Assembly (NCBI RefSeq): GCF_000407485.1
Contig: NZ_ASWD01000001.1
Span: 124,001-188,000 of the forward strand
Origin: Enterococcus pallens ATCC BAA-351
GTDB taxonomy: Bacteria > Bacillota > Bacilli > Lactobacillales > Enterococcaceae
DNA length: 64,000 nucleotides
Direction: 5' to 3'
Part shown: piece after piece, positions 1 through 64,000 of the stretch
Layout: each line of letters starts with the position of its first letter
How positions within the stretch are numbered: the stretch's first letter is position 1
Notes under the pieces: model-generated
The model's database searches: none
What the model was told of the DNA's origin: nothing
What the model saw: only the letters and a program-made list of their open reading frames with translations
Program-made: the position numbers and the translations under genes

Positions 1-50
1 TCACCTGCTTAGTTGCTCGCAAGCGTAAGGATACCTTCAATTATACTTAA
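1..50 (+). CDS. C-terminal tail of an upstream gene (partial)
   Basis: The frame starting at base 3 is open to a TAA at 48-50 and gives a short basic tail ending in KDTFNYT. It lies about 50 bases before the PTS IIB gene, so it may be the end of another gene of the same PTS locus, such as the missing IIC or a regulator. Sixteen codons are too few to assign a family. Confidence 0.3.
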   Translation, partial: TCLVARKRKDTFNYT

Positions 51-101
51 GCACGTGAAAAAAGTATCGGTTCATTCATGCAAAAGAAAGGAATTAGAAT
101 A

Positions 102-422
102 ATGAAAACAATCATGTTAGTTTGTGCTGCTGGAATGAGTACAAGTCTTTTAGTTACAAAAATGGAGAAAGCTGCGGAAGCGCAAGGTGTGGAAGTGAAA
201 ATTTTTGCACTATCTGCTTCAGAAGCTGATCCTGAAATTGAGAAGGGGGAGATCGACGTGATCCTGCTGGGACCTCAAGTTCGTTTCATGTTAAAGCAGT
301 TTGAAGAAAAAGCCGCCCGGATCAATATTCCAGTAGCCGTCATCGATATGAAGGATTACGGTATGATGAATGGAGAACAAGTCTTTGCCGCAGCAAATCA
401 ATTGATAGAAAAAGGAGTCTAA
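102..422 (+). CDS. PTS lactose/cellobiose-family IIB component
   Basis: This 106-aa protein is a cytoplasmic phosphotransferase domain of the lactose/cellobiose PTS family. It passes phosphate from IIA to the incoming sugar through a cysteine. The N-terminus reads MKTIMLVCAAGMSTSLL, the classic phosphocysteine P-loop with Cys8. An ATG at 78 is in frame, but AAAGGAA sits at the right distance before the ATG at 102, so the later start is preferred. The IIA gene follows five bases after the stop. No IIC gene follows, so the membrane part of the permease must lie outside the window or elsewhere. The sugar (cellobiose, chitobiose, lactose or another beta-glucoside) cannot be told from IIB alone. 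Confidence 0.9.
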   Translation: MKTIMLVCAAGMSTSLLVTKMEKAAEAQGVEVKIFALSASEADPEIEKGEIDVILLGPQVRFMLKQFEEKAARINIPVAVIDMKDYGMMNGEQVFAAANQLIEKGV

Positions 423-426
423 TTGA

Positions 427-738
427 ATGGAAAATCAAAATTTAGAAGTGATCATGGGCTTGATTGTACATGGCGGCAATGCCAAAAGCTATGCGATGGA
501 GGCTATCCAAGCAGCCAAAGAACAGCAATTCGCCGAGGCCGATAAAAGGATTGTCTTGGCCAAAGAATCTTTGATAGAGGCCCACCATACTCAGACGGAC
601 TTGCTGACAGCAGAAGCCTCTGGTGAAAATACAGAAATCTCGTTACTAATGGTTCACAGCCAAGATCATCTAATGACCTCGATTGCCTTTACCGATCTGG
701 CGGAAGAATTGATTGCTATTTATAAGAAGATTGCTTGA
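427..738 (+). CDS. PTS lactose/cellobiose-family IIA component
   Basis: This 103-aa all-helical protein is a IIA domain of the lactose/cellobiose PTS, which takes phosphate from HPr and gives it to IIB. Its start MENQNLEVIMGLIVHGGNA and the motif VHSQDHLMT near residues 76-84 are diagnostic; His77 is the expected phosphorylation site. The length is normal for the family. The gene is translated from the same message as the IIB gene, five bases downstream of it. After its stop comes a region of gene and IS debris, so this locus seems to be truncated on its 3' side. Confidence 0.9.
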   Translation: MENQNLEVIMGLIVHGGNAKSYAMEAIQAAKEQQFAEADKRIVLAKESLIEAHHTQTDLLTAEASGENTEISLLMVHSQDHLMTSIAFTDLAEELIAIYKKIA

Positions 739-832
739 GTTTCAAGGTGTGCAGTACTTTGAAAGCTTTAGCAAAAGGAATGTCTTTAATTACTATAGAT
801 CAACTGTCGTAAATAAAAATGGAGGTTGAATA

Positions 833-918
833 ATGAATCTAAGAGCTTAACCACTGGTGAGGAAGTTTTATCTTCTCTTGGTACTAGTACTGTCTATAAA
901 CAACAGATAATGAAGTAG
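833..918 (+). pseudogene. Frameshifted remnant of a small gene
   Basis: GGAGG at 821-825 stands before an ATG at 833, but this frame stops after five codons. Shifting by one base inside the fourth codon opens a frame (KSLTTGEEVLSSLGTSTVYK and on) to a TAG at 916-918. This looks like the start of a gene broken by a frameshift and cut off by the adjoining IS-like end. Its family is not recognised. Confidence 0.3.
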
Positions 919-942
919 TAAATCTCATAATGATGAATGTAG

Positions 943-1045
943 TGACCCCATAAGTTAGACTTTTTCGGAGTGGAGAAATCCACTCTATTTTTAGGTGCTT
1001 TTATTGATAATTTCTATGCCGATTTTCAAAAGGGAAAAAGGGCAT
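943..1045. mobile_element. Possible remnant of an IS3-family end
   Basis: The segment starts TGACCCCATAAGTTAGAC, which resembles the terminal inverted repeats of IS3-family (IS150-group) elements, followed by about 80 bases without an intact reading frame. No transposase is present. The assignment rests only on the look of the terminus. Confidence 0.3.
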
Positions 1046-1078
1046 TTCCAACTATAAGCATGGATAAATAACAAGTAA

Positions 1079-1107
1079 TTGACATTAAACGAATGATCAT
1101 TTAATAT
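1079..1107 (+). promoter_or_regulatory. Promoter of tetR with operator O1 (1086-1103)
   Basis: TTGACA at 1079-1084, a 17-bp spacer and TAATAT at 1102-1107 make a near-consensus promoter. The start codon at 1114 is only six bases after the -10 box, so the transcript would begin at or next to the ATG. TAAACG-N6-CATTTA at 1086-1103 covers the spacer and the -10 box. It matches two sites upstream of the next gene and is the likely autorepression operator. Confidence 0.7.
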
Positions 1108-1113
1108 AGAATC

Positions 1114-1686
1114 ATGAGAAAGAAAGATTTTACTAAACGCGATAACATCATTCATGCAGCGATGGATTTAATTAATGAACGCGGGTTTTCGGATACCCCG
1201 ATGTCGCAAATTGCGAAGAAAGCCAACGTTTCAGCGGCGACTATTTATGTCTATTTCGACAATAAAGAAGATCTAATTAACAAGCTGTATTACTACGCTA
1301 AGAAAAAAATGCGTGATTATGTGTTGTCTGATTATGATGAAGCTGCACCAATTGAAGACCGCTACAAACAATATCTGAAGAAATTCATTCAATTCTTAAT
1401 GAACAATCCTCAGGAATTCCTGTTTATCGAACAGTTCCAGAATTCTCCGTTGTTAAATGAAGAAGTGAGTGAGAGTATCTCAGAGCTGTTTCAGCAATTC
1501 CATTCAATTTATGATGAGGGCCGACAGGAGAAGGTCTTCAAGAATGTAGATACTGCAGTTATTGCTGGCTTTACCATCAATCCGGCGATGCAATTCGTAA
1601 AGGATTATTACGCAGAAACTTTGCCTTTAAACGAGGCGATGATGAACGAAATTATCCAAATGAGCTGGGATGCAGTGAAATACTAG
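1114..1686 (+). CDS. TetR/AcrR-family transcriptional regulator
   Basis: This 190-aa protein has an N-terminal TetR helix-turn-helix at about residues 8-55, including MSQIAKKANVSAATIYVYF, then a helical ligand-binding domain without recognisable specificity. TetR proteins are dimeric repressors released by a small ligand. No ribosome binding site precedes the ATG, and a strong promoter ends six bases before it, so the mRNA looks leaderless. Three 18-bp sites TAAACG-N6-CATTTA lie in the promoter and upstream of the next gene, giving a likely regulon of tetR itself plus the GNAT gene and small ORF downstream. The ligand is unknown. Confidence 0.88.
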   Translation: MRKKDFTKRDNIIHAAMDLINERGFSDTPMSQIAKKANVSAATIYVYFDNKEDLINKLYYYAKKKMRDYVLSDYDEAAPIEDRYKQYLKKFIQFLMNNPQEFLFIEQFQNSPLLNEEVSESISELFQQFHSIYDEGRQEKVFKNVDTAVIAGFTINPAMQFVKDYYAETLPLNEAMMNEIIQMSWDAVKY

Positions 1687-1717
1687 CAAGCAAGAGCACT
1701 TCTTGCGGCTAGTCTGA

Positions 1718-1787
1718 TAAATGAATGTACGTTTAATATAGAAGACAAAATTTGTCTTTTCGTCTATAATAAACGAATAAGCATTTA
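1718..1787 (+). promoter_or_regulatory. Promoter of the GNAT gene flanked by TetR operators O2 and O3
   Basis: O2 (1718-1735) is the O1 motif in reverse orientation and O3 (1770-1787) is in direct orientation; each keeps TAAACG and CATTTA around a 6-bp core. Between them are AAGACA at 1742-1747 and a perfect TATAAT at 1765-1770 with a 17-bp spacer. O3 lies over the expected transcription start. A separate 7-1-7 inverted repeat AGACAAA-A-TTTGTCT spans 1743-1757. Confidence 0.6.
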
Positions 1788-1812
1788 ATAATCACAAGAT
1801 GGGAGGAACGCT

Positions 1813-2151
1813 ATGGTTGCCATTCACATTAGTACACCCTACAGCAAGGAATTCTTCGAGGCGATTAATCTGAGAAAACAACTGCTGGACCGAAAAATCA
1901 ACTATCGCAAAGAACGCCGCTATGTCACACTCGTTGCTATCCATGACAATACGATGATTGGAACCGCATCGATTCAACTCTTTACCCCCTCGGTGGGCAG
2001 AATCAAAGAAATCGCAGTTCTACCCGAATTCGCCGAAAAAGACGTCGAAAGCAAATTAATCCATTTTGCTGAAAAATACCTCACAAATCGCAGTAAATCG
2101 AAGTCTATTCTCTTTGGCAAGAAACTTAAGAATTTAAGCAACACTGCTTAA
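1813..2151 (+). CDS. Small GNAT-like N-acetyltransferase
   Basis: This 112-aa protein resembles a short GNAT acetyltransferase: the central part (GRIKEIAVLPEFAEKDVESK) looks like the beta4/motif A region that binds acetyl-CoA, but the usual QxxGxG/A loop is replaced by acidic residues. The family is normally 140-180 aa, so this is a short form and may not be catalytic. GGGAGG at 1801-1806 supports the start. Its promoter carries two operators matching that of the upstream tetR, so it is probably a target of that repressor. The 56-aa ORF downstream is likely cotranscribed. Confidence 0.6.
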   Translation: MVAIHISTPYSKEFFEAINLRKQLLDRKINYRKERRYVTLVAIHDNTMIGTASIQLFTPSVGRIKEIAVLPEFAEKDVESKLIHFAEKYLTNRSKSKSILFGKKLKNLSNTA

Positions 2152-2179
2152 TCAAAACCAAAAATCAGGAGGAATGTTA

Positions 2180-2350
2180 ATGAACCAAAACCCCGGCAAA
2201 TCAATTCAAGAACTAGAGAAAATCAAGATCGAACTAGAAATGAAACGCAACTACTTCGGTGAATTCACCATCAACGTTTTACACAATGATCTCAAAGAAC
2301 ATTACGAAAACTTCAAAGAAGACCTCGATGAAGAGTGCACTCCAGCTTAA
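2180..2350 (+). CDS. Small acidic, helical hypothetical protein (56 aa)
   Basis: An AGGAGG at 2168-2173 precedes this ATG by a normal distance. The 56 residues are mostly helical and charged, with a repeated ELEKIKIELEMK pattern near the start and many Glu and Asp residues. It lies 28 bases after the GNAT gene and is followed by a strong terminator, so both are probably one transcript. The family is not recognised. The good ribosome binding site, the operon position and the terminator directly after it are the reasons for calling it real. Confidence 0.6.
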   Translation: MNQNPGKSIQELEKIKIELEMKRNYFGEFTINVLHNDLKEHYENFKEDLDEECTPA

Positions 2351-2385
2351 AACCTTACCAGCATCAATACCAAAATTTCATAGCT

Positions 2386-2420
2386 AAAATAAGAGCCTGA
2401 AATACGGGCTCTTATTTTTT
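2386..2420 (+). terminator. Rho-independent terminator of the tetR-regulated operon
   Basis: The hairpin AATAAGAGCC / GGGCTCTTATT with an 8-base loop is followed by a run of T. It ends the transcript of the GNAT gene and the 56-aa ORF. Confidence 0.85.
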
Positions 2421-2496
2421 GTGCTCGGGCGAGTTTGAAAAATCGGCTTTCTAAGAATATTGGAATAGGGTACACTTAGAATGAGGAGGGATCACT

Positions 2497-3090
2497 ATGG
2501 CGAAGAAATATTTTGTTCAACGCAACGGTTCATGGCATACCTGGCAGTTCCTGCAGCTTAGACAAAATGATCCCAAGTGGCGCGGAGCCTACCTGGCTGC
2601 TAAAAAACAACGGCGCAAGGATGCGGTGATCACGACTGTTGTTAGTGTACTGGTGTTAGCTTTGAGTGCTATTGGTATTTATTTTGTGGTGGAGATTTAT
2701 GGTAATAAGCAAGCAGTCAATGATACCCTTTTACCCAATGTTTCTAGTTCATCAATCATAAAAGAAAGCCAGTCTATTAGTTCCAGCACTGTCCCCTCAA
2801 GTAATGAGGTTTCTACTGAAGAGCCATTGACTCTTAGCAGTGCAGAAGAGCAGGTCATACAGCTTTTCCAGGAGCGGGCCCAAAATGATCCTGAATGGGC
2901 GTTTCTAAATAAAGCACCCTATGGACCGATTACTTCTTATGATGAAAATGGAAAAATTGTAGTGGAGGTGCGTCAGGCGTCAGAAGACGATTCTCATGAT
3001 TCTTGGATTGCCAATTTTGAAGAGGATGAAAATGGTCAACTAATTGAAGTTGATAATGTTTACACGCTAGGACGCACCTATCAAGAATAG
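2497..3090 (+). CDS. Membrane-anchored hypothetical protein with Ser-rich linker
   Basis: The 197-aa protein has a basic cytoplasmic N-terminus of about 42 residues with WHTWQFLQLRQNDPKW, one transmembrane helix at about 45-68, then an extracellular Ser/Thr-rich linker (75-110) and a C-terminal domain with a second NDPEWAFLNKAPYG segment. The fragments QNDPKW and QNDPEW make an internal echo across the membrane. A GAGGAGG ribosome binding site lies just upstream. The next gene, a GNAT acetyltransferase, begins 20 bases later and is probably in the same operon. No family was recognised; a wall-associated sensor or lipid-anchored substrate binder would fit the shape, but nothing in the sequence proves either. 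Confidence 0.7.
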   Translation: MAKKYFVQRNGSWHTWQFLQLRQNDPKWRGAYLAAKKQRRKDAVITTVVSVLVLALSAIGIYFVVEIYGNKQAVNDTLLPNVSSSSIIKESQSISSSTVPSSNEVSTEEPLTLSSAEEQVIQLFQERAQNDPEWAFLNKAPYGPITSYDENGKIVVEVRQASEDDSHDSWIANFEEDENGQLIEVDNVYTLGRTYQE

Positions 3091-3110
3091 CTTAAATAGA
3101 GGAGAAACTA

Positions 3111-3563
3111 ATGAAGATCAAACAAATCACAGCGAACAAAAAAGAGTTTATGGACTTATTGCTGTTAGCCGATGAACAAGAAAGTATGATTGACAACTAT
3201 TTAGAACGGGGCGACATGTTTGCCTTGTATGACGATGACTTAAAAAGTATTTGTGTGGTAACTGACGAAGGAGAAGGCACTTACGAGCTGCAAAGCCTAG
3301 CCACTTACGAACAGTTTCAAGGGAATGGATATGGCAAGCAGCTGGTGAGTTATATAGTGGACTATTATAAGGACAAAGGGTCGACTATGCTGGTGGGTAC
3401 TGGAGATGTTCCCGGGATTTTGACATTTTACGAGAGCTGCGGCTTTGCACCAGCCTATCGTATCGAAAATTTTTTTATCGAGCATTACGATCATCCGATT
3501 TTTGAAGAAGGAATTCAGTTAAAGGATAAGGTTTTTCTAACCATGAATTTAGCGGCAAAATAA
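3111..3563 (+). CDS. GNAT-family N-acetyltransferase
   Basis: This 150-aa protein is a standard GNAT acyltransferase. The acetyl-CoA pyrophosphate loop QGNGYGKQL lies near residue 68, after the beta-strand ELQSLATYEQF, and a late strand GILTFYESCGFAPAYR matches motif B, where the acceptor substrate is read. The substrate is unknown. It follows the membrane-anchored hypothetical by 20 bases with AGAGGAG ahead of the start. A bidirectional terminator begins at its stop codon. Confidence 0.88.
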   Translation: MKIKQITANKKEFMDLLLLADEQESMIDNYLERGDMFALYDDDLKSICVVTDEGEGTYELQSLATYEQFQGNGYGKQLVSYIVDYYKDKGSTMLVGTGDVPGILTFYESCGFAPAYRIENFFIEHYDHPIFEEGIQLKDKVFLTMNLAAK

Positions 3564-3606
3564 AAGTGACAGTTTGCGGATAAACCTGCAGACTGTCACT
3601 TTTTTT
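3562..3606. terminator. Bidirectional terminator
   Basis: AAAAGTGACAGT and ACTGTCACTTTTTTT pair around a loop at about 3575-3592. It can stop the GNAT transcript from the left and minus-strand transcription from the right. Confidence 0.8.
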
Positions 3607-3720
3607 AATCCAAACAGCAACGTGTACTAGTTGGCCTTCCGTGATCGCTTCTTTTTTTCGGATGGCAGCTTTTAGTGGCAGTTGGAAAAAGAAACCTGGA
3701 ATTAGCTGCTCATTTACCAA
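3601..3720 (-). pseudogene. Possible C-terminal remnant of a DUF1905-like protein
   Basis: The frame from a TTG at 3720 gives FFFQLPLKAAIRKKEAITEG followed by QLVHVAVWIKK, which resembles the end of DUF1905 domains (typically LPVKAAVRKxxGxxEGDxVxVxL). There is no stop before the terminator, no upstream half of the domain and no clear ribosome binding site, so it looks like a leftover 3' end next to the 64-aa gene. The family call is from memory of the motif only. Confidence 0.35.
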
Positions 3721-3904
3721 AGACTTTGTAAAGGTGTTCTAATTGAGTAATGATGTCGACTTGATTGTGGTATTCAAATTCCAGAAAAGCTTCTTTTTCT
3801 ACAATATGCGGTTTCGGTGTAATCTGCTGAATGGCATGGGTTGTTTCTACCACCACCGCTTCTTTTGTAATATAGACTTTTCCAGCCGAGTTTTTGAAAT
3901 ACAT
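3710..3904 (-). CDS. Small conserved-looking hypothetical protein (64 aa)
   Basis: On the minus strand an AAGGAGGGA stands eight bases before the ATG, a strong reason to accept this gene. The 64-aa product MYFKNSAGKVYITKEAVVVE and on has an early beta-rich part and a C-terminal QLEHLYKVFGK helix. It has no transmembrane segment or signal peptide. The stop overlaps the start of the DUF1905-like remnant. No function can be assigned. Confidence 0.55.
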   Translation of the reverse strand: MYFKNSAGKVYITKEAVVVETTHAIQQITPKPHIVEKEAFLEFEYHNQVDIITQLEHLYKVFGK

Positions 3905-4111
3905 CAGTTATCCCTCCTTGTATTTAAAAGTACGCAAAAAAGCCTTCTTTATTTTTTTATTTTGCACATTTTTTAGCTCTGAGAATAGGTTAAGCAAGCC
4001 ATGAGATTCTGCTAAATTCTTCTACACAATCTTAGAAAGCGCTTCCTGTAGTGGTAGAATAAAAGCGTAGATTTTCAAGGTTTTCGAGTATGAACACAGG
4101 AGGCAAAGAGA

Positions 4112-5257
4112 ATGAAAGACAATACGAAATTAATCCATGGCTATCCGGTATTTGATGATGAAACTGGGGCATCATCAATCCCGTTGTATCAATGCTCCAC
4201 TTTTAAACAAGCATCCATTAAAGACAGTCAGCCGTATACCTATTCTCGTTTCGGCAATCCCACTCGTCATGCGTTAGAGGAGGGCATCGCAGCCATTGAG
4301 GACGGTCAATTTGCGACAGCTTTTTCTTCAGGAATGGGGGCGATTTCTGCAGTATTATTAAGCTTCAACCAAGGCGATCATCTGGTAATGTGCAAGAGTA
4401 TTTACGGGGGCACCTTCCAGCTGGTTAATGAAGTGATGAATCGTTTTGGGATTGAAGTTACTTTTGTAGACGAAACGAATTTGCTTGATTGGGAGCAAGC
4501 AATTCGTCCCAATACGCGGGCGCTTTATTTAGAAACGCCTTCGAATCCTTTGTTAAGTGTCACTGATATTGCTGGTGTGGTGGCACTTGCAAAAAAACAT
4601 CAGCTGCAAACGATTATTGACAATACCTTCATGACGCCCTTATTCCAGCAGCCTTTGGAAATGGGTGTGGATGTGGTCATTCACAGTGCAACGAAATTTA
4701 TCAATGGGCATAGTGATGTAGTGGCTGGTTTAGTCATTACCAACGACGAAAATTGGGCCAAACAACTCGTACTGCAGCAAAAAGTGCTCGGCAGTATTTT
4801 GAGTGTGGAAGATTGCTGGCTGATTATGCGTGGTATGAAAACCATGGGCCTAAGAATGGAACAAAGTGCCAAAAGCGCTGAGAAAATCAGTTGGCTTTTG
4901 AACGAACATGCTGCTGTCAAAAAGGTTTACTATCCTGGGCTGCCTAGTCATCCTGGCTATGAAGTGCATCGCAAACAAGCCAGCAGCGGAGGCGCGGTTT
5001 TGTCCTTCGAACTGGAAAATCAGGCCGCTGTATATGCCTTTGCGGAGGCCTTAAACCTTCCTATTGCGGCAGTTAGTCTTGGCGGAGTCGAGTCCATTCT
5101 GTCTTATCCAGTAACCATGAGCCATGCCTGTGTACCGAAGGAAGAACGAGAAAAGCAAGGGGTAACAGAAGGTCTGCTGCGTCTTTCTGTCGGCATTGAA
5201 GATACCGAAGATCTGTTGGAAGACTTAAAACAGGCCTTAAATACAATAACTAGCTAG
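4112..5257 (+). CDS. Cys/Met-metabolism PLP enzyme (cystathionine gamma-synthase/lyase family)
   Basis: The 381-aa protein belongs to the trans-sulfuration family of PLP enzymes, which join or split cystathionine or related sulfur amino acids in the cytoplasm. Visible marks are YSRFGNPTRHALE near residue 45, the cofactor-stacking FSSGMGAISAV loop, ETPSNPLLSVTD, DNTFMTPLFQQP, and the PLP lysine Lys195 in HSATKFINGHSDVVAG. The C-terminal SLGGVESILSYPVTMSHA loop also fits. The length is normal. It stands alone with AGGAGGC before the start and an extended -10 (TGGTAGAAT at about 4061-4069). AAAGCGCTTCC at about 4037-4047 looks like a weak cre site. Synthase, beta-lyase and gamma-lyase cannot be told apart here. 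Confidence 0.88.
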   Translation: MKDNTKLIHGYPVFDDETGASSIPLYQCSTFKQASIKDSQPYTYSRFGNPTRHALEEGIAAIEDGQFATAFSSGMGAISAVLLSFNQGDHLVMCKSIYGGTFQLVNEVMNRFGIEVTFVDETNLLDWEQAIRPNTRALYLETPSNPLLSVTDIAGVVALAKKHQLQTIIDNTFMTPLFQQPLEMGVDVVIHSATKFINGHSDVVAGLVITNDENWAKQLVLQQKVLGSILSVEDCWLIMRGMKTMGLRMEQSAKSAEKISWLLNEHAAVKKVYYPGLPSHPGYEVHRKQASSGGAVLSFELENQAAVYAFAEALNLPIAAVSLGGVESILSYPVTMSHACVPKEEREKQGVTEGLLRLSVGIEDTEDLLEDLKQALNTITS

Positions 5258-5262
5258 TTAAA

Positions 5263-5295
5263 GTAGCGGGAGCCAAGCGGTTTCCGCTATTTTTC
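5263..5295 (+). terminator. Terminator after the PLP enzyme gene
   Basis: A TAGCGG...CCGCTA hairpin ends in ATTTTT directly after the stop codon. Confidence 0.6.
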
Positions 5296-5375
5296 TGTTA
5301 GTGAATCGCCTACGATTTCGTTGAAGCTTCATCGAACGACCGGGCTCGATCAAGCGAATCCCCCAAAATCCACCC

Positions 5376-6485
5376 TTACTTTCGTTTTTTCCCACGACGG
5401 TTAATTTGATTGAGCAAACCGCTTCTATTTCGCTGCTGATTCTTTCGTTGAAGCAGCTGCTGCATACGTTCCTTGTTCGTCAGAGGCTTATCAACTGGGA
5501 TGTCTGGTTCTTCGTTAGGCTGGCTGTTTATCTCCTGATAGACTTCCAGCATGGACTTGCCATGTATCAGTGCTAACTTCGCCAGCTCATTCAGCTCATC
5601 TGGTGACAGTGTGCCAGGATCAAAGCCCGCCATCAAAAAATCTTTGACGGCCTGGAGGGTTTCCTGATCATTCTCTGCGGCCGCTTTGTTAAGGACTGCT
5701 GCTACATTCTCATGGGTTATTTCTTCTGCCTCTGTAGTCGGAGTATCTTCACTTAGCGGATTCACTTGATTTTCAGTTATTGTGTTTATTAATGTCTGAA
5801 TGGGCACTAACTGAATGTTTTTGGCTTGCAGGGCACTTGCTTCTTCTTCATTTCGAGTATCGTAGCTAGGGTGGTAAACGAGAAAATCAGCATAAATCGG
5901 CGTAGCAAATTTGCGGACACCCTCCTTATGAAAAATCGTCAAGGTGCTAAGAATAGACATCAGGTGGAAGTGTTCCTCTTTGGTTATGTCGGGATTGACA
6001 TTGCTTAAATTCCAGCTATGACGCTTGTCGGCTTCGTCTTTAAAATAGGAGATCATATTGGTTTTCTTTTTCGTTGGTCGTTCACCGGAAATAAAATGAG
6101 GCCGCAGCATTTCGAGACTCGCTTGCATATCCTTAGTCACTTGCTGGAAAGTTTGTTGGTGGCCAAAAAGACGGGTAATGACGGTTTGCCACTCGTCATT
6201 TGAAAAATAGTCACGAAAATAAAGGCAAGAAAAGGGCATCGAACGGATGGCATCATCGGTTAGAAAGATTGATCGGATTAACTCCTTGGCAACAAATGAA
6301 AAATCAGCTGCCGATAAACTATTTCGTACAAGAAGCGAAATAGCGCATTCAATAATATATTTACTATCGCGACTAATCTTAAAAAAATCGTTCATTCGTT
6401 TCTCAAGTGAGCTGCGCTTCATGGAGAAAAGTTGACGTTGACCAAGCTGGATTGTTTTTTCCTGAGCTGCTGTTTTGACTACCAT
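5376..6485 (-). CDS. Hypothetical protein, 369 aa, with possible BRCT-like middle and basic tail
   Basis: GAGGGG precedes the minus-strand ATG. The protein is cytoplasmic: a helical N-terminal half (residues 1-150), a segment at about 175-235 (ADFLVYHPSYDTRNEEEAS, then a strand ending LVPIQTLI) whose order of strands and helix recalls a BRCT domain, an acidic linker (240-270), and a very basic tail ending NQINRRGKKRK. The tail suggests contact with nucleic acid. A promoter with TTGAAT and TATATT (16-bp spacer) can be read on the minus strand near 6560-6590. No family was recognised with confidence and the BRCT idea is inference. It is monocistronic. Confidence 0.6.
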   Translation of the reverse strand: MVVKTAAQEKTIQLGQRQLFSMKRSSLEKRMNDFFKISRDSKYIIECAISLLVRNSLSAADFSFVAKELIRSIFLTDDAIRSMPFSCLYFRDYFSNDEWQTVITRLFGHQQTFQQVTKDMQASLEMLRPHFISGERPTKKKTNMISYFKDEADKRHSWNLSNVNPDITKEEHFHLMSILSTLTIFHKEGVRKFATPIYADFLVYHPSYDTRNEEEASALQAKNIQLVPIQTLINTITENQVNPLSEDTPTTEAEEITHENVAAVLNKAAAENDQETLQAVKDFLMAGFDPGTLSPDELNELAKLALIHGKSMLEVYQEINSQPNEEPDIPVDKPLTNKERMQQLLQRKNQQRNRSGLLNQINRRGKKRK

Positions 6486-6846
6486 GTTCTAAACCCCTCA
6501 TTTCGTTTTTCTTGGATACTTTTTCAAACTATTTGATAAACTGGTATTTTTCTCTTTTTTATAATATAACTAGCTTTATTGAATATTCAAGCGGATTCAT
6601 TAAAAAAATTTTTTCAAAAAGCGACCTTTTTTTGGTCGGAATTTGAAAAATAATAGTAAATGAGCGAGTTTATTTCTTTTTGAGAGGTCGATTTTTGCGT
6701 TCTTTAATTAGAAATTTCAGATTTTTTAGGAGTGAATGGATCGTTGAATCAAGGGCAAATCGGGTGAGAGGTTGTGAGAAGAACATGTGCTTTTTTGGTT
6801 ATTTATATTTTCTGTTTTAGTCGTCAAATTCTTGTTTTTGTCTGCA
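6486..6846. other. AT-rich intergenic region without a recognisable gene
   Basis: About 360 bases hold the probable promoter of the 369-aa gene and a GCGACC...GGTC inverted repeat near 6620-6640. No ORF with a ribosome binding site was found on either strand. Confidence 0.5.
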
Positions 6847-6885
6847 GCAAAAAAAGACTCCTTGAAATGAATTTCAAGGAGTTCG
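6847..6885 (-). terminator. Terminator of the ABC-2 exporter operon
   Basis: On the minus strand GAACTCCTTGAAATT pairs with a mirrored arm and is followed by a run of T. It lies just after the permease stop codon. Confidence 0.85.
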
Positions 6886-6889
6886 TCGG

Positions 6890-7660
6890 TTAACTTCTCA
6901 ATCCGCGTCCGCGTTCGATTAAGCGCCAGCAGATAGCATAAAGTACAACAATAAACAGAATTAAAATGGAGACTGAGATCACGATAGGCACATCCATTAC
7001 ACCTAGGAACCCATAGCGGAACCCGGAAATCATGTAAACAATCGGATTGACCTTGGAAACGGCCTGCCAAAATGGCGGCAACATCGAGATAGCGTAGAAA
7101 ACACCACCTAAATAGGTCAAAGGCTGCAGTACAAAGGTTGGCACAATCGAAACATCATCAAAAGATTGGGCGAAGATACCATTTAGCAAGCCAGCTAATG
7201 AGAACAAAATAGCCGTCATCAGCAAGGTCATGATAATAATCAGCCAAGAGTGTACATGTAATGGGACAAAAAATAGTGAAATGATTGTGACCAGCGCGCT
7301 AACCATGATACTGCGTCCCAAGCCGCCAATAACGAAGCCCCAAATAATGATGTGAGTAGGGACTGGAGCCACTAATAATTCCTCAATGTTTTTCTGGAAT
7401 TTCTGTGAGAAAAAGGAAGAGGAAACATTGGAATAAGAGCTGGTAATCGCCGACATCATAATCAGACCAGGTACAATAAATTCCATATAAGAAAAGCCGG
7501 CCATATCGCCGATTCTTCCACCAATCAAATTCCCAAAAATAATAAAATACAAGGATGTAGTAATGACTGGCGGTACCAAGGTTTGGACCCAGATTCGCAG
7601 ATAACGGTTGGTTTCTTTAACCGCCAGACTTTTTAAAGCTGTAAGGTATAGACTAAGCAT
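6890..7660 (-). CDS. ABC-2 type transporter permease
   Basis: This 256-aa membrane protein has about six transmembrane helices and the ABC-2 permease layout, including the EFIVPGLIMMSAITSSYSNV segment near residue 85 and PLTYLGGVFY near 185, both typical of the drug/polysaccharide exporter type with a separate ATPase. It works as a dimer with the ATPase encoded just upstream; the two genes overlap by 8 bases. The substrate is not evident; drug, lipid or peptide export would all be consistent. Confidence 0.88.
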   Translation of the reverse strand: MLSLYLTALKSLAVKETNRYLRIWVQTLVPPVITTSLYFIIFGNLIGGRIGDMAGFSYMEFIVPGLIMMSAITSSYSNVSSSFFSQKFQKNIEELLVAPVPTHIIIWGFVIGGLGRSIMVSALVTIISLFFVPLHVHSWLIIIMTLLMTAILFSLAGLLNGIFAQSFDDVSIVPTFVLQPLTYLGGVFYAISMLPPFWQAVSKVNPIVYMISGFRYGFLGVMDVPIVISVSILILFIVVLYAICWRLIERGRGLRS

Positions 7661-8588
7661 TGACTTCCTCCGTGTGACGTTTTTCTTCAGTGAGCTTCAA
7701 GAACAGTTCTTCCAAACGATTGGATTTGTTCCGCATGGAAAGCACCTTGACACCTTGAGCGCTTAGCTGCTGGAACACATCATTGATCCCTTGGTTGCGT
7801 TCCACTTCGACTTCCAACGTTTGTTCATCGTCCATTTGGTAGTTGTAGCCGTTAATCACCGGTGCTTGCGCCACTGGCTCTAAATCAAAGATGAAGGTCT
7901 CAAACTGTAATTTTGCCAGCAGTGATTTCATGCTGGTGTTTTCAATCAGCTCGCCGGATTGAATAATCCCAATGTTGCGGCACAGCATTTCGGCTTCTTC
8001 CAAATAGTGAGTCGTTAGGATAATAGTCGTCCCGCTATTGTTCAAATTCCGTAGAAACTCCCACATTTCCCGTCGCAGCTCAATGTCCACTCCGGCAGTT
8101 GGTTCATCCAGAATTAATAATTTTGGTTCATGCATCAAGGCCCGGGCAATCATCAAACGGCGTTTCATCCCGCCAGAAAGCATGCGGGCACGAACATTGC
8201 GCTTTTCCCATAGGTTCGATTGCTTCAAATATTTCTCGCTGCGTTTTAACGCCTCTTTTCGAGAAACACCATAATAGCCTGCTTGATTCACCACGATTTG
8301 CTGGACGGTTTCGAAGGGATTAAAGTTAAATTCCTGCGGCACCAATCCGATTTGCTGCTTGGCGATAACTAGGTCTTTGTCGATATCGTAGCCGAAAACC
8401 TTCACCTGACCAGAGGTTTTATTGACTAAAGAGGTGATGATACCAATCGTTGTGGATTTCCCCGCGCCGTTTGGTCCTAATAAGGCATAAAAGTCGCCTT
8501 CCTCAACTGCCAAGTCAATTCCCCGCAGCGCCGTGACGCCGGAGCCATAGACTTTTTTCAGTTGATTAATTTCTAGTGCATAAGTCAT
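7653..8588 (-). CDS. ABC transporter ATP-binding protein (DrrA/CcmA-like)
   Basis: The 311-aa ATPase powers the adjacent ABC-2 permease. Walker A GPNGAGKS is at residues 38-45, the signature MLSGGMKRRL near 136-145, and Walker B LLILDEPTAGVD follows. The C-terminal 80 residues form the extra domain usual for exporter ATPases of this group. An AAGGAG lies 11 bases before the minus-strand ATG. Its stop overlaps the permease start, which implies translational coupling. No dedicated regulator gene adjoins. Confidence 0.9.
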   Translation of the reverse strand: MTYALEINQLKKVYGSGVTALRGIDLAVEEGDFYALLGPNGAGKSTTIGIITSLVNKTSGQVKVFGYDIDKDLVIAKQQIGLVPQEFNFNPFETVQQIVVNQAGYYGVSRKEALKRSEKYLKQSNLWEKRNVRARMLSGGMKRRLMIARALMHEPKLLILDEPTAGVDIELRREMWEFLRNLNNSGTTIILTTHYLEEAEMLCRNIGIIQSGELIENTSMKSLLAKLQFETFIFDLEPVAQAPVINGYNYQMDDEQTLEVEVERNQGINDVFQQLSAQGVKVLSMRNKSNRLEELFLKLTEEKRHTEEVNA

Positions 8589-8734
8589 TTATATAGTAAC
8601 TCCTTCATATGATATAATTCCTTATTCTATCACTAATTCTCGCAGGAACAAGCCCGAAGAGTCTGAAAATGAGAAGAATGCTATAAAAAAGAAAAAATAG
8701 ACTTATTGATCTTCTTTTAAGTGTGTTTGCAAAA

Positions 8735-8781
8735 AAAGATAGATATCGTTGAAAAAAATACCAACGATATCTATCTTTATT
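8735..8781. terminator. Bidirectional terminator
   Basis: AAAGATAGATATCGTTG and its exact complement flank a 10-base A-rich loop, with A and T runs on both sides. It terminates the minus-strand 113-aa gene and separates it from the ABC operon. Confidence 0.8.
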
Positions 8782-8796
8782 TTTTTAATTCAAACG

Positions 8797-9138
8797 CTAA
8801 GTTGAAGCTGTTTCCAAGAAGGGCATCAGGTATTCCTTAATATCTTGGACCTTTCCCATGTAAAGATCTTGGAAGGGGATGGCAATTCCTTTGTCAGTGA
8901 TTTCATCATTCAAACGTTTGGCATCTAGACTGTTGAAGAGAATCAAATCAGCTTCAGGAATTTCATTACTGGCAGGGTTGTAACTTATAAACTCCAACTC
9001 AATCTCCGGCTGCAAAGCTGCCTTCATTTCGGCCTGGAATTTTTTACCATGACCTCCTCTAACCCCAGGAGTGCCAAAACCAAAGGGCGCACTAGTATCA
9101 TACACATTGATGGAATAAATCCACACGATTTTTCTCAT
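8797..9138 (-). CDS. Hypothetical protein, 113 aa
   Basis: AAGGAGG stands before the minus-strand ATG. The cytoplasmic protein starts MRKIVWIYSINVYDTSAPFG, has a Gly-rich loop (FGTPGVRGGHG at about 20-30), and ends with a helix. The strand-helix order (EADLILFNSLDAKRLNDEI) looks like a small alpha/beta fold such as a PTS IIB-type domain, but no phosphocysteine loop is seen. It is monocistronic with its own terminator. Function is unknown. Confidence 0.6.
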   Translation of the reverse strand: MRKIVWIYSINVYDTSAPFGFGTPGVRGGHGKKFQAEMKAALQPEIELEFISYNPASNEIPEADLILFNSLDAKRLNDEITDKGIAIPFQDLYMGKVQDIKEYLMPFLETAST

Positions 9139-9434
9139 AATATCCTCCTTTTAACGTGCAGTATCCATTAAGTTCACTATATCACAAAACTTGTAAGAAA
9201 ATAGTTCATCCGATATTTTTTTGTCATGTAACAAGTGTTTCAAGCGAAATTATTCCTCAGTAAATAAATTGTCCTTTGAAATTTCTTTGAAAATTGATTA
9301 ATAGATCACTTACTTAAGTGCATCAAAAAAGAAATGACCAATTGAGGCGCGAAATGAACCATTTAGGAAATAAATGCCCGATTCCGCTGATAAATGATTA
9401 TACTAGGTTTAACAGAAAAGAGGAGGAAAAGAGT

Positions 9435-9623
9435 ATGACTGTAGAAAAAAGAAGACAACTCATTGCTGCAATTTGGTCGTTCTGTGCTATTGCATCCGCA
9501 ACGGTTTCAATCATTTTCAACAATGCAGGAATGGTCAGTTTTGTTTTGGCGGTTATTGGGGTATTTTTCTTACTGCTTAGTTTGCTTCAAGAACTGGTTC
9601 TATATAAAATGAGAAAAAAATAG
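9435..9623 (+). CDS. Small two-helix membrane protein (62 aa)
   Basis: AGGAGGAAAAG at 9421-9431 fixes the start at the ATG at 9435, although the frame is open further upstream. The product has a basic N-terminus (MTVEKRRQL), two transmembrane helices at about 8-28 and 33-53, and a basic end KMRKK. It heads a run of three mini-genes, each with a good ribosome binding site. A -10-like TATACT near 9399 lies in front. Function is unknown. Confidence 0.65.
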   Translation: MTVEKRRQLIAAIWSFCAIASATVSIIFNNAGMVSFVLAVIGVFFLLLSLLQELVLYKMRKK

Positions 9624-9636
9624 AGGAGGAACAAGT

Positions 9637-9789
9637 ATGAAATTCAAGTATATTGTTATTTACTCAATTAAGGACTTCAACAAGAACAAAGAGAAAGATG
9701 GACATTTGCCACATGATGGTGTGGTTATCAATACAATGATTAGCGCCACCACAGGCTTGAATTGTGTAGCCGTAGGATTTGAAAAGTAA
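9637..9789 (+). CDS. Small hypothetical protein (50 aa)
   Basis: A GAGGAGG stands before this ATG, 13 bases after the preceding gene. The product MKFKYIVIYSIKDFNKNKEK begins with a beta-rich stretch and has a Gly/Ala-rich, nonpolar second half ending TTGLNCVAVGFEK. It has no obvious transmembrane helix. It could be a small structured peptide or, given its hydrophobic membrane-protein neighbours, a partner of them; nothing shows which. Confidence 0.55.
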   Translation: MKFKYIVIYSIKDFNKNKEKDGHLPHDGVVINTMISATTGLNCVAVGFEK

Positions 9790-9806
9790 AAGGCGAGAGG
9801 CAAGCA

Positions 9807-9956
9807 ATGGATCAAACTACTAAAACAGGAATCGGCATTGGCAACATTCTAGCTTTCATACTGTCTTATCGTAAATGGCATAGTTTTTTATTGGCACTTT
9901 TTCATGGTATGCTTGGTTGGTGGTATGTGATTTATTATGCATTTGTTTATGCTTGA
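9807..9956 (+). CDS. Small hydrophobic protein (49 aa)
   Basis: GAGAGGCAAGCA precedes the ATG. The 49-aa product MDQTTKTGIGIGNILAFILS begins with a short polar part and then one or two membrane segments rich in Trp and Tyr, ending WWYVIYYAFVYA. It is the third gene of the mini-gene run. Bacteriocin-like or immunity-type peptides and small membrane regulators have this size and shape, but no double-glycine leader is seen. A terminator follows at 10078. Confidence 0.55.
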   Translation: MDQTTKTGIGIGNILAFILSYRKWHSFLLALFHGMLGWWYVIYYAFVYA

Positions 9957-10077
9957 GTCAGCGTTTGAGTTAACTTGAGATAGCTTAAGAAAATGGACAA
10001 TTATCGCTGTTATTAATCAGTTTCTTTAGCTTAGACACGTCAAGTCTGGTCAGAAAGATCATCCTCACAGATGTTTC

Positions 10078-10108
10078 AAAAAACTGGATTAAACGATTCA
10101 GTTTTTTT
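10078..10108 (+). terminator. Terminator after the mini-gene cluster
   Basis: AAAAAACTG pairs with CAGTTTTTTT around a 12-base loop. Confidence 0.65.
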
Positions 10109-10195
10109 CCTGTTTTCAATGTTGCTGCGACTTTAACGGAAACCTTGATAAATGACCTGTTTCTGATTGGCTATTCTATTATACGAGGGGGAAGA

Positions 10196-10744
10196 ATGAT
10201 GAAGCTGATCCGATCAATTGATCTTTTGAATGATAAGAAGCGTCTTTTACATTTGAATATCCTATCTATTTTTCTGATAGTTCTATTTTTCCTATTTTTT
10301 ATAGGAGTGACTATCCTCTTTCCAGTTAGTGAGACTCCGACAAATTTTTCAGTGGAAAGGATTTTATTGCTCGGTATAGGACTGATTCTATTAATTGTCA
10401 TTCACGAATTAATTCACGGGGTGTTCTTCCGAGTCTTTTCGCCAAAAGGTAAAGTGAAGTTTGGCTTTGATATCAAGAAGGGGGTAGCCTACGCTGCCTC
10501 ACCAGGGTCGAAATACTCTCGTGGGCAGTTCGCCTGGATCTCGTTGGCACCATTTCTATTGATTACTTTGGGCCTGACGATTGCTTATTTCAGCGGTGCC
10601 TTATTAGCAGGAGTCTATATTTTTTTAGCAACGCTTCACGGGGCCGCATGTGTAGGAGATTTTTATTGGATTTATTTATTGCTCCAGTCTCCTAAAGGAA
10701 GTTTAGTGGAGGATACGGAAGTGGGAATAAATTTTTATCACTAA
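10196..10744 (+). CDS. DUF3267-family membrane metalloprotease-like protein
   Basis: The ATG at 10196 follows GAGGGGGAAG, so it is preferred to a TTG 51 bases upstream. The 182-aa protein has four transmembrane helices. Near residue 67 it carries HELIHGVFF, an HExxH zinc-binding motif inside a membrane segment, and later a His in LATLHGAACVGDFYW, as in DUF3267 proteins and site-2-like proteases. It may be a zinc metalloprotease, but the family has no agreed function. It lies directly after three mini-genes coding for small, partly membrane peptides and is closed by its own terminator. Confidence 0.8.
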   Translation: MMKLIRSIDLLNDKKRLLHLNILSIFLIVLFFLFFIGVTILFPVSETPTNFSVERILLLGIGLILLIVIHELIHGVFFRVFSPKGKVKFGFDIKKGVAYAASPGSKYSRGQFAWISLAPFLLITLGLTIAYFSGALLAGVYIFLATLHGAACVGDFYWIYLLLQSPKGSLVEDTEVGINFYH

Positions 10745-10777
10745 ACAGCAGACGAATAATTTCGTTTGCTGTTTTTT
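10743..10777 (+). terminator. Terminator of the DUF3267 gene
   Basis: AACAGCAGACGAA pairs with TTCGTTTGCTGTT, followed by T residues. Confidence 0.85.
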
Positions 10778-10872
10778 GCGTATATATATTATGGAAGGGC
10801 AAAAGAGGTAAAAGAGAACTAGCAGCCTCTTTTGACAATACGCCTAGTGCGCATCATAATTTATTGAAGAAG

Positions 10873-11031
10873 ATGCAGGGGAATGCCTTTGACTATCAAG
10901 TAGGCAAGGGATCTCACAGAAAATTTGTTCGAAAAGGGTATCCAAGACCAGTAATTCTAACAAAGCATGGAAAAGAGTTGTCCAGAGTTGTAGCAGCTTC
11001 AGTACTCAAGGCTATTAATACAAAAAAATGA
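10873..11031 (+). CDS. HicA-like toxin, start uncertain
   Basis: The product from the ATG at 10873 contains VGKGSHRKFVRKGYPRPVIL and ends TKHGKELSRVVAASVLKAI. This fits HicA: a dsRBD-like fold with the catalytic His in GSH and a C-terminal KEL...LKAI helix. HicA cleaves mRNA in the cytoplasm and is held by HicB, encoded six bases downstream. The usual N-terminal helix is partly present before the ATG (HHNLLKKM), in a frame open for about 90 bases with no ATG and no ribosome binding site; a TTG at 10864 is an alternative. The toxin may therefore be damaged at its 5' end. Confidence 0.55.
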   Translation: MQGNAFDYQVGKGSHRKFVRKGYPRPVILTKHGKELSRVVAASVLKAINTKK

Positions 11032-11037
11032 GGTGTA

Positions 11038-11427
11038 ATGATGAACAAAGTCTATCCAGCAATTTTTGAACAAGATACGGTTGGTTTCGGAATTTATTTT
11101 CCGGATGTGGAGGGGGCAGTTACTCAAGCCGAGTCAATACCAGAAGGATTAGTGATGGCGGCGGATGCTTTGGGAATAATGCTAGCGGATCTAATCGAAA
11201 AAGACTGCCCTTTACCAGCTCCAACGCCGATTAACGAGATTACTGTTGATAAGCAAACACAATTCGTAACCTTAGTGGCGGTCAATTTGGCCGATTACTT
11301 AAAAGAAAGTCAGTTGGACAAGAAAAATGTCAGTATCCCCCATTGGCTGAATGTACGCGCCGAAAAAGCCGGCGTCAATTTCTCTAAAACCTTAATAGAA
11401 GCATTGATGGATAAGCTGGAGGTATAG
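11038..11427 (+). CDS. HicB-family antitoxin
   Basis: This 129-aa protein is a HicB-type antitoxin. The N-terminal partial RNase H-like domain starts YPAIFEQDTVGFGIYFPDVEG, exactly the family pattern, and PLPAPTPI closes it. The C-terminal part (SIPHWLNVRAEKAGVNFSKT) is a ribbon-helix-helix-like DNA-binding domain that usually autoregulates the pair. GAGGTG sits before the tandem ATG ATG. It follows the HicA-like ORF in the usual toxin-first order. Its intact state beside a toxin with an unclear start fits a pair that has lost or weakened the toxin. Confidence 0.85.
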   Translation: MMNKVYPAIFEQDTVGFGIYFPDVEGAVTQAESIPEGLVMAADALGIMLADLIEKDCPLPAPTPINEITVDKQTQFVTLVAVNLADYLKESQLDKKNVSIPHWLNVRAEKAGVNFSKTLIEALMDKLEV

Positions 11428-11429
11428 GC

Positions 11430-11850
11430 TGCGAAAAAAGCCCTCATGCTCTCCTATAAAATATCAGAACAAAAGAATTATTTTAGTGAGAAGCTGAAGA
11501 TTAAATCAACTGCCACTTAGGTGGGAAATCTAAGATACATTACGAAAATGCAGTTAAGAAGCAGTTGACCATTAGTGAAGCAGGATCAGGCTAGAATAAT
11601 AAGTTTCAGAAACTTCCCATTAGAAGAAATTGGCTTCTCGCACATTCATTTTTATGGTGCAAACTTTGATACCATCAGTTGTCTAAGGAAAATTTTTATT
11701 ACGTATAACTGCATGGAGGCAGTCATAAAAGGACTATGGGCTTGGTTAAGGATAATTATGCCATAATCGAGCTTTTTTGCGCAGTCAATTCATTTTCCGT
11801 TATCAAACACCACCTAAATCTGCAAAAAAAATCAATTTAGCCAACTTTCC
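11430..11850. other. Intergenic region without a supported gene
   Basis: About 420 bases after hicB hold only short frames without ribosome binding sites. GCAGTTGACC near 11560 and several nonsense-rich stretches suggest decayed sequence. The last part leads into the MerR-type promoter of the reductase gene. Confidence 0.4.
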
Positions 11851-11852
11851 TC

Positions 11853-11883
11853 TTGCCTTGGAGTTCGGTCTAGGGCTTATACT
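11853..11883 (+). promoter_or_regulatory. MerR-type promoter of the aldo/keto reductase gene
   Basis: TTGCCT (11853-11858), a 19-bp spacer starting TGGAGTTC, and TATACT (11878-11883). The over-long spacer and its TGGAGT half-site match the two promoters next to merR at 13.6 kb, so this gene is very likely controlled by that regulator. Confidence 0.75.
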
Positions 11884-11909
11884 CTGTTTATCAGTTAGGA
11901 GGAAATGGA

Positions 11910-12893
<984 letters not shown>

Positions 12894-12917
12894 AGCGAGG
12901 GATGGAATAGTAAATTC

Positions 12918-12962
12918 AAAAACCAGAAGCAGCATTTAAGTTTAGGCTGTTTCTGGTTTTTT
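12918..12962 (+). terminator. Terminator of the aldo/keto reductase gene
   Basis: AAAACCAGAAGCAGC pairs with GCTGTTTCTGGTTTTTT. Confidence 0.8.
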
Positions 12963-12977
12963 GTTCGCTGCAGCTTA

Positions 12978-13010
12978 ATAAAAAAAGTCCTCCAGGCTTG
13001 AACCTGGAGG
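12978..13010 (-). terminator. Minus-strand terminator downstream of merR
   Basis: On the minus strand CCTCCAGG pairs with CCTGGAGG and is followed by ACTTTTTTT. It lies about 110 bases after the merR stop. The stretch in between has an open frame overlapping the merR end but no ribosome binding site. Confidence 0.75.
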
Positions 13011-13121
13011 CATGAAAATAAGTTTGCTTCTTTCCAAATAATCCAAAAGCTTTCTTCGTAGAATCATCAACAGTAGTTGCCATACGTTTAGCGGCAACAC
13101 ATCTAGGTGAAGGATTTCCTA

Positions 13122-13556
13122 CTATTGGTTGGTATTGCTTTTGAAGTGCTCCATCTTCCATAATTCTTCTACTTGATCATCAGGTATCCCGTTATTGTTG
13201 AACTTAGCGATATGGGCATCAAAGGTATCAATTTTATAGGCCAATAAGTCTCGTGTTTTATGCAGTTCACTGAGCTTCTGCTCCAGTTCAGATAACTGAC
13301 TTTGCAGGATTTCCTTTTGAGCCAGACGTTCATCACCATCAACCTGTGACAGGGCTGCATATTCTACCAATGATTCAATCGACACTCCCGCATTGCGCAG
13401 ACTCTTAGCTAGGAATACCCAGTTAAGATCACGCGTGGTAAATACGCGATACCCTCTTTTATCTCTCGTAATGGGTGGAACTACTCCGATTTTCTCGTAA
13501 TAGCGAATGGTATCTACTGTCAGGTCAAACATATCTGCTACTTCTTTAATGTTCAT
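13122..13556 (-). CDS. MerR-family regulator (AdhR-like)
   Basis: The 144-aa protein starts at the ATG at 13556, which follows AAGGAGGTCC on the minus strand; an upstream ATG-like frame start at 13589 lies inside the promoter and is rejected. Residues 1-70 are a MerR winged helix (MNIKEVADMFDLTVDTIRYY, then GYRVFTTRDL), followed by a long coiled coil and a short C-terminus. There is no cysteine cluster, as in aldehyde-responsive AdhR-type regulators and unlike metal sensors. MerR proteins bind between -35 and -10 of long-spacer promoters and activate by twisting DNA. Three promoters with 19-bp spacers and a shared TGGAGT half-site are found at 11853, 13578 (its own) and 13628. Confidence 0.9.
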   Translation of the reverse strand: MNIKEVADMFDLTVDTIRYYEKIGVVPPITRDKRGYRVFTTRDLNWVFLAKSLRNAGVSIESLVEYAALSQVDGDERLAQKEILQSQLSELEQKLSELHKTRDLLAYKIDTFDAHIAKFNNNGIPDDQVEELWKMEHFKSNTNQ

Positions 13557-13577
13557 TTGATGGACCTCCTTTCTAAT

Positions 13578-13608
13578 AGTATAAGACATGGAGTCAACTC
13601 CAAGGCAA
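13578..13608 (-). promoter_or_regulatory. MerR-type promoter of merR
   Basis: Read on the minus strand: TTGCCT (13608-13603), a 19-bp spacer with the perfect dyad GGAGT-TG-ACTCC, and TATACT (13583-13578). Confidence 0.75.
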
Positions 13609-13627
13609 GTAAAAGTTCATAAATTTC

Positions 13628-13658
13628 TTGCTTTGGAGTGAACTTCACAGGTTATACT
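13628..13658 (+). promoter_or_regulatory. MerR-type promoter of the 135-aa gene
   Basis: TTGCTT (13628-13633), a 19-bp spacer beginning TGGAGTGAACTTC, and TATACT (13653-13658). It diverges from the merR promoter, the two -35 boxes being 19 bases apart. Confidence 0.75.
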
Positions 13659-13687
13659 AGGGGGGAGTCAAGGGAGGAGGAAGCAGA

Positions 13688-14095
13688 ATGAAGGATCATT
13701 CTTGGCAGCTAGAAAATGGGCAGCTCTATTTTCAACTAGGGGATACCGTGAATGAAGTAACACTCGTGCCTGCTTTTTTTGAAGAAAAGCTGATTGCTGG
13801 TTGTTTAAGGCAGCCATTTTTATTCAGACGAGATCCGTCTAAAAGCTACTATTTTTCTGATTCCTTGCAGTTAGTTATTGAGGCTGATTGCTGCGGCTAT
13901 TCAGCGGTGGGCGATATTTGCTACTTCCCTGACTGGCAGCTTTTGGGAATTACCCTAAGAGAGGAAGAGTTTACCTTAGGAATTCCACGATACAAAATTG
14001 GAAAAATAAAGGGTAATTTACACTTGATCCAATCGTTATCAGCGATAGAGGAAGGGATTTTGTTTTGGCAGGGTCAGTTGAAGTTAAAAAAATGA
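13688..14095 (+). CDS. MerR-regulated small protein, possibly cyclophilin-like fold
   Basis: GGGAGGAGGAAGCAG precedes the ATG. The 135-aa cytoplasmic protein is beta-rich. The section CGYSAVGDICYFPDWQLLG near residues 75-93 and the later RYKIGKIKGN resemble the GDIxYxPxxxxLxI and LGxIxG pattern of the cyclophilin-like domain found beside oxidoreductases in Gram-positive bacteria; this is a tentative match. The gene diverges from merR and has a promoter with the same 19-bp spacer and half-site, so it is co-regulated with the aldo/keto reductase. A role in the response to reactive carbonyls is inferred from that context only. Confidence 0.6.
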   Translation: MKDHSWQLENGQLYFQLGDTVNEVTLVPAFFEEKLIAGCLRQPFLFRRDPSKSYYFSDSLQLVIEADCCGYSAVGDICYFPDWQLLGITLREEEFTLGIPRYKIGKIKGNLHLIQSLSAIEEGILFWQGQLKLKK

Positions 14096-14137
14096 ATGCA
14101 CGGCGTGAGCAACTAAACGTCGTGCATTCATTTTTTA
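14088..14137. terminator. Bidirectional terminator between convergent genes
   Basis: AATGAATGCACG (14091-14102) pairs exactly with CGTGCATTCATT (14121-14132), with A and T runs outside. Confidence 0.85.
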
Positions 14138-15019
14138 TTCCTTCAGTTCTGTTTGCCGAATGATTCGAGTTTCTTCAAGGTTCATGGAATTATTGACCTT
14201 AAATTGATAGTTTCTAATATACTCCTTTGAAAACAGTCCAGCGTAAAGAACGTTTAATAAAAACAGAATCGATTCTTCGGTGGAAAAGTTGCTAATTTTT
14301 TTATAAAGTCTTTCTCGCGAAGATATACTGAGAATTGTTTCGATTTCGCGGCGAATGTAATTTCCACCATCACTGGTTATCCCAATCAGCTGTACTCCTT
14401 GCTTCTTCATTTGGGGAATAAAGCGCATGGGTTCGCGAGAAACATCATTACCAGAGTAGGAAATAATAATTGCGGTGTCTGCTTTGGTCAAGCCACTTGC
14501 TGTCAAACCAATTTCACCGCTTTGAATTACTTCAACGGAGCGTCCGATGGTAGCCATTTTTCTACGGAAGATATCTCCCAGCAGATTGTTGGGACTCACT
14601 CCTAAAATGACGATTCTGCGAGAATTGTTTAACATGGCGACCGCTTTTTCCAAGCTGGAGACATCCATGCGATCAGCAGTATCCTGAATGCTTTCCATCT
14701 GGACGGTAGCGATATTTTTGATAATTTCCTGGTAGCTGTGCTCCGTCGTAAAAGGAATGTTGGGATCAATCTCAGAATAATGGGTTTGTTCATAGCGAAT
14801 ATCTTCAATCAGTTTGTTTAAAAAATCCTTCCAACCATTAAAGCCTAGTGCTTTGCCAAAGCGAACCAAGGCGGACTTAGAAGAGTAAGTTTTTTCGGCT
14901 ACTTGGTTAATTGAGTATTTGTGAATCTCGAATTTATTTTCCAAAATAAATTCAGCGATTTCACGTTTGGTATTATTTTGGCTGACAGTGAATTCTTCAA
15001 TTCGTTGTAGTAGTTCCAT
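14135..15019 (-). CDS. RpiR/MurR-family transcriptional regulator
   Basis: The 294-aa protein has an N-terminal RpiR helix-turn-helix (residues 1-75, with SINQVAEKTYSSKSALVRFG) and a SIS sugar-phosphate isomerase-type domain at about 110-250 (VILGVSPNNLLGDIFRRK, then AIIISYSGNDVSREP). Such regulators bind sugar phosphates. It diverges from the beta-glucoside PTS gene, whose product delivers a phosphorylated glycoside, so it very likely controls bglP and bglA. The 220-bp gap holds GTTTCAG/GTTTCGC and GTGAAAC half-sites at about 15089-15141, candidate operator parts. Confidence 0.88.
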   Translation of the reverse strand: MELLQRIEEFTVSQNNTKREIAEFILENKFEIHKYSINQVAEKTYSSKSALVRFGKALGFNGWKDFLNKLIEDIRYEQTHYSEIDPNIPFTTEHSYQEIIKNIATVQMESIQDTADRMDVSSLEKAVAMLNNSRRIVILGVSPNNLLGDIFRRKMATIGRSVEVIQSGEIGLTASGLTKADTAIIISYSGNDVSREPMRFIPQMKKQGVQLIGITSDGGNYIRREIETILSISSRERLYKKISNFSTEESILFLLNVLYAGLFSKEYIRNYQFKVNNSMNLEETRIIRQTELKE

Positions 15020-15166
15020 AAGGCTTATTCCTTTCGTGTTGTATCAATAGTATAAACTAGCAGTTGAAAAACTCAACCTGGGTTGTTAGAAGTTTCAGCT
15101 AGTTTCGCAAAAGTGACCGCTTCACCCAAAAAAAGTGAAACTAAGTACCAAACTATCGTCAAAAGA

Positions 15167-15195
15167 TTGAAAGCGTGTGCACCTGCCGATATAGT
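15167..15195 (+). promoter_or_regulatory. Promoter of the beta-glucoside PTS operon overlapped by a cre-like site
   Basis: TTGAAA (15167-15172), 17-bp spacer, TATAGT (15190-15195). TGAAAGCGTGTGCA at 15168-15181 matches the CcpA cre consensus at all but two defined positions and covers the -35 box, a position that gives catabolite repression. Confidence 0.7.
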
Positions 15196-15240
15196 AAGTG
15201 TATCAAAGTGCGCTGAGAAAATGAAAGGGGAAAAGAGTGA

Positions 15241-18581
<3,341 letters not shown>

Positions 18582-18585
18582 TTGT

Positions 18586-18622
18586 AAGAACATCTCTATT
18601 GCTCATGATAGAGGTGTTCTTC
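18586..18622 (+). terminator. Terminator of the beta-glucoside operon
   Basis: AAGAACATCTCTAT pairs with ATAGAGGTGTTCTT around TGCTCATG. Confidence 0.8.
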
Positions 18623-18656
18623 TGCTCATTTAGTATAAAAGAAAGTAGGAATTCAA

Positions 18657-19373
18657 ATGGAGAGACCTTATATTGTGTGTCACATGCTTACGTCGTTGAA
18701 TGGAAAAATCAGCGGTCCGTTTATGAATACTGCAGGTGCTGAAGTTGCCAGCAATGTATATGAGACCACTAACACGCGGTATCACAGCCAGGCTTGGTTA
18801 TGTGGCCGGGTCACGATGGAAGAAAATTTTACAAACTACCAGAAACCAGTTTTAAAACCAGTTGATCACCCAGTATCAAAGGAAGACTTTATTGCAGAGA
18901 AACAAGCAGCAATGTACATTGTTTCGGCTGATCCATCTGGCAAAGTAGGCTGGACTAAGAACTATGTCGATTATGTCAAACGACCGAGAGCACATATTAT
19001 TGAAGTTTTGACAGAAAGAGTCAGTGATGCTTACCTTGTTTTTCTTCGTGAGAAAAGAATTTCTTATATTTTTGCGGGTAAAGAAACGATTGATTGCCGT
19101 TTGGCGGCTGAGAAATTATTTAAGCTGTTTCGGATTAAAACCTTGATGGTATCAGGTGGGGGAGTTGTTAATTGGTCTTTTCTGCAGGAAGGGATCGTTG
19201 ACGAAGTGAGCGTGGTAGTAGCGCCGGTTACAGATGGTGAAAAGGAGACCCATACTATTTTTGAGCGTGGAACGAATCTAGCAGCGATTACGCCAGTCGA
19301 CTTTAAGCTGAAAGCTGCTGAGGTAATGAGCGATGATGTTCTTTGGCTGAGATACCATCCTAAGTCTTTCTAA
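18657..19373 (+). CDS. RibD C-terminal-domain (dihydrofolate reductase-like) protein
   Basis: The 238-aa protein belongs to the RibD_C/DHFR-like NADPH reductase family. It starts RPYIVCHMLTSLNGKISGPF, the usual first strand, and has AWLCGRVTMEENF near residue 50 and KTLMVSGGGVVNWSFLQEGI with VDEVSVVVAPV near 165-185, all family features. Unlike RibD it lacks the deaminase half and no riboflavin gene is near, so it is likely a stand-alone reductase of unknown substrate. The ribosome binding site is weak (AAAGTAGGAATTCA). Confidence 0.85.
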   Translation: MERPYIVCHMLTSLNGKISGPFMNTAGAEVASNVYETTNTRYHSQAWLCGRVTMEENFTNYQKPVLKPVDHPVSKEDFIAEKQAAMYIVSADPSGKVGWTKNYVDYVKRPRAHIIEVLTERVSDAYLVFLREKRISYIFAGKETIDCRLAAEKLFKLFRIKTLMVSGGGVVNWSFLQEGIVDEVSVVVAPVTDGEKETHTIFERGTNLAAITPVDFKLKAAEVMSDDVLWLRYHPKSF

Positions 19374-19467
19374 AGCAATTACTAACGTTTCGTTAAAAAA
19401 AACTTCACACACTCCTTGTAATTAGCCAGTATAATGAGGTCACAATGCTTTAGGCAAGGGGGTCAGT

Positions 19468-21252
19468 ATGCGCAGATTTAAACGATTTATTAAACGGCAA
19501 AATCAACCGAATACAATTGGTAATCGGAAGCGAGTGGGTTTCTTATTGATTGTATTTTCCTTACTACTATTTTTGGTTTGTGCCTTTCGGATAGCTTATG
19601 TGGTTGTAAGAGGTCAGGTAGCAGGGGTTTCTTTAGCTGAACGTACCGAGGCGCTTTATAATGGAACTGAAACGACCTTTGCCAATCGTGGGCAAATTTT
19701 GGATCGAAATGGCAATCCGCTGGTGGTGAACAGCCAGCAATTTGATATGTATGCTATTTTATCTCCAGATTATAAAGAAGGGGATCAGCCGCTTTATTTA
19801 GCGCAAAAAGATTTTTCAGCCGCTGCCGAAATTATCAGTCAGCAAATTGACAGCAAAGCTGAAGACATTCAGGCCTTGCTGGAAAAAGGAATCAAGGATG
19901 ACGGCGAGATTCTGTTTCAGGTAGAATTAGGCAGTGGGGCTAAAGGCTTGAATTTAGAACAAAAAACAGCGATTGAACAAGCTTTAGCTGCTAAAAATAT
20001 TTCCGGTATTTATTTTACTGCTGCTAACAATCGCAGTTATGTGAATGGGTCCTTTGCTGCCCATCTATTAGGCTATACGACCAATCAGGATGGCAAAATT
20101 ATCGGCAGCTCAGGATTGGAAAAGACCTACGAACAGGTTTTAGCCGGAACCGATGGCAAAATTGAGTTCAATAAAAATGCGCAGGGCAATCCGTTGCCGG
20201 GAACCGTAAAAGAAACGCAAAAGGTAGCAGATGGCAAGGATGTAACTACTACACTTTCTGAGCCGCTGCAAATGCAATTGGAGCAGCTGCTAGATACAGC
20301 AGATGCTTCTGCCCAGGCCGAAAGCTTAACAGGTGTATTGATGAATGCCAAAACAGGCGATATTCTAGCGATGGCTCAACGGCCAACCCTTAATCCGGAA
20401 ACGATGGAGGGCACGGAGGACGAGAATTTTGTTTGGCGAAATTTATTTACGGAAGAGCAGTATGAACCAGGTTCAACAATTAAGGTGGGAACCTTAGCTA
20501 CCGCAATCGATGCTGGTGTTTTCAATCCGAATGAAGTGATTCAAGCAGGGCAAATTAAAGTCGGAGACACAACAATCAATGACCACGATTTTGGTCAAAA
20601 GGGACCACTAACGATGCGGCAAGCCTTTTCTTGGTCCAGTAACGTTGGAATGGTGAATCTTTACAATAAAATGGGGGCTGCAAAATGGCAGGAGGCCCTG
20701 AAGCAAATGGGCTTTGGCAAAGCTACCAATTCTGGTCTGGACGAGGCAGCCGGCTCTTTGCCCACTGATAATATGGTGGATTTAGCCATGAGTGCTTACG
20801 GACAGGCAATTAGTGTGAACCAAATGCAAATGCTGCGACTGTACAGTGCAATTGCGAATAAGGGAGTACCTGTTCAGCCCCATGTTGTGACTGATACTAA
20901 AAATGAGCAAAGCAATGAGCAGATGTTTTCAGCAGAAGCTAGTCAACAGGTGCTAAATTATATGCGAGATGTGGTGGAGGATCAAAACTACGGAACAGCT
21001 TATGGTTTGTATAACTTGGAAGGGCAGGCGGTTTCTGCTAAAACCGGTACGGCCCAAATCCCAGCCGAAGATGGCAGTGGTTATGGTGTGGGCACTAGCG
21101 AGTATCTGTATTCTGTTGCGTTGGTTTACCCGACGGATGAACCGCAATATATTTTGTATTTAACAATGAAGCGTCCGCAAAATTACTCGGCAGATACTTT
21201 ACCGAATATTGCGAATCCACTAATGGCTGCTTCCATGCAGCTAGGGGAATAA
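19468..21252 (+). CDS. Class B penicillin-binding protein without PASTA domains
   Basis: The 594-aa protein is a monofunctional DD-transpeptidase that cross-links peptidoglycan. A cytoplasmic basic tail (1-25) and one membrane anchor (about 26-48) are followed by the class B dimerisation region (RGQILDRNGNPLVVNSQQF) and the transpeptidase domain with Ser336 in STIK, Ser390-Ser-Asn392, and Lys525-Thr-Gly. The layout is FtsI/PBP2x-like, but the protein ends soon after the catalytic domain, so the C-terminal PASTA repeats of the division PBP of many streptococci and enterococci are missing. It is monocistronic, away from any division cluster, which suggests an accessory PBP. GGGGGTC lies before the start. 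Confidence 0.9.
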   Translation: MRRFKRFIKRQNQPNTIGNRKRVGFLLIVFSLLLFLVCAFRIAYVVVRGQVAGVSLAERTEALYNGTETTFANRGQILDRNGNPLVVNSQQFDMYAILSPDYKEGDQPLYLAQKDFSAAAEIISQQIDSKAEDIQALLEKGIKDDGEILFQVELGSGAKGLNLEQKTAIEQALAAKNISGIYFTAANNRSYVNGSFAAHLLGYTTNQDGKIIGSSGLEKTYEQVLAGTDGKIEFNKNAQGNPLPGTVKETQKVADGKDVTTTLSEPLQMQLEQLLDTADASAQAESLTGVLMNAKTGDILAMAQRPTLNPETMEGTEDENFVWRNLFTEEQYEPGSTIKVGTLATAIDAGVFNPNEVIQAGQIKVGDTTINDHDFGQKGPLTMRQAFSWSSNVGMVNLYNKMGAAKWQEALKQMGFGKATNSGLDEAAGSLPTDNMVDLAMSAYGQAISVNQMQMLRLYSAIANKGVPVQPHVVTDTKNEQSNEQMFSAEASQQVLNYMRDVVEDQNYGTAYGLYNLEGQAVSAKTGTAQIPAEDGSGYGVGTSEYLYSVALVYPTDEPQYILYLTMKRPQNYSADTLPNIANPLMAASMQLGE

Positions 21253-21345
21253 AAGAAAAGGGCATTGCTTATCAAAAAAAGGTTCTTTCTGAGTAGTTTA
21301 TAAAATCTCAGAAAAAACCTAAAAGATAGGTGGTGCGCTTTTTTG
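21250..21345. terminator. Long imperfect hairpin between convergent genes
   Basis: AGGTTCTTTCTGAG (21280-21293) pairs with CTCAGAAAAAACCT (21307-21320), enclosed by a second imperfect pairing of AAAAGGGCATTGC with GGTGCGCTTTTTT. It overlaps the last codons of the minus-strand GNAT gene. Confidence 0.6.
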
Positions 21346-21822
21346 TTTTACATATCGGCTGCCAGTGTTTGCCCACAAAGTAAAACCGCATGCTAACAAA
21401 GCTTTTTTAGACGCTTGGTTTTGAGCATCAATATCCGCCGTCACTAGCAGTGCGTCCGGGAAAGTAAAAAGCTGTTCCACCAATAATGCAATCAAAGCTT
21501 TTCCTAAGCCTTTCCCCATAAATTCGTCTTCGCCAATCAAATAATCAATGCCATAAGCACCTTCTAATGGCAGCGTGCCAAAATCCTCGTCACTGTCGCT
21601 GCAACTATAAGACTGACATAACCCAATCGGCTGCTCCTGCCAAGTAACTACTTGATAAGTAATCCATCGAAAGGCATAATGGCGCTGACGTATTTCCGAT
21701 AACCAATCAGTGATTGTGATACCCATAGCCGGTATCTCGTACCAGCGTTTGACGTGGGGCTTATGCAACCAATTCTTTACTAAGGGAAGGTCTTCATCTT
21801 CAAGTAAACGTAATTTCAACAT
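21319..21822 (-). CDS. GNAT acetyltransferase, AAC(6')-like
   Basis: GAGGAGGTTAAT precedes the minus-strand ATG. The 167-aa protein shows the layout of the aminoglycoside 6'-N-acetyltransferase / siderophore-type GNAT branch: LRLLEDEDLPLVKNWLHKPH at the N-terminus, YGIDYLIGEDEFMGKGLGKA with the acetyl-CoA loop, and DAQNQASKKALLACGF near the end. Chromosomal AAC(6') enzymes are common in enterococci, but this one is only a distant-looking relative, and acetylation of other small amines is equally possible. Confidence 0.8.
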   Translation of the reverse strand: MLKLRLLEDEDLPLVKNWLHKPHVKRWYEIPAMGITITDWLSEIRQRHYAFRWITYQVVTWQEQPIGLCQSYSCSDSDEDFGTLPLEGAYGIDYLIGEDEFMGKGLGKALIALLVEQLFTFPDALLVTADIDAQNQASKKALLACGFTLWANTGSRYVKQKSAPPIF

Positions 21823-22035
21823 ATTAACCTCCTCATATTCAGTATAAAGGACCGATCAAGTGAAAACCAGCGGCGTATCAATTGCGCAACGCTGCACTTG
21901 TATATCGTAAACTAATTTAGTGGTCTTTGCTCAATAGCTAATTGTAAGACCGATTTTACTTTTTTCTAATCTTTTTTAGATTAAATATCCTGCGAGAACG
22001 TAAATGGTAGAATAGATGGTGGATAGGAGGCGTTT

Positions 22036-23082
22036 ATGAAGAAAAAAGTGCGAATATCTTTACTGACTTTGATGGCAATTGTCATGATTGGATGGTTAAT
22101 TCAAGCCAAAAGCAGTTTTCTTTATTCAGATCCAGTCATGAGAGTAGAGGAGTCCAGCATTCAGGCCGCTGAAAACAGGCAAGAAGTGAAGGGCTCATTA
22201 TTGAACCGATCAGGTACAGTGACGATTAATGAAACATATTATGATAACGAAGGCTTGTCACCTGCTTATCAGAAGGGCGATCAGCTCGTTTTACAGAAGC
22301 AAGGAGGAAAATGGCAGGTTCTGTCCTTGAAACGGGATGGTTATGTCTTCATCCTTGTGGGAATATTTATCTGGATTGTCTTGTTAATTAGCGGCAGAAA
22401 GGGAATTTATACGCTGATTGGCTTAAGCTTGAACAGTCTTTTGTTGGTGCTTTTCCTTTGGATTAATCTGCATAATCGCAGTTTGCCCCTGCTATTCTTA
22501 ATGTCCATCTATACGGTATTGGCAGTGCTGATTGCTATGGGAACCTCCTATGGTTTTAAGAATTTAGATTTACGAAAAATTGTTGGAACCTTGCTTAGTG
22601 TCTTTTTGGCTTTTATTATCTGTCTGGTTGCCATGAACCAGTTAGGAGACAATGGCATCTGGTTTGAAGAGATGCAATTTGTCACTCGACCGTATCGTTC
22701 GGTCTTTCTAGGTGGGTTATTAATTGGAGCGATTGGTGCTAGTATGGATAATATTGTGACGATTATTTCTAGTTTGGATGAGATACAAGCCAAAAATCAT
22801 CAGCTTTCGGTGAAGCAGCTGGTGCGTTCTGGTCAAGAAATTGCTCAAGATACAGCCTCCTCAATGATCAATGTTCTGATGTTTGCTTATTTGAGCGGGG
22901 CGATTCCTTCTTTCGTTTTTAATCTAGCGAATGGTTGGACTTTTAGAGACACGTTTGGCCTGCACTTGTCGTTGGAAATCCTGCGCGCGATTTGTGGTGG
23001 CTTTGCGATCGTTTTGTCGGTACCAATTGCTTTGGCTGCTTTTATTGCTGCTGAAAATCTGAAGCGAGGGAGGAAAACGTAG
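22036..23082 (+). CDS. YibE/F-family membrane protein, subunit 1
   Basis: The 348-aa protein has an N-terminal membrane anchor, a small extracellular beta domain (about 30-100, with YDNEGLSPAYQKGDQLVL), and about seven transmembrane helices including GASMDNIVTIISSLDEIQA. This matches YibE/F proteins, whose biochemical role is unknown. ATAGGAGG lies before the start. It overlaps the next, related gene by one base, so the two products are probably made in equal amounts and form a complex. Confidence 0.82.
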   Translation: MKKKVRISLLTLMAIVMIGWLIQAKSSFLYSDPVMRVEESSIQAAENRQEVKGSLLNRSGTVTINETYYDNEGLSPAYQKGDQLVLQKQGGKWQVLSLKRDGYVFILVGIFIWIVLLISGRKGIYTLIGLSLNSLLLVLFLWINLHNRSLPLLFLMSIYTVLAVLIAMGTSYGFKNLDLRKIVGTLLSVFLAFIICLVAMNQLGDNGIWFEEMQFVTRPYRSVFLGGLLIGAIGASMDNIVTIISSLDEIQAKNHQLSVKQLVRSGQEIAQDTASSMINVLMFAYLSGAIPSFVFNLANGWTFRDTFGLHLSLEILRAICGGFAIVLSVPIALAAFIAAENLKRGRKT

Positions 23083-23864
23083 TGAATGTGTTAGTGATTC
23101 TTACTGTGATATTAATGGGATTGATGATTCTGGTTTTTAAAAAGAGCGCTGTATATATGATTACCGGAACGTTCATCAATTTTTTCCTGTTTGTCCTGCT
23201 GCTTTTTTTACTGAGTCGCGGATATCCGGTGTATTTGGTGACCTTTGCTATTTTTCTAGGCGTCGCGTCTGTCACATTGTTTTATATTAATGATGTCAAT
23301 GCTAAAACGAAAGCTGCTTTTCTTTGTGTTATTCTTTTTCTAACCATCTTTACCGTCGTAATGCTGCCGGTGATTCAAGTGTTTAAGGTTCATGGTTTTG
23401 CTTTGGAGGAATTAGAGGAGCTGCAAATGATGGATTTTTCAGTCGCTGTGCCTTTTTCAGCCTTGAACACTTCGATTATTTTAATGAGCTTTTCTGGAGC
23501 AGTGATCGACAGCAGTATGGCTGTTAGCAGTTCTACTTATGAAATTTACCGCTTTGGCGATAAGAGAAGTCTGCAAGCATTAATGCGTTCCAGCATGACC
23601 GTTGTTCAGGAAATTTTCAGCTCTACTATTAATACACTGCTTTTTGCTTTTATGGGGTCAAGCTTGGCACTGATTATTTGGCTGCAGGATTTAAAGTATT
23701 CTTTTCTTGATATAATTAACTCAAAAGCCTTTGTTGGTGAACTATTAATTAGTATTTTAAGCGGAATAGCAGCAGTAGTTATTCTTCCTATGACTTCGGC
23801 CATTGCTAGTTATTTGTTTTATAATCGTCGTTTTGAAGAGGGAAGGAAAGATAATTTAGAGTAG
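23082..23864 (+). CDS. YibE/F-family membrane protein, subunit 2
   Basis: Starting at a GTG that shares one base with the stop of the previous gene, this 260-aa protein is a shorter YibE/F paralogue with about seven transmembrane helices and the same GAVIDSSMAVSSSTYEIYR core as its partner but without the extracellular domain. Stop/start overlap implies translational coupling. The pair stands alone, closed by a terminator. Function is unknown; the conserved Asp in the core helix would suit transport of a small solute, which is speculation. Confidence 0.82.
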   Translation: MNVLVILTVILMGLMILVFKKSAVYMITGTFINFFLFVLLLFLLSRGYPVYLVTFAIFLGVASVTLFYINDVNAKTKAAFLCVILFLTIFTVVMLPVIQVFKVHGFALEELEELQMMDFSVAVPFSALNTSIILMSFSGAVIDSSMAVSSSTYEIYRFGDKRSLQALMRSSMTVVQEIFSSTINTLLFAFMGSSLALIIWLQDLKYSFLDIINSKAFVGELLISILSGIAAVVILPMTSAIASYLFYNRRFEEGRKDNLE

Positions 23865-23897
23865 GGTTGATAGGTTGACAAAGTTGGATAACTGAAA

Positions 23898-23937
23898 AAA
23901 ATACCCTCCAGAGGCAATTTGGCTTCTGGAGGGTTTG
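23898..23937. terminator. Bidirectional terminator between convergent genes
   Basis: ACCCTCCAGA pairs with TCTGGAGGGT with A-rich sequence on the left and TTTG on the right. Confidence 0.75.
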
Positions 23938-23943
23938 CTGTAA

Positions 23944-24612
23944 TTAGTGCAAAAATGCTAATACGATTGCTGGTAACAAATTATTAATCGCATGGGTCAG
24001 CATCGACATTTCGATGCGGTTGGTTTTGTAATAAACAAAGCCCATAACCAATGCCAAGCTGCCGTAGGTTACAAAGCTGATCAAGTCAGTTGGTACGTGG
24101 ATCAAGGTAAATAGCAGCGATGACAGCAGGTAGGCTGCCAGCCGATTTTCTCGGAAAAAGAACTTAAAAATATATCCACGGAAAACGAGTTCCTCTAGGA
24201 CTGGTGCCATGACAACCATTGAGAAAAACAAGAGAATGCTAGAGGTTTCACCACCAGCAAGGCCCTGCAATGCTTGGTCATTTGCGGTTTTAATTGGGAT
24301 AATCATGTTTAAGATAACTACCCAAACCCGCAGGAACAAACCTGCTCCAATTGCTAAACCGATGGCAGGGCCTAATTTCATCCCTCTTCCCATAAATGAT
24401 CGTCCATTTTTAGTCCAAATGTCACCTTTATCAGCCACAAAAGCAGCAAGAGCCAGCATCGCCAGCAAAATCACAGCGCCGATTAACACACCCGCTATTC
24501 CTTCAATCATTCCAGTCAACATAACGACAGTTGTAGGCAAGGTTGCCACAATCATCATAACCAGCCACAGAATAATGCGTAAAACTATGTTCATTTGATT
24601 TTTTCTTTCCAA
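23944..24612 (-). CDS. CPBP-family intramembrane metalloprotease
   Basis: The 222-aa protein has about seven transmembrane helices and the CPBP/Abi motifs: EELVFRGYIF (EExxxR) near the middle, then FTLIHVPTDLISF and HAINNLLPAIVL supplying zinc-binding residues. The start is best placed at a TTG at 24612: AGGAGGT lies nine bases ahead of it, whereas the ATG at 24594 has no such site. These proteins process membrane substrates or give immunity to peptides; its substrate is unknown. It diverges from an ABC transporter operon. Confidence 0.85.
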   Translation of the reverse strand: MERKNQMNIVLRIILWLVMMIVATLPTTVVMLTGMIEGIAGVLIGAVILLAMLALAAFVADKGDIWTKNGRSFMGRGMKLGPAIGLAIGAGLFLRVWVVILNMIIPIKTANDQALQGLAGGETSSILLFFSMVVMAPVLEELVFRGYIFKFFFRENRLAAYLLSSLLFTLIHVPTDLISFVTYGSLALVMGFVYYKTNRIEMSMLTHAINNLLPAIVLAFLH

Positions 24613-24715
24613 TGTTTTGAACCTCCTATCTTTTAAACAGTATATCAAAAAACAGAAGGGAAAACTTTTTTTTCATAAACGGTTCATTTTTCGTCTTAAA
24701 TGGTTGGTTTATCCG

Positions 24716-24765
24716 TTGACCCATGAGTCAACAGAGGTATATAATAAAATTGACCCGAGAGTCAA
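24716..24765 (+). promoter_or_regulatory. Promoter with two TetR operators ahead of the ABC exporter operon
   Basis: TTGACCCATGAGTCAA (24716-24731) and TTGACCCGAGAGTCAA (24750-24765) share TTGAC-N6-GTCAA and are 34 bp apart. The first contains the -35 box TTGACC; the -10 TATAAT is at 24740-24745 (18-bp spacer); the second covers the start of transcription. The TetR gene at the end of the operon is the obvious regulator. Confidence 0.8.
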
Positions 24766-24780
24766 CGAGAGGTGATGGAA

Positions 24781-25683
24781 ATGAATCAACCAGTAATTAA
24801 GCTTCAGCAAGTAAAAAAACGTTTTGGAAAATTTGAAGCCTTGAGGGATGTCAGTTTTACTTTGAACCAAGGCGAAGTGCTGGGATTTATCGGCCCAAAC
24901 GGTGCAGGAAAGTCAACAACTATCCGAATTTTATTAGGAATGCTAAAGGCAAGTGGCGGACAAGCACAAATTTTTGGACAGGATGTTTGGCAGGAGGCAG
25001 TAGCTATCCATCGTCAAGTAGCTTATGTACCTGGCGATGTCAGTTTGTGGCCCAATTTGACTGGGGGAGAAATTATTGATTTGCTGCTGGAATTGAATCA
25101 GCAGAGTCGGAATCAAGAGACTGAGCGTTTGATAGAGCTATTTCAGCTGGATACCAGTAAGAAAGCTCGTAATTATTCGAAGGGCAATCGGCAAAAGGTC
25201 GCTTTGATTGCGGCGTTGTCGCAATCTGCTGAGCTGTACATTTTCGATGAGCCCACCTCTGGCTTGGACCCGTTAAATGAACAAACCTTTCAAAAAGAAG
25301 TACTGCGGTTAAAAGAAGAAGGGAAAAGCGTCCTGCTTTCCAGCCATATTCTATCTGAAGTAGAAAAAATGTGTGATCAAATTGTGATTATTCGTGAGGG
25401 AGAAATTATTGAGCAAGGCAGCTTAAAGGAGCTGCGGCATTTGACTCGGCTGGAGCTGACGGTCGAAACGAAGGAGCCCCTGACTGAGCTGACCAATCAG
25501 CCAACTGTTCATGATCTTAAGTTTGCTAATGATCGCCAAACTAAAGCAGGCTTTACCTTGGATCAGGAACAGCTGCCTGAATTAATGGTTTGGCTGAGTA
25601 AACAAGGAATCGTTTCGATCGTAAGCACGCCACCAACCTTGGAAGACCTATTCTTGCATTATTATGGCAAAGGGGGCCGCTGA
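24781..25683 (+). CDS. ABC transporter ATP-binding protein (TetR-controlled exporter)
   Basis: The ATG at 24781 is chosen because GAGAGGTG stands six bases ahead of it; GTG and ATG codons at 24772-24777 are too near that site. The 300-aa ATPase has Walker A GPNGAGKST near residue 38, a divergent signature NYSKGNRQKVAL near 138, Walker B IFDEPTSGLDPLN and a C-terminal accessory domain. It works with the 535-aa permease encoded three bases downstream. The operon layout (ATPase, large two-half permease, TetR) is that of enterococcal and streptococcal drug or bacteriocin exporters. Confidence 0.9.
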   Translation: MNQPVIKLQQVKKRFGKFEALRDVSFTLNQGEVLGFIGPNGAGKSTTIRILLGMLKASGGQAQIFGQDVWQEAVAIHRQVAYVPGDVSLWPNLTGGEIIDLLLELNQQSRNQETERLIELFQLDTSKKARNYSKGNRQKVALIAALSQSAELYIFDEPTSGLDPLNEQTFQKEVLRLKEEGKSVLLSSHILSEVEKMCDQIVIIREGEIIEQGSLKELRHLTRLELTVETKEPLTELTNQPTVHDLKFANDRQTKAGFTLDQEQLPELMVWLSKQGIVSIVSTPPTLEDLFLHYYGKGGR

Positions 25684-25685
25684 CG

Positions 25686-27293
25686 ATGAAGGCAGTACGC
25701 TTTCTTTTTAGAACGAATGTAAAACAAAATCGCTTTTTGCTGCTGGTTTGGATCATTTTATTGGCAGGGTTATTTGGAGCGATGGCCTTTTACTTTAATA
25801 GTCTGTTTGGTACTCAGGCGGAAATCGATTCTATCGGTGATACCATGCGTTCACCTGCGATGGTCAGTATGTTTGGCGCTTTTTCAACAAAGCAGTTCAA
25901 TACAACGGCTGGTTTACTGGCAGGGATGTTGACCGTCTTTATGGGGATTTTTATGATCATTTTGAATATCCAATTGGCAGTAAATGCTACACGGAAACAA
26001 GAAGACAGCGGTTTGCTGGAGCTGGTACGTTCACGAGCAGTGGGGCACCGGGCCCCAACGTTAGCTGCTGGTTTGCTGTTGGTTGTGACGAATGGTTTAT
26101 TAGGGATTCTTTATTTTGGGTTATTGCAGCTGGCCAAGCTGCAGGATGCTAACCTTGGCGGGAATGTTTTGTTTGCGGCTTTGCTGGCTAGCGTAGGGTT
26201 GATGTTTGGCATGCTGGTCTTGCTGCTGGCTCAGATTGCCAATGATACAAGGCAAACCTATTTGCTGAGCTATTTACTTTTTGGCATCTGCTTTTTGGGG
26301 CGGATGATGACGGATGTAACCAATCCCGATTTTTCGTGGGTTTCTCCACTGGGCTGGCTGACTAACGCAGAAATATACGTGGAGAATCGTTGGCTGCCGG
26401 TGATTCTTTTGCTGGCTGTGACCTTCTTTTGTGGCAGTTTGGCATTGATTTTAGTCGGTCAACGTGATTTAAATCGCGGATTGCTGCCAGAAAGAAATGG
26501 TCGCAAGTCTGGCGGGAAATTTTTAAAGGGTCCACTAGGCCTAATTTTTCGACTGGAACGAAATCTGATTATCGGCTGGGGAATCGGTATGTTTGTGCTG
26601 GGGTCTGCCTATGGCTCGGTATTTAATAGCATCGGCGATATTTTAAAGCTTAACCCTACGTATGAGCAGGTTCTAGGGGTGGATGCGTTGCACACCGCTA
26701 ATGAAACGATTATTTTGAATTACGTGAACCTTTTGGCGATAGTTTTTTGCTTGCTGGCGGTTATTTGCGGAGGAACGATTGTCTATAATTTGAAAAAGCA
26801 TGAAGAGAAGGGTTATCTGGAAATTCTTCATGCGAAGGCTGTCTCACGTAATCAGCTGTTTTTCAGCTACTATTCTGTTGCGGTACTGGCAGGACTGATT
26901 TGTTTAGCTGCGGCGATTTCAGGAATGGCCTTGGCGGGAAATATAACCTTGGATCAGACGATCGATGCCGGCTATTTCTGGCAAACATTTGGTGTGAATA
27001 GCTTAGTTCTGGTAACGTTTCTCGGATTAACCGCCTTTTTAGTAGGCATTCTACCCAATTTGATTGCTTTTTTATGGGGCTACTTGGCGATTGGCTTTGT
27101 TTGCTGCTACTTTTTACCTTTACTGGACTTTTCTGAGAATTGGCGGAAAATTTCTCCTCTAGGCTGGACAGATAGAGTACCTGTAGGCTCGATATCCAGT
27201 CACTGGCTGATTTTAATGATCGTACTGACAGTGGGTCTGACAATTCTCGGATTGATTGGCTACAATAAACGGGATGTACAAGGAGGGATTTGA
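25686..27293 (+). CDS. ABC exporter permease with two fused halves
   Basis: The 535-aa membrane protein has about twelve transmembrane helices in two similar halves, each starting with a short cytoplasmic stretch and a long first helix (residues 1-270 and 285-535), as in ABC-3/YhgE-like and TetR-linked exporters. A weak GGGGGCC lies upstream of the ATG. Its stop TGA overlaps the ATG of the tetR gene. The substrate is probably a lipophilic or cationic compound sensed by that TetR, by analogy with other TetR-exporter pairs. Confidence 0.82.
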   Translation: MKAVRFLFRTNVKQNRFLLLVWIILLAGLFGAMAFYFNSLFGTQAEIDSIGDTMRSPAMVSMFGAFSTKQFNTTAGLLAGMLTVFMGIFMIILNIQLAVNATRKQEDSGLLELVRSRAVGHRAPTLAAGLLLVVTNGLLGILYFGLLQLAKLQDANLGGNVLFAALLASVGLMFGMLVLLLAQIANDTRQTYLLSYLLFGICFLGRMMTDVTNPDFSWVSPLGWLTNAEIYVENRWLPVILLLAVTFFCGSLALILVGQRDLNRGLLPERNGRKSGGKFLKGPLGLIFRLERNLIIGWGIGMFVLGSAYGSVFNSIGDILKLNPTYEQVLGVDALHTANETIILNYVNLLAIVFCLLAVICGGTIVYNLKKHEEKGYLEILHAKAVSRNQLFFSYYSVAVLAGLICLAAAISGMALAGNITLDQTIDAGYFWQTFGVNSLVLVTFLGLTAFLVGILPNLIAFLWGYLAIGFVCCYFLPLLDFSENWRKISPLGWTDRVPVGSISSHWLILMIVLTVGLTILGLIGYNKRDVQGGI

Positions 27294-27928
27294 TGAAGGA
27301 GATTGTCAAAGCTCCAGAAAAGGAGCAAGCGATGATTGCAGCTAGTCTGAAATTGTTTGGCAATAAGGGCTTTGCTGCCACAAAAATGGAGGATCTTGCT
27401 AAAGAGGCGGGGGTGTCAAAAGGATTGCTGTTTCACTATTTTGGCAATAAAACCAATTTGTACCTAGCAACCTATGAGCATGCGCGCCAGTTCTTTTATC
27501 AGCATATCGATCCTGAGGCTTGGTCTGCAGCCAATGATTTTTCGGAAATGGTTGAGCAATCCATGCGCCGCAAGCTGGGGCTGCAGATCCATAATCCCTT
27601 GGAATTCAATTTTTTATTTCGCAGTCTAAGTGAGCTCCAGCAATTACCTGAAGGAATAAAAAGCCAGCTGGCTGTGAAAATGCAGGAGGAATATCAGGTA
27701 ACACTGCAATTAATTACTCCAGTCTTAGATCGGATGGAAATTGCGGCTCCTTATACAAGAGAGGATGTTTTGCGGGTACTTTACTTCGTGGTTCAAGGAG
27801 AAACAGAAGCCATTCAACGGGAAATGAGCCAACATCCAGAGTGGACAACCTTGGAGCAGATGGAGCCAATGGTAAAACGCATGAAAACGTCCTTGAGCCT
27901 TATTCAAAATGGTTTTCTAAAGTCGTGA
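27293..27928 (+). CDS. TetR-family repressor of the ABC exporter operon
   Basis: The 211-aa protein has a TetR helix-turn-helix at about 12-58 (LKLFGNKGFAATKMEDLAKE then AGVSKGLLFHYFGNK) and a ligand-binding C-terminal domain. The ATG at 27293 overlaps the permease stop (TGATG) and follows AAGGAGGGA. The promoter of the operon holds two TTGAC-N6-GTCAA palindromes over the -35 and the start site, so autoregulation of the whole operon is likely. The ligand is expected to be the exported compound. A strong terminator follows. Confidence 0.9.
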   Translation: MKEIVKAPEKEQAMIAASLKLFGNKGFAATKMEDLAKEAGVSKGLLFHYFGNKTNLYLATYEHARQFFYQHIDPEAWSAANDFSEMVEQSMRRKLGLQIHNPLEFNFLFRSLSELQQLPEGIKSQLAVKMQEEYQVTLQLITPVLDRMEIAAPYTREDVLRVLYFVVQGETEAIQREMSQHPEWTTLEQMEPMVKRMKTSLSLIQNGFLKS

Positions 27929-27946
27929 AAAGAGTTAAACAAAATA

Positions 27947-28003
27947 AAATCTCGCAATTACCTAGGAAAGAAACGTTCCCAGCAGGTAATTGCGAGATTT
28001 TTT
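27947..28003. terminator. Terminator after the exporter operon
   Basis: AAATCTCGCAATTACCT pairs exactly with AGGTAATTGCGAGATTT, followed by T residues; it can also serve the convergent flippase gene. Confidence 0.85.
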
Positions 28004-28045
28004 TAGTAGGCTTAATTATCATGCAGTCAGAGCATTTCAATCAGC

Positions 28046-29803
28046 CTAACGCATGCGCAAACGACGACGAATACCATCGACTCGAGCACCTAACAATTTG
28101 TCAGCCACGCGAGTTTTTAGAGCTAAGATCATGTAGGTAAAGCCACCAGCTGCGGCAACAATCAGAATAATGATCAATGATTGGGTCTTGGAATCTGGAC
28201 TAAGGAAAATTTGACAGCCCCATTTGACGATCATAGCAACTATCCCCATAACTACTGCCATACCAGCAATTTTCAAGATGGACTGAGCAGTGGCTCGCAT
28301 AGGAAAGCCGGTAATCGAATGAATCCGATCCAAAATGAATAAATTAGCCACCAGCAATCCCATAAAGGTTGCTAATAATGGGCCATAGGGTTTAAACAAG
28401 AAGGTCAGCGGCACCTGAGCGATCAGCTTAACCACAATACCAATAAGCAAGAAGCTCACTGCTTGTTTATTGCCATCCAAGCCCTGCAGCATGGTAGAAC
28501 AAACCATAAACAGTCCCATAATAATTCCTACAAAGCAAGAAGCAGCTAATAACTGTGACCCTAAAGCATTTGGCTGATAAAATAAAGTATTCAATGGATA
28601 GGACAACACCATCATCCCCACGGTTGCTGGCATCATTGCAAAGAAAAACAGTTGGAAATTGTTGGAAGCTAAGCTAGCCAAACCGGTAAAATCCTTTTTA
28701 GTATACCGTTCAGTAATTAACGGCAGTCCGGCAGTTGCCATCGCTGTTCCAAGGGCAATCACTACCATTGTCAATTTGTCCGGGTTTGGTGAAATATAGG
28801 CAAACAATTCAGCGTTTCGTTCCGCGGTGTTGTTGGTTACCCATTGCATGATACTTTCAAAGGAATATTGATCAATCAGCTTAAAAATACTGATGCCGCT
28901 GCCGACAATAATAAACGGAATCGCCTGCATGACCATTTGAGTGACTAATTCCCGTCCAGAAAAGCTGATTTGATCTAGGCTTTCCCGCTCCAGCTCACGA
29001 TAAGCGGTTCGCTGCTTAAACAACGAGAACAAGAGTACTGACATAGCAGCCACTACACCAATAAACGCCGCAAAGGTCGAATGAACTACCGCCGTTTTGT
29101 AGCTGCCCTGATTAATCTGCATAATCAAGTACGCAGAGGCCAGCATATAAAAGACACGAGCAATTTGTTCAATGATTTGCGAAAGCGCGTAAGGCTTCAT
29201 GTCACTGTTCCCTTGGAAGAAGCCGCGAATAACACTCATCATTGGGAAAATAAGCAGAACAATACTCAACGAGCGCATCACAGGGATCAAATCGGGATCT
29301 CCTTGAGCCAGGAGCGGCGCCCCAAAGAACATCACACCCGCAAAAATAATCCCGCCAATCAGCATGATACGCAGGGTATAGAACAATAATCGCTTGCTGG
29401 TCTTAAACTCATTCATAGAATTGTAGCGAGCGGTTTGCTTGGCTACGGCTGCCGGAATTCCTGCGGTAGAAATCATCAAGAACAGGGCGTACACGTTGTA
29501 GCCCTTCCCGTACAGAACATTCGCCGCATCCCCATGCGGCTGCATCCACATATACCACGGAATAACATACACGGCACCTAACAATCGGGAAAAAATATTA
29601 CCAACAGTCAGCCAGACCGTACTTTGCACCATTTTTTCTTGCGTAGTTGCTTGTTTTTTTGAAGTTGAAGCAGCTTTCGGCGGCGGAGCCGGCTGAACAG
29701 GCTGCTCCAGCTCTTCTTTATGATAACGAGACATACGGGAAACCAGCGGCTTGCCCTGATAGATCTTCGTCTCTAAATCGTTATAGTCATTTTTTTCAGT
29801 CAT
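28046..29803 (-). CDS. MurJ/SpoVB-like polysaccharide flippase
   Basis: The 585-aa protein (ATG at 29803; an upstream TTG frame is ignored) has a charged cytoplasmic N-terminus of about 55 residues with a Pro/Ala-rich stretch, then about 14 transmembrane helices of the MOP exporter fold. Segments such as GNIFSRLLGAVYVIPWYMWM and RGFFQGNSDMKPYALSQIIE are typical of the YtgP/MurJ and SpoVB group. It probably flips a lipid-linked cell-wall precursor across the membrane. The gene is alone; the ribosome binding site (AGAAGG) is moderate. Confidence 0.85.
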   Translation of the reverse strand: MTEKNDYNDLETKIYQGKPLVSRMSRYHKEELEQPVQPAPPPKAASTSKKQATTQEKMVQSTVWLTVGNIFSRLLGAVYVIPWYMWMQPHGDAANVLYGKGYNVYALFLMISTAGIPAAVAKQTARYNSMNEFKTSKRLLFYTLRIMLIGGIIFAGVMFFGAPLLAQGDPDLIPVMRSLSIVLLIFPMMSVIRGFFQGNSDMKPYALSQIIEQIARVFYMLASAYLIMQINQGSYKTAVVHSTFAAFIGVVAAMSVLLFSLFKQRTAYRELERESLDQISFSGRELVTQMVMQAIPFIIVGSGISIFKLIDQYSFESIMQWVTNNTAERNAELFAYISPNPDKLTMVVIALGTAMATAGLPLITERYTKKDFTGLASLASNNFQLFFFAMMPATVGMMVLSYPLNTLFYQPNALGSQLLAASCFVGIIMGLFMVCSTMLQGLDGNKQAVSFLLIGIVVKLIAQVPLTFLFKPYGPLLATFMGLLVANLFILDRIHSITGFPMRATAQSILKIAGMAVVMGIVAMIVKWGCQIFLSPDSKTQSLIIILIVAAAGGFTYMILALKTRVADKLLGARVDGIRRRLRMR

Positions 29804-29913
29804 ACTAACCAGCCTTCTCAAAAGATTCTTCCATATTTTACCTGTTATTTCTCATAGATACAATGGTGAAAAGAAATCTTAACGGAATTCGCAAGAAATC
29901 GGTTACTTTGCAC

Positions 29914-29945
29914 CAAAAAATCGGTAGACAAAATTGTCTACCGAG
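29914..29945 (-). terminator. Terminator of the AIM24 gene
   Basis: CGGTAGACAA pairs with TTGTCTACCG; on the minus strand it is followed by ATTTTTT. Confidence 0.8.
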
Positions 29946-29957
29946 AATAAAGCAAAA

Positions 29958-30653
29958 TTAACTGCTGGTGGCAAAACCATTGATTTGTCCAGCAAAATTT
30001 TCAACGTTGCGGGTTTGAATATAAATATCCCCCACACCATGGAATTCATTGACAATTCCTTCACCCGTTTTAAAGCCAAAAATACCAGAAGCTACTTTAA
30101 TGTCATAATCCAACGAACTGGTCCAAGCAATGACATGCTGATTATCAACAATTACCGGCTCCGAACCGTCCAAATGAATCTTTTCAACATCGCCAAAAGC
30201 AGAGACCAATAAATGACCGGTGCCAGAAGTTTCCATGACGAACAATCCACCAGTTCCTCCCAGCAAGGCACCTGAAAGCTTTTGCCGCTTCATTTCGTAG
30301 CTGACACTTTGATCACTTGCAAGAAAAGCGCCCGTATTTAGTCGCCAATGCTCCTGCCCCACATCCAATTTGAAAATAATCCCCGGTGAGGGAGGTGCAA
30401 CCGCAATCACTGAACCATTGGATAAACCCGTTGCCGTACTAATGAAAAATCCTTCGCCACTGGAAACCGAGCGCCCTAAAGCACTTAACGCACCACCAAT
30501 TCCTCGTTTGCCATTGGCATTCATATGACCTTCCAATTCAATTTGCCCCAGTTCATAAACCATCGCTCCCGGCTCAATTCGAATCTGTTCATTTTGCTGC
30601 AGCTGAATTTTTGCAATGGGTGCAAATACGCTGTCTGTAATTTCTACCTTCAT
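29958..30653 (-). CDS. AIM24-family protein
   Basis: The 231-aa protein is all beta with many Gly residues and matches the AIM24 (TIGR00266) family: QNEQIRIEPGAMVYE near residue 18, GEGFFISTATGLSNGSVIAVAP near 75, and GGLFVMETSGTGHLLVSAFGDV near 140. Function in bacteria is not established. AGAAAGGTTGAGCT precedes the minus-strand ATG. It diverges from an ABC ATPase gene. Confidence 0.88.
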   Translation of the reverse strand: MKVEITDSVFAPIAKIQLQQNEQIRIEPGAMVYELGQIELEGHMNANGKRGIGGALSALGRSVSSGEGFFISTATGLSNGSVIAVAPPSPGIIFKLDVGQEHWRLNTGAFLASDQSVSYEMKRQKLSGALLGGTGGLFVMETSGTGHLLVSAFGDVEKIHLDGSEPVIVDNQHVIAWTSSLDYDIKVASGIFGFKTGEGIVNEFHGVGDIYIQTRNVENFAGQINGFATSS

Positions 30654-30745
30654 AGCTCAACCTTCTTTCTAAAAAAATTATACCATCGGAATGATTCAAG
30701 CGGGGAAAATTTTGGTATGATAAGTAAAAGGTAGGAGGATGACGT

Positions 30746-31528
30746 ATGGCAATTTTGACATTTGAAGACGTATCACTAATCCGGCAGAAGAAAATCTTGC
30801 TGGATACGATTAATTGGCAAATAGAAGAAGGGCAGGATTGGGCACTATTAGGCCTAAACGGAGCAGGCAAGACGTTGCTGCTGCAAATGATTTCCGGCAA
30901 CATGTGGCCGAGTAAAGGGAAATTAACTGTTTTAGGCGAAGTGTTTGGCAAGACATCTATTCCTGATCTAACTAAACGGATCGGTTGGGTAAGCAATATT
31001 TTGCAATATCGATTCCAGCAAAGCGAAACTGCTGAACGAATTGTACTTTCAGGGAAATTTGCCAGCATCGGCATCTATCAGCATTTTACTGAAGAGGAAA
31101 TGCAAGAGGCCAAAGAGATATTAAGCTCCCTAAGCGGAAAGGATTTAGTTGGGAAACCCTATCAAGTCCTGTCACAAGGAGAACGCCAAGTGGTATTGAT
31201 TGCGCGAGCATTGATGGCCCACCCAGAGCTGCTGATCCTAGACGAACCATGTAACGGCTTGGATCTATTTGCCCGCGAAGATCTATTGGATCGGATTCAA
31301 CAAATTAAACAAAGCGCAGATGCACCAAGTTTACTATATGTAACCCATCATACTGAAGAAATTTTACCATTGATCAGCCACGTACTAATGGTTAAAGACG
31401 GCAAAATTTTCAAACAAGGAACCAGGGAAGAACTAATTACCGAAGACACCCTAACCCAGTTCTACACCAGACCAATTGATATTCACGAACTAACCACCGA
31501 CCGGCTAATGGTTATGCCCAAAAAATAG
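30746..31528 (+). CDS. Stand-alone ABC ATPase (YlmA-like)
   Basis: The 260-aa protein has Walker A LNGAGKTLL near residue 38, signature VLSQGERQVVLIARALM near 134 and Walker B LLILDEPCNGLDLFARED. The general form resembles YlmA and iron- or molybdate-type ABC ATPases with no permease gene beside it, so it may work with a partner encoded elsewhere or as a soluble ATPase. GGTAGGAGGATGACGT gives the start. The CRISPR array lies 180 bases after its stop. Confidence 0.85.
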   Translation: MAILTFEDVSLIRQKKILLDTINWQIEEGQDWALLGLNGAGKTLLLQMISGNMWPSKGKLTVLGEVFGKTSIPDLTKRIGWVSNILQYRFQQSETAERIVLSGKFASIGIYQHFTEEEMQEAKEILSSLSGKDLVGKPYQVLSQGERQVVLIARALMAHPELLILDEPCNGLDLFAREDLLDRIQQIKQSADAPSLLYVTHHTEEILPLISHVLMVKDGKIFKQGTREELITEDTLTQFYTRPIDIHELTTDRLMVMPKK

Positions 31529-31710
31529 CACGAATCTGTCGACCGTCAATAACACTAAAAACCCCTAGTTACGACAGACGAGTCAAACCGTTGGTGCCAA
31601 AGGGCTTAACAATTTATTCGTGTTATCTTTGCTTTAAAAAGGCCTGAGATATAGGCGATCGACAGAAAGGGTTCTTCTTAGCCCGCCGTAACAAGGCTGG
31701 CTCTATGCGA
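31529..31710 (+). other. Upstream (leader-side) region of the CRISPR array
   Basis: No gene is present. The region has competing inverted repeats: CTGTCG (31536-31541) can pair with CGACAG at 31572-31577 or within TCGACAG at 31659-31665, and CACGAAT (31529-31535) can pair with ATTCGTG (31616-31622). A weak TTGCTT / TATAGG pair (31629-31655) is the only promoter candidate. It is less AT-rich than typical CRISPR leaders. The repeat polymorphisms (see array) place the leader on this side. Confidence 0.4.
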
Positions 31711-32319
31711 GTTCAAATCTAAAAGAGTGAAATGTAAATAAAGATAATGAAATCACTGTTTTCTTTCATAACCTCGTTCAAATCTAAAAGAGTGGAATGT
31801 AAATGGCGAAGGGAGCCCCATGAGTGGGGTTTGGGGTAGAGGTTCAAATCTAAAAGAGTGGAATGTAAATCACCGTGGACGAATTAAAGACAAGGACTTT
31901 CAAGGTTCAAATCTAAAATAGTGGAATGTAAATAGTTTCTCCCGTTCTCTTTTTAAATTAGTTCTCATTAGTTCAAATCTAAAATAGTGGAATGTAAATT
32001 ATCACAACCACGCCCGAACAAGCAACCGTCTATTATCTAAATCTAAAATAGTGGAATGTAAATGGTTGATTTTGCATGGGAATGAACGAATGTTGTTTCG
32101 TTCAAATCTAAAATAGTGGAATGTAAATTATCAAAGATAAGAATAATCAAGATGACCCCTATGGTTCAAATCTAAAATAGTGGAATGTAAATATGGTAGC
32201 CGATTGCGGATCAATGTCCCTGTTAAGTTCAAATCTAAAATAGTGGAATGTAAATTAGTTTGGATCGTCTTGGAAAACTGACAAAATGTAGTTCAAATCT
32301 AAAATAGTGGAATAAAAGA
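31711..32319 (+). CRISPR. CRISPR array, 10 repeats of 29 bp and 9 spacers, no cas genes nearby
   Basis: Repeats start GTTCAAATCT and end GTGGAATGTAAAT. Full repeats begin at 31711, 31776, 31842, 31905, 31971, 32035, 32100, 32164 and 32227; the tenth, at 32291, loses the repeat after 23 bases. Spacers are 34-37 bp and all differ. The ATGTAAAT end is like type I-B repeats of Listeria and clostridia, so crRNA would read on the plus strand. Repeats 1-3 carry G at position 15 (AAAAGAG) where the others have T, and repeat 1 has a further G-to-A change. Repeat 6 has lost its first four bases (ATCT for GTTC). Variation at the left and decay at the right put the leader on the left. No cas gene is seen in 64 kb. 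Confidence 0.95.
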
Positions 32320-32381
32320 AGGTATTAGAGTCACAAATACCTCACCCAAAACAGTGCAACGCCAACCAAAGCTATTAGTAG

Positions 32382-32421
32382 CGGTATTATTAGAATCTTA
32401 AGTCTAATAATACCGTTTTTT
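32382..32421 (+). terminator. Terminator downstream of the CRISPR array
   Basis: CGGTATTATTAGA (32382-32394) pairs with TCTAATAATACCG (32403-32415), followed by TTTTTT. No protein gene precedes it on this strand except the array, so it most likely ends the array transcript. Confidence 0.85.
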
Positions 32422-32579
32422 CACGTATCTAATCTAAAAACTCACCAATTCTCGACAAGTAGTTTTATTCATGGGTATATAAGATATTAATATCGCAAAA
32501 GAAATAAGTGCTAACTACCAAAATTAGCACCAAAACACCCAAAAAACATATGGACACTCCACCTCCCAAACCAATGAAC

Positions 32580-32614
32580 GAAAAAAACCAAAGCCATCTC
32601 CAGCTTTGGTTTTT
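32580..32614. terminator. Terminator of the oligoendopeptidase gene
   Basis: AAAACCAAAGC pairs with GCTTTGGTTTT with A and T runs on both sides. Between it and the array terminator (32422-32579) no gene is seen. Confidence 0.8.
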
Positions 32615-32622
32615 TATTTGCG

Positions 32623-34326
32623 TTAACTTTTCAGACTTTCTTCAGGGATTTCAGCTAAATAGTCAGCAACATTTTGAATAACGCTCTTCATCGCCTCAGA
32701 ATCAAAAGGAGAGACGAGATTTCCAAGTGCCACTGTTTCAAGGAAAGTCTTTGTTCCACCAATTTTACAAATGGCTAAGTAATCATTCCAAACCTGAGGA
32801 TCTTTTTCAATTATGGCTCGTTGCCAAAACTGAAAGGCACAGACTTGTGCTAGGGTGTAATCAATATAATAGAAGGGAACTTCAAAAATATGTCCCTGAC
32901 GATACCAGTAAGTTCCTCGCTCCAAATCGGAGGATTGACGGTAATCTCGTTCTGGACAATATTGTTTTTCCAATTTACGCCAGCAGGCCTTCCTTTGAGC
33001 CGGAGTCCATTCAGGATGCGAATAAACCTCCTCTTGAAAATGATCCACCAATGCTCCATAAGGTAAGAACTGCAAAGCACTGCTAAGATGAGCAAAGCGA
33101 TACTTATCACTGGCAGTTCCGAAGAATTCCTCCATCCATGGCCAGGTAAGAAATTCCATACTCATCGAATGAATTTCAGCGGTATCCGAAGTAGGGAAGA
33201 CTAGTTCAGGTTCCTCGATCCACCGGGAAAGATAGCTTTGAAACGCATGGCCGGTTTCATGAGTTAACACATCTACATCATCAGAGGTTCCATTAAAGTT
33301 GGCAAAAATAAACGGCATATGATAGGCATCGATAAATTCACAGTAACCGCCGCTTTGTTTGCCTGCTCGGCTAGTTAAATCCATCAACTGCTGCTGTGTC
33401 AGCAAATCAAAAAAGTCACCGGTCTCCGTTGATAACTGATGATACATTGTTCGGGCCTTTTCCACCAGCTCGCATTCTTTACCTTGCGGCTTAGCATTGC
33501 CGTCCGGGAAAACCAGCGGCAAATCATAATAAGATAATTCAGAAAGCTTCAATCGATCAGCCTGTCGTCGATACAGCTCCTGGGTTTTAGGTACAATCTC
33601 TTCTAAGATGAACTGGCGAAACGACTGAATCTGACTGCGGTCATAGCTCCAGCGGTTCATGGCAATATCCCCATAAGCGACATAATTATCAAAGCCTAAC
33701 TGTTGGGCGATGGCTGTTCGCAGCTTAACCAGCTGATCGAAAATTTCGTCAAAGCGTGCTTCATTTTTCGTAAAAAAGCTTTGATAAATTTTTTGAGCTT
33801 TGCGGCGAGTAAAGCGATCCTTTGCTGTAAAGCAGGCTGAAATTTCTGACAGCGTATATTTTTTTCCATCAAAAAGCAGCTGGGCTGAAGCAATCAATTG
33901 AGTATATTGACTAATCCACTCGTTTTCCTGCTGTTTGAGTTGAACTACGCGATCATCCAATAAACGAACTTGATCATTCGCCAGCAGAAATAAGGTCTCA
34001 GGGAAAGCTTGTTTCAATTCTGTTTGAAAAGGGGAGTGAAGCAAAGCCTGATAAAATTCATGATGAACCTGATCAAATAAGGGCTGATGCTCATCCCAAT
34101 AATTATTCTCCTGCGCATAAAAACGGTCATTGGTATTGATGGAATGACGAATATAAGCAAGTTTTGCCATCGTATCTATGTCGGTTCGAAGCTTATTCAA
34201 TTCAGTAAGAGCCCCTCGAGCGGCTTCAAAGCTTGCAGCTTGAGTAAAACCAGTTAACTGGTTGTTAAAGGTATTTTTGTAAGCATCAAAATCTGGACGA
34301 TCATAAGTAAATTGTGCAAATTCCAT
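32623..34326 (-). CDS. M3-family oligoendopeptidase
   Basis: The ATG at 34326 is chosen because GGGAGGAATCGCT stands before it. The 567-aa cytoplasmic zinc peptidase has the catalytic motif His356-Glu-Thr-Gly-His360 in VLTHETGHAFQSYL and the third-ligand region ETSDTAEIHSMSMEFLTWPW shortly after, as in M3 (PepF-like) oligoendopeptidases. It cuts short peptides such as those imported for nutrition or left by signal-peptide turnover. The length fits the M3 branch of about 560-600 residues. It is monocistronic. Confidence 0.92.
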   Translation of the reverse strand: MEFAQFTYDRPDFDAYKNTFNNQLTGFTQAASFEAARGALTELNKLRTDIDTMAKLAYIRHSINTNDRFYAQENNYWDEHQPLFDQVHHEFYQALLHSPFQTELKQAFPETLFLLANDQVRLLDDRVVQLKQQENEWISQYTQLIASAQLLFDGKKYTLSEISACFTAKDRFTRRKAQKIYQSFFTKNEARFDEIFDQLVKLRTAIAQQLGFDNYVAYGDIAMNRWSYDRSQIQSFRQFILEEIVPKTQELYRRQADRLKLSELSYYDLPLVFPDGNAKPQGKECELVEKARTMYHQLSTETGDFFDLLTQQQLMDLTSRAGKQSGGYCEFIDAYHMPFIFANFNGTSDDVDVLTHETGHAFQSYLSRWIEEPELVFPTSDTAEIHSMSMEFLTWPWMEEFFGTASDKYRFAHLSSALQFLPYGALVDHFQEEVYSHPEWTPAQRKACWRKLEKQYCPERDYRQSSDLERGTYWYRQGHIFEVPFYYIDYTLAQVCAFQFWQRAIIEKDPQVWNDYLAICKIGGTKTFLETVALGNLVSPFDSEAMKSVIQNVADYLAEIPEESLKS

Positions 34327-34384
34327 AGCGATTCCTCCCAACACTTTTCTTTATTATAACCCAGTAGGTAAAGAAACAGCAGAG

Positions 34385-34426
34385 GAAAAAAGAGCCAGAC
34401 GGAAATATCTTCCGGTCTGACTCTCA
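34385..34426 (-). terminator. Terminator of the alanine dehydrogenase gene
   Basis: On the minus strand AGTCAGACCGGAA pairs with TTCCGTCTGGCT, followed by CTTTTTT. Confidence 0.85.
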
Positions 34427-34438
34427 ATAAATGACTAA

Positions 34439-35572
34439 TTAATGAGCAGTAATTTCTTTGCCCAATAGCTCAGATAATGGGGTGTAGGTCATTGATAAAT
34501 CATTGGCAACTGCTTCTAAGGTTAATCTTCCCCCATAAGTATTTACGCCCCGATGCAAAGCAAGATTGTTTTGCAAAAGCTCTTCCAATGGATTGTTGGC
34601 TAATAGGTTTGCATAAGCCAACGTACTGTTGCTTAAAGCATAGGTTGCAGTTTGTGGAACCGCACCAGGCATGTTCGCTACAGCGTAGTGAACAACTCCT
34701 TCTTTAACATATGTTGGGTCATCATGAGTAGTTACATGATCGACTGTCTCAAAAATTCCTCCTTGGTCAATCGCCACATCGACGATTACTGAATGATCCG
34801 GCATACCGGCAACCATATCTGTTGTAACTAAAGTAGGTGCTTTATGTCCTGGAATCAGCACCGCTCCAATAACTAAATCGGCTGTTTTTAGCGTTTCTTG
34901 AATGTTGTAGCGATTCGACAGCAATGTTTGAACTTGGTTATCAAAGATGGTATCCAATTCTTTCAATCGAGGCACGCTTACATCTAAAATAGTTACATTG
35001 GCCCCCATACCTAGCGCAATTTTTGCGGCATTTGCGCCCACTGTTCCGCCACCGATTACGACTACATTTCCGCGACGTACCCCTGGAACACCAGCTAACA
35101 GGATACCTTTACCGCCATTTACACGTTCTAAATAGTTGGCACCAATTTGTGATGCCATGCGGCCAGCAATTTCACTCATTGGCGCTAAGAGCGGCAATGA
35201 ATTGTCAGCAGGCTGGACATTTTCATATGCAATTGCGGTGACACCACTTTCTACTAAAGCTTCAGTTAATTCTCGGTTCGCAGCTAAGTGAAGGTAAGTG
35301 AACAGCAGTAAATCCTCACGGAAATATTGATACTCTTCTTTTAAGGGTTCTTTCACCTTCATTACCATTTCCGCTGCCCAAGCTTCTTTAGCTGTTTGAA
35401 CAATAACAGCGCCAGCTTCTGTATATTCTTCATCTGAAATCGCCGACCCTAATCCAGCATTGGTTTCTACCAAGACTTGATGTCCGCGACTGGTTAAGTC
35501 AAAGACTCCAGAAGGCGGCAGGGCCACACGATTCTCATTGTTTTTAATCTCTTTTGGAATACCGATTTTCAT
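34439..35572 (-). CDS. ald: Alanine dehydrogenase
   Basis: The 377-aa enzyme interconverts alanine with pyruvate, ammonia and NADH. The start [20 protein letters not shown] contains the substrate-binding Arg, [14 protein letters not shown] carries the Lys that follows, AYENVQ and [11 protein letters not shown] are family markers, and the NAD-binding loop is [20 protein letters not shown]. The ATG at 35572 follows GAGGAGTGGTATT. A minus-strand promoter (TTGATT, 16-bp spacer, TACAAT) is followed by a near-perfect cre site, so CcpA repression is likely, which fits a role in using alanine when sugar is scarce. Confidence 0.95.
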
Positions 35573-35594
35573 AATACCACTCCTCAACATTTTT

Positions 35595-35641
35595 TGTAAG
35601 CGTTTACTAGTTCATTGTATCGAAGATTCAGCGGAAATCAA
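35595..35641 (-). promoter_or_regulatory. Promoter of ald with a downstream cre site
   Basis: On the minus strand: TTGATT (35641-35636), 16-bp spacer, TACAAT (35619-35614). TGTAAGCGTTTACT at 35595-35608 matches the CcpA cre consensus at all defined positions but the last and sits just after the transcription start, a roadblock position. Confidence 0.75.
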
Positions 35642-35823
35642 TTAAAATGTGTTAAGAAAGTGAAAATTCTTTTATTATTTTAAACCGCTTGTGAAAAGAA
35701 GAGCATGGATGATTTTGGGGAAGTGAGAAAATAAAAGAATAAGATTCTCTTTCAATGAAAAGTTTTTCATTGCGCATTTCCTTTAAACTGGTGATAATAA
35801 AAGAAGAGTAAAGGAGTCTTAGT

Positions 35824-36222
35824 ATGTCAGAAAAAAGCCAACCGGATATTATAAAAGAACAAATCAGTTTTATTGAAGCTAGAATTACGCGTTATGAAGA
35901 ACTAAGAGACGGTTCAATGGTGCGGCGCATCCTTTTTGGTGCTGGAAATCAATCAAAGTTAGGCTTTCTAGGTTTAGTGATTGGCTTCATTCTGCTAATA
36001 TACGCACTTCTGCATTATTCTGAAGGCTTGGAAATTGGATTAGTCGGTCTATTATCAGTTTTACTGTTGAGCTATTCGCTGATTCAGTTAAATGTGATTC
36101 GTAAAAAGAATGGACCAGAACGATTTGATCGAATGGTAAAGAGTCTCACTCAGGAAAAAAGCTCGATGGAAAAAGAATTACAGCGTATCTGTGCTGCCGA
36201 AAAGGAAATTAAAAAGCAATAA
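35824..36222 (+). CDS. Small membrane protein with flanking coiled coil (132 aa)
   Basis: AAAGGAGTCTTAGT precedes the ATG. The protein has a cytoplasmic N-terminal helix (1-42), two adjoining transmembrane helices at about 45-62 and 67-85 (LGLVIGFILLIYALL), and a charged C-terminal helix with EKSSMEKELQRICAAEKE that may form a coiled coil. No family was recognised. It is monocistronic with its own terminator. Confidence 0.65.
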   Translation: MSEKSQPDIIKEQISFIEARITRYEELRDGSMVRRILFGAGNQSKLGFLGLVIGFILLIYALLHYSEGLEIGLVGLLSVLLLSYSLIQLNVIRKKNGPERFDRMVKSLTQEKSSMEKELQRICAAEKEIKKQ

Positions 36223-36259
36223 GAAGATCGGAATTAAGGCTTGTATGTGAATAAATCAC

Positions 36260-36303
36260 AAGAAGCAGTGGCGTAGTTTTTATACGATGCCGCTGCTTCT
36301 TTC
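36260..36303 (+). terminator. Terminator of the 132-aa gene
   Basis: AAGAAGCAG-T-GGC pairs with GCC-G-CTGCTTCTT and is followed by T residues. Confidence 0.75.
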
Positions 36304-36319
36304 TATTTTTTGTTTTAAA

Positions 36320-36337
36320 AAAGTTGAGCTCAACTTT
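36320..36337. promoter_or_regulatory. Perfect 18-bp palindrome
   Basis: AAAGTTGAGCTCAACTTT reads the same on both strands. It lies between a terminator and a short GTG-initiated frame (36349-36465) that has no ribosome binding site. It resembles dimeric-regulator (for example MarR-type) operators in shape, but no gene is clearly under it. Confidence 0.4.
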
Positions 36338-36505
36338 ACAATTAAAAAGTGCAGGAAAGAGAAACGCAAGCTTCAAAACTGAAGAAGCAAAAAACCTTCA
36401 ACAGGCGTTTTTATGATTATATTACTCATGGTGAACAAATTGCCCGAAGTCTAAACAGTAGCTAATTCCAATTAGCAATATCACGATTGTACAGGCAGCG
36501 TAGAA

Positions 36506-38026
36506 TCAGACAACTTTTCCTTTATTTTGCGGACAGGAGGGATCATAACTGTCAATAAACTGTTGGATTATAGCAAAATCTTTTGTAGTTGGGTAAGAGT
36601 TTATCGTAATTACCGGACAAAAGCTCTTTAACTCAGGCATTGTAACATCTGTAATCAATAGATCATAATTCTTGGTTAAATGGGACAGTTCTTGTTGAGT
36701 GATACAAGGATCTCTGTGGAAATGACAATCTAAAGGGCCATCAATCCAGTTCTTCAAAACATTCTGCCAAAAACGCTCTTGATTCGGAGAAGCATCTGAC
36801 AAGAGCAGCACAGTTAAGGGAGCTGCTTGAACAGATAAACGATCCATCAAATTATCAATTGATACGATTAAGCTCCATAAGTAAGTCTCGATCGTTTCTT
36901 CATAAGTGGGCAGCTGGAGATGCTTCAAAAAGCTTTCGATAAGGTTAGTTAACTGATTAATAGGACGGGCATAAATTTTTTTCAGCCGCAGCAGACTATA
37001 TTTTCTTTGCTGAGACAAGATTTGCATCGGTCTTTGTTTCGGATAATAAATGAATAGCTCATTGCCTAAGTGTCGTAGTGCGAGTTGAATTTCCTCTTCT
37101 GTTAAGGTGTTTCCTACAGCCTGATTAAGTTTGCTTAGTAATTTGATATGTTGAGAATAAAAATGAGCCAAGGCGCTATTGTTTTGTTGCAGAACAGCTT
37201 GCTGGTGGGCAGTTAGGACGAGATTACCGGAAAAAAATGGCCAAAGTGCTTCAATCATTAGAGCGTCACAAAGGGTTATGCGACATTCTTGTTTTATGCG
37301 TAGTGCCAACTCAGAGTGTGCCGACTTTTCCGGTAGCTGTAAACCAATAGGATTAGTCTGCTTAAAATTTAGCTGGTAGCCTCTTCGTCGTCGATGCAGA
37401 CAAATCAGGAAATGGTGCATCAGATGAAAATGAGTGTTCATTGTGTTTTCCACTTGATTGATGATTAGCACCTCTCGGATATAGCGATCAATCAATCGCA
37501 GGAGCGTATCCGAAAATCCGTATTCGTGAAAGGCCAGACGGTGCTCCTTGAAAAGCAGGTAGTAAAAATGACGCAAGAGTTTTTCATTACCTTCTATTTT
37601 TAACGGACGAGTACGCAGGCTAATTCCCCATTGTAGAAAAAAATAATCGAATTGAGTGACTTTAGTATAGAAGGAGGAAAAACTACACTTCAAGTAATTG
37701 GCGTTTTTTTGAATGCTATAAAATTTCTGAAAAAACACTTGCTTCAAAACTTGGAAATCCAGAGAGGTTTTAATCACTTCTGCATATAGAGAATCAATCG
37801 AGGCATAAGAATGAAATTGGATCGCATATCCTCCATGACTCTTAACAATGTTCAACGGAAAAGCTTCGTTGTTTAATGCATAGATGTCACTATGTAAAGC
37901 TGGCAGTGAACAGTTTAAGGCACTTGTTAAGTAATCAGCAGATAAAGGGGAGTCTGCATAATAAAGCAATTCTACGATGTAAATTCTTCGTTGCGTTTCT
38001 CTTTTCAACAATTCCCGTAAATACAT
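36506..38026 (-). CDS. Mga-family (PRD-like) transcriptional regulator
   Basis: The 506-aa protein has two N-terminal helix-turn-helix domains (about 5-60 and 75-160; the first contains ADSPLSADYLTSALNCSLPA), a long helical middle resembling PRD/Mga domains, and a C-terminal EIIB-like domain (about 410-490) with LTVLLLSDASPNQERFWQNV and LLITDVTMPE. This is the Mga/AtxA type, which links sugar-PTS state to virulence or surface genes. It stands alone, with no surface-protein gene beside it. The start has no strong ribosome binding site. A TGACAAAA-N8-TTTTGTCA repeat lies in its promoter region. Confidence 0.85.
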   Translation of the reverse strand: MYLRELLKRETQRRIYIVELLYYADSPLSADYLTSALNCSLPALHSDIYALNNEAFPLNIVKSHGGYAIQFHSYASIDSLYAEVIKTSLDFQVLKQVFFQKFYSIQKNANYLKCSFSSFYTKVTQFDYFFLQWGISLRTRPLKIEGNEKLLRHFYYLLFKEHRLAFHEYGFSDTLLRLIDRYIREVLIINQVENTMNTHFHLMHHFLICLHRRRRGYQLNFKQTNPIGLQLPEKSAHSELALRIKQECRITLCDALMIEALWPFFSGNLVLTAHQQAVLQQNNSALAHFYSQHIKLLSKLNQAVGNTLTEEEIQLALRHLGNELFIYYPKQRPMQILSQQRKYSLLRLKKIYARPINQLTNLIESFLKHLQLPTYEETIETYLWSLIVSIDNLMDRLSVQAAPLTVLLLSDASPNQERFWQNVLKNWIDGPLDCHFHRDPCITQQELSHLTKNYDLLITDVTMPELKSFCPVITINSYPTTKDFAIIQQFIDSYDPSCPQNKGKVV

Positions 38027-38065
38027 TTTCCCAATCCCTTATTTCAGTTAGTATAATTATAGAAG

Positions 38066-38089
38066 TGACAAAAAAATCAGATTTTGTCA
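38066..38089 (-). promoter_or_regulatory. Inverted repeat in the mga promoter region
   Basis: TGACAAAA (38066-38073) and TTTTGTCA (38082-38089) form a perfect 8-bp repeat with an 8-base gap. On the minus strand a TATAAT lies four bases downstream of it, so a protein bound here would cover the region between -35 and -10. Confidence 0.45.
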
Positions 38090-38271
38090 GCAATCTTAAT
38101 CAGTAGTTATTAAAAAAACATAGATAATAATCATTATAAGGAAAAACATGTGATGGAAAGCAAAAAGCTCAAGGCTTAAAAAAATCTTAGAAATAATTAT
38201 TTTATTTTAGATTCCTAAGTAAATAAAAAGGAAATTTGGCGAAAAAAGTTGGTTAAACTGAGAGATAACAG

Positions 38272-38300
38272 TTGCCTTTCTGACGAAGAACGAATAGAAT
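38272..38300 (+). promoter_or_regulatory. Promoter of the HU gene
   Basis: TTGCCT (38272-38277), 17-bp spacer, TAGAAT (38295-38300), about 35 bases before the start codon. Confidence 0.65.
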
Positions 38301-38339
38301 TATCTTTGGAATAATTAAAAGAATGATGGAGGCTATATC

Positions 38340-38615
38340 ATGATGAATAAGCAAAGCTTAGTAGAAAAAGTAGCAGAGAAGACTGGATTAACTAAGAAGG
38401 ATGCAACTGCAGCTGTAGATACTTTATTTGACAGCATTCAAGAAGCACTGAAAGATGGCGAAAAGGTTCAAGTAATCGGCTTTGGTAACTTTGAAGTACG
38501 TGAACGTGCAGCTCGTAAAGGCCGCAACCCTCAAACAGGCGAAGAAATCACAATTGCAGCAAGCAAATCACCAGCTTTCAAAGCCGGCAAACAATTAAAA
38601 GATTCAGTAAAATAA
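38340..38615 (+). CDS. hup: DNA-binding protein HU
   Basis: The 90-91-aa histone-like protein bends and compacts DNA as a dimer. It has the full HU pattern: [20 protein letters not shown] at the start, [20 protein letters not shown] with the GFGNF motif, and [20 protein letters not shown] for the DNA-clasping arm with its Pro. Two ATGs stand in tandem; GGAGG lies 7 bases before the first and 10 before the second, and the second gives the canonical 90 residues. A consensus-like promoter and a terminator make it monocistronic. Confidence 0.97.
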
Positions 38616-38623
38616 GCGTTATT

Positions 38624-38650
38624 AGCTGCCTTAATAAAGGCGGCTTTTTC
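38624..38650 (+). terminator. Terminator of hup
   Basis: AGCTGCCTT pairs with AAGGCGGCT around AATA, followed by TTTTTC. Confidence 0.8.
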
Positions 38651-38747
38651 TTTTCCCTAGAAAATGATTTTGTTTTTTCAAGCTGCGGTTGAATAACTTC
38701 TTTTAAAATAATGGATGTTATTTAATCCTGTACTATAAAAGTATCTT

Positions 38748-38790
38748 AAGACACAAGACAAACCTTAAAAAAGGTCTTGTGTCTTTTTTT
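38748..38790 (+). terminator. Hairpin with T-run in the leader of the permease operon (possible attenuator)
   Basis: AAGACACAAGAC pairs with GTCTTGTGTCTT and runs into seven T residues. It lies about 45 bases before the permease start, with no gene between hup's terminator and itself. A promoter candidate (TTGAAT near 38689, TACTAT near 38730) precedes it. It is either the end of a very short RNA or a transcription attenuator. Confidence 0.6.
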
Positions 38791-38834
38791 GCGTAGGGGT
38801 ATAGTAATGAGCGACAAAAAGAGGAGGTTGAGGT

Positions 38835-39731
38835 ATGCTGACAATTATTCCTCATTCAATATTGCAGATGAGTACAATTTTTCTATCCATTGTAGTGGAG
38901 GCTGTTCCGTTTGTAATGCTGGGCTGCATCATTTCTGGTGCATTACAGGTATTTTTAACGGCTGAACGAGTGCAGCGTTTACTACCTAAAAATAAATTTC
39001 TGGCTATTTTGGTTGGCTCCGGCTTAGGTTTTTTCTTTCCATCCTGTGAGTGCGGCATCGTGCCGATTGTTACGCAATTTATGAAAAAGGGTGTGCCAGA
39101 GTACACAGCCTTTGCTTTTATGGTGACAGCACCAATCATTAACCCAGTTGTTTTGTTTGCGACCTTTATTGCATTAGGTAATAGTGCCCGTTTTGCACTG
39201 CTGCGGGTGGGAGGAAGCTTGCTGGTAGCGTTAGTTATTGGTTCGTGGATTGCTTACTTTAACAAATTGCCGATTATGAAGGAGGAGCTGGTGGAGGGAG
39301 CTCATGCTCACCACCACCATACCCATGATCAAAAAAAGGAAAGTCGAATCTTTGCTGTTTTGACTCATGCGATTGATGAATTCTTTGATACAGGCCGTTA
39401 TTTGATTATCGGCGGCTTGATTGCGGCCAGCATGCAGGTCTATTTGCCGACACAGGTCTTATTACAGCTAACGTCTTCAAAAATGATTTCTATTCTTGTC
39501 ATGCTTCTATTGGCGTTCACCATGTCCTTGTGCTCGGAAGCAGATGCTTTTGTCGGTTCGTCTTTATTATCCTTATTTGGGGTTAATTCAGTGGTGGCCT
39601 TTCTAGTATTTGGTCCGATGGTGGATATCAAGAATTTGATGATGATGAAGCGTGTTTTTCATGGCAAGTTTATTTTGCAGCTGCTGGCGTTGATTACGGT
39701 AGTTGTCGCCTGTTACGCGTATTTAATATAG
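38835..39731 (+). CDS. UPF0718/DUF318-family permease
   Basis: The 298-aa membrane protein has about eight transmembrane helices. Key residues are the cysteine motif FFPSCECGIVPIV near residue 73, PIINPVVLFATF, a His-rich cytoplasmic loop (HAHHHHTHDQ at about 156-165) and SLCSEADAFVG near the end. It matches the permease half of a two-part complex whose other half (TIGR03943) is encoded 12 bases downstream. The His-rich loop suggests contact with a divalent metal. GAGGAGGTTGAGGT gives the start. What the pair transports is not known. Confidence 0.87.
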   Translation: MLTIIPHSILQMSTIFLSIVVEAVPFVMLGCIISGALQVFLTAERVQRLLPKNKFLAILVGSGLGFFFPSCECGIVPIVTQFMKKGVPEYTAFAFMVTAPIINPVVLFATFIALGNSARFALLRVGGSLLVALVIGSWIAYFNKLPIMKEELVEGAHAHHHHTHDQKKESRIFAVLTHAIDEFFDTGRYLIIGGLIAASMQVYLPTQVLLQLTSSKMISILVMLLLAFTMSLCSEADAFVGSSLLSLFGVNSVVAFLVFGPMVDIKNLMMMKRVFHGKFILQLLALITVVVACYAYLI

Positions 39732-39743
39732 GAGGAAATCACG

Positions 39744-40577
39744 ATGTTCCGCTTTTTGATTTTATCGGGCTATTTTGAGTGGATGATGTATCTGCAGGTA
39801 TCTGGTAAGCTGAACCAATACATTAATATCCACTATATATATTTAGTTTACTTAACAATGGCTTTATCGTTAATTTTGGCTCTCGTACAGCTAAAGTTGT
39901 GGGTAGATAAAAGTGAAGGGAAAAAGCATGATGACCACCATGGACACGATCACGGATTAACTAAACCTTCACAAAAATTGATCGCCTATGTGTTACTAAG
40001 CCTGCCGCTAATTGCAGGCACGTTGTTTCCTACCATCAGTTTAGATACTACAATTGTGGAAGCTAAAGGGTTCAGTTTTCCAATAAGTAAAGAATCTGTA
40101 GGTGATCCAGAAATGAATACCCAGTATCTAAAGCCAGATACTAGTATCTACTATAATAAAGATGATTACCAGCAACAAATGGACAAGCTGTTAGCCAAGT
40201 ATCAGGAAAATGATGTTTTAAAGGTTACCGATGAAAATTATTTAGAGGTGATGGAGCTGATTTATAATTATCCGAATACCTTTGTCGGTAAAAAGCTTTC
40301 TTATGAGGGGTTTGATTATCAAACAACCAAGGATCAAACCTACAATTTCCTATTCCGATTCGGGATTATCCATTGTGTGGCTGATTCTGGCGTTTTTGGT
40401 TTGATGATGCATTTGCCGGAAAATGCTCAGGTAAGCAATAATCAATGGCTGCATGTAGAAGGCACAATAGAACTAGACTATTTTGAGCCTTTCAAGCGAC
40501 AGTTGCCAACCTTAGCGGTAGAGCAAATTCAACCAATTGCTGCGCCAGAGAATCAGTACGTGTATCGTTCATTTTAA
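39744..40577 (+). CDS. TIGR03943-family partner of the permease
   Basis: The 277-aa protein has three to four N-terminal transmembrane helices with a His-rich loop (KHDDHHGHDHGL at about 60-71) and a C-terminal soluble domain (about 165-277) containing YEGFDYQTTKDQ and RFGIIHCVADSGVFGLMMHL, the conserved Cys-containing core of the family. ATAGGAGGAAATCACG gives the start. The His clusters in both subunits fit a metal-linked transport complex. A bidirectional terminator separates it from the convergent CDF gene. Confidence 0.87.
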   Translation: MFRFLILSGYFEWMMYLQVSGKLNQYINIHYIYLVYLTMALSLILALVQLKLWVDKSEGKKHDDHHGHDHGLTKPSQKLIAYVLLSLPLIAGTLFPTISLDTTIVEAKGFSFPISKESVGDPEMNTQYLKPDTSIYYNKDDYQQQMDKLLAKYQENDVLKVTDENYLEVMELIYNYPNTFVGKKLSYEGFDYQTTKDQTYNFLFRFGIIHCVADSGVFGLMMHLPENAQVSNNQWLHVEGTIELDYFEPFKRQLPTLAVEQIQPIAAPENQYVYRSF

Positions 40578-40587
40578 TAGACAAGTA

Positions 40588-40621
40588 AAACCGCCAAAAA
40601 AATTTTCTGGCGGTTTTTTTA
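40588..40621. terminator. Bidirectional terminator
   Basis: AACCGCCA pairs with TGGCGGTT around an A/T loop, followed by TTTTT; it overlaps the last bases of the CDF gene. Confidence 0.8.
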
Positions 40622-41776
40622 TAGCAAGTAAGTTCGATCAAAGGTAATAGACATAACTGCTTCAGCATTTTCTTTAAGATAATTTTCAGTAATAAGTGTC
40701 TGAAGTTCTTCATTGGTTAAGCGCAGCTCTTCAGGGACGACAAGATCAAAGTAAATGACTTCTGGTTCGCCACTAGTGTCAATCCGTAAATCGTGTAATC
40801 TTAGTTGCGGATGAATTTCCCGAAGCACTTGTTTTAATTTTGGAGCGACTCGTTTAAAATCCTGATCATCTAATGGATAAGGATCCACATGACAAACCAG
40901 ATCAACTCCAAGATTGGTTTTGACTTCCTGTTCGATGGTGTCGATAACATCGTGGGCATGTGGCAAACTCCAGTCCTGATTTACCTCAATATGCACAGAA
41001 GCAAATACACTATTTGGCCCATAGCTGTGAATCAGCAGGTCATGATAACCAATAATATCGGGAAAATTATCCAAATGCGCACGAATAGCACCGATTTCAT
41101 CATCTGGGGCACGGACACCCATCAATTCATCGATAAATTCTTTGATCATTTTGATTCCAGTAAAAATAATGTAGAGTGCGATTAGAAATCCAACGTACCC
41201 GTCAATTCGCCAACTGGTCAGCCATTCAATAATAGCAGAGAATAGTACAGCGATTGTGGTATATACATCGTTAAAGCTGTCCTGAGCAGTGGCCTTCAAA
41301 GTATTGGATTGAATAGTTGCGCCTAGCTTGCGATACATCAACCCTTGCCATACCTTCATCAAAATGGACAGAATTAGGACAATGTAGACAATCGATGAGA
41401 GCTGTACGCTGCTTGGGTGAAGAATCTTCATAAAAGAGCTATCTAAAAAGCGGATTCCTACATAAGTAACTAAGATCGAAATTACAAAACCACTGACGTA
41501 TTCGAAGCGCTCGTGACCATAAGGATGATCCTTGTCTGCTGGCTTTCCAGCAATTTTAAAGCCTGCTAGAGTGATGATGGAGGAGGCAGTATCTGACAGG
41601 TTGTTCATCGCGTCAGCAGTAATGGAGACACTGCCTGAAAGCGTACCAATGAAAAATTTAGCAAGAAACAGTGCCAAATTTGTTAGCAGACCCATAATCC
41701 CAGCAACGATTCCTACCGCGGTTCGCTCACTGGTTTTAAAGGTTTGTTTTACTTTGTTAATGATAGTTGTTAGCAT
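40619..41776 (-). CDS. Cation diffusion facilitator, probable Mn(II) exporter
   Basis: The 385-aa protein has six transmembrane helices and a cytoplasmic domain (about 215-300) of the CDF fold. The metal site reads Asn58-x3-Asp62 in helix 2 (DAMNNLSDTAS) and Asp166-x3-Asp170 in helix 5 (AQDSFNDVYTT). Zinc CDFs have His or Asp at the first position; Asn-Asp-Asp-Asp is the pattern of manganese exporters such as pneumococcal MntE. The C-terminal extension of about 85 residues is longer than usual. AAAGGATG lies before the ATG at 41776. MntR-like boxes upstream (41839-41910) support a Mn role. Confidence 0.88.
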   Translation of the reverse strand: MLTTIINKVKQTFKTSERTAVGIVAGIMGLLTNLALFLAKFFIGTLSGSVSITADAMNNLSDTASSIITLAGFKIAGKPADKDHPYGHERFEYVSGFVISILVTYVGIRFLDSSFMKILHPSSVQLSSIVYIVLILSILMKVWQGLMYRKLGATIQSNTLKATAQDSFNDVYTTIAVLFSAIIEWLTSWRIDGYVGFLIALYIIFTGIKMIKEFIDELMGVRAPDDEIGAIRAHLDNFPDIIGYHDLLIHSYGPNSVFASVHIEVNQDWSLPHAHDVIDTIEQEVKTNLGVDLVCHVDPYPLDDQDFKRVAPKLKQVLREIHPQLRLHDLRIDTSGEPEVIYFDLVVPEELRLTNEELQTLITENYLKENAEAVMSITFDRTYLL

Positions 41777-41807
41777 AGTGTTCATCCTTTATTTGGCATT
41801 AGATGAT

Positions 41808-41910
41808 AGTATATCGCAAATAAAAGTCAGAAAAAAGCTTTAAGGTGAGCCTAAATGATAAAAATTTCAAATAAAGGTAAACCTTAAATATTTAAAGTTT
41901 ACCTTTAAAA
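41808..41910 (-). promoter_or_regulatory. CDF promoter with MntR/EfaR-like boxes
   Basis: On the minus strand the -10 is TATACT (41813-41808); the -35 position (about 41831-41836) is all T and unlike TTGACA. Directly upstream are box A TTTAAGGTGAGCCTAAA (41839-41855), box B AAAGGTAAACCTTAA (41873-41887) and a one-mismatch box C (about 41892-41909). Boxes A and B fit the DtxR/MntR-family pattern WAGGY-N2-RCCTWA. AAAGGTAAAC and GTTTACCTTT also form a perfect 10-bp inverted repeat across B and C. Confidence 0.65.
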
Positions 41911-42028
41911 TAAGAGGATGATACTTTTCTGAGGTTTTAATAAATTTTTGTTTTTGATACAGGACATTAAGCAAATCTTTCTTTATAATACTATGTAAAG
42001 GTGTACAAATGCTGAGGAGGAACTAGTG

Positions 42029-42376
42029 ATGGATGAGCAGACAACAGATATTTTATTATGGGACGTTGAAAATGAGGATGTTTTAACAGCCTTGAAGGAT
42101 TTCAGTGAAGACTGGAAGATTTCACAAAACAGCGACTTGAACGAATATTTGCGCAGCTACCCTGGCTATTTTAAAAGCGATGAAGCAACGCGAGAAGCTA
42201 TGCGTCTAGTTTTGGGTTATGCTAAAGAACTGATGGACGGAAAACGCAATTCAGTTGATTTCTATGAAAATAAGATATGGAAACTAGAGAATGGCAACCA
42301 AGTGCGGTTTGCTCATTATTACGAACGGGAAATTGCCAAATTAATGCGAAAAATCACTTCTGTTAAAAATGACTAA
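42029..42376 (+). CDS. Hypothetical protein, 115 aa
   Basis: GAGGAGG stands eight bases before the ATG at 42029. The cytoplasmic protein is acidic at the N-terminus (MDEQTTDILLWDVENEDVLT) and basic towards the end, mostly helical, with ARG-rich REIAKLMRKITS at the C-terminus. It diverges from the CDF gene, with the MntR-like boxes between them, so it might share their control. A terminator follows at 42419. Function is unknown. Confidence 0.6.
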   Translation: MDEQTTDILLWDVENEDVLTALKDFSEDWKISQNSDLNEYLRSYPGYFKSDEATREAMRLVLGYAKELMDGKRNSVDFYENKIWKLENGNQVRFAHYYEREIAKLMRKITSVKND

Positions 42377-42418
42377 TCTTATTCAATATTCTCTGTAATA
42401 TAGGAGGAACAATCACAG

Positions 42419-42454
42419 CATGTTGTTATGGACAATCATAATGACATGTTTTTT
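42419..42454 (+). terminator. Terminator of the 115-aa gene
   Basis: CATGTTGTTATG (42419-42430) pairs over 12 positions, two of them G-U, with CATAATGACATG (42437-42448), followed by TTTTTT. Confidence 0.7.
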
Positions 42455-42880
42455 GTTGTGTAAAACAGCTGAATAGTGTCCCTTTCGAAACAAATTCCCT
42501 GCTTTAGTAAACTTGCTGCTTTCGCAAATAAAATAATCCGAAACAAACTTAACACTTATTGCTTTGGATTCTGAAAAAAGTAGTCCTTCTACCAAAAGTT
42601 TGTGATTTAAAAAAAGAATGCACAAAATAGAAAGAGCTGATCATTAAATTTGCATTAGGCATATAGTCTAGTTGTATAATAAGAATTATAAAGCTAACTT
42701 TGCCGGTTAAACCCTTGAAGAAAAGAAAATTTATTTTGAAAAATAAAGTAATAAAGATTAGTGAAAATGATAGTAATTGAGGTGAATTTAATGCGGATTT
42801 TTTTAGACAAGCCATCGAAATCATGTTATGATATTAATATCATTTAGAATTGTTTGAATTCTAAAATTCTCTAAGCAGAA
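42455..42880. other. AT-rich intergenic region
   Basis: About 430 bases with no ORF that has a ribosome binding site. The last 60 bases hold the promoter region of the wall hydrolase (ATGATATTAATATCAT palindrome near 42827-42843). Confidence 0.4.
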
Positions 42881-42895
42881 ATGAGGGATAAAGTC

Positions 42896-44803
42896 TTGTA
42901 CTATAAAAAATTAACTAGTTTATTAACGTTGGGCGTGCTGATTGCTCCAACTGTCCTTTCTACTCAACAAGTGTTGGCAGCTGAAACGCAGGAATCAACT
43001 GTTCAATCCAGCAGTCAAACGATGGAGTCTACGGTTGAATCAACAACGCCTGCTCCAGAACCTGAACCTGAGCCAACGCCAGAACCTGAACCAGAAGTAA
43101 AATCATTCAGCTTATTCGCTGAAGGTCATGCATTAACCGAACAGGACTACACGGATGCTGCTGGCAATATCATTCAGTTTGACCATTTTTCTGATATTAA
43201 AAAAGAAGATGTGATTCAATATGCAGTAACGTTAAAGGATCCGGCTAAGACGATCATCAAAGAAGTAAAAGTCATCAACCGAACTACTGGGGCAGTGATT
43301 AAGAGCAGTGCCAAGGCAGCTGATTCTTTCGTAATGCCTGAGGCGGATGTAGAGGTTCAACTGATTGTTGCTGCCAAAGAGCAACCTAAGCCAGAAAAGC
43401 CAGCTGAAAATACGAATAACGACAAGAAACCTAGTGAGCCTTCTAAAGACGGACAAGCGACAAATAATACGAATAATAATACAAGCAATAATTCAGCCGC
43501 ACCAGCTCCGGCACCGGCAGAGGAAGCACGTCAGCCTGAAGCGGGCACAAGTGATATTCGGGTACCATCTGATCAACCGACACCGACTATCGGGAATGAT
43601 ATACAAAACGCCATTGTTCAAGAAGCTTATCGTCATCTAGGGAAGCCTTACGTATGGGGAGCTAAAGGACCAAATGCTTTTGATTGTTCTGGATTAGCTT
43701 ATGCTGTCTATGCTGCAGCAACTGGTCACTATATAGGTGGTTGGACAGGTGATCAGCAGTATTCAGGAACTCAAATTCCTGTTAGTGATGCACAGCCTGG
43801 AGATTTATTATTTTGGGGTGCCCCAACAAGTGTGACGACTCACGTGGCTATTTATATTGGCAATGGTCAGTATATTCATGCACCACAGCCAGGAGACGTT
43901 GTAAAAATTGGCAGTATCAGCAGCTTTGCTCCAACCTTTGCTGTTCGAGTGAATATTGCAGGATTACCAAAAGCAACGAGCTCTCTAGCCAATGCCTTTG
44001 GTCAATACAGCACTGATCAACCATTTGTTTTCAATAAGAACCAAACCACTGATCAATTTATCGAAAAAATCGGCGAATGGTCTCGTGAAATTGGACAAAA
44101 GAATGGGATTTATTCCTCTGTCATGTTGGCTCAAGCTATTTTGGAAAGTGGATCAGGAAATAGTGCCTTGGCAGCTGAACCAAATTACAATCTATTTGGT
44201 ATTAAAGGAAAATATCAAAGCACTAGTGTAGCGTTCCGTACGCTGGAACAGGATGCTGCCGGCAGCAGCTTCCAAATTACTGCGGAATTCCGCAAATATC
44301 CTTCTTATAAGGAATCGTTGGAGGATTATGCCAAACTAATTAAAGAAGGTATTTCCGGCAATTCAGATTTTTACAAACCAGCTTGGAAATCTGAAACTGA
44401 GTCTTACAAAGAGGCAACTGAGTATTTGCAAGGACGTTATGCAACTGATAAACGGTATGCTGAAAAGTTAAATGCGATTATTGAAGCTTATGATTTAACC
44501 CAATATGATCATGCAAAAAGCAAGGATAATCAGCGCCCAGAGCTTACTGCAATGAAAACCAGCTTTTCACTAAGCGATACTTTGCAAACAAAGCTTATTA
44601 CCAATTTGGGCTTTAGCACTAAGATTCCTGAAGCAATTTCAACTAAAAACTTTGTTAATTTATTTAGAGGCGACAGCTTGATTGCATTAGCTGCCAGCTC
44701 AGTGCGTTCCAAGGAAAAAATTGAACAAACGAGTTCTCAAACTGCACCATTGTATGTAGCACTAAGCAAAAGCTTAATCGCTGTTTTACCACCAATTCAA
44801 TAA
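42896..44803 (+). CDS. Secreted wall hydrolase: NlpC/P60 plus glucosaminidase (GH73)
   Basis: A TTG at 42896 is the best start: GAGGGA lies six bases ahead, and the product then begins MYYKKLTSLLTLGVLIAPTV, a signal peptide cut after VLA. The 635-aa protein has a Ser/Thr linker with a Pro-Glu repeat (about 45-65), a beta domain (65-155), an Asn/Pro-rich linker (160-230), an NlpC/P60 peptidase domain (about 240-355, Cys264 in AFDCSGLAYAVY and His in THVAIYIG) and a GH73 glucosaminidase domain (about 375-535, Glu417 in AILESGSGNS). It could cut both stem peptides and glycan strands. The C-terminal 90 residues show no LysM or anchor. A terminator follows. Confidence 0.9.
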   Translation: MYYKKLTSLLTLGVLIAPTVLSTQQVLAAETQESTVQSSSQTMESTVESTTPAPEPEPEPTPEPEPEVKSFSLFAEGHALTEQDYTDAAGNIIQFDHFSDIKKEDVIQYAVTLKDPAKTIIKEVKVINRTTGAVIKSSAKAADSFVMPEADVEVQLIVAAKEQPKPEKPAENTNNDKKPSEPSKDGQATNNTNNNTSNNSAAPAPAPAEEARQPEAGTSDIRVPSDQPTPTIGNDIQNAIVQEAYRHLGKPYVWGAKGPNAFDCSGLAYAVYAAATGHYIGGWTGDQQYSGTQIPVSDAQPGDLLFWGAPTSVTTHVAIYIGNGQYIHAPQPGDVVKIGSISSFAPTFAVRVNIAGLPKATSSLANAFGQYSTDQPFVFNKNQTTDQFIEKIGEWSREIGQKNGIYSSVMLAQAILESGSGNSALAAEPNYNLFGIKGKYQSTSVAFRTLEQDAAGSSFQITAEFRKYPSYKESLEDYAKLIKEGISGNSDFYKPAWKSETESYKEATEYLQGRYATDKRYAEKLNAIIEAYDLTQYDHAKSKDNQRPELTAMKTSFSLSDTLQTKLITNLGFSTKIPEAISTKNFVNLFRGDSLIALAASSVRSKEKIEQTSSQTAPLYVALSKSLIAVLPPIQ

Positions 44804-44810
44804 AGAGAGT

Positions 44811-44846
44811 GAACCTTAGCCTAGAATTACAGGCTAAGGTTTTTTT
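44811..44846 (+). terminator. Terminator of the wall hydrolase gene
   Basis: AACCTTAGCCT pairs with AGGCTAAGGTT around an 8-base loop, followed by TTTTT. Confidence 0.85.
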
Positions 44847-44949
44847 GGGGGGAAAAAGTTTGCAGGAAAAGGGAGTATCTAATTTGATGACAAATGGCTA
44901 TTTACATTTATTATCCAAACAAAGATAATAGAATTAAGAAAGCGTTTTT

Positions 44950-44981
44950 TTGGAATAGTCGTTTAAGTATAAGGTATACTT
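44950..44981 (+). promoter_or_regulatory. Promoter with 7-3-7 dyad ahead of the first OYE gene
   Basis: TTGGAA (44950-44955) and TATACT (44975-44980) are 19 bp apart. AAGTATA-AGG-TATACTT (44965-44981) is a perfect inverted repeat covering the -10. The rest of the 300-base gap (44847-45118) has no gene. Confidence 0.5.
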
Positions 44982-45118
44982 CTAACTAAGGTGATTACAA
45001 ATGTCTATTTCATGTAATTAAAGAAGCTTGATTGGAATTTTTTATATGGAAAGCCTCAAGTGGAAGTAGGATTAAATTCTTTTGTTAGTGATAAACAAGA
45101 ATGGAAAGAGGGATAGAA

Positions 45119-46258
45119 ATGACCGAAAAATATGAGAAAATTTTGACACCGCTTACCTTAACTAATGGTGCTGTATTGAACTATCGAATTGCCATGGCGC
45201 CAATGGTTGCACAGGGATCGAATTCAGACGGGACGGTTTCAGAAAATGATTTGAATTTTTATAGTGAACGCTCGAATGTAGCGGGCATGATTATTACTGG
45301 TGCCGCGACAATTTGTGAGAGAGGTAAGGGCTTTGATAATCAATTGTCAATTTCTGATGACCAGTATCTAGACGGACTCAAAAAGCTTGCGGAAGCTCTA
45401 AAAAAAGACGGCAACAAAGCAATTATTCAACTGTATCATGGAGGCAGGGAAGCAAAATCTAGCTATGAGAGATTTGGAGAGGTAGTTGCTCCCAGTGCGG
45501 TAGAATTTCCCTTTTTACCTTACGTTCCTCGCGAGTTAACCGAAGAAGAAATCCAGAAGATTGTCTCCGATTTTGGGATAGCTGCGAAACGAGCGATGGA
45601 TGCAGGCTTTGACGGAGTAGAGATTCATGGAGCAAATCATTATTTGCTGCAGCAGTTCTTTTCAGCGTATTCCAATCGGCGAGATGATTTTTTGGGGAAT
45701 GATTTAGAATGCCGGATGAATTTTCCTCTGGCGGTAGTAAAAGAAGTGAAACGAGTAGTGAAGGAATATGCCAAACCTGATTTTATTGTGGGTTATCGGT
45801 TTTCCCCTGAGGAGATCCATGAGGATACCGTGGGATATACGGTGGAGGACTCATTACAGCTTATCGACAAAATTGCTGAGCATGAACTGGACTATATTCA
45901 CGTGTCACTCTTTACGAAATATAATGACAAGCCGGCAGGAAAAGAGAAGACCTTTGCTGAATTGACTAAAGAAGTCGTAGGTGATCGTGCTGCAGTTGTG
46001 ATTGTTTCAAATATTTTTTCAGCCGATGATGCGCTGGATGCCTTAAAAATTGCGGACATTGCCGCGATTGGCCGTGAATCGCTATTGGAACCAAAGTTTG
46101 TTGAAAAAATTGCTGCTGGAAAGGCTGACACAATCGTTTCAACTTTGAAGCCTGATCGGGTTGGTGGTCTGCTATTTCCAGAAAAGCTGAAGGAATGGTT
46201 TTTGGAAGAGGGCAGTGCCTTGCCGCCGCTTCCTGGCGATGAATTTCTTAAATCATAA
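45119..46258 (+). CDS. Old-yellow-enzyme-family NADH:flavin oxidoreductase (paralogue 1)
   Basis: The ATG at 45119 follows AAAGAGGGATAGAA; an in-frame start 18 bases upstream is inside that site. The 379-aa FMN TIM-barrel enzyme has YRIAMAPMVAQGSNSDGTVS with the FMN and active-site residues, IIQLYHGGREAKSS with the His pair region, FDGVEIHGANHYLLQQFFSA and SNRRDDFLG. It reduces activated C=C bonds of enones or similar with NAD(P)H. It lacks the C-terminal FAD/NAD domain of 2-enoate and 2,4-dienoyl-CoA reductases. A close relative lies at 49.6 kb and the broken C-terminus of a third, longer family member at 59.3 kb. Confidence 0.92.
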   Translation: MTEKYEKILTPLTLTNGAVLNYRIAMAPMVAQGSNSDGTVSENDLNFYSERSNVAGMIITGAATICERGKGFDNQLSISDDQYLDGLKKLAEALKKDGNKAIIQLYHGGREAKSSYERFGEVVAPSAVEFPFLPYVPRELTEEEIQKIVSDFGIAAKRAMDAGFDGVEIHGANHYLLQQFFSAYSNRRDDFLGNDLECRMNFPLAVVKEVKRVVKEYAKPDFIVGYRFSPEEIHEDTVGYTVEDSLQLIDKIAEHELDYIHVSLFTKYNDKPAGKEKTFAELTKEVVGDRAAVVIVSNIFSADDALDALKIADIAAIGRESLLEPKFVEKIAAGKADTIVSTLKPDRVGGLLFPEKLKEWFLEEGSALPPLPGDEFLKS

Positions 46259-46260
46259 AG

Positions 46261-46291
46261 AAAATGCTCTCGAAATGATCGAGAGCATTTT
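46261..46291. terminator. Bidirectional terminator
   Basis: AAAATGCTCTCG pairs with CGAGAGCATTTT around AAATGAT. Confidence 0.85.
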
Positions 46292-46493
46292 AGCTGTTTC
46301 GGCCAAACAGCAAGACAAAAAGAACCATGTACAGTACAGCTATTTCAAAAATTGCAAAAAGCAAAATTAAAAACAGCTGAATCATTCGTTTTCCTTTGAA
46401 AGATTTGAGTGCGCCAATTAAGACTAGTACTGGTGCGATTGCGAATAGAATAAGTGGAAAGATGAAAAAATTTCCTCCAAGCGAGTTGAACAT
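46290..46493 (-). CDS. Small two-helix membrane protein (67 aa)
   Basis: AAAGGAGGACCCAA precedes the minus-strand ATG. The product has two transmembrane helices (about 9-30 and 38-62) split by a basic loop SFKGKRM, and a short FGRNS tail. No family was recognised. It lies between OsmC and OYE genes and shares the bidirectional terminator with the latter. Confidence 0.65.
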   Translation of the reverse strand: MFNSLGGNFFIFPLILFAIAPVLVLIGALKSFKGKRMIQLFLILLFAIFEIAVLYMVLFVLLFGRNS

Positions 46494-46540
46494 TTGGGTC
46501 CTCCTTTAAGGATAGTCTTAAGTGGCTTTTGTACATGAGA

Positions 46541-46987
46541 TCAGCTCGCTGAATGAAAGGAAAGGTGTGTCTCCATTTCTGGCGAATTGACTATTGTATC
46601 CTTCACCGGACAGGTCCGTTCAATAAAGTTGATAAACTCCTCAATTTCCGCTTGTGAATTATCGGCTTCGATAGTATAGTTCGTAATAATTTTTGAAAAA
46701 CCCACCTTCACGTTTGGTTTGCCCTTCAACCGGTCAGAATCAATCTCACCCAAGAGTTCAACTTTCATGGTTTTCAGCTGAATATGATGTGTTTGATAGA
46801 AAAACCGAGCTACCATCATTTTGCAGGCGCCTAATGAGCAGAGCAGTGCTTCTAAGGGATTCATAGCCTGATTGGTACCACCTACGTTCTCAGGTTCATC
46901 AATTAGAAATTCAAATCCACGGGATGAGCATTTCAGCTGCAAGCCACCTACTGATTCTACTTCTGCTTTTAAAATTTGCTTTGTCAT
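46541..46987 (-). CDS. OsmC/OhrA-family peroxidase-like protein
   Basis: The 148-aa protein has the two conserved cysteines of the OsmC family, in LLCSLGACKMMVARF near residue 50 and RTCPVKDT near 130, which reduce organic hydroperoxides. The first motif reads as in the YhfA-like branch, whose peroxidase activity is less certain. AGGAGGAAGAAA precedes the minus-strand ATG. It diverges from the FNT channel gene. Confidence 0.87.
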   Translation of the reverse strand: MTKQILKAEVESVGGLQLKCSSRGFEFLIDEPENVGGTNQAMNPLEALLCSLGACKMMVARFFYQTHHIQLKTMKVELLGEIDSDRLKGKPNVKVGFSKIITNYTIEADNSQAEIEEFINFIERTCPVKDTIVNSPEMETHLSFHSAS

Positions 46988-47075
46988 TTTCTTCCTCCTA
47001 GCCGTTTTTCTTAATCATACCGCGTTCATTAACATGTTAAAAGAGTATCATGATAAAAGATTAATGAAAAAGAAG

Positions 47076-47104
47076 TTGAAAACACACTGAAAATAATGTA
47101 TGAT
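47076..47104 (+). promoter_or_regulatory. Promoter of the FNT gene
   Basis: TTGAAA (47076-47081), 17-bp spacer, TATGAT (47099-47104). A perfect palindrome TTAACATGTTAA lies at 47029-47040, between this promoter and the divergent osmC gene. Confidence 0.6.
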
Positions 47105-47146
47105 AAGTGCAATTATGCCCTTAACTTAGGAGAAGGAAGGAAACAA

Positions 47147-48019
47147 ATGAAGTCAAATTTAACAATGGAAATAGATGAGGAAGCGATGGAAAATTCAAAA
47201 TCGAATGCGCCATCTCAAACTGTTGTGAAATATTTCCCATTAATGAGTCAATTAGATAAGTCAATTAAAAAGAAAAAAGAACTGTTGGATAACAGCTTTC
47301 CGCGTTATGCGGTTCGTTCCATGTTTGCTTGTTTGTTTTTAGCATTGGGAACAGCGATTGCTTTTTATATTGCTATCCGTACACAGGAAGCTATTCCTGG
47401 TTTGGAAAAAATGAGCTATGCTTTTATGTTCAGCTGGTCCTTGGTAATGATCCTATTTATGAATGCGGAGCTTGGAACTTCTAACATGTTGTACATGACG
47501 GTTGGCGTTTATCGCAAAAAGATTTCCGTCAGCTTTGCAGCGAAATTATTGTTTACTTGTATCTTGTTCAATTTAATCGGTGGTGTGCTTTGCGGGTATT
47601 TATTGTCATTGACGGCACCGTTTAGCCATCTAGAAGCTGGCAATTATATGTTTACGGGAATTGCCAGTAAATTAGCTAAACCGACTGTTCAAATTTTAGT
47701 TGAAGGTATGTTTGCTAACATCGTAGTAAATACGGCTGTCTTAGTCAGCATGCGCATGAAGGACGACGCTGGTAAAGTTATGGCGATTATTTTCATCATC
47801 TTTATCTTTGCTTTCTTAGGCTATGAGCACGTTATTGCTAATTTCCCTGCTTTTTCATTGGCTTACTTTGCTTCTCATGGCACCATTGAAGGAATGAATG
47901 CAGCAAGTGTCCTGCACAACTTGTTCTTTACGCTAATCGGCAACTTTATCGGTGGCGGATTGGTCATGGGACTAGGCTATGCTTGGTTAAATAAAACTGA
48001 AACTTCATATGTTGATTAA
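47147..48019 (+). CDS. Formate/nitrite transporter (FNT) family channel
   Basis: The start at 47147 follows GGAGAAGGAAGGAAACAA; 17 in-frame codons upstream are discounted. The 290-aa protein has a polar N-terminus and six transmembrane helices with FNT marks, including MNAELGTSNMLYMTVGVYRK in place of the usual AELFTGN loop and IASKLAKPTVQILVEGMFANIVVNTAV. FNT pentamers pass formate, nitrite, lactate or hydrosulfide. The changed loop makes the substrate uncertain. It is monocistronic with a strong terminator. Confidence 0.85.
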   Translation: MKSNLTMEIDEEAMENSKSNAPSQTVVKYFPLMSQLDKSIKKKKELLDNSFPRYAVRSMFACLFLALGTAIAFYIAIRTQEAIPGLEKMSYAFMFSWSLVMILFMNAELGTSNMLYMTVGVYRKKISVSFAAKLLFTCILFNLIGGVLCGYLLSLTAPFSHLEAGNYMFTGIASKLAKPTVQILVEGMFANIVVNTAVLVSMRMKDDAGKVMAIIFIIFIFAFLGYEHVIANFPAFSLAYFASHGTIEGMNAASVLHNLFFTLIGNFIGGGLVMGLGYAWLNKTETSYVD

Positions 48020-48043
48020 ACACTGCTTCGGCGGTGTTTTTTT
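48018..48043 (+). terminator. Terminator of the FNT gene
   Basis: AACACTGC pairs with GCGGTGTT around TTCG, followed by TTTTT. The following 240 bases to 48286 hold no supported gene. Confidence 0.85.
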
Positions 48044-48286
48044 CTTGCTTAATGGTCATTTTGTGACATACGGTAAACCTGTCTCCATCAGCAATAAATT
48101 CTTGCGGTCAAGAGATGGTTGTGGTTAACTGGTAAATGGAAGAATTTTTTGTTTTAAGGGAAGTATAGGAGCTGACTCTACTTTTCGAAGTCTAAAGACA
48201 GTTTAGTAAAATAGTGCTTGTAGCGAAACGCATGCTCTGTTTTTCAAGGAAAAATGAGTACCTTAAATACATAGTAGGAGGAAATT

Positions 48287-49099
48287 ATGTCAGTAAAATT
48301 AGTTGCCATTGACATGGATGGCACATTATTAAATGAACGAGGCGAATTATCGCCCGCGGTAGTTGAGAGTGTAAAAAAAGCCCGAAAGACAGGTGCGTAT
48401 ATCGTTATTTGTACGGGGCGTCCTTTATCTGGAGCGCTAGAACAGCTAGCAGATTTAGATTTATTGTCAATGGATGATTATGTAATTTCTTATAATGGCA
48501 GCTTAGTCTTAAACACCAACACTTGGGACGTTGTCTTGCAGCATGGCCTAACGCGAGATGACTATTTGTATTTTGATATGCTGGCACGTAAAATTGGGGT
48601 CCACATTCATACAGTTAGTCGTGATGCAATCTATACTTCAAACCGTGATATTAGCCGCTATTCAGTAAATGAAGCGCATATGGTGAATCTTCCGTTGAAG
48701 TACCGGACACCAGAAGAAATTGCAAATGAGGTAACACCAGTTAAGTTAATGATGATTGATGAACCAGAAATTTTGGAGGCATCAATCAAGAAAATTCCTC
48801 AGCACCTATTTGAAGAATACACCTTGGTAACCAGCTCGCCTTACTATTTAGAAATCTTAAATAAAGATGCCAGCAAAGGTTCTGCAGTTCGAGAATTAGC
48901 TGCTCATTTAGGCATCGAGCAAGAAGAGGTTATGGCCATTGGTGATGCAGAGAATGATATATCCATGCTTAAATTCGCAGGTGTCTCAGTAGCCATGGGC
49001 AATGCCACACCAGAGGTTAAGGCTGCTGCTAAATTTGAAGTAGCTTCTAACCAGGAAGACGGTGTAAAAGAAGCTTTAGAGCGCTGGGTTTTGCAATAG
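48287..49099 (+). CDS. Cof-type HAD-family phosphatase (YidA-like)
   Basis: The 270-aa enzyme has the HAD motifs: Asp8-x-Asp10 in AIDMDGTLLNERGELSPAV, the Thr/Ser motif in YIVICTGRPLSGA, a C2-type cap domain in the middle, the Lys in LNKDASKGSAVREL, and AIGDAENDISMLKFAGVSVA. Such enzymes dephosphorylate sugar phosphates and other small phosphates. AGGAGGAAATT lies before the start. It probably has a transcript shared with the HesB-like gene 68 bases downstream. Confidence 0.92.
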   Translation: MSVKLVAIDMDGTLLNERGELSPAVVESVKKARKTGAYIVICTGRPLSGALEQLADLDLLSMDDYVISYNGSLVLNTNTWDVVLQHGLTRDDYLYFDMLARKIGVHIHTVSRDAIYTSNRDISRYSVNEAHMVNLPLKYRTPEEIANEVTPVKLMMIDEPEILEASIKKIPQHLFEEYTLVTSSPYYLEILNKDASKGSAVRELAAHLGIEQEEVMAIGDAENDISMLKFAGVSVAMGNATPEVKAAAKFEVASNQEDGVKEALERWVLQ

Positions 49100-49167
49100 G
49101 CTGTTGAGCAGATTAGTTTCGTCTCTTTTTTCTACGGGGTATACTTCTAGAAGAGGAGGAGATAGTA

Positions 49168-49506
49168 ATGAAATTAATCGTTCGCGATCAAGCAGCAAAA
49201 GCTTTAGCAGGTAAACTTGGTTCCAATGAAGAATTTATTTTGGCACTGAACGACGGGTCCAATCAATTCTCAACCGTTGGCGGCTCTTGTACCGTCGGAG
49301 ATAAATTCCAGATTATCCCTACTGAAGGTCCAACAGGCCAGTTTCAAGAGGTATTGGACAGTGATCGTTTTAAAGTATATATTTCCGATGAAGAAAAAGT
49401 CTTTTTAGGAAATGAGGTCATTATCGATTTTAACGAACGGCTGAATACTTTCTCTTTGAAGAATGAAAGCGGCACGTTAGATCCGAATATTTTATTGAAG
49501 AATTAG
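49168..49506 (+). CDS. HesB/Fe-S biosynthesis-family-like protein without cysteines of IscA type
   Basis: The 112-aa protein resembles the small iron-sulfur biosynthesis (HesB-like) proteins of Lactobacillales: KLIVRDQAAKALAGKL at the start and KVYISDEEKVFLGNEVIIDF in the middle. The C-terminal Cys-x-Cys of real A-type carriers is missing; the one Cys is in GGSCTVGDKF. A role as a scaffold is therefore doubtful. GAGGAGGAGATAGT gives the start. Confidence 0.75.
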   Translation: MKLIVRDQAAKALAGKLGSNEEFILALNDGSNQFSTVGGSCTVGDKFQIIPTEGPTGQFQEVLDSDRFKVYISDEEKVFLGNEVIIDFNERLNTFSLKNESGTLDPNILLKN

Positions 49507-49515
49507 CTTATCAAA

Positions 49516-49550
49516 GCAATCCTGTGAATCGATCACAGGGTTGCTTTTTT
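49516..49550 (+). terminator. Terminator after the HesB-like gene
   Basis: GCAATCCTGTGA pairs with TCACAGGGTTGC, followed by TTTTTT. Confidence 0.85.
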
Positions 49551-49603
49551 CACCCTTCTTTTTCTGTTGTGTGCTATTCTTAAAAGAAAAAGGAGTGGAA
49601 GCA

Positions 49604-50707
49604 ATGACTAAATTAATCGAACCGTTGACATTCAAACGCGGCTTAGTTTTGAAGAATCGCGTGTTTATGGCCCCAATGACTACTAAAATGAGTTTTTATG
49701 ATGGCGTCGTTACCCAAGATGAAATTGAGTATTATAGTATGCGAGCTGGTGAAATTGGAGCAGTTATTACTGGTGCAGCCAATGTCCAGGAAGACGGCAA
49801 GGGATGGGAAGGTGAACTGGGCGTTTACGATGATAAATTCATTCCGGGATTGGCTAAGCTGGCGTCAGGCATAAAACGTAATGGTACCAAGGCTATTCTT
49901 CAAATTTTTCACGGCGGTCGTATGACAAATAGTCAGGTTTTACGAGGAGTCCAACCGGTTTCTGCTAGTGCGGTGGCAGCTGAACGGCCAAATGCTGAAG
50001 TGCCGCGCGCGATGGAAAGTGAAGAAGTGGTAGCATTAATCAGTAATTTCGCCGCCGCTACCAAACGAGCAATTGCTGCTGGCTTTGATGGGGTAGAGTT
50101 GCATGGAGCTAACACCTATTTAATTCAACAATTCTTCTCTCCACATTCTAATAGACGTGAGGATGAATGGGGTGGCAGTCTAGAAAAAAGATTCCATTTT
50201 GTAGAAGAATTGGTGAAAGCAGTGACTGCTGTAGTGGATGAATCCGGAGCTGATGGATTTATCGTTGGTTATCGTTTTTCTCCGGAAGAATATGAAACAC
50301 CGGGAATTCGTTTTGAAGATACTTTGTATTTAGTAGATCATTTAGCAGATATGCCGTTGGATTATCTGCACATTTCCTTAAATCAAGCAGATAAGCGTTC
50401 AGCTAGTGAGGATTATCAAGAGAAATCAATGATGGCTTATGTTTATGAAAAGCTTGCTGGACGTTTGCCGTTGATCGGTGTCGGGGATGTACGAACGGGT
50501 CAAGACGCGGAAGAAATCTTGGCTAAAGCTGATGGCGTAGCTATAGGTAAAGCTTTGTTGATGGACCCGAACTGGTTGCCGAAGGCGGTCAATGGGCAAG
50601 AAGAGTTGATTCGTCAGGAGCTTTCACGCTTTGATTGTGATGAATTGAAGATCAGTAATGGTGTCTGGGGCTTTTTAGAAAGCATGATGCCTGAGCGCCT
50701 ACATTAA
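49604..50707 (+). CDS. Old-yellow-enzyme-family NADH:flavin oxidoreductase (paralogue 2)
   Basis: The ATG at 49604 follows AAAAGGAGTGGAAGCA; 21 in-frame codons before it overlap the terminator of the previous gene. The 367-aa FMN enzyme parallels paralogue 1 at 45.1 kb: RVFMAPMTTKMSFYDGVVTQ, ILQIFHGGRMTNSQ, FDGVELHGANTYLIQQFFSP and HSNRREDEWGG. The last motif is the common family form, in contrast to DDFLGND in paralogue 1. The two proteins probably act on different alkenes. The trp operon starts 30 bases downstream with its own promoter. Confidence 0.92.
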   Translation: MTKLIEPLTFKRGLVLKNRVFMAPMTTKMSFYDGVVTQDEIEYYSMRAGEIGAVITGAANVQEDGKGWEGELGVYDDKFIPGLAKLASGIKRNGTKAILQIFHGGRMTNSQVLRGVQPVSASAVAAERPNAEVPRAMESEEVVALISNFAAATKRAIAAGFDGVELHGANTYLIQQFFSPHSNRREDEWGGSLEKRFHFVEELVKAVTAVVDESGADGFIVGYRFSPEEYETPGIRFEDTLYLVDHLADMPLDYLHISLNQADKRSASEDYQEKSMMAYVYEKLAGRLPLIGVGDVRTGQDAEEILAKADGVAIGKALLMDPNWLPKAVNGQEELIRQELSRFDCDELKISNGVWGFLESMMPERLH

Positions 50708-50736
50708 AAAAATCTAAACTTTTTTTCATAAAAGTG

Positions 50737-50765
50737 TTGACTCTTTTAATAAACAAGCGTATTAT
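50737..50765 (+). promoter_or_regulatory. Promoter of the trp operon
   Basis: TTGACT (50737-50742), 17-bp spacer, TATTAT (50760-50765), about 25 bases before the first T-box. Confidence 0.8.
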
Positions 50766-50785
50766 TTTAAAAAAATACAGGTTAG

Positions 50786-51036
50786 ACAAAAGAGTAGTAA
50801 CATGATTTTCTCTTTTCAGAGAGCTGATGGTGCTGTGAATCAGTAAGGAAAATGATGCGAATGGACTTTTGAACCGAGATTTTGAAGCTCAGTAGGAATC
50901 TCCGGGAACTCCCGTTACAGAGAAAGGCTGTTGTTAGACAGCTGATAGAGAGATGCTTTTTAAGCATATATTGAGGTGGCACCGTGGATTAACCGCCCTC
51001 AAGTTGGACATTCGTCTGACTTGGGGGCTTTTTTTA
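50786..51036 (+). ncRNA. T-box riboswitch 1, tryptophan (UGG)
   Basis: The leader has a long stem I with the specifier TGG at 50862-50864 (GCGAATGGAC), the AGTAGGA-type element near 50891, the T-box sequence TGAGGTGGCACCGTGG at 50972-50987, and a terminator hairpin GCCCTCAAGT/ACTTGGGGGC (50994-51027) with a T-run. Uncharged tRNA-Trp is expected to stabilise the antiterminator and let transcription proceed into trp. Confidence 0.92.
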
Positions 51037-51054
51037 TGAATAAAAATCAGAAAC

Positions 51055-51309
51055 AAGAGAAGTAATTTGGAAAACGAAAAGATACAGAAAGCTTCCGCCG
51101 ATGAGAATGAAGCGCTTTTCACCAAATGAATGGGCTTGTTGGAGCATCCTTGAACAAGAGTAGGGGATGACGGGAACTCCCGTTATAGAGGAAGAATGTT
51201 GTTGGACATTCGAGAGAGACATGCTTTTTTAAGCATATGTTGAGGTGGTACCGTGCAAATTGCGCCCTCAAGCTGGATGATTGTGTTCAGCTTGGGGGCT
51301 TTTTTCTTT
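51055..51309 (+). ncRNA. T-box riboswitch 2, tryptophan (UGG), in tandem
   Basis: A second, complete-looking T-box follows: specifier TGG at 51131-51133 (ATGAATGGGC), GAGTAGGGG near 51158, T-box sequence TGAGGTGGTACCGTGC at 51241-51256, and a terminator GCCCTCAAGCTG/CAGCTTGGGGGC (51263-51300) plus T-run. Its 3' half is close to T-box 1 in sequence, while its stem I has diverged more, which suggests an old duplication. The trpE start is 25 bases downstream. Confidence 0.9.
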
Positions 51310-51325
51310 TGAAAGGGATGAAAAA

Positions 51326-52687
51326 ATGAAGATTGTAAAAAAATTAAGTGCTGATTGTTTAACGCCAGTGTCTTTATACTTCCGCTTGAGCGGGGAGTCA
51401 AAGTGTTTGTTAGAAAGTATTCCGAGAGATTCTGAAAGCAACCGGTACTCTCTGTTAGCTTTTAATCCGGTCCATCATATCCAGTTTCAGGCGGAGGAAT
51501 TTCAAATCGATCAAACCCGATATACCTGCACCGATCCGTTGAAGGAATTAGAGAAATATGTGCTAAAAGAAGAGCGAATCGAGGGGCTGCCCTTTGAAGG
51601 TGGAGCAATTGGTTATGTTGGTTACGATATTGCGGCCCTTTATGAAGATTTAGGTCAGATTCCAGCGGATGCGTTGGAGCTGCCGGATATGCAGTTTTAC
51701 TTGTTTGAAACCTTTGTAATTTATGATCACCAAAAGCAAACATTGAATATTGTTGCGAGTGATCTATACAGTCAGTGTGGGGAAGCTCAGCTGCAGCAGC
51801 GAATTAACAAAATTGAGGAAGAAATCTTTACCCTTAAAGAAAGTGAGAATGCTCCGTTAGAACCGATCAAGCTAAGCTTTACCAGCAATTTTACCCAAGC
51901 AGAATATGAAGCAGTAGTGGAAAAGGCTAAACAATATATTCGTGAAGGCGATTTGTTTCAGGTGGTTCCTTCGCAGCGCTTATCAGCAGATTTTCCTGTT
52001 GATCCGTTTCATTATTACCGTCACTTGCGGGTAACCAACCCTTCAGCCTATCTCTATTATCTGCCATTTCCAGATGTTACCGTAATCGGCAGTTCGCCTG
52101 AAAGTTTGGTACGAGTTAAGGGGGACACGGTTACAACCAATCCGATTGCAGGGACACGTCGACGAGGATTAAACGACAGCGAAGACGATCATTTAGCCGA
52201 AGAATTGATTAATGACGAAAAAGAAATAGCCGAGCATCAAATGCTGATTGATCTTGGTCGCAACGATATCGGCCGGGTAGCTGAAATTGGCAGTGTCCAT
52301 GTTCCACTATTTATGACGATTGAGCGGTATCGTTTCGTGATGCACATCGTGTCTTTAGTCGAAGGAAAACTGCGCTCAGACAAAACAGCGATGGACGCGT
52401 TGAAATCTACGTTACCTGCTGGAACAGTCAGCGGCGCACCAAAAATTCGAGCGATGACTCGAATTTATGAATGGGAGCCTGTTAAGCGTTCCATCTATGC
52501 TGGAGCGGTTGGGTATCTATCTTGTGACAACCAAGCCGACTTTGCCATTGCGATTCGCACGATGGTTGTTAAGGACAAAAAAGCTTATGTTCAGGCTGGC
52601 GGCGGAGTCGTCTATGATTCCGACCCGACGAGTGAATATATGGAGACACTGCAAAAAGCCAATGCATTACTGGAGGTAGGAAAATGA
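51326..52687 (+). CDS. trpE: Anthranilate synthase component I
   Basis: The ATG at 51326 follows GAAAGGGATGAAAA; 15 upstream codons lie in the T-box terminator. The 453-aa protein makes anthranilate from chorismate with ammonia supplied by TrpG. The chorismate-binding domain covers about 190-450, with QVVPSQRLSADFP, GTRRRGLNDSEDDHLAEELI, DLGRNDIGRVAEIGSV and STLPAGTVSGAPKIRAM. The N-terminal feedback region carries an LLES motif for Trp binding (KCLLESIPRDSE). It overlaps trpG by four bases. Confidence 0.96.
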   Translation: MKIVKKLSADCLTPVSLYFRLSGESKCLLESIPRDSESNRYSLLAFNPVHHIQFQAEEFQIDQTRYTCTDPLKELEKYVLKEERIEGLPFEGGAIGYVGYDIAALYEDLGQIPADALELPDMQFYLFETFVIYDHQKQTLNIVASDLYSQCGEAQLQQRINKIEEEIFTLKESENAPLEPIKLSFTSNFTQAEYEAVVEKAKQYIREGDLFQVVPSQRLSADFPVDPFHYYRHLRVTNPSAYLYYLPFPDVTVIGSSPESLVRVKGDTVTTNPIAGTRRRGLNDSEDDHLAEELINDEKEIAEHQMLIDLGRNDIGRVAEIGSVHVPLFMTIERYRFVMHIVSLVEGKLRSDKTAMDALKSTLPAGTVSGAPKIRAMTRIYEWEPVKRSIYAGAVGYLSCDNQADFAIAIRTMVVKDKKAYVQAGGGVVYDSDPTSEYMETLQKANALLEVGK

Positions 52688-53259
52688 TCTTATTAATTGA
52701 TAATTATGATTCGTTTACGTATAACTTGGTTCACCAATTTGACGATGATTTGGTAGTTGTCCGAAATGATGCAGCAGATTTGTTCCAGCTGGCAGAAGAG
52801 GCTGATGGAATTGTTCTTTCGCCGGGACCAGGTAAACCAGCTGATGCGGGATTAATGGAAGAAGTGATTCGCCGCTTTTATCGGGACAAACCGATTCTTG
52901 GTATTTGCTTAGGTCATCAGGCAATCGGTGAAGTTTTCGGCGGGAAAGTAGTAGCCGCACCTCAAATTATGCACGGCAAACGATCAACGATCTTTTTTAA
53001 AGCTAAGGGGTGTTTCAAAGAGATTCAAACCCCGCTGGAGGTCATGCGCTATCATTCTTTGATTGTCGCAAAAGAAAATTTCCCAGAGGCATTAGAAATC
53101 GTTGCAGAATGCGACGATTGCATCATGGCTTTACAACATAAAAAATATCCCGTTTACGGGCTGCAATTTCATCCAGAATCGATTGGAACTGAAAAGGGTC
53201 AACAGCTGATTGATCAATTTATAAAGGAAGTAGGGAAAAAGCATGCAAAAATTATTTGA
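52684..53259 (+). CDS. trpG: Anthranilate synthase component II (glutamine amidotransferase)
   Basis: The 191-aa class I glutamine amidotransferase supplies ammonia to TrpE. The nucleophile is Cys75 in LGICLGHQAIGE, the His-Glu of the triad is in LQFHPESIGTEKG, and LIDNYDSFTYNLV starts the domain. The ATG overlaps trpE (ATGA). No p-aminobenzoate gene is present nearby, but TrpG proteins of this type often serve both pathways. Its 3' end overlaps trpD by 17 bases. Confidence 0.95.
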   Translation: MILLIDNYDSFTYNLVHQFDDDLVVVRNDAADLFQLAEEADGIVLSPGPGKPADAGLMEEVIRRFYRDKPILGICLGHQAIGEVFGGKVVAAPQIMHGKRSTIFFKAKGCFKEIQTPLEVMRYHSLIVAKENFPEALEIVAECDDCIMALQHKKYPVYGLQFHPESIGTEKGQQLIDQFIKEVGKKHAKII

Positions 53260-54256
53260 AAAGGTTTATCAAGGCCAGCATTTAACTACGGAAGAAATGA
53301 CAAGTATTTCAACCAATATTTTTGAAGGTAATTTAAGCGATACGCAAATTAGTGCTTTGCTGATTGCTCTAAAGCTAAAAGGTGTAACTTCTGAAGAATT
53401 GACCGGTTTGGCTACAATCATGCAAGGCAAAGCAGAAAAAATGCTGACTCCTCCAAAAGGTGTGATGGACAATTGCGGGACAGGTGGCGATCACTGCAAC
53501 AGCTTTAACATTAGTACCACGGCCGCTTTCGTTTTAGCTGGCGGCGGCATTCCAATGGCGAAGCATGGCAATCGCAGTATTTCCAGCCGTTCAGGTAGTG
53601 CTGATGTATTAGAAACCTTAGGCATTAATTTGACTGTATCGCCAGAAAAAATCGACTATTTATTGCGAGAAGTAGGAATAGCTTTCTTATTCTCACCAGC
53701 CATGCATCCAGCTATGAAATATGTGATGGGAATTCGTAGAGAGCTGGCAACACCAACCATTTTCAATTTAATTGGACCAATTATTAATCCTTACCGCCTG
53801 GATAATCAATTGATGGGAACCTTCGCTGGCGATTCATTGATGGAAACTGCAGAAACCTTAGGCAGAATGGGCCGAAAGAAAGCCATCGTCGTTCACGGCG
53901 CTCACGGTATGGACGAAGCGAATTTAGCTGGTACAACCAACTGTGCGATTTATCAAGACGGCAAAGTTTCCAGCTTCTCCTTTACACCGGAAGAATACGG
54001 GTTTAAGCGAGCACCATTAGAGGCCATCGTCGGTGGGGAAGCGTTGCAAAACCGCGATATTTTGTTATCGGTATTGCGGGATGAATCCTCTGTTTACCAT
54101 GACACAATTTTATTAAATGCCGGCTTAGGCTTTTTAGCCAGCGGTAAAGTAGCAACGCTGGAAGCTGGAATTGCAGAAGCTAAGCAATCTCTTGCCTCTG
54201 GAGCAGCTATGGATTGCTTACAAAAATTGGCACAAGAACAAAAGGCGGTGGCTTAA
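53243..54256 (+). CDS. trpD: Anthranilate phosphoribosyltransferase
   Basis: The 337-aa enzyme joins anthranilate to PRPP. The glycine-rich PRPP loop CGTGGD is at about residues 75-80, followed by NISTTAAFVLAGGGIPMAKHG, the RSGSADVLE motif and FLFSPAMHPAMKYV. The start lies inside the trpG 3' end with AGGAAGTAGGG as ribosome binding site. Its stop TAA shares a base with the ATG of trpC. Confidence 0.96.
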   Translation: MQKLFEKVYQGQHLTTEEMTSISTNIFEGNLSDTQISALLIALKLKGVTSEELTGLATIMQGKAEKMLTPPKGVMDNCGTGGDHCNSFNISTTAAFVLAGGGIPMAKHGNRSISSRSGSADVLETLGINLTVSPEKIDYLLREVGIAFLFSPAMHPAMKYVMGIRRELATPTIFNLIGPIINPYRLDNQLMGTFAGDSLMETAETLGRMGRKKAIVVHGAHGMDEANLAGTTNCAIYQDGKVSSFSFTPEEYGFKRAPLEAIVGGEALQNRDILLSVLRDESSVYHDTILLNAGLGFLASGKVATLEAGIAEAKQSLASGAAMDCLQKLAQEQKAVA

Positions 54257-55014
54257 TGGATTTTCTAGCAACTATTTTAGAAAAAAAGGCTGAAGAGGTA
54301 GCGCAGCTGTCGGAACAGCAAGTGCAAACAACAACGAAACGGCCATCCTTTTACCAAACAGTGAAGGAAGCACCAGAAACCGTGCATCTAATCGGTGAAA
54401 TCAAACGAGCCTCTCCTTCAAAAGGAGATATCAAAACCGATGTGGATATTTTAGAACAAGCCAAGTCATATGAAGCAGGAGGAGTCAGTGCTATTTCAGT
54501 ACTGACAGATGAAGTCTTTTTCAAAGGAACGATTGAAGATTTGAAAGAGGTTGCTCAAGTGGTGAAGCTGCCGATTTTATGCAAGGATTTTATTATTGAC
54601 GAAAGACAATTAGTTCGTGCAAAAAACGCCGGGGCGAGCATCGTCTTGCTAATCGTAGCAGCTTTAACCGAGGAACGCTTGTCGGAGCTTTATCAAGCAG
54701 CTAAAACCCTCGGCTTGGAAGTATTGGTAGAAACGCATAACCAAGAGGAGCTAAACACCGCTCATCGGATCGATGCTCAAATTATTGGTGTAAACAATCG
54801 TGATCTGACCACCTTTGACGTGACGATTGCTACAAGTGAGGCCTTGGCTCAACCGTCAACTGACCGAATCTACATTAGCGAATCTGGATTTAAAACTGGT
54901 GAGGATGTTCAGCGGATTGCCAAAGATTATCAAGCTGTTTTAGTGGGAGAAACATTAATGCGTTCAGAAAATATTGCCGAAAAAATTCAGGAATTGCGAG
55001 TGAAGCGAACATGA
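54256..55014 (+). CDS. trpC: Indole-3-glycerol-phosphate synthase
   Basis: The ATG at 54256 overlaps the trpD stop (TAATG) and gives a 252-aa TIM-barrel protein of normal length. It turns CdRP into indole glycerol phosphate. Catalytic and binding motifs are LIGEIKRASPSKGDIK, SVLTDEVFFKGTIEDL, PILCKDFIIDERQL, VNNRDLTTF and YISESGFKTGEDV. GGCGGTGG serves as a ribosome binding site within trpD. It overlaps trpF by four bases. Confidence 0.96.
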   Translation: MDFLATILEKKAEEVAQLSEQQVQTTTKRPSFYQTVKEAPETVHLIGEIKRASPSKGDIKTDVDILEQAKSYEAGGVSAISVLTDEVFFKGTIEDLKEVAQVVKLPILCKDFIIDERQLVRAKNAGASIVLLIVAALTEERLSELYQAAKTLGLEVLVETHNQEELNTAHRIDAQIIGVNNRDLTTFDVTIATSEALAQPSTDRIYISESGFKTGEDVQRIAKDYQAVLVGETLMRSENIAEKIQELRVKRT

Positions 55015-55628
55015 CCCACATAAAAATTTGCGGCTTGTCGACAACGGAAGCGGTAGAAACAGCCGTACAAGGTGGCGCTGATTATTTAGGGTTTGTTTTT
55101 GCTAAAAGTCCGCGACAGGTAACAGCAGAGCAGGTTAAAAAAATTACAGCTAACGTCCCAGCAGCGATAAAAAAAGTCGGTGTTTTCGTTTCTCCGAGTC
55201 GAGACGAGGTGGAGAAAACCATTCAAGCAGCAGGCTTGGATTTGGTGCAAATCCATGGTGAACCCTTAACAGAAGCGGTTAGTGTTCCGATCATCCGAGC
55301 AGTTAGCATTCGCAAGTCGGAGGCTTTGCCGCAAACAGGAATTGAAGCATATTTATTATTGGATGCCCCGCCCGCAAAATATATGGGTGGCAACGGTGAG
55401 GTTTTTGATTGGCAGGCAGTTAATCCAGATGAGCTGCCGCAAGAAACACTCTTCATCGCTGGCGGTTTAACCCCAGAAAATGTTGCAGCGGCTATTCAGT
55501 ATTTTCAACCGCTGGCTGTCGATGTCTCTAGCGGCGTCGAAACCAATGGGAAAAAAGATCATAAAAAGATAACTGCCTTTTGCCAAGCAGTGAAGGAGGA
55601 AACACATGTATCAGCAACCAACCACTAA
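55011..55628 (+). CDS. trpF: Phosphoribosylanthranilate isomerase
   Basis: The 205-aa TIM-barrel enzyme isomerises PRA to CdRP. The catalytic Cys is in [13 protein letters not shown] and the catalytic Asp in [29 protein letters not shown] and [19 protein letters not shown] bind phosphate. The usual TG of the GGTG motif is replaced by GGNG, a conservative change. It overlaps trpC by four bases and trpB by 23. Having trpC and trpF as separate genes is the Bacillus/Lactobacillales arrangement. Confidence 0.96.
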
Positions 55629-56799
55629 AGGATTTTATGGGGATTTCGGCGGACAATTTGTCCCAGAAACCTTAATGTATGCCGTGCAGGAATTAACCGA
55701 AACCTACGAAAGCTCTAAAACCGATCCGGAATTTCAAAAGGAATTGGCTTATTATTTAACTCAATACGTAGGAAGAGAGAATCCCTTGTATTTCGCTGAA
55801 CGTCTAACTGAAAAACTAGGCGGCGCTAAGATTTATTTAAAACGAGAAGATTTGAACCATACTGGGGCCCACAAAATCAACAATGCCATTGGTCAAGTAT
55901 TATTAGCAAAACGCATGGGCAAAAATAAAATCGTTGCTGAAACAGGTGCTGGCCAGCATGGAGTGGCTACCGCAACTGCGGCTGCTTTGTTCGGCATGGA
56001 GTGTATCGTTTTTATGGGAGAAGTCGATGTTAAGCGTCAGGAATTAAATGTCTTCCGGATGGAGCTGTTAGGCGCAAAGGTAGAAAGTGTAGTCTCTGGC
56101 AGTAAAACCTTGAAAGATGCTGTGAACGAGGCACTGAGGTATTGGGTTGCGAATGTAGAAGATACCCATTATGTAATGGGATCTGTCTTAGGACCGCATC
56201 CTTTTCCCGAAATTGTGCGGGATTATCAAAGTGTGATTGGTAACGAAGCTCGCCGTCAGATTTTGGAGGCAGAAGAAAAATTACCAGATGTAGCACTTGC
56301 TTGTGTTGGTGGCGGCAGTAACGCCATGGGATTGTTTTATCCGTTTGTTGAGGATGAAGGGGTTCGATTAATCGGAGTAGAGGCTGCTGGAAAAGGTGTT
56401 CACACCGATGAGCATGCAGCACCGATTACCCAAGGCGACATTGGTGTATTGCACGGTGCCCGGATGCATTTGCTGCAAGATGATGATGGACAAGTCATTG
56501 AGGCTTATTCCATTTCAGCTGGCTTGGATTATCCAGGAGTTGGACCAGAACATTCTTATTTATCAAGTATAAAACGAGCTGAATATGTCACGATTGATGA
56601 CGAAGAAGCAGTTGAGGCTTTCCATCTATTGTCTCGTGTAGAAGGGATTATCCCTGCTTTGGAAAGCTCCCATGCGATTGCTCATGTTATGAAGCTGGCT
56701 CCTCAAATGGAAAAAGATCAAAGCATTGTTCTTTGCCTATCAGGCCGGGGAGATAAAGATGTTCAGCAAATCAAGGATCGGATGGAGGCAGCGAAATGA
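55606..56799 (+). CDS. trpB: Tryptophan synthase beta chain
   Basis: The 397-aa PLP enzyme condenses indole and serine. The PLP lysine is Lys90 in [16 protein letters not shown], the phosphate loop is [15 protein letters not shown], and [19 protein letters not shown] binds the serine carboxylate. It starts inside trpF with AAGGAGGAAACAC. It is the TrpB1 type that works with TrpA, whose gene overlaps its end by four bases. Confidence 0.97.
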
Positions 56800-57581
56800 A
56801 AACTTTGACCACTTATTTAAGTAAAAAAGCCGAAAAACAAAAATTATTTGTTCCCTATATTATGGCCGGCGCTCAAGGATTGGAGTCTTTGCCGGATGAA
56901 ATCAAGATGCTGGCGAAAAATGGTGCGACAGCCATTGAAATTGGTGTGCCTTTTTCTGATCCAGTAGCAGATGGTCCAATTATTCAGGAAGCCGGGTTGC
57001 GAGCTTTAGCCAATAAAGTTACCTTGAAAAAAATTATTGCGCTGCTGCAGCAATTTGATTCACCAGTCCCGTTAATTTTCATGGGCTATAGTAATTCCTT
57101 CTTCCATTATGGCTTAGAAAATTTAGTCAAGGATTTGGAAAATACGGATGTCAAAGGATTTATCATCCCCGATTTGCCCTATGAACATCGTGACTTGGTG
57201 TTGCCGACTTTTGACGAAGCGGACCTAGCGTTGCTCACATTGATCTCGTTGACCAGTCCTCAGGAACGTATTCGCACCTTATTAGAAGAAGCAGAAGGAT
57301 TTGTTTACGCGGTAACCATTAACGGAACAACAGGAACCGGTAAGAATTATCGCGACAATCTGGATGAACATCTGGCTTTAATCACGAAGGAAAGTAAGAT
57401 TCCTGTTTTGGCTGGCTTTGGCGTCTCAGATCGCAGTCACGTGGAACGCTTTAACAACTGTTGCGATGGCGTAGTCGTTGGTTCTAAGATCGTTAAAAGT
57501 CTGCAGGATAAGGGCATAGCAGAAACGGGCAAGCTGGTTTATTCTCTGACTAATTCAATTGAGCAAGTCAGTGCTGGATAA
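56796..57581 (+). CDS. trpA: Tryptophan synthase alpha chain
   Basis: The 261-aa TIM-barrel protein cleaves indole glycerol phosphate and channels indole to TrpB. The catalytic Glu is in [18 protein letters not shown] and the catalytic Asp in [12 protein letters not shown]; loop 6 reads [13 protein letters not shown] and phosphate is held by [14 protein letters not shown]. It is the last gene of the operon, followed by a large terminator hairpin. Confidence 0.97.
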
Positions 57582-57607
57582 TCATCCGAGAGTAAAGAAG
57601 CAACACT

Positions 57608-57680
57608 TATAAATAAAAAAGCTTGAATCGATTGCAGCAACCTGAAAAAGGTCATGACAATTGGTTCAAGCTTTTTTTAT
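57608..57680. terminator. Terminator of the trp operon
   Basis: AAAAAAGCTTGAA pairs with TTCAAGCTTTTTTT, with an inner CAGCAACC/GGTCATG region as loop. On the minus strand it would also end the broken gene next to it. Confidence 0.8.
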
Positions 57681-57808
57681 TCAAAATCCTTGCAGCTTAA
57701 TGTTCGCCGAATTGACTGAACTGAGTAAGCAGGATCAACATCAAACATAGCTTCTAAGGCACTGATAACCTGCTGCTCTCGATTAAAGCTGCCATTTTTA
57801 ACAGAATT
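57677..57808 (-). pseudogene. C-terminal fragment of an unidentified gene
   Basis: On the minus strand a frame of 43 codons runs from an in-frame stop at 57811-57809 to a TAA at 57679-57677. It reads NGSFNREQQVISALEAMFDV followed by DPAYSVQSIRRTLSCKDFE. The composition looks coding, the stop abuts a terminator, and there is no start codon, so it is probably the tail of a gene whose front was lost when the IS605-type element arrived. The family is not recognised. Confidence 0.5.
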
Positions 57809-57979
57809 TCAGGCAGAAGTCGCCCAGCCTCTATAGGTGGTTGATGAATGCCTTTTTTTGTTTAGGAGACGGTGCAACTAAAAAACGACAAAAAGCTATT
57901 GCTACGCGATTTTCCGCATGATATAATCACCTAGAGAACACGTGTTCGTGTTCTCGGAACTAACAAAGGGGTGGATCCC

Positions 57980-59122
57980 ATGGAACAACTAAAAGCGTAC
58001 AAGTACCGCATCTATCCAACAGAAGAACAAGTCGTCTTCTTTGCCAAGACTTTTGGTTGTGTTCGAAAAGTCTACAACTTGATGCTGGATGAGCGGATGA
58101 AGGCTTATGCGTCAATGAAGAATGATCCTTCCAAAAAAATGAAAAGGCCTACCCCAGCGAAATACAAGAACGACTATCCTTATTTGAAAGAAGTGGATAG
58201 TCTTGCCTTAGCGAATGCCCAGTTTAATTTAAACAAGGCTTACAACAACTTTTTTCGCGATAACCGTGTCGGTTTCCCTAAATTCAAAAGCAAAAGCAGT
58301 CCGGTTCAAAGCTATACCACCAACAATCAAAACGGCACCATTTCTCTAGTGGATAACAAATACATCAAACTACCCAAGCTAAAATCCCTTGTCCGTATTA
58401 AACGCCATCGCCAACCAAAAGGAGAGATTCGATCCGCAACAATCTCTCGTCATGCAAGCGGCAACTACTACCTTTCTTTGTTGTGCAAAGAAGATATACA
58501 AAAGCTTCCTAAAACGAATTCGGTTATTGGCATCGATCTGGGGATTAAAGACTTTGCCATTCTTTCAGACGGACAAAAGATTGACAACCAACACTTTACC
58601 GCAGAAATGGAACGGAAGTTAATCCGTGAACAGCGGAAGCTTTCTCGTCGGGCTTTACAAGCTAAGAAAGCGGGAAAAAAGCTAAGTGAAGCCAAGAACT
58701 ACCAAAAACTAAAACGCAAAGTGGCAAGATTGCACGAAAAAGTCAAAAGCCAACGCAACGACTTTCTAAATAAGTTAAGTACTGAACTCATCAAAAACCA
58801 CGATGTGATCTGTCTCGAAGACTTACCTACGAAGGATCTATTGCGTAATCATAAATTGGCCAAAAGTATCTCGGATGTTTCCTGGTCTAGCTTTGTGACG
58901 AAACTCCAGTACAAAGCCGACTGGTATGGACGAGAAATGATTCAGGTAGCCAGGTGGTATCCATCTAGTCAACTTTGTTCCGAATGCGGACACAAGGATG
59001 GTAAGAAACCACTTCAGATTCGAGAGTGGACCTGCCCGATTTGTCATGCCCACCATGATCGAGACATCAATGCCAGTATCAACATTCTAAACGAAGGGCT
59101 GCGTATGCGAGCCTTTGCATAA
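57980..59122 (+). CDS. tnpB: TnpB RNA-guided nuclease of the IS605 family
   Basis: The ATG at 57980 follows AAAGGGGTGGATCCC and gives 380 residues, a normal TnpB length. The RuvC-like nuclease residues are present: Asp in VIGIDLGIKDFAI, Glu in VICLEDLPTKDL and Asp in HHDRDINASINIL; the zinc ribbon has Cys pairs in CSECGH and CPICHA. The N-terminus AYKYRIYPTEEQVVFFAKTF is the wedge/REC start. TnpB cuts DNA guided by the omega RNA made from the right end. All catalytic residues are intact, so it may be active, but without TnpA it cannot transpose on its own. Confidence 0.95.
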   Translation: MEQLKAYKYRIYPTEEQVVFFAKTFGCVRKVYNLMLDERMKAYASMKNDPSKKMKRPTPAKYKNDYPYLKEVDSLALANAQFNLNKAYNNFFRDNRVGFPKFKSKSSPVQSYTTNNQNGTISLVDNKYIKLPKLKSLVRIKRHRQPKGEIRSATISRHASGNYYLSLLCKEDIQKLPKTNSVIGIDLGIKDFAILSDGQKIDNQHFTAEMERKLIREQRKLSRRALQAKKAGKKLSEAKNYQKLKRKVARLHEKVKSQRNDFLNKLSTELIKNHDVICLEDLPTKDLLRNHKLAKSISDVSWSSFVTKLQYKADWYGREMIQVARWYPSSQLCSECGHKDGKKPLQIREWTCPICHAHHDRDINASINILNEGLRMRAFA

Positions 59123-59278
59123 TCAAATCAATAACCGTAGGAACTACGGGGATAGCTTGGTAAAAAAGAGCAACCGCTGCAAGCAAAGACAACTGCAAGT
59201 AAGTAAGCTCTGTTCCCAAGAAGCTCCCACTTCAAGCGTGAAGAACCAATCGGTTTAGCTCAGTGGCGAGTAGTTCAC
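59123..59278 (+). ncRNA. Probable omega RNA (reRNA) segment at the right end
   Basis: CCGTAGGAACTACGGGG (a CCGTAG/CTACGG hairpin) and GATAGCTTGGTAA follow the tnpB stop, the usual start of the omega-RNA scaffold in IS1341-type elements. The scaffold would end at GAGTAGTTCAC (59278), and the guide would be the flanking bases from 59279 on, inside the broken oxidoreductase gene. Confidence 0.6.
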
Positions 59279-59539
59279 TACAGGTTTGCGAGAATAATGT
59301 TAACAACAAGTGCAGCAGTACAGAAAATTACTGAAGCTGCTGTGATAATCACACAGGATGGAAAGGAAAAACAAATTCCTGCAGACACTGTGATTATTGC
59401 TGCTGGTTATAATCCAGTCAATCAACTGGAAGCAGCCATTGAAGATTATGTAGATGTGACCGTGGTGGGGGATGCCGTAGCTTCCCGAAAAATTATGGAT
59501 GCTATCCATGAAGCTTACCATACAATTCGTGTAATGTAA
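59279..59539 (+). pseudogene. C-terminal fragment of an FAD/NAD-domain oxidoreductase (OYE, 2-enoate/dienoyl-CoA reductase type)
   Basis: The frame reads into KQIPADTVIIAAGYNPVNQL, then VDVTVVGDAVASRKIMDAIH and EAYHTIRVM. This is the end of the C-terminal pyridine nucleotide-disulfide domain of long OYE-family reductases. The first possible ATG is at 59297, but the domain and the entire FMN barrel are missing: the IS605-type element ends at 59278. A terminator follows the stop. The front of the gene is not on the other side of the element, so a deletion went with or after the insertion. Confidence 0.8.
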
Positions 59540-59544
59540 TTTAG

Positions 59545-59586
59545 GCCTCTTCTTAGAAAACGGCATTCTAAGAAGAGGTTTTTTTA
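59545..59586 (+). terminator. Terminator after the oxidoreductase fragment
   Basis: CCTCTTCTTAGAA pairs exactly with TTCTAAGAAGAGG, followed by seven T residues. Confidence 0.85.
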
Positions 59587-59605
59587 TTTTCTATAAAAAT
59601 AATGG

Positions 59606-59635
59606 TTGTTTATTAAGGAGTTTTTGATCTATACT
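59606..59635 (+). promoter_or_regulatory. Promoter of the methionine-type ABC operon
   Basis: TTGTTT (59606-59611), 18-bp spacer, TATACT (59630-59635), about 250 bases before the metQ start. Confidence 0.55.
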
Positions 59636-59639
59636 TATG

Positions 59640-59870
59640 AAAGGGCTTAAAGCAAAAAGACTTTAACTTTTTAGGAGGTGGAAAAATGTGGCAATTTCAA
59701 CGGTGACTTTGACATAGCTTAGGTCTTAGAGTTTCTAAGCCGGCGAAAACCAGTTTTTTCCTCCAACTATTTGATGATATAAGTGATTAACATCACATGA
59801 TCAGCTGTTTGCGAGGAAGGCATGCTTATTTAAGTATGTTTATTTTGTGTGTCTAAAAATAGCAGAAATG
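59640..59870 (+). promoter_or_regulatory. Long structured leader of the metQ operon
   Basis: The leader has a six-codon ORF with a strong ribosome binding site. GGAGG (59674-59678) and AAAAA (59682-59686) can pair with TTTTTTCCTCC (59754-59764), closing a domain with an inner GCTTAG/CTAAGC stem at about 59717-59740. Further on, CATGCTTA/TAAGTATG forms a hairpin near 59820-59838 before a T-rich run. No S-box, SMK-box or T-box consensus was recognised. Confidence 0.5.
59686..59706 (+). CDS. Six-residue leader peptide ORF (MWQFQR)
   Basis: ATG at 59686 is followed by TGG CAA TTT CAA CGG and the stop TGA. AGGAGGTG lies at 59673-59680, one of the best ribosome binding sites in the window. Its length and place in a long leader ahead of an amino-acid transporter operon suggest a regulatory leader peptide. 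It contains no Met besides the start and no Cys, so it is not a simple Met or Cys attenuator. Confidence 0.45.
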   Translation: MWQFQR

Positions 59871-59882
59871 GGGATTATGGGG

Positions 59883-60689
59883 ATGAAAAAAGGAACAATC
59901 ATGTTAGGTTTAGCTACATTATTTTTATTGGCAGGCTGCGGGTCGCAACCAAAAGAAGCAACAGAGTCAGATAAAAAAGAAATTAAAATTGCCTGCAATC
60001 AAGTATCAATTAACTCGCTGGAAGCAGCTAAGGCAGCTATGGAAGAAAAAGGCTACGAGCCAGAGTTTGTTACTTTCTCAAACAATATCGAAGCCTTACA
60101 AGCAGTGAATGACGGAAACGTGGATGCCTCCTTTGCACAGCATGAGCCGTTTATGAAATCCTTCAATGAGCAAAAAGGCGGTAAGCTAGCCATGATGTCA
60201 CCGCATGTTTATTATACAGGTATTGGCTTGTACTCGACGAAATATGATGCAGTGGATCAGCTGCCAGATGGTGCACAAATTGCCATCATGAATGATGCGA
60301 TGAACCGAGACAATTCTTTAATAATGATGGAGGATGCTGGTTTAATCAAACTGACGGATGAAAAGGATTCGGGCTTTACTTCCTTGGATATTGTTGAGAA
60401 TCCGAAGAATTTTGAATTTGTAGAAATTGAACAGGCTCAAACTGTCCGCAGTTTAGAGGATCTGGATGCAGCAACCTGCTTCTTCACCTTTATGTTTAAC
60501 TCTGGAGAAGATTATAAAAACTATTTAATCCGTGATCAGCATGCAGAAGATTTTCCAATTAGTTTAATTGTTCGTGATGAAGACAAAGACAGTGATTGGG
60601 CAAAGGATATCAATGCTTCATTTACAACTAAGGAAAGTAAGAAGGGCATCAATGATCATTTCAAAGGAGTTTTCACCTTCTATGAGTAA
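59883..60689 (+). CDS. MetQ/NlpA-family substrate-binding lipoprotein
   Basis: The 268-aa protein begins MKKGTIMLGLATLFLLAGCG, a lipoprotein signal with lipobox LLAGC. The rest is a NlpA/MetQ solute-binding domain (EPEFVTFSNNIEALQAVNDG, then DASFAQHEPFMKSFNEQKGG). It captures methionine or a similar amino acid outside the membrane for the MetN-MetI transporter encoded downstream. The ATG at 59883 is chosen because the signal peptide starts there, though the site ahead (ATGGGGATTATGGGG) is irregular. A DUF169 gene is inserted between it and metN. Confidence 0.88.
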   Translation: MKKGTIMLGLATLFLLAGCGSQPKEATESDKKEIKIACNQVSINSLEAAKAAMEEKGYEPEFVTFSNNIEALQAVNDGNVDASFAQHEPFMKSFNEQKGGKLAMMSPHVYYTGIGLYSTKYDAVDQLPDGAQIAIMNDAMNRDNSLIMMEDAGLIKLTDEKDSGFTSLDIVENPKNFEFVEIEQAQTVRSLEDLDAATCFFTFMFNSGEDYKNYLIRDQHAEDFPISLIVRDEDKDSDWAKDINASFTTKESKKGINDHFKGVFTFYE

Positions 60690-61506
60690 ATTTAAAGAGC
60701 TGAACAAACGCTTGAATTACTTGTTAAATCTGGAACGTCAGGTTGTAGGCATTACCTTTTTACATTCAAGGGAAGCTTTCTTACAGCACCCAGCACCAAA
60801 ATATCAAAAGCTGATTCCCTATTGTGGTGCGGTACAAAAAGCAACACAGGGAGAACAAATGAAGCTGGATTTAAGCAATTTTGCTTGTCCGGCTTCCGCA
60901 GTTGCGATGGGGCTAGTGGACAATGATGACTACAGTGCTAGCGGAGAAAAACACGCGAACATGAAGGTTTACAAAGACATCGAAGTCAGCAAGCAGGTGG
61001 CTGATGATATGGTCTATCGCCAAGAAGCAGCTTATGGAATCGCGATTGAGCCAATTGAGACTTGGACCCAAGCGCCCGATATTGTTTTGCTGATTACCGT
61101 GCCCTACAATGCGATGCGAATCCTGCAAGGAAATGCTTTCCATTTTGGACAGGTAAAGCAAATGAAAATGACAGGAATGCAGGCCTTGTGTCAGGAAGCA
61201 ACCTCTTATCCTTTCGAAATGGACGAAATCAATGTGTCGATGATGTGTTCAGGAACCCGTTACGTGGCTCGCTGGAAGGATGAGGAATTGTGCATCGGTA
61301 TTCCTTACCATAAATTTGAGCAGGTAATCGATGGCTTGGAGCAAACCTTAAATCCGATGGAGCTTTTAGAGAAGAAGCGGCAAATTATTAAGAAAACCGC
61401 GGACAATGATGAAGCCGATTTTTATGATGTTCGCAAAAGAGAAAACTATTTCCGAGGAGCCTATCAAGGCGTGAAGCGGGAAGGGCGAGTACATGATCAG
61501 GATTGA
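60682..61506 (+). CDS. DUF169-family protein within the ABC operon
   Basis: The 274-aa cytoplasmic protein starts at an ATG that overlaps the metQ stop by eight bases, with AAAGGAG 12 bases ahead. It shows DUF169 features: LLNLERQVVGITFL at the start, conserved Cys residues in LIPYCGAVQKATQG and FACPASAVAMGL, and CSGTRYVARWKDEELCIGIP near residue 190. The function of DUF169 is not established. Being translationally coupled to metQ and metN on both sides (overlap of 14 bases with metN) argues for a role linked to the imported substrate. The several cysteines allow metal or cofactor binding. Confidence 0.82.
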   Translation: MSKFKELNKRLNYLLNLERQVVGITFLHSREAFLQHPAPKYQKLIPYCGAVQKATQGEQMKLDLSNFACPASAVAMGLVDNDDYSASGEKHANMKVYKDIEVSKQVADDMVYRQEAAYGIAIEPIETWTQAPDIVLLITVPYNAMRILQGNAFHFGQVKQMKMTGMQALCQEATSYPFEMDEINVSMMCSGTRYVARWKDEELCIGIPYHKFEQVIDGLEQTLNPMELLEKKRQIIKKTADNDEADFYDVRKRENYFRGAYQGVKREGRVHDQD

Positions 61507-62464
61507 GAATTTAACCAAAACCTTTGGACCGCAGACGGTGCTGAAAAATGTTTCCTTAACCATTGAGAAGGGCGATATTTATGCGATTCTTGGAGTAAGT
61601 GGTGCCGGGAAATCCACATTGCTGCGCTGCATCAACGGATTGGAACGCTTTGATCATGGCAAACTGTTTGTTAACCAACAAGAAAGTACGGAGCTGTCTG
61701 AAAAAGATTGGCGGATGTTACGGAAAAAAATCGGGATGATCTTTCAAGGCAATTCATTGATGGAGCAGCTGACCATTTTTCAAAATGTTGCGTTACCGAT
61801 GACCTGCAGCGGTTATTCAAAGGAAGAGATTAATACCAAAGTCAACCAGCTGCTAAAGGAAGTCGGTATCTTAGATAAAGCTCAGATGAAGCCAAAGCAA
61901 TTATCAGGTGGACAAAAGCAGCGAGCAGCTATTGCCCGGGCGTTGACCTTGGATCCTGAAATTTTGCTGTGCGATGAGGCGACATCAGCCTTGGATCCTA
62001 GTATAACCAATGAAATTGTCGATCTTTTGCGGCGATTGAATCAGAAATACCAGTTGACCATCGTAGTTGTCACTCACCAGGTGGAAGTAGTCAAACGAAT
62101 TTGCAACAAGGTAGCTGTCTTAAGTAATGGAGAAATCGCGGATCAGGGTACAGTGAAACAAATCTTTTTGGATCATTCACCAGTCTTGGCAACTATTATT
62201 GGAGAAACTCATCAGCCAATGGCAGTAAAGCCTGGACACTTTATTGTAAGAATCGTGGCCGACCTGCAAAAGATCAATGTACTGCAAATTCTTCAGCATC
62301 AAGGGATTCAAAACTATCAAATACTACACACTCAAACCGAACGTTTTCGCGAGGAAGATGTTTCTGTGTTGACACTCATGCTGCCGACAACTGAACTGAG
62401 CAATGCTCAGCAATTAACCGATACATCCTTGATTCAGTATCAGATAGGAGAGGTTTATGAGTAA
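61493..62464 (+). CDS. metN: Methionine-type ABC transporter ATP-binding protein
   Basis: The 323-aa ATPase has Walker A GVSGAGKST at residues 34-42, signature QLSGGQKQRAAIARALTLDP near 138 and Walker B ILLCDEATSALDPS. The C-terminal 90 residues form the NIL domain (FIVRIVADLQKINVLQILQH), which in MetN senses intracellular methionine and inhibits transport. It overlaps the DUF169 gene by 14 bases and metI by eight. Confidence 0.92.
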   Translation: MIRIENLTKTFGPQTVLKNVSLTIEKGDIYAILGVSGAGKSTLLRCINGLERFDHGKLFVNQQESTELSEKDWRMLRKKIGMIFQGNSLMEQLTIFQNVALPMTCSGYSKEEINTKVNQLLKEVGILDKAQMKPKQLSGGQKQRAAIARALTLDPEILLCDEATSALDPSITNEIVDLLRRLNQKYQLTIVVVTHQVEVVKRICNKVAVLSNGEIADQGTVKQIFLDHSPVLATIIGETHQPMAVKPGHFIVRIVADLQKINVLQILQHQGIQNYQILHTQTERFREEDVSVLTLMLPTTELSNAQQLTDTSLIQYQIGEVYE

Positions 62465-63113
62465 TGAACAATTGATGACCCAAATTTTGTGGCCCAATTT
62501 TGTCAGTACCTTGATTATGGTCGGCTGTTCAGCGCTGCTTTCGACAGTTTTAGGCTTTTTGTTGGCTACCGTTTTAATCATAACCAACAAACAAGGGTTA
62601 AAACCCAATCCTTCAGTCTATCGTGTCTTGGATTTTCTGATCAATGTAGTCCGCTCTTTTCCTTTTATTATTTTGATGGTTGCCTTGATGCCGGTAACTC
62701 GTTCATTAGTCGGTACAACGATTGGAACGACTGCAGCGATTGTTCCGTTAACCTTTGCGATGACTCCGTATGTGGCACGTTTGTTTGAAAACAATATGCT
62801 GGAGGTAAATCCATACACCATAGATGCGGCGAAATCTTTTGGAGCCAGCAATAGCCAGATCATTTTGAAGGTGATGCTGGTAGAGGCATTCCCCAGCCTA
62901 ATTTCTAGTTTAACCTTAGCGATAATATCTGTATTGGGCTACACTGCAATGGCTGGGACGGTTGGAGCTGGCGGATTGGGGGCAGTAGCTATCACTTATG
63001 GATATCAGAATTTTGATGACCGCGTAATGTACAGCACTGTACTAATCTTGATTGTTTTTGTTCAACTGGTTCAAGTGGCAGGCAGCTATCTGTATAAAAA
63101 AATAAAAGCCTAA
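62457..63113 (+). CDS. metI: Methionine-type ABC transporter permease
   Basis: The 218-aa membrane protein has five transmembrane helices of the MetI type, with RSFPFIILMVALMPVTRSLV, the EAA-loop region EVNPYTIDAAKSFGASNSQI that contacts MetN, and GYTAMAGTVGAGGLGAVAI near the end. It overlaps metN by eight bases. It is the last gene of the operon; no clear terminator was seen in the 78 bases before the dipeptidase gene. Confidence 0.93.
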   Translation: MSNEQLMTQILWPNFVSTLIMVGCSALLSTVLGFLLATVLIITNKQGLKPNPSVYRVLDFLINVVRSFPFIILMVALMPVTRSLVGTTIGTTAAIVPLTFAMTPYVARLFENNMLEVNPYTIDAAKSFGASNSQIILKVMLVEAFPSLISSLTLAIISVLGYTAMAGTVGAGGLGAVAITYGYQNFDDRVMYSTVLILIVFVQLVQVAGSYLYKKIKA

Positions 63114-63191
63114 GTTTGTCAGGGAATTGGTTTGCAGTTTGGTTAGATGGTGCTATAGTAGAGGTAGATCAGTGAAGGAGAGTGTTTCGTT

Positions 63192-64000
63192 ATGCAAAGA
63201 AGAAAAGGTTCCTGTACGACTATTTTAGTTGGGAAGGATGCATCGATTGACGGCTCCACGATTATTGCCAGAAACGACGATGGTCATGAAGCACTCGATC
63301 CGCAACGTTTTGTGGTAGTTACTCCTGACAAACAGCCCCGTGAATACACATCTGTTATTAGCAAGGTAACGATTGATTTGCCCGATAATCCGCTGCGGTA
63401 TACGTCAATGCCAAATGCCATTTTAACGGATGGAATCTGGCCGGCTGCTGGCATCAATAGTAAAAATGTAGCAATGTCTGCAACAGAAACAATTACTACA
63501 AATCCACGGATTTTGGGTATTGATCCTTATGAAGAAAAAGGAATTGGCGAAGAAGACTTAGTAACATTAGTTTTACCGTACATTCATAGTGCACGTGAAG
63601 GCGTTGAGCGACTAGGCGCATTGCTGAAAGAGTACGGCACTTATGAACCAAACGGTATTGCTTTTTCCGATCAAAATGAAGTTTGGTGGTTGGAAACGAT
63701 TGGTGGTCACCATTGGGCAGCGATTCGTATTCCTGATGATGCCTATGTTGTTGCACCTAATCGCATGAATATTGATGACTACAATTTTAATTCAAAAGAT
63801 ACGCTATACTCAGATGATTTGCCAGACATGATTGAAGAGCATCAATTGAATCCTGATTTTATGGGAGTCAACCTGCGTCATATTTTTGGCAGTGCAACTG
63901 TGAAGGATACGGTATACAATAATCCGCGCGCTTGGTATGGTCAAAAGTATTTTACACCAGATGTAGACCAAGACCCGATGGATCAGGACTTACCGTTCAT
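63192..64000 (+). CDS. C69-family dipeptidase (partial, runs off the window)
   Basis: GAAGGAGAG lies ahead of the ATG at 63192, and the frame stays open to the end of the window (269 codons). The start [20 protein letters not shown] carries the Ntn-hydrolase nucleophile Cys8 in the CTTILVGK motif of peptidase family C69 (PepD), followed by [15 protein letters not shown] and [17 protein letters not shown]. Such dipeptidases are about 470-490 aa, so a little over half is present. It cleaves a broad range of dipeptides in the cytoplasm. Confidence 0.93.

Follow-up and report, generated by a model that had tools for sequence, protein, structure and literature searches.

The locus at positions 31711..32319 of the window, the whole 64,000-nucleotide stretch of the Enterococcus pallens ATCC BAA-351 genome analysed here, is very probably an orphan type I-B CRISPR array, left over after the Cas genes were lost from the genome. 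It consists of a leader, ten repeats with nine unique spacers and an intrinsic terminator; it is kin to arrays that adjoin type I-B cas operons in other members of the genus; and none of the five Cas families searched for was found over cut-off in the assembly. From this arrangement we infer past use as a guide memory, subsequent cas loss and no present interference. Of the three options in the original prediction, namely a cas locus elsewhere, a relic and a regulatory RNA, the relic fits best. By itself, the array is ordinary. The features of the locus are:

30746..31528, + strand: ABC transporter ATP-binding protein gene, the left-hand neighbour
31534..31710, + strand: leader, 177 bp (alignment of 19 upstream regions, box spacing and column conservation)
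31534-31542, + strand: leader box A, ATCTGTCGA (upstream-region alignment)
31566-31577, + strand: leader box B, TAGTTACGACAG (upstream-region alignment)
31621-31626, + strand: leader box C, TGTTAT (upstream-region alignment)
31659-31667, + strand: leader box D, TCGACAGAA (upstream-region alignment)
31711..32319, + strand: CRISPR array of ten 29-bp repeats and nine spacers (sequence inspection and genome pattern search)
32291..32319, + strand: trailer-end repeat R10, with a decayed 3' end (AATAAAAGA) (sequence inspection)
32380..32421, + strand: intrinsic terminator, a 15-pair hairpin (32380-32417) with a T-run (32416-32421) (folding)
32623..34344, - strand: M3-family peptidase gene, the right-hand neighbour and synteny marker

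The repeats start at positions 31711, 31776, 31842, 31905, 31971, 32035, 32100, 32164, 32227 and 32291, and the ten copies give the consensus GTTCAAATCTAAAA[G/T]AGTG[A/G]AATGTAAAT. The nine spacers are 34-37 bp long and no two are alike, so that direct inspection, together with a pattern search of the genome, bears out the repeats and spacers as first described. In that search, at ≤3 mismatches, nine forward matches were obtained, all within the array (R10 is too decayed to count), and the reversed-pattern control gave 0 matches, which excludes chance. No second copy of the repeat was found outside the array in the whole assembly at ≤3 mismatches, which answers the proposed search for further arrays of the same repeat in the negative at that threshold. 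Direct repeats within the ~25-40 bp range, unique spacers of even length and a leader that adjoins the first repeat and is common to sister arrays are all present, as in a CRISPR array. That the locus is some other kind of tandem repeat has practically no probability, this reading being refuted by the unique, even-length spacers, by the leader boxes at 15 other loci and by the cas operons beside arrays of the same family.

Position 15 of the repeat is G in R1-R3 and T in the other seven copies, and R1 differs from R2 by one base change that is absent from R2. The 5' end of R6 (32035-32038) is ATCT instead of GTTC, and this ATCT start is also found in repeats of two relatives, G009 and G006 (genus genomes are given here by our own codes). 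The decay of R10 marks the old end of the array, on the right, and the distribution of the variants along the array is as expected if new units were added on the left, next to the leader. Because the R1 change was not copied into R2, no spacer appears to have been added after that change. The terminator that had been predicted is present, the hairpin at 32380-32417 having a folding energy of -18.2 kcal/mol (z -6.1) and a T-run. The consensus terminator scan missed this hairpin, so its silence elsewhere is weak evidence. The RNA fold of the whole array shows no excess of structure over 20 shuffles (z -0.81), which does not sustain the idea of an RNA with unusual structure. The coordinates 31711..32319 correctly delimit the repeats, and the locus as a whole also takes in the leader (31534-31710) as well as the terminator.

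Among the 19 upstream regions aligned, 16 contain both box A and box D at near-constant spacing, with box A at -176 to -182 and box D at -51 to -56 from the scanned 28-mer; the three exceptions are G017_solo, G016_soloplus and G011_C11, a locus with two repeats. The leader boxes are thus common to the window array and 15 other loci, one of them in the E. pallens genome itself. Boxes A and D form an inverted repeat (TCTGTCGA / TCGACAGA) and are paired in the predicted fold of the leader region (z -1.63), a fold to which we give no weight as evidence. Two conserved inverted-repeat motifs are described for C. difficile type I-B leaders in an earlier report (PMC8406132), and inverted leader motifs as such are therefore not new. 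What the alignment documents is a layout in which four boxes, including one inverted pair, keep a nearly fixed spacing; this layout is common to type I-B arrays of the genus and is a candidate for a role in spacer acquisition.

The window leader and first repeat keep 73 of 76 conserved columns, a value in the range of leaders from cas-bearing genomes (66/83 to 76/76). This slight decay of leader and R1 suggests that cas loss may be recent, or that the element is kept for a reason. A TATAAT lies 13-18 nt 5' of the repeat in 10 of 16 leaders; the window leader has GCTGGC there (about 31696-31701), and G016_a2 has TATACT. The motif is also missing from a second leader of this genome, on contig C3, and from G011_C13, G006_C5 and G017_a. 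A missing -10 box was considered as proof of silence and rejected, since the last three leaders, which lack TATAAT too, come from cas-bearing genomes. The C3 leader is identical to the window leader at 124 of 176 aligned positions and keeps 69 of 77 conserved columns. It is followed by one decayed repeat, with no further repeat there, and looks like the stump of another array.

The assembly comprises 5,437,454 bases (5.44 Mb) in 13 contigs and is 99.2% complete. The genome-wide Cas searches covered five families, Cas1, Cas3, Cas6, Cas7 and Cas9. No Cas1 (PF01867), Cas6 (TIGR01877) or Cas7 (TIGR02585) was found in the assembly, the same models giving matches over cut-off in 9, 7 and 1 of 14 control genomes, respectively. 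All 13 Cas3 matches stay below the cut-off (controls over cut-off, 6/14); the highest-scoring one, at 42.2 of 102.45 bits, is RecG (978.8 bits). Cas9 gave 3 matches, none over cut-off, in a search where 0 of 14 controls exceeded the cut-off and which is thus without a positive control. These three matches are equal (20.2 bits) and lie in 662-aa frames at C1:7007, C4:112452 and C8:133875 of this genome; the one at C1:7007 is a group II intron reverse transcriptase/maturase, and the three are probably one group II intron in three copies. A second Cas6 model, PF10040, had no matches in this genome or in the genus and was set aside as the wrong model, the Cas6 proteins of the relatives matching TIGR01877 and PF01881.

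With no Cas6 or Cas7, and with no Cas3 over cut-off, the locus is an orphan array and not a complete type I-B system; Cas1, for spacer acquisition, is missing likewise. Type II-A is not indicated either, the repeats being 29 bp rather than 36 bp and no Cas9 being over cut-off here (or in any control). The predicted lack of cas genes thus extends, for these five families, to the whole assembly, and a cas locus elsewhere in the genome finds no match over cut-off among them.

The type I-B character of the array is apparent from its relatives. At ≤3 mismatches the repeat occurs in 8 of 20 genus genomes, E. pallens included, and a looser scan of selected loci placed the repeat family in 10 of the 20 (E. 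pallens, G002, G006, G008, G009, G011, G012, G015, G016 and G017), some copies having an extra base. Named genomes in the repeat scan are Enterococcus hulanensis, E. florum, E. raffinosus (two), E. avium and E. canintestini, and the scan also found Enterococcus sp. 669A, CSURQ0835 and a metagenome-assembled Enterococcaceae genome. Cas6 and Cas7 are over cut-off in the same six of the 20 genomes (G006, G008, G009, G011, G016 and G017), and a seventh genome, G013, matches the Cas6 model weakly (E 0.05). Repeats without Cas6 and Cas7 are found in E. pallens and in G002, G012 and G015, the last three with two or three repeats only in the locus examined. In G009 the operon adjoining the array reads cas6-cas8b1-cas7-cas5-cas3-cas4-cas1, and the operon adjoining the array at G006:C5 has the same gene set by Pfam (both for genes other than cas2). 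The repeat is thus common to arrays beside I-B cas operons. Moreover, the I-B loci assigned to E. hulanensis, E. florum, E. raffinosus N17 and Enterococcus sp. CSURQ0835 have the same leader boxes as the window, and these four genomes have Cas6 and Cas7, whereas E. pallens has neither.

Both the repeat family and an I-B operon have been described in Enterococcus before. A survey of 110 enterococci describes one type I-B operon with repeat DR14 (GTCTAAATCTAAAAATAGTGGAATGTAAAT) and 20 strains with orphan arrays (PMC10165109). DR14 is of the same repeat family as the window array, has the same 3' end and is nearly identical, and this match, together with the relatives' I-B operons that adjoin same-family arrays, upholds the earlier description of the repeats as type I-B-like. 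A limited literature search found no paper on type I-B in E. raffinosus or E. avium.

A divergent type I-B operon was also observed, at G011:C12 and G006:C33, with the order cas6, a 506-507-aa ORF, cas7, cas5 and cas3. The ORF sits in the place of cas8 and has no NCBIfam match, and neither Cas1 nor Cas4 turned up when the ORFs of these operons were scanned. At G011:C12, cas6, cas7, cas5 and cas3 match their models and the 506-aa ORF matches none; there, too, the scanned ORFs include no Cas1 or Cas4, and the contig ends soon after cas3.

The site of the array was compared through its neighbouring genes. A counterpart of the ABC gene is present in 16 of the 20 genus genomes, E. pallens included, and the other four are without one at E 1e-60. 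Within the region surveyed, up to 1.5 kb downstream of the ABC gene (704 bases in G011), leader and repeat follow the gene in 2 of the 16 genomes, E. pallens and G011. At this site G011 has 63 repeats on two contig ends, 56 of them closing contig C1 and 7 opening C13. The 7 repeats on C13 lie beside the ABC gene, and those on C1 are separated from the M3 gene by ~2.7 kb containing two further genes; the G011 orthologues are 86% (M3) and 92% (ABC) identical. The two sets of repeats are presumably parts of one array. Over three neighbouring genes, identity to E. pallens is 93, 98 and 94% for G005 and 92, 87 and 90% for G011, making G005 the closest genome by this measure. No array is present at the G005 site, where 218 bases separate the aligned ABC and M3 ends, and profile searches found no Cas6 and no Cas7 in G005. 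If the common ancestor had the array, it would have been lost in G005. Independent gain in E. pallens and G011 seems less likely, since both site and leader are common to the two. G011 (operon and long array), E. pallens (array, no cas) and G005 (no array at the site) thus represent three apparent stages of CRISPR-Cas loss, a useful natural series in which to ask why arrays may outlast their cas genes.

A further explanation is that the array is a standby memory, kept while cas operons are gained and lost among strains of the species and working in trans when cas is present. This is compatible with the orphan-array explanation and adds to it that the array is still useful. In G011 the repeats at the same site are accompanied by an interference operon on another contig, the Listeria rliB array works with cas encoded in trans (PMC3886909) and the window leader is well kept, all of which agree with such a role. 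However, the R1 change remains uncopied, so there has been no acquisition since it arose, and G005, the closest genome by the three neighbouring genes, is without an array at the site. We therefore regard standby use as possible and hold it tentatively, well behind simple retention of an orphan array after cas loss.

The spacers provide no target. For the nine spacers, no protospacer above chance was found in limited searches of phages, plasmids, IMG/VR and family genomes, and the case for past immune use therefore rests on form alone. The whole array gave no match to phages or plasmids at E ≤1e-5. At E ≤10 it matched 222 phage records, and in the 30 of these listed all seven pieces fall on one 29-bp place, a pattern that we read, for those 30 of 222, as the repeat matched seven times by chance; the plasmids gave 5 weak records (best E 0.5). 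Searched singly against phages, eight of the nine spacers gave weak matches only, the best being spacer 3 against the primase of a Helicobacter phage (E 0.1 over 23 positions); spacer 3 matched 29 phage records, 4 of them from Listeria phages. Exact 20-22-mers from each of the same number of spacers (8/9) had 0 matches in IMG/VR. For spacer 2 the searches were those with the whole array and the comparison with the genus loci. In the family-wide search of 105 genomes, with 5 candidates scored per genome, all matches listed overlap a repeat; beyond these, G027, G066, G073, G097, G098, G100 and G101 gave single weak matches (E 2.5e-4 to 0.0085), which may include a spacer match. The suggested search for a spacer match to phage or plasmid thus gave none above chance (eight of nine spacers singly, and exact matches in the case of IMG/VR).

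Arrays without the cas genes of their type are known in other settings. The orphan CRISPR2 of enterococci (PMC11852239) is from the same genus and likewise usually without cas; unlike the window array, it is of type II-A, with repeats of 36 bp (PMC10165109) against 29 bp here. E. coli I-F orphan arrays are also without cas of their type and are reported to carry anti-cas spacers (PMC12814883). Their existence is the ground for supposing that the window spacers might target cas genes and so exclude an incoming operon. However, when each of the nine spacers was compared with three shuffled versions of itself, none did better than the best of those versions against the relatives' loci, which include whole or partial cas operons of G006, G009, G011, G016 and G017, and an anti-cas array is therefore hardly credible here.

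The array had also been likened to the RliB-CRISPR of Listeria. As described in the literature (PMC3886909), RliB has a 29-nt repeat ending GAAATGTAAAT, spacers of 35-37 nt, no cas genes and its own terminator, and its repeat, like that of the window array, is almost identical to the type I-B repeat of its genus. One half of the likeness stands, the lack of cas in the genome (five families here), as in L. monocytogenes EGD-e. The other half, conservation of the locus, does not: RliB is reported from a single site in the L. monocytogenes genomes that were analysed and in further species of Listeria, whereas the window array is at its site in 2 of the 16 genus genomes with the ABC gene (≤1.5 kb downstream). 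In addition, RliB is reported to be expressed and processed. Cas-less RliB gives no interference in EGD-e, and interference is obtained with cas in trans plus PNPase (PMC3886909).

A Cas-independent small RNA of the rliB kind, transcribed, trimmed by PNPase and acting without Cas, would share the repeat length and 3' end (ATGTAAAT), similar spacer lengths, the lack of cas and the own terminator. Such an RNA is nonetheless quite improbable in our estimation, given that its locus is not conserved, that the array fold does not exceed shuffles and that no TATAAT lies 5' of the repeats, rliB having a reported RpoD-type promoter (PMC3886909). The broader proposal that the array is not dead, whether as a transcript that reads through from the ABC gene, stops at the array's terminator and acts without Cas in the manner of rliB or as a memory reused with regained cas genes, appears unlikely; leader and repeats would then be intact because they are kept as such a transcript or reusable memory.

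The preferred explanation, an orphan array after cas loss, can be put as a sequence of events. The array would once have served a cas operon at another place in the genome, on the model of the G011 layout, and would have grown at the leader end until growth stopped at cas loss. Alone, it would now give no interference. Because the usual -10 box is missing, the array may be transcribed, if at all, through continuation of ABC-gene transcripts. Five bases separate the ABC stop codon from leader box A, no + strand terminator was found from the ABC gene to the array in the consensus scan (which also missed the 32380 terminator), and the fold of 31500-31710 has no hairpin with a T-run after it; read-through into the array is possible on this evidence. 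Such a transcript would either remain unprocessed or be broken down by general RNases, and function could return if a matching cas operon were acquired.

Some further elements were observed. In G017 (L053:14476-14400, - strand), two repeat-like sequences lie ~160-210 nt 5' of cas6 and 51 nt apart, matching 22/24 and 18/24 bases (best of 100 shuffles, 17), and are followed by an apparent terminator hairpin, as judged by eye. CreR and CreA are crRNA-like regulators of cas operons, and the G017 pair could possibly be a regulator of this kind. A repeat-like sequence 5' of cas6 in G009 matched 18/24 bases, equal to the best of 100 shuffles, and was dropped. Within the window, the stretch at 32489-32510, AATATCGCAAAAGAAATAAGTG, is a single copy (≤3 mismatches) and recurs in several genus genomes, there too downstream of the ABC gene; its 16-bp core is exact in 6 of 16 genomes and has one or two mismatches in 3 more, and similar stretches occur elsewhere in some genomes. 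The sole Rfam match of the window over the gathering score is a T-box leader (RF00230) at 50775-51003.
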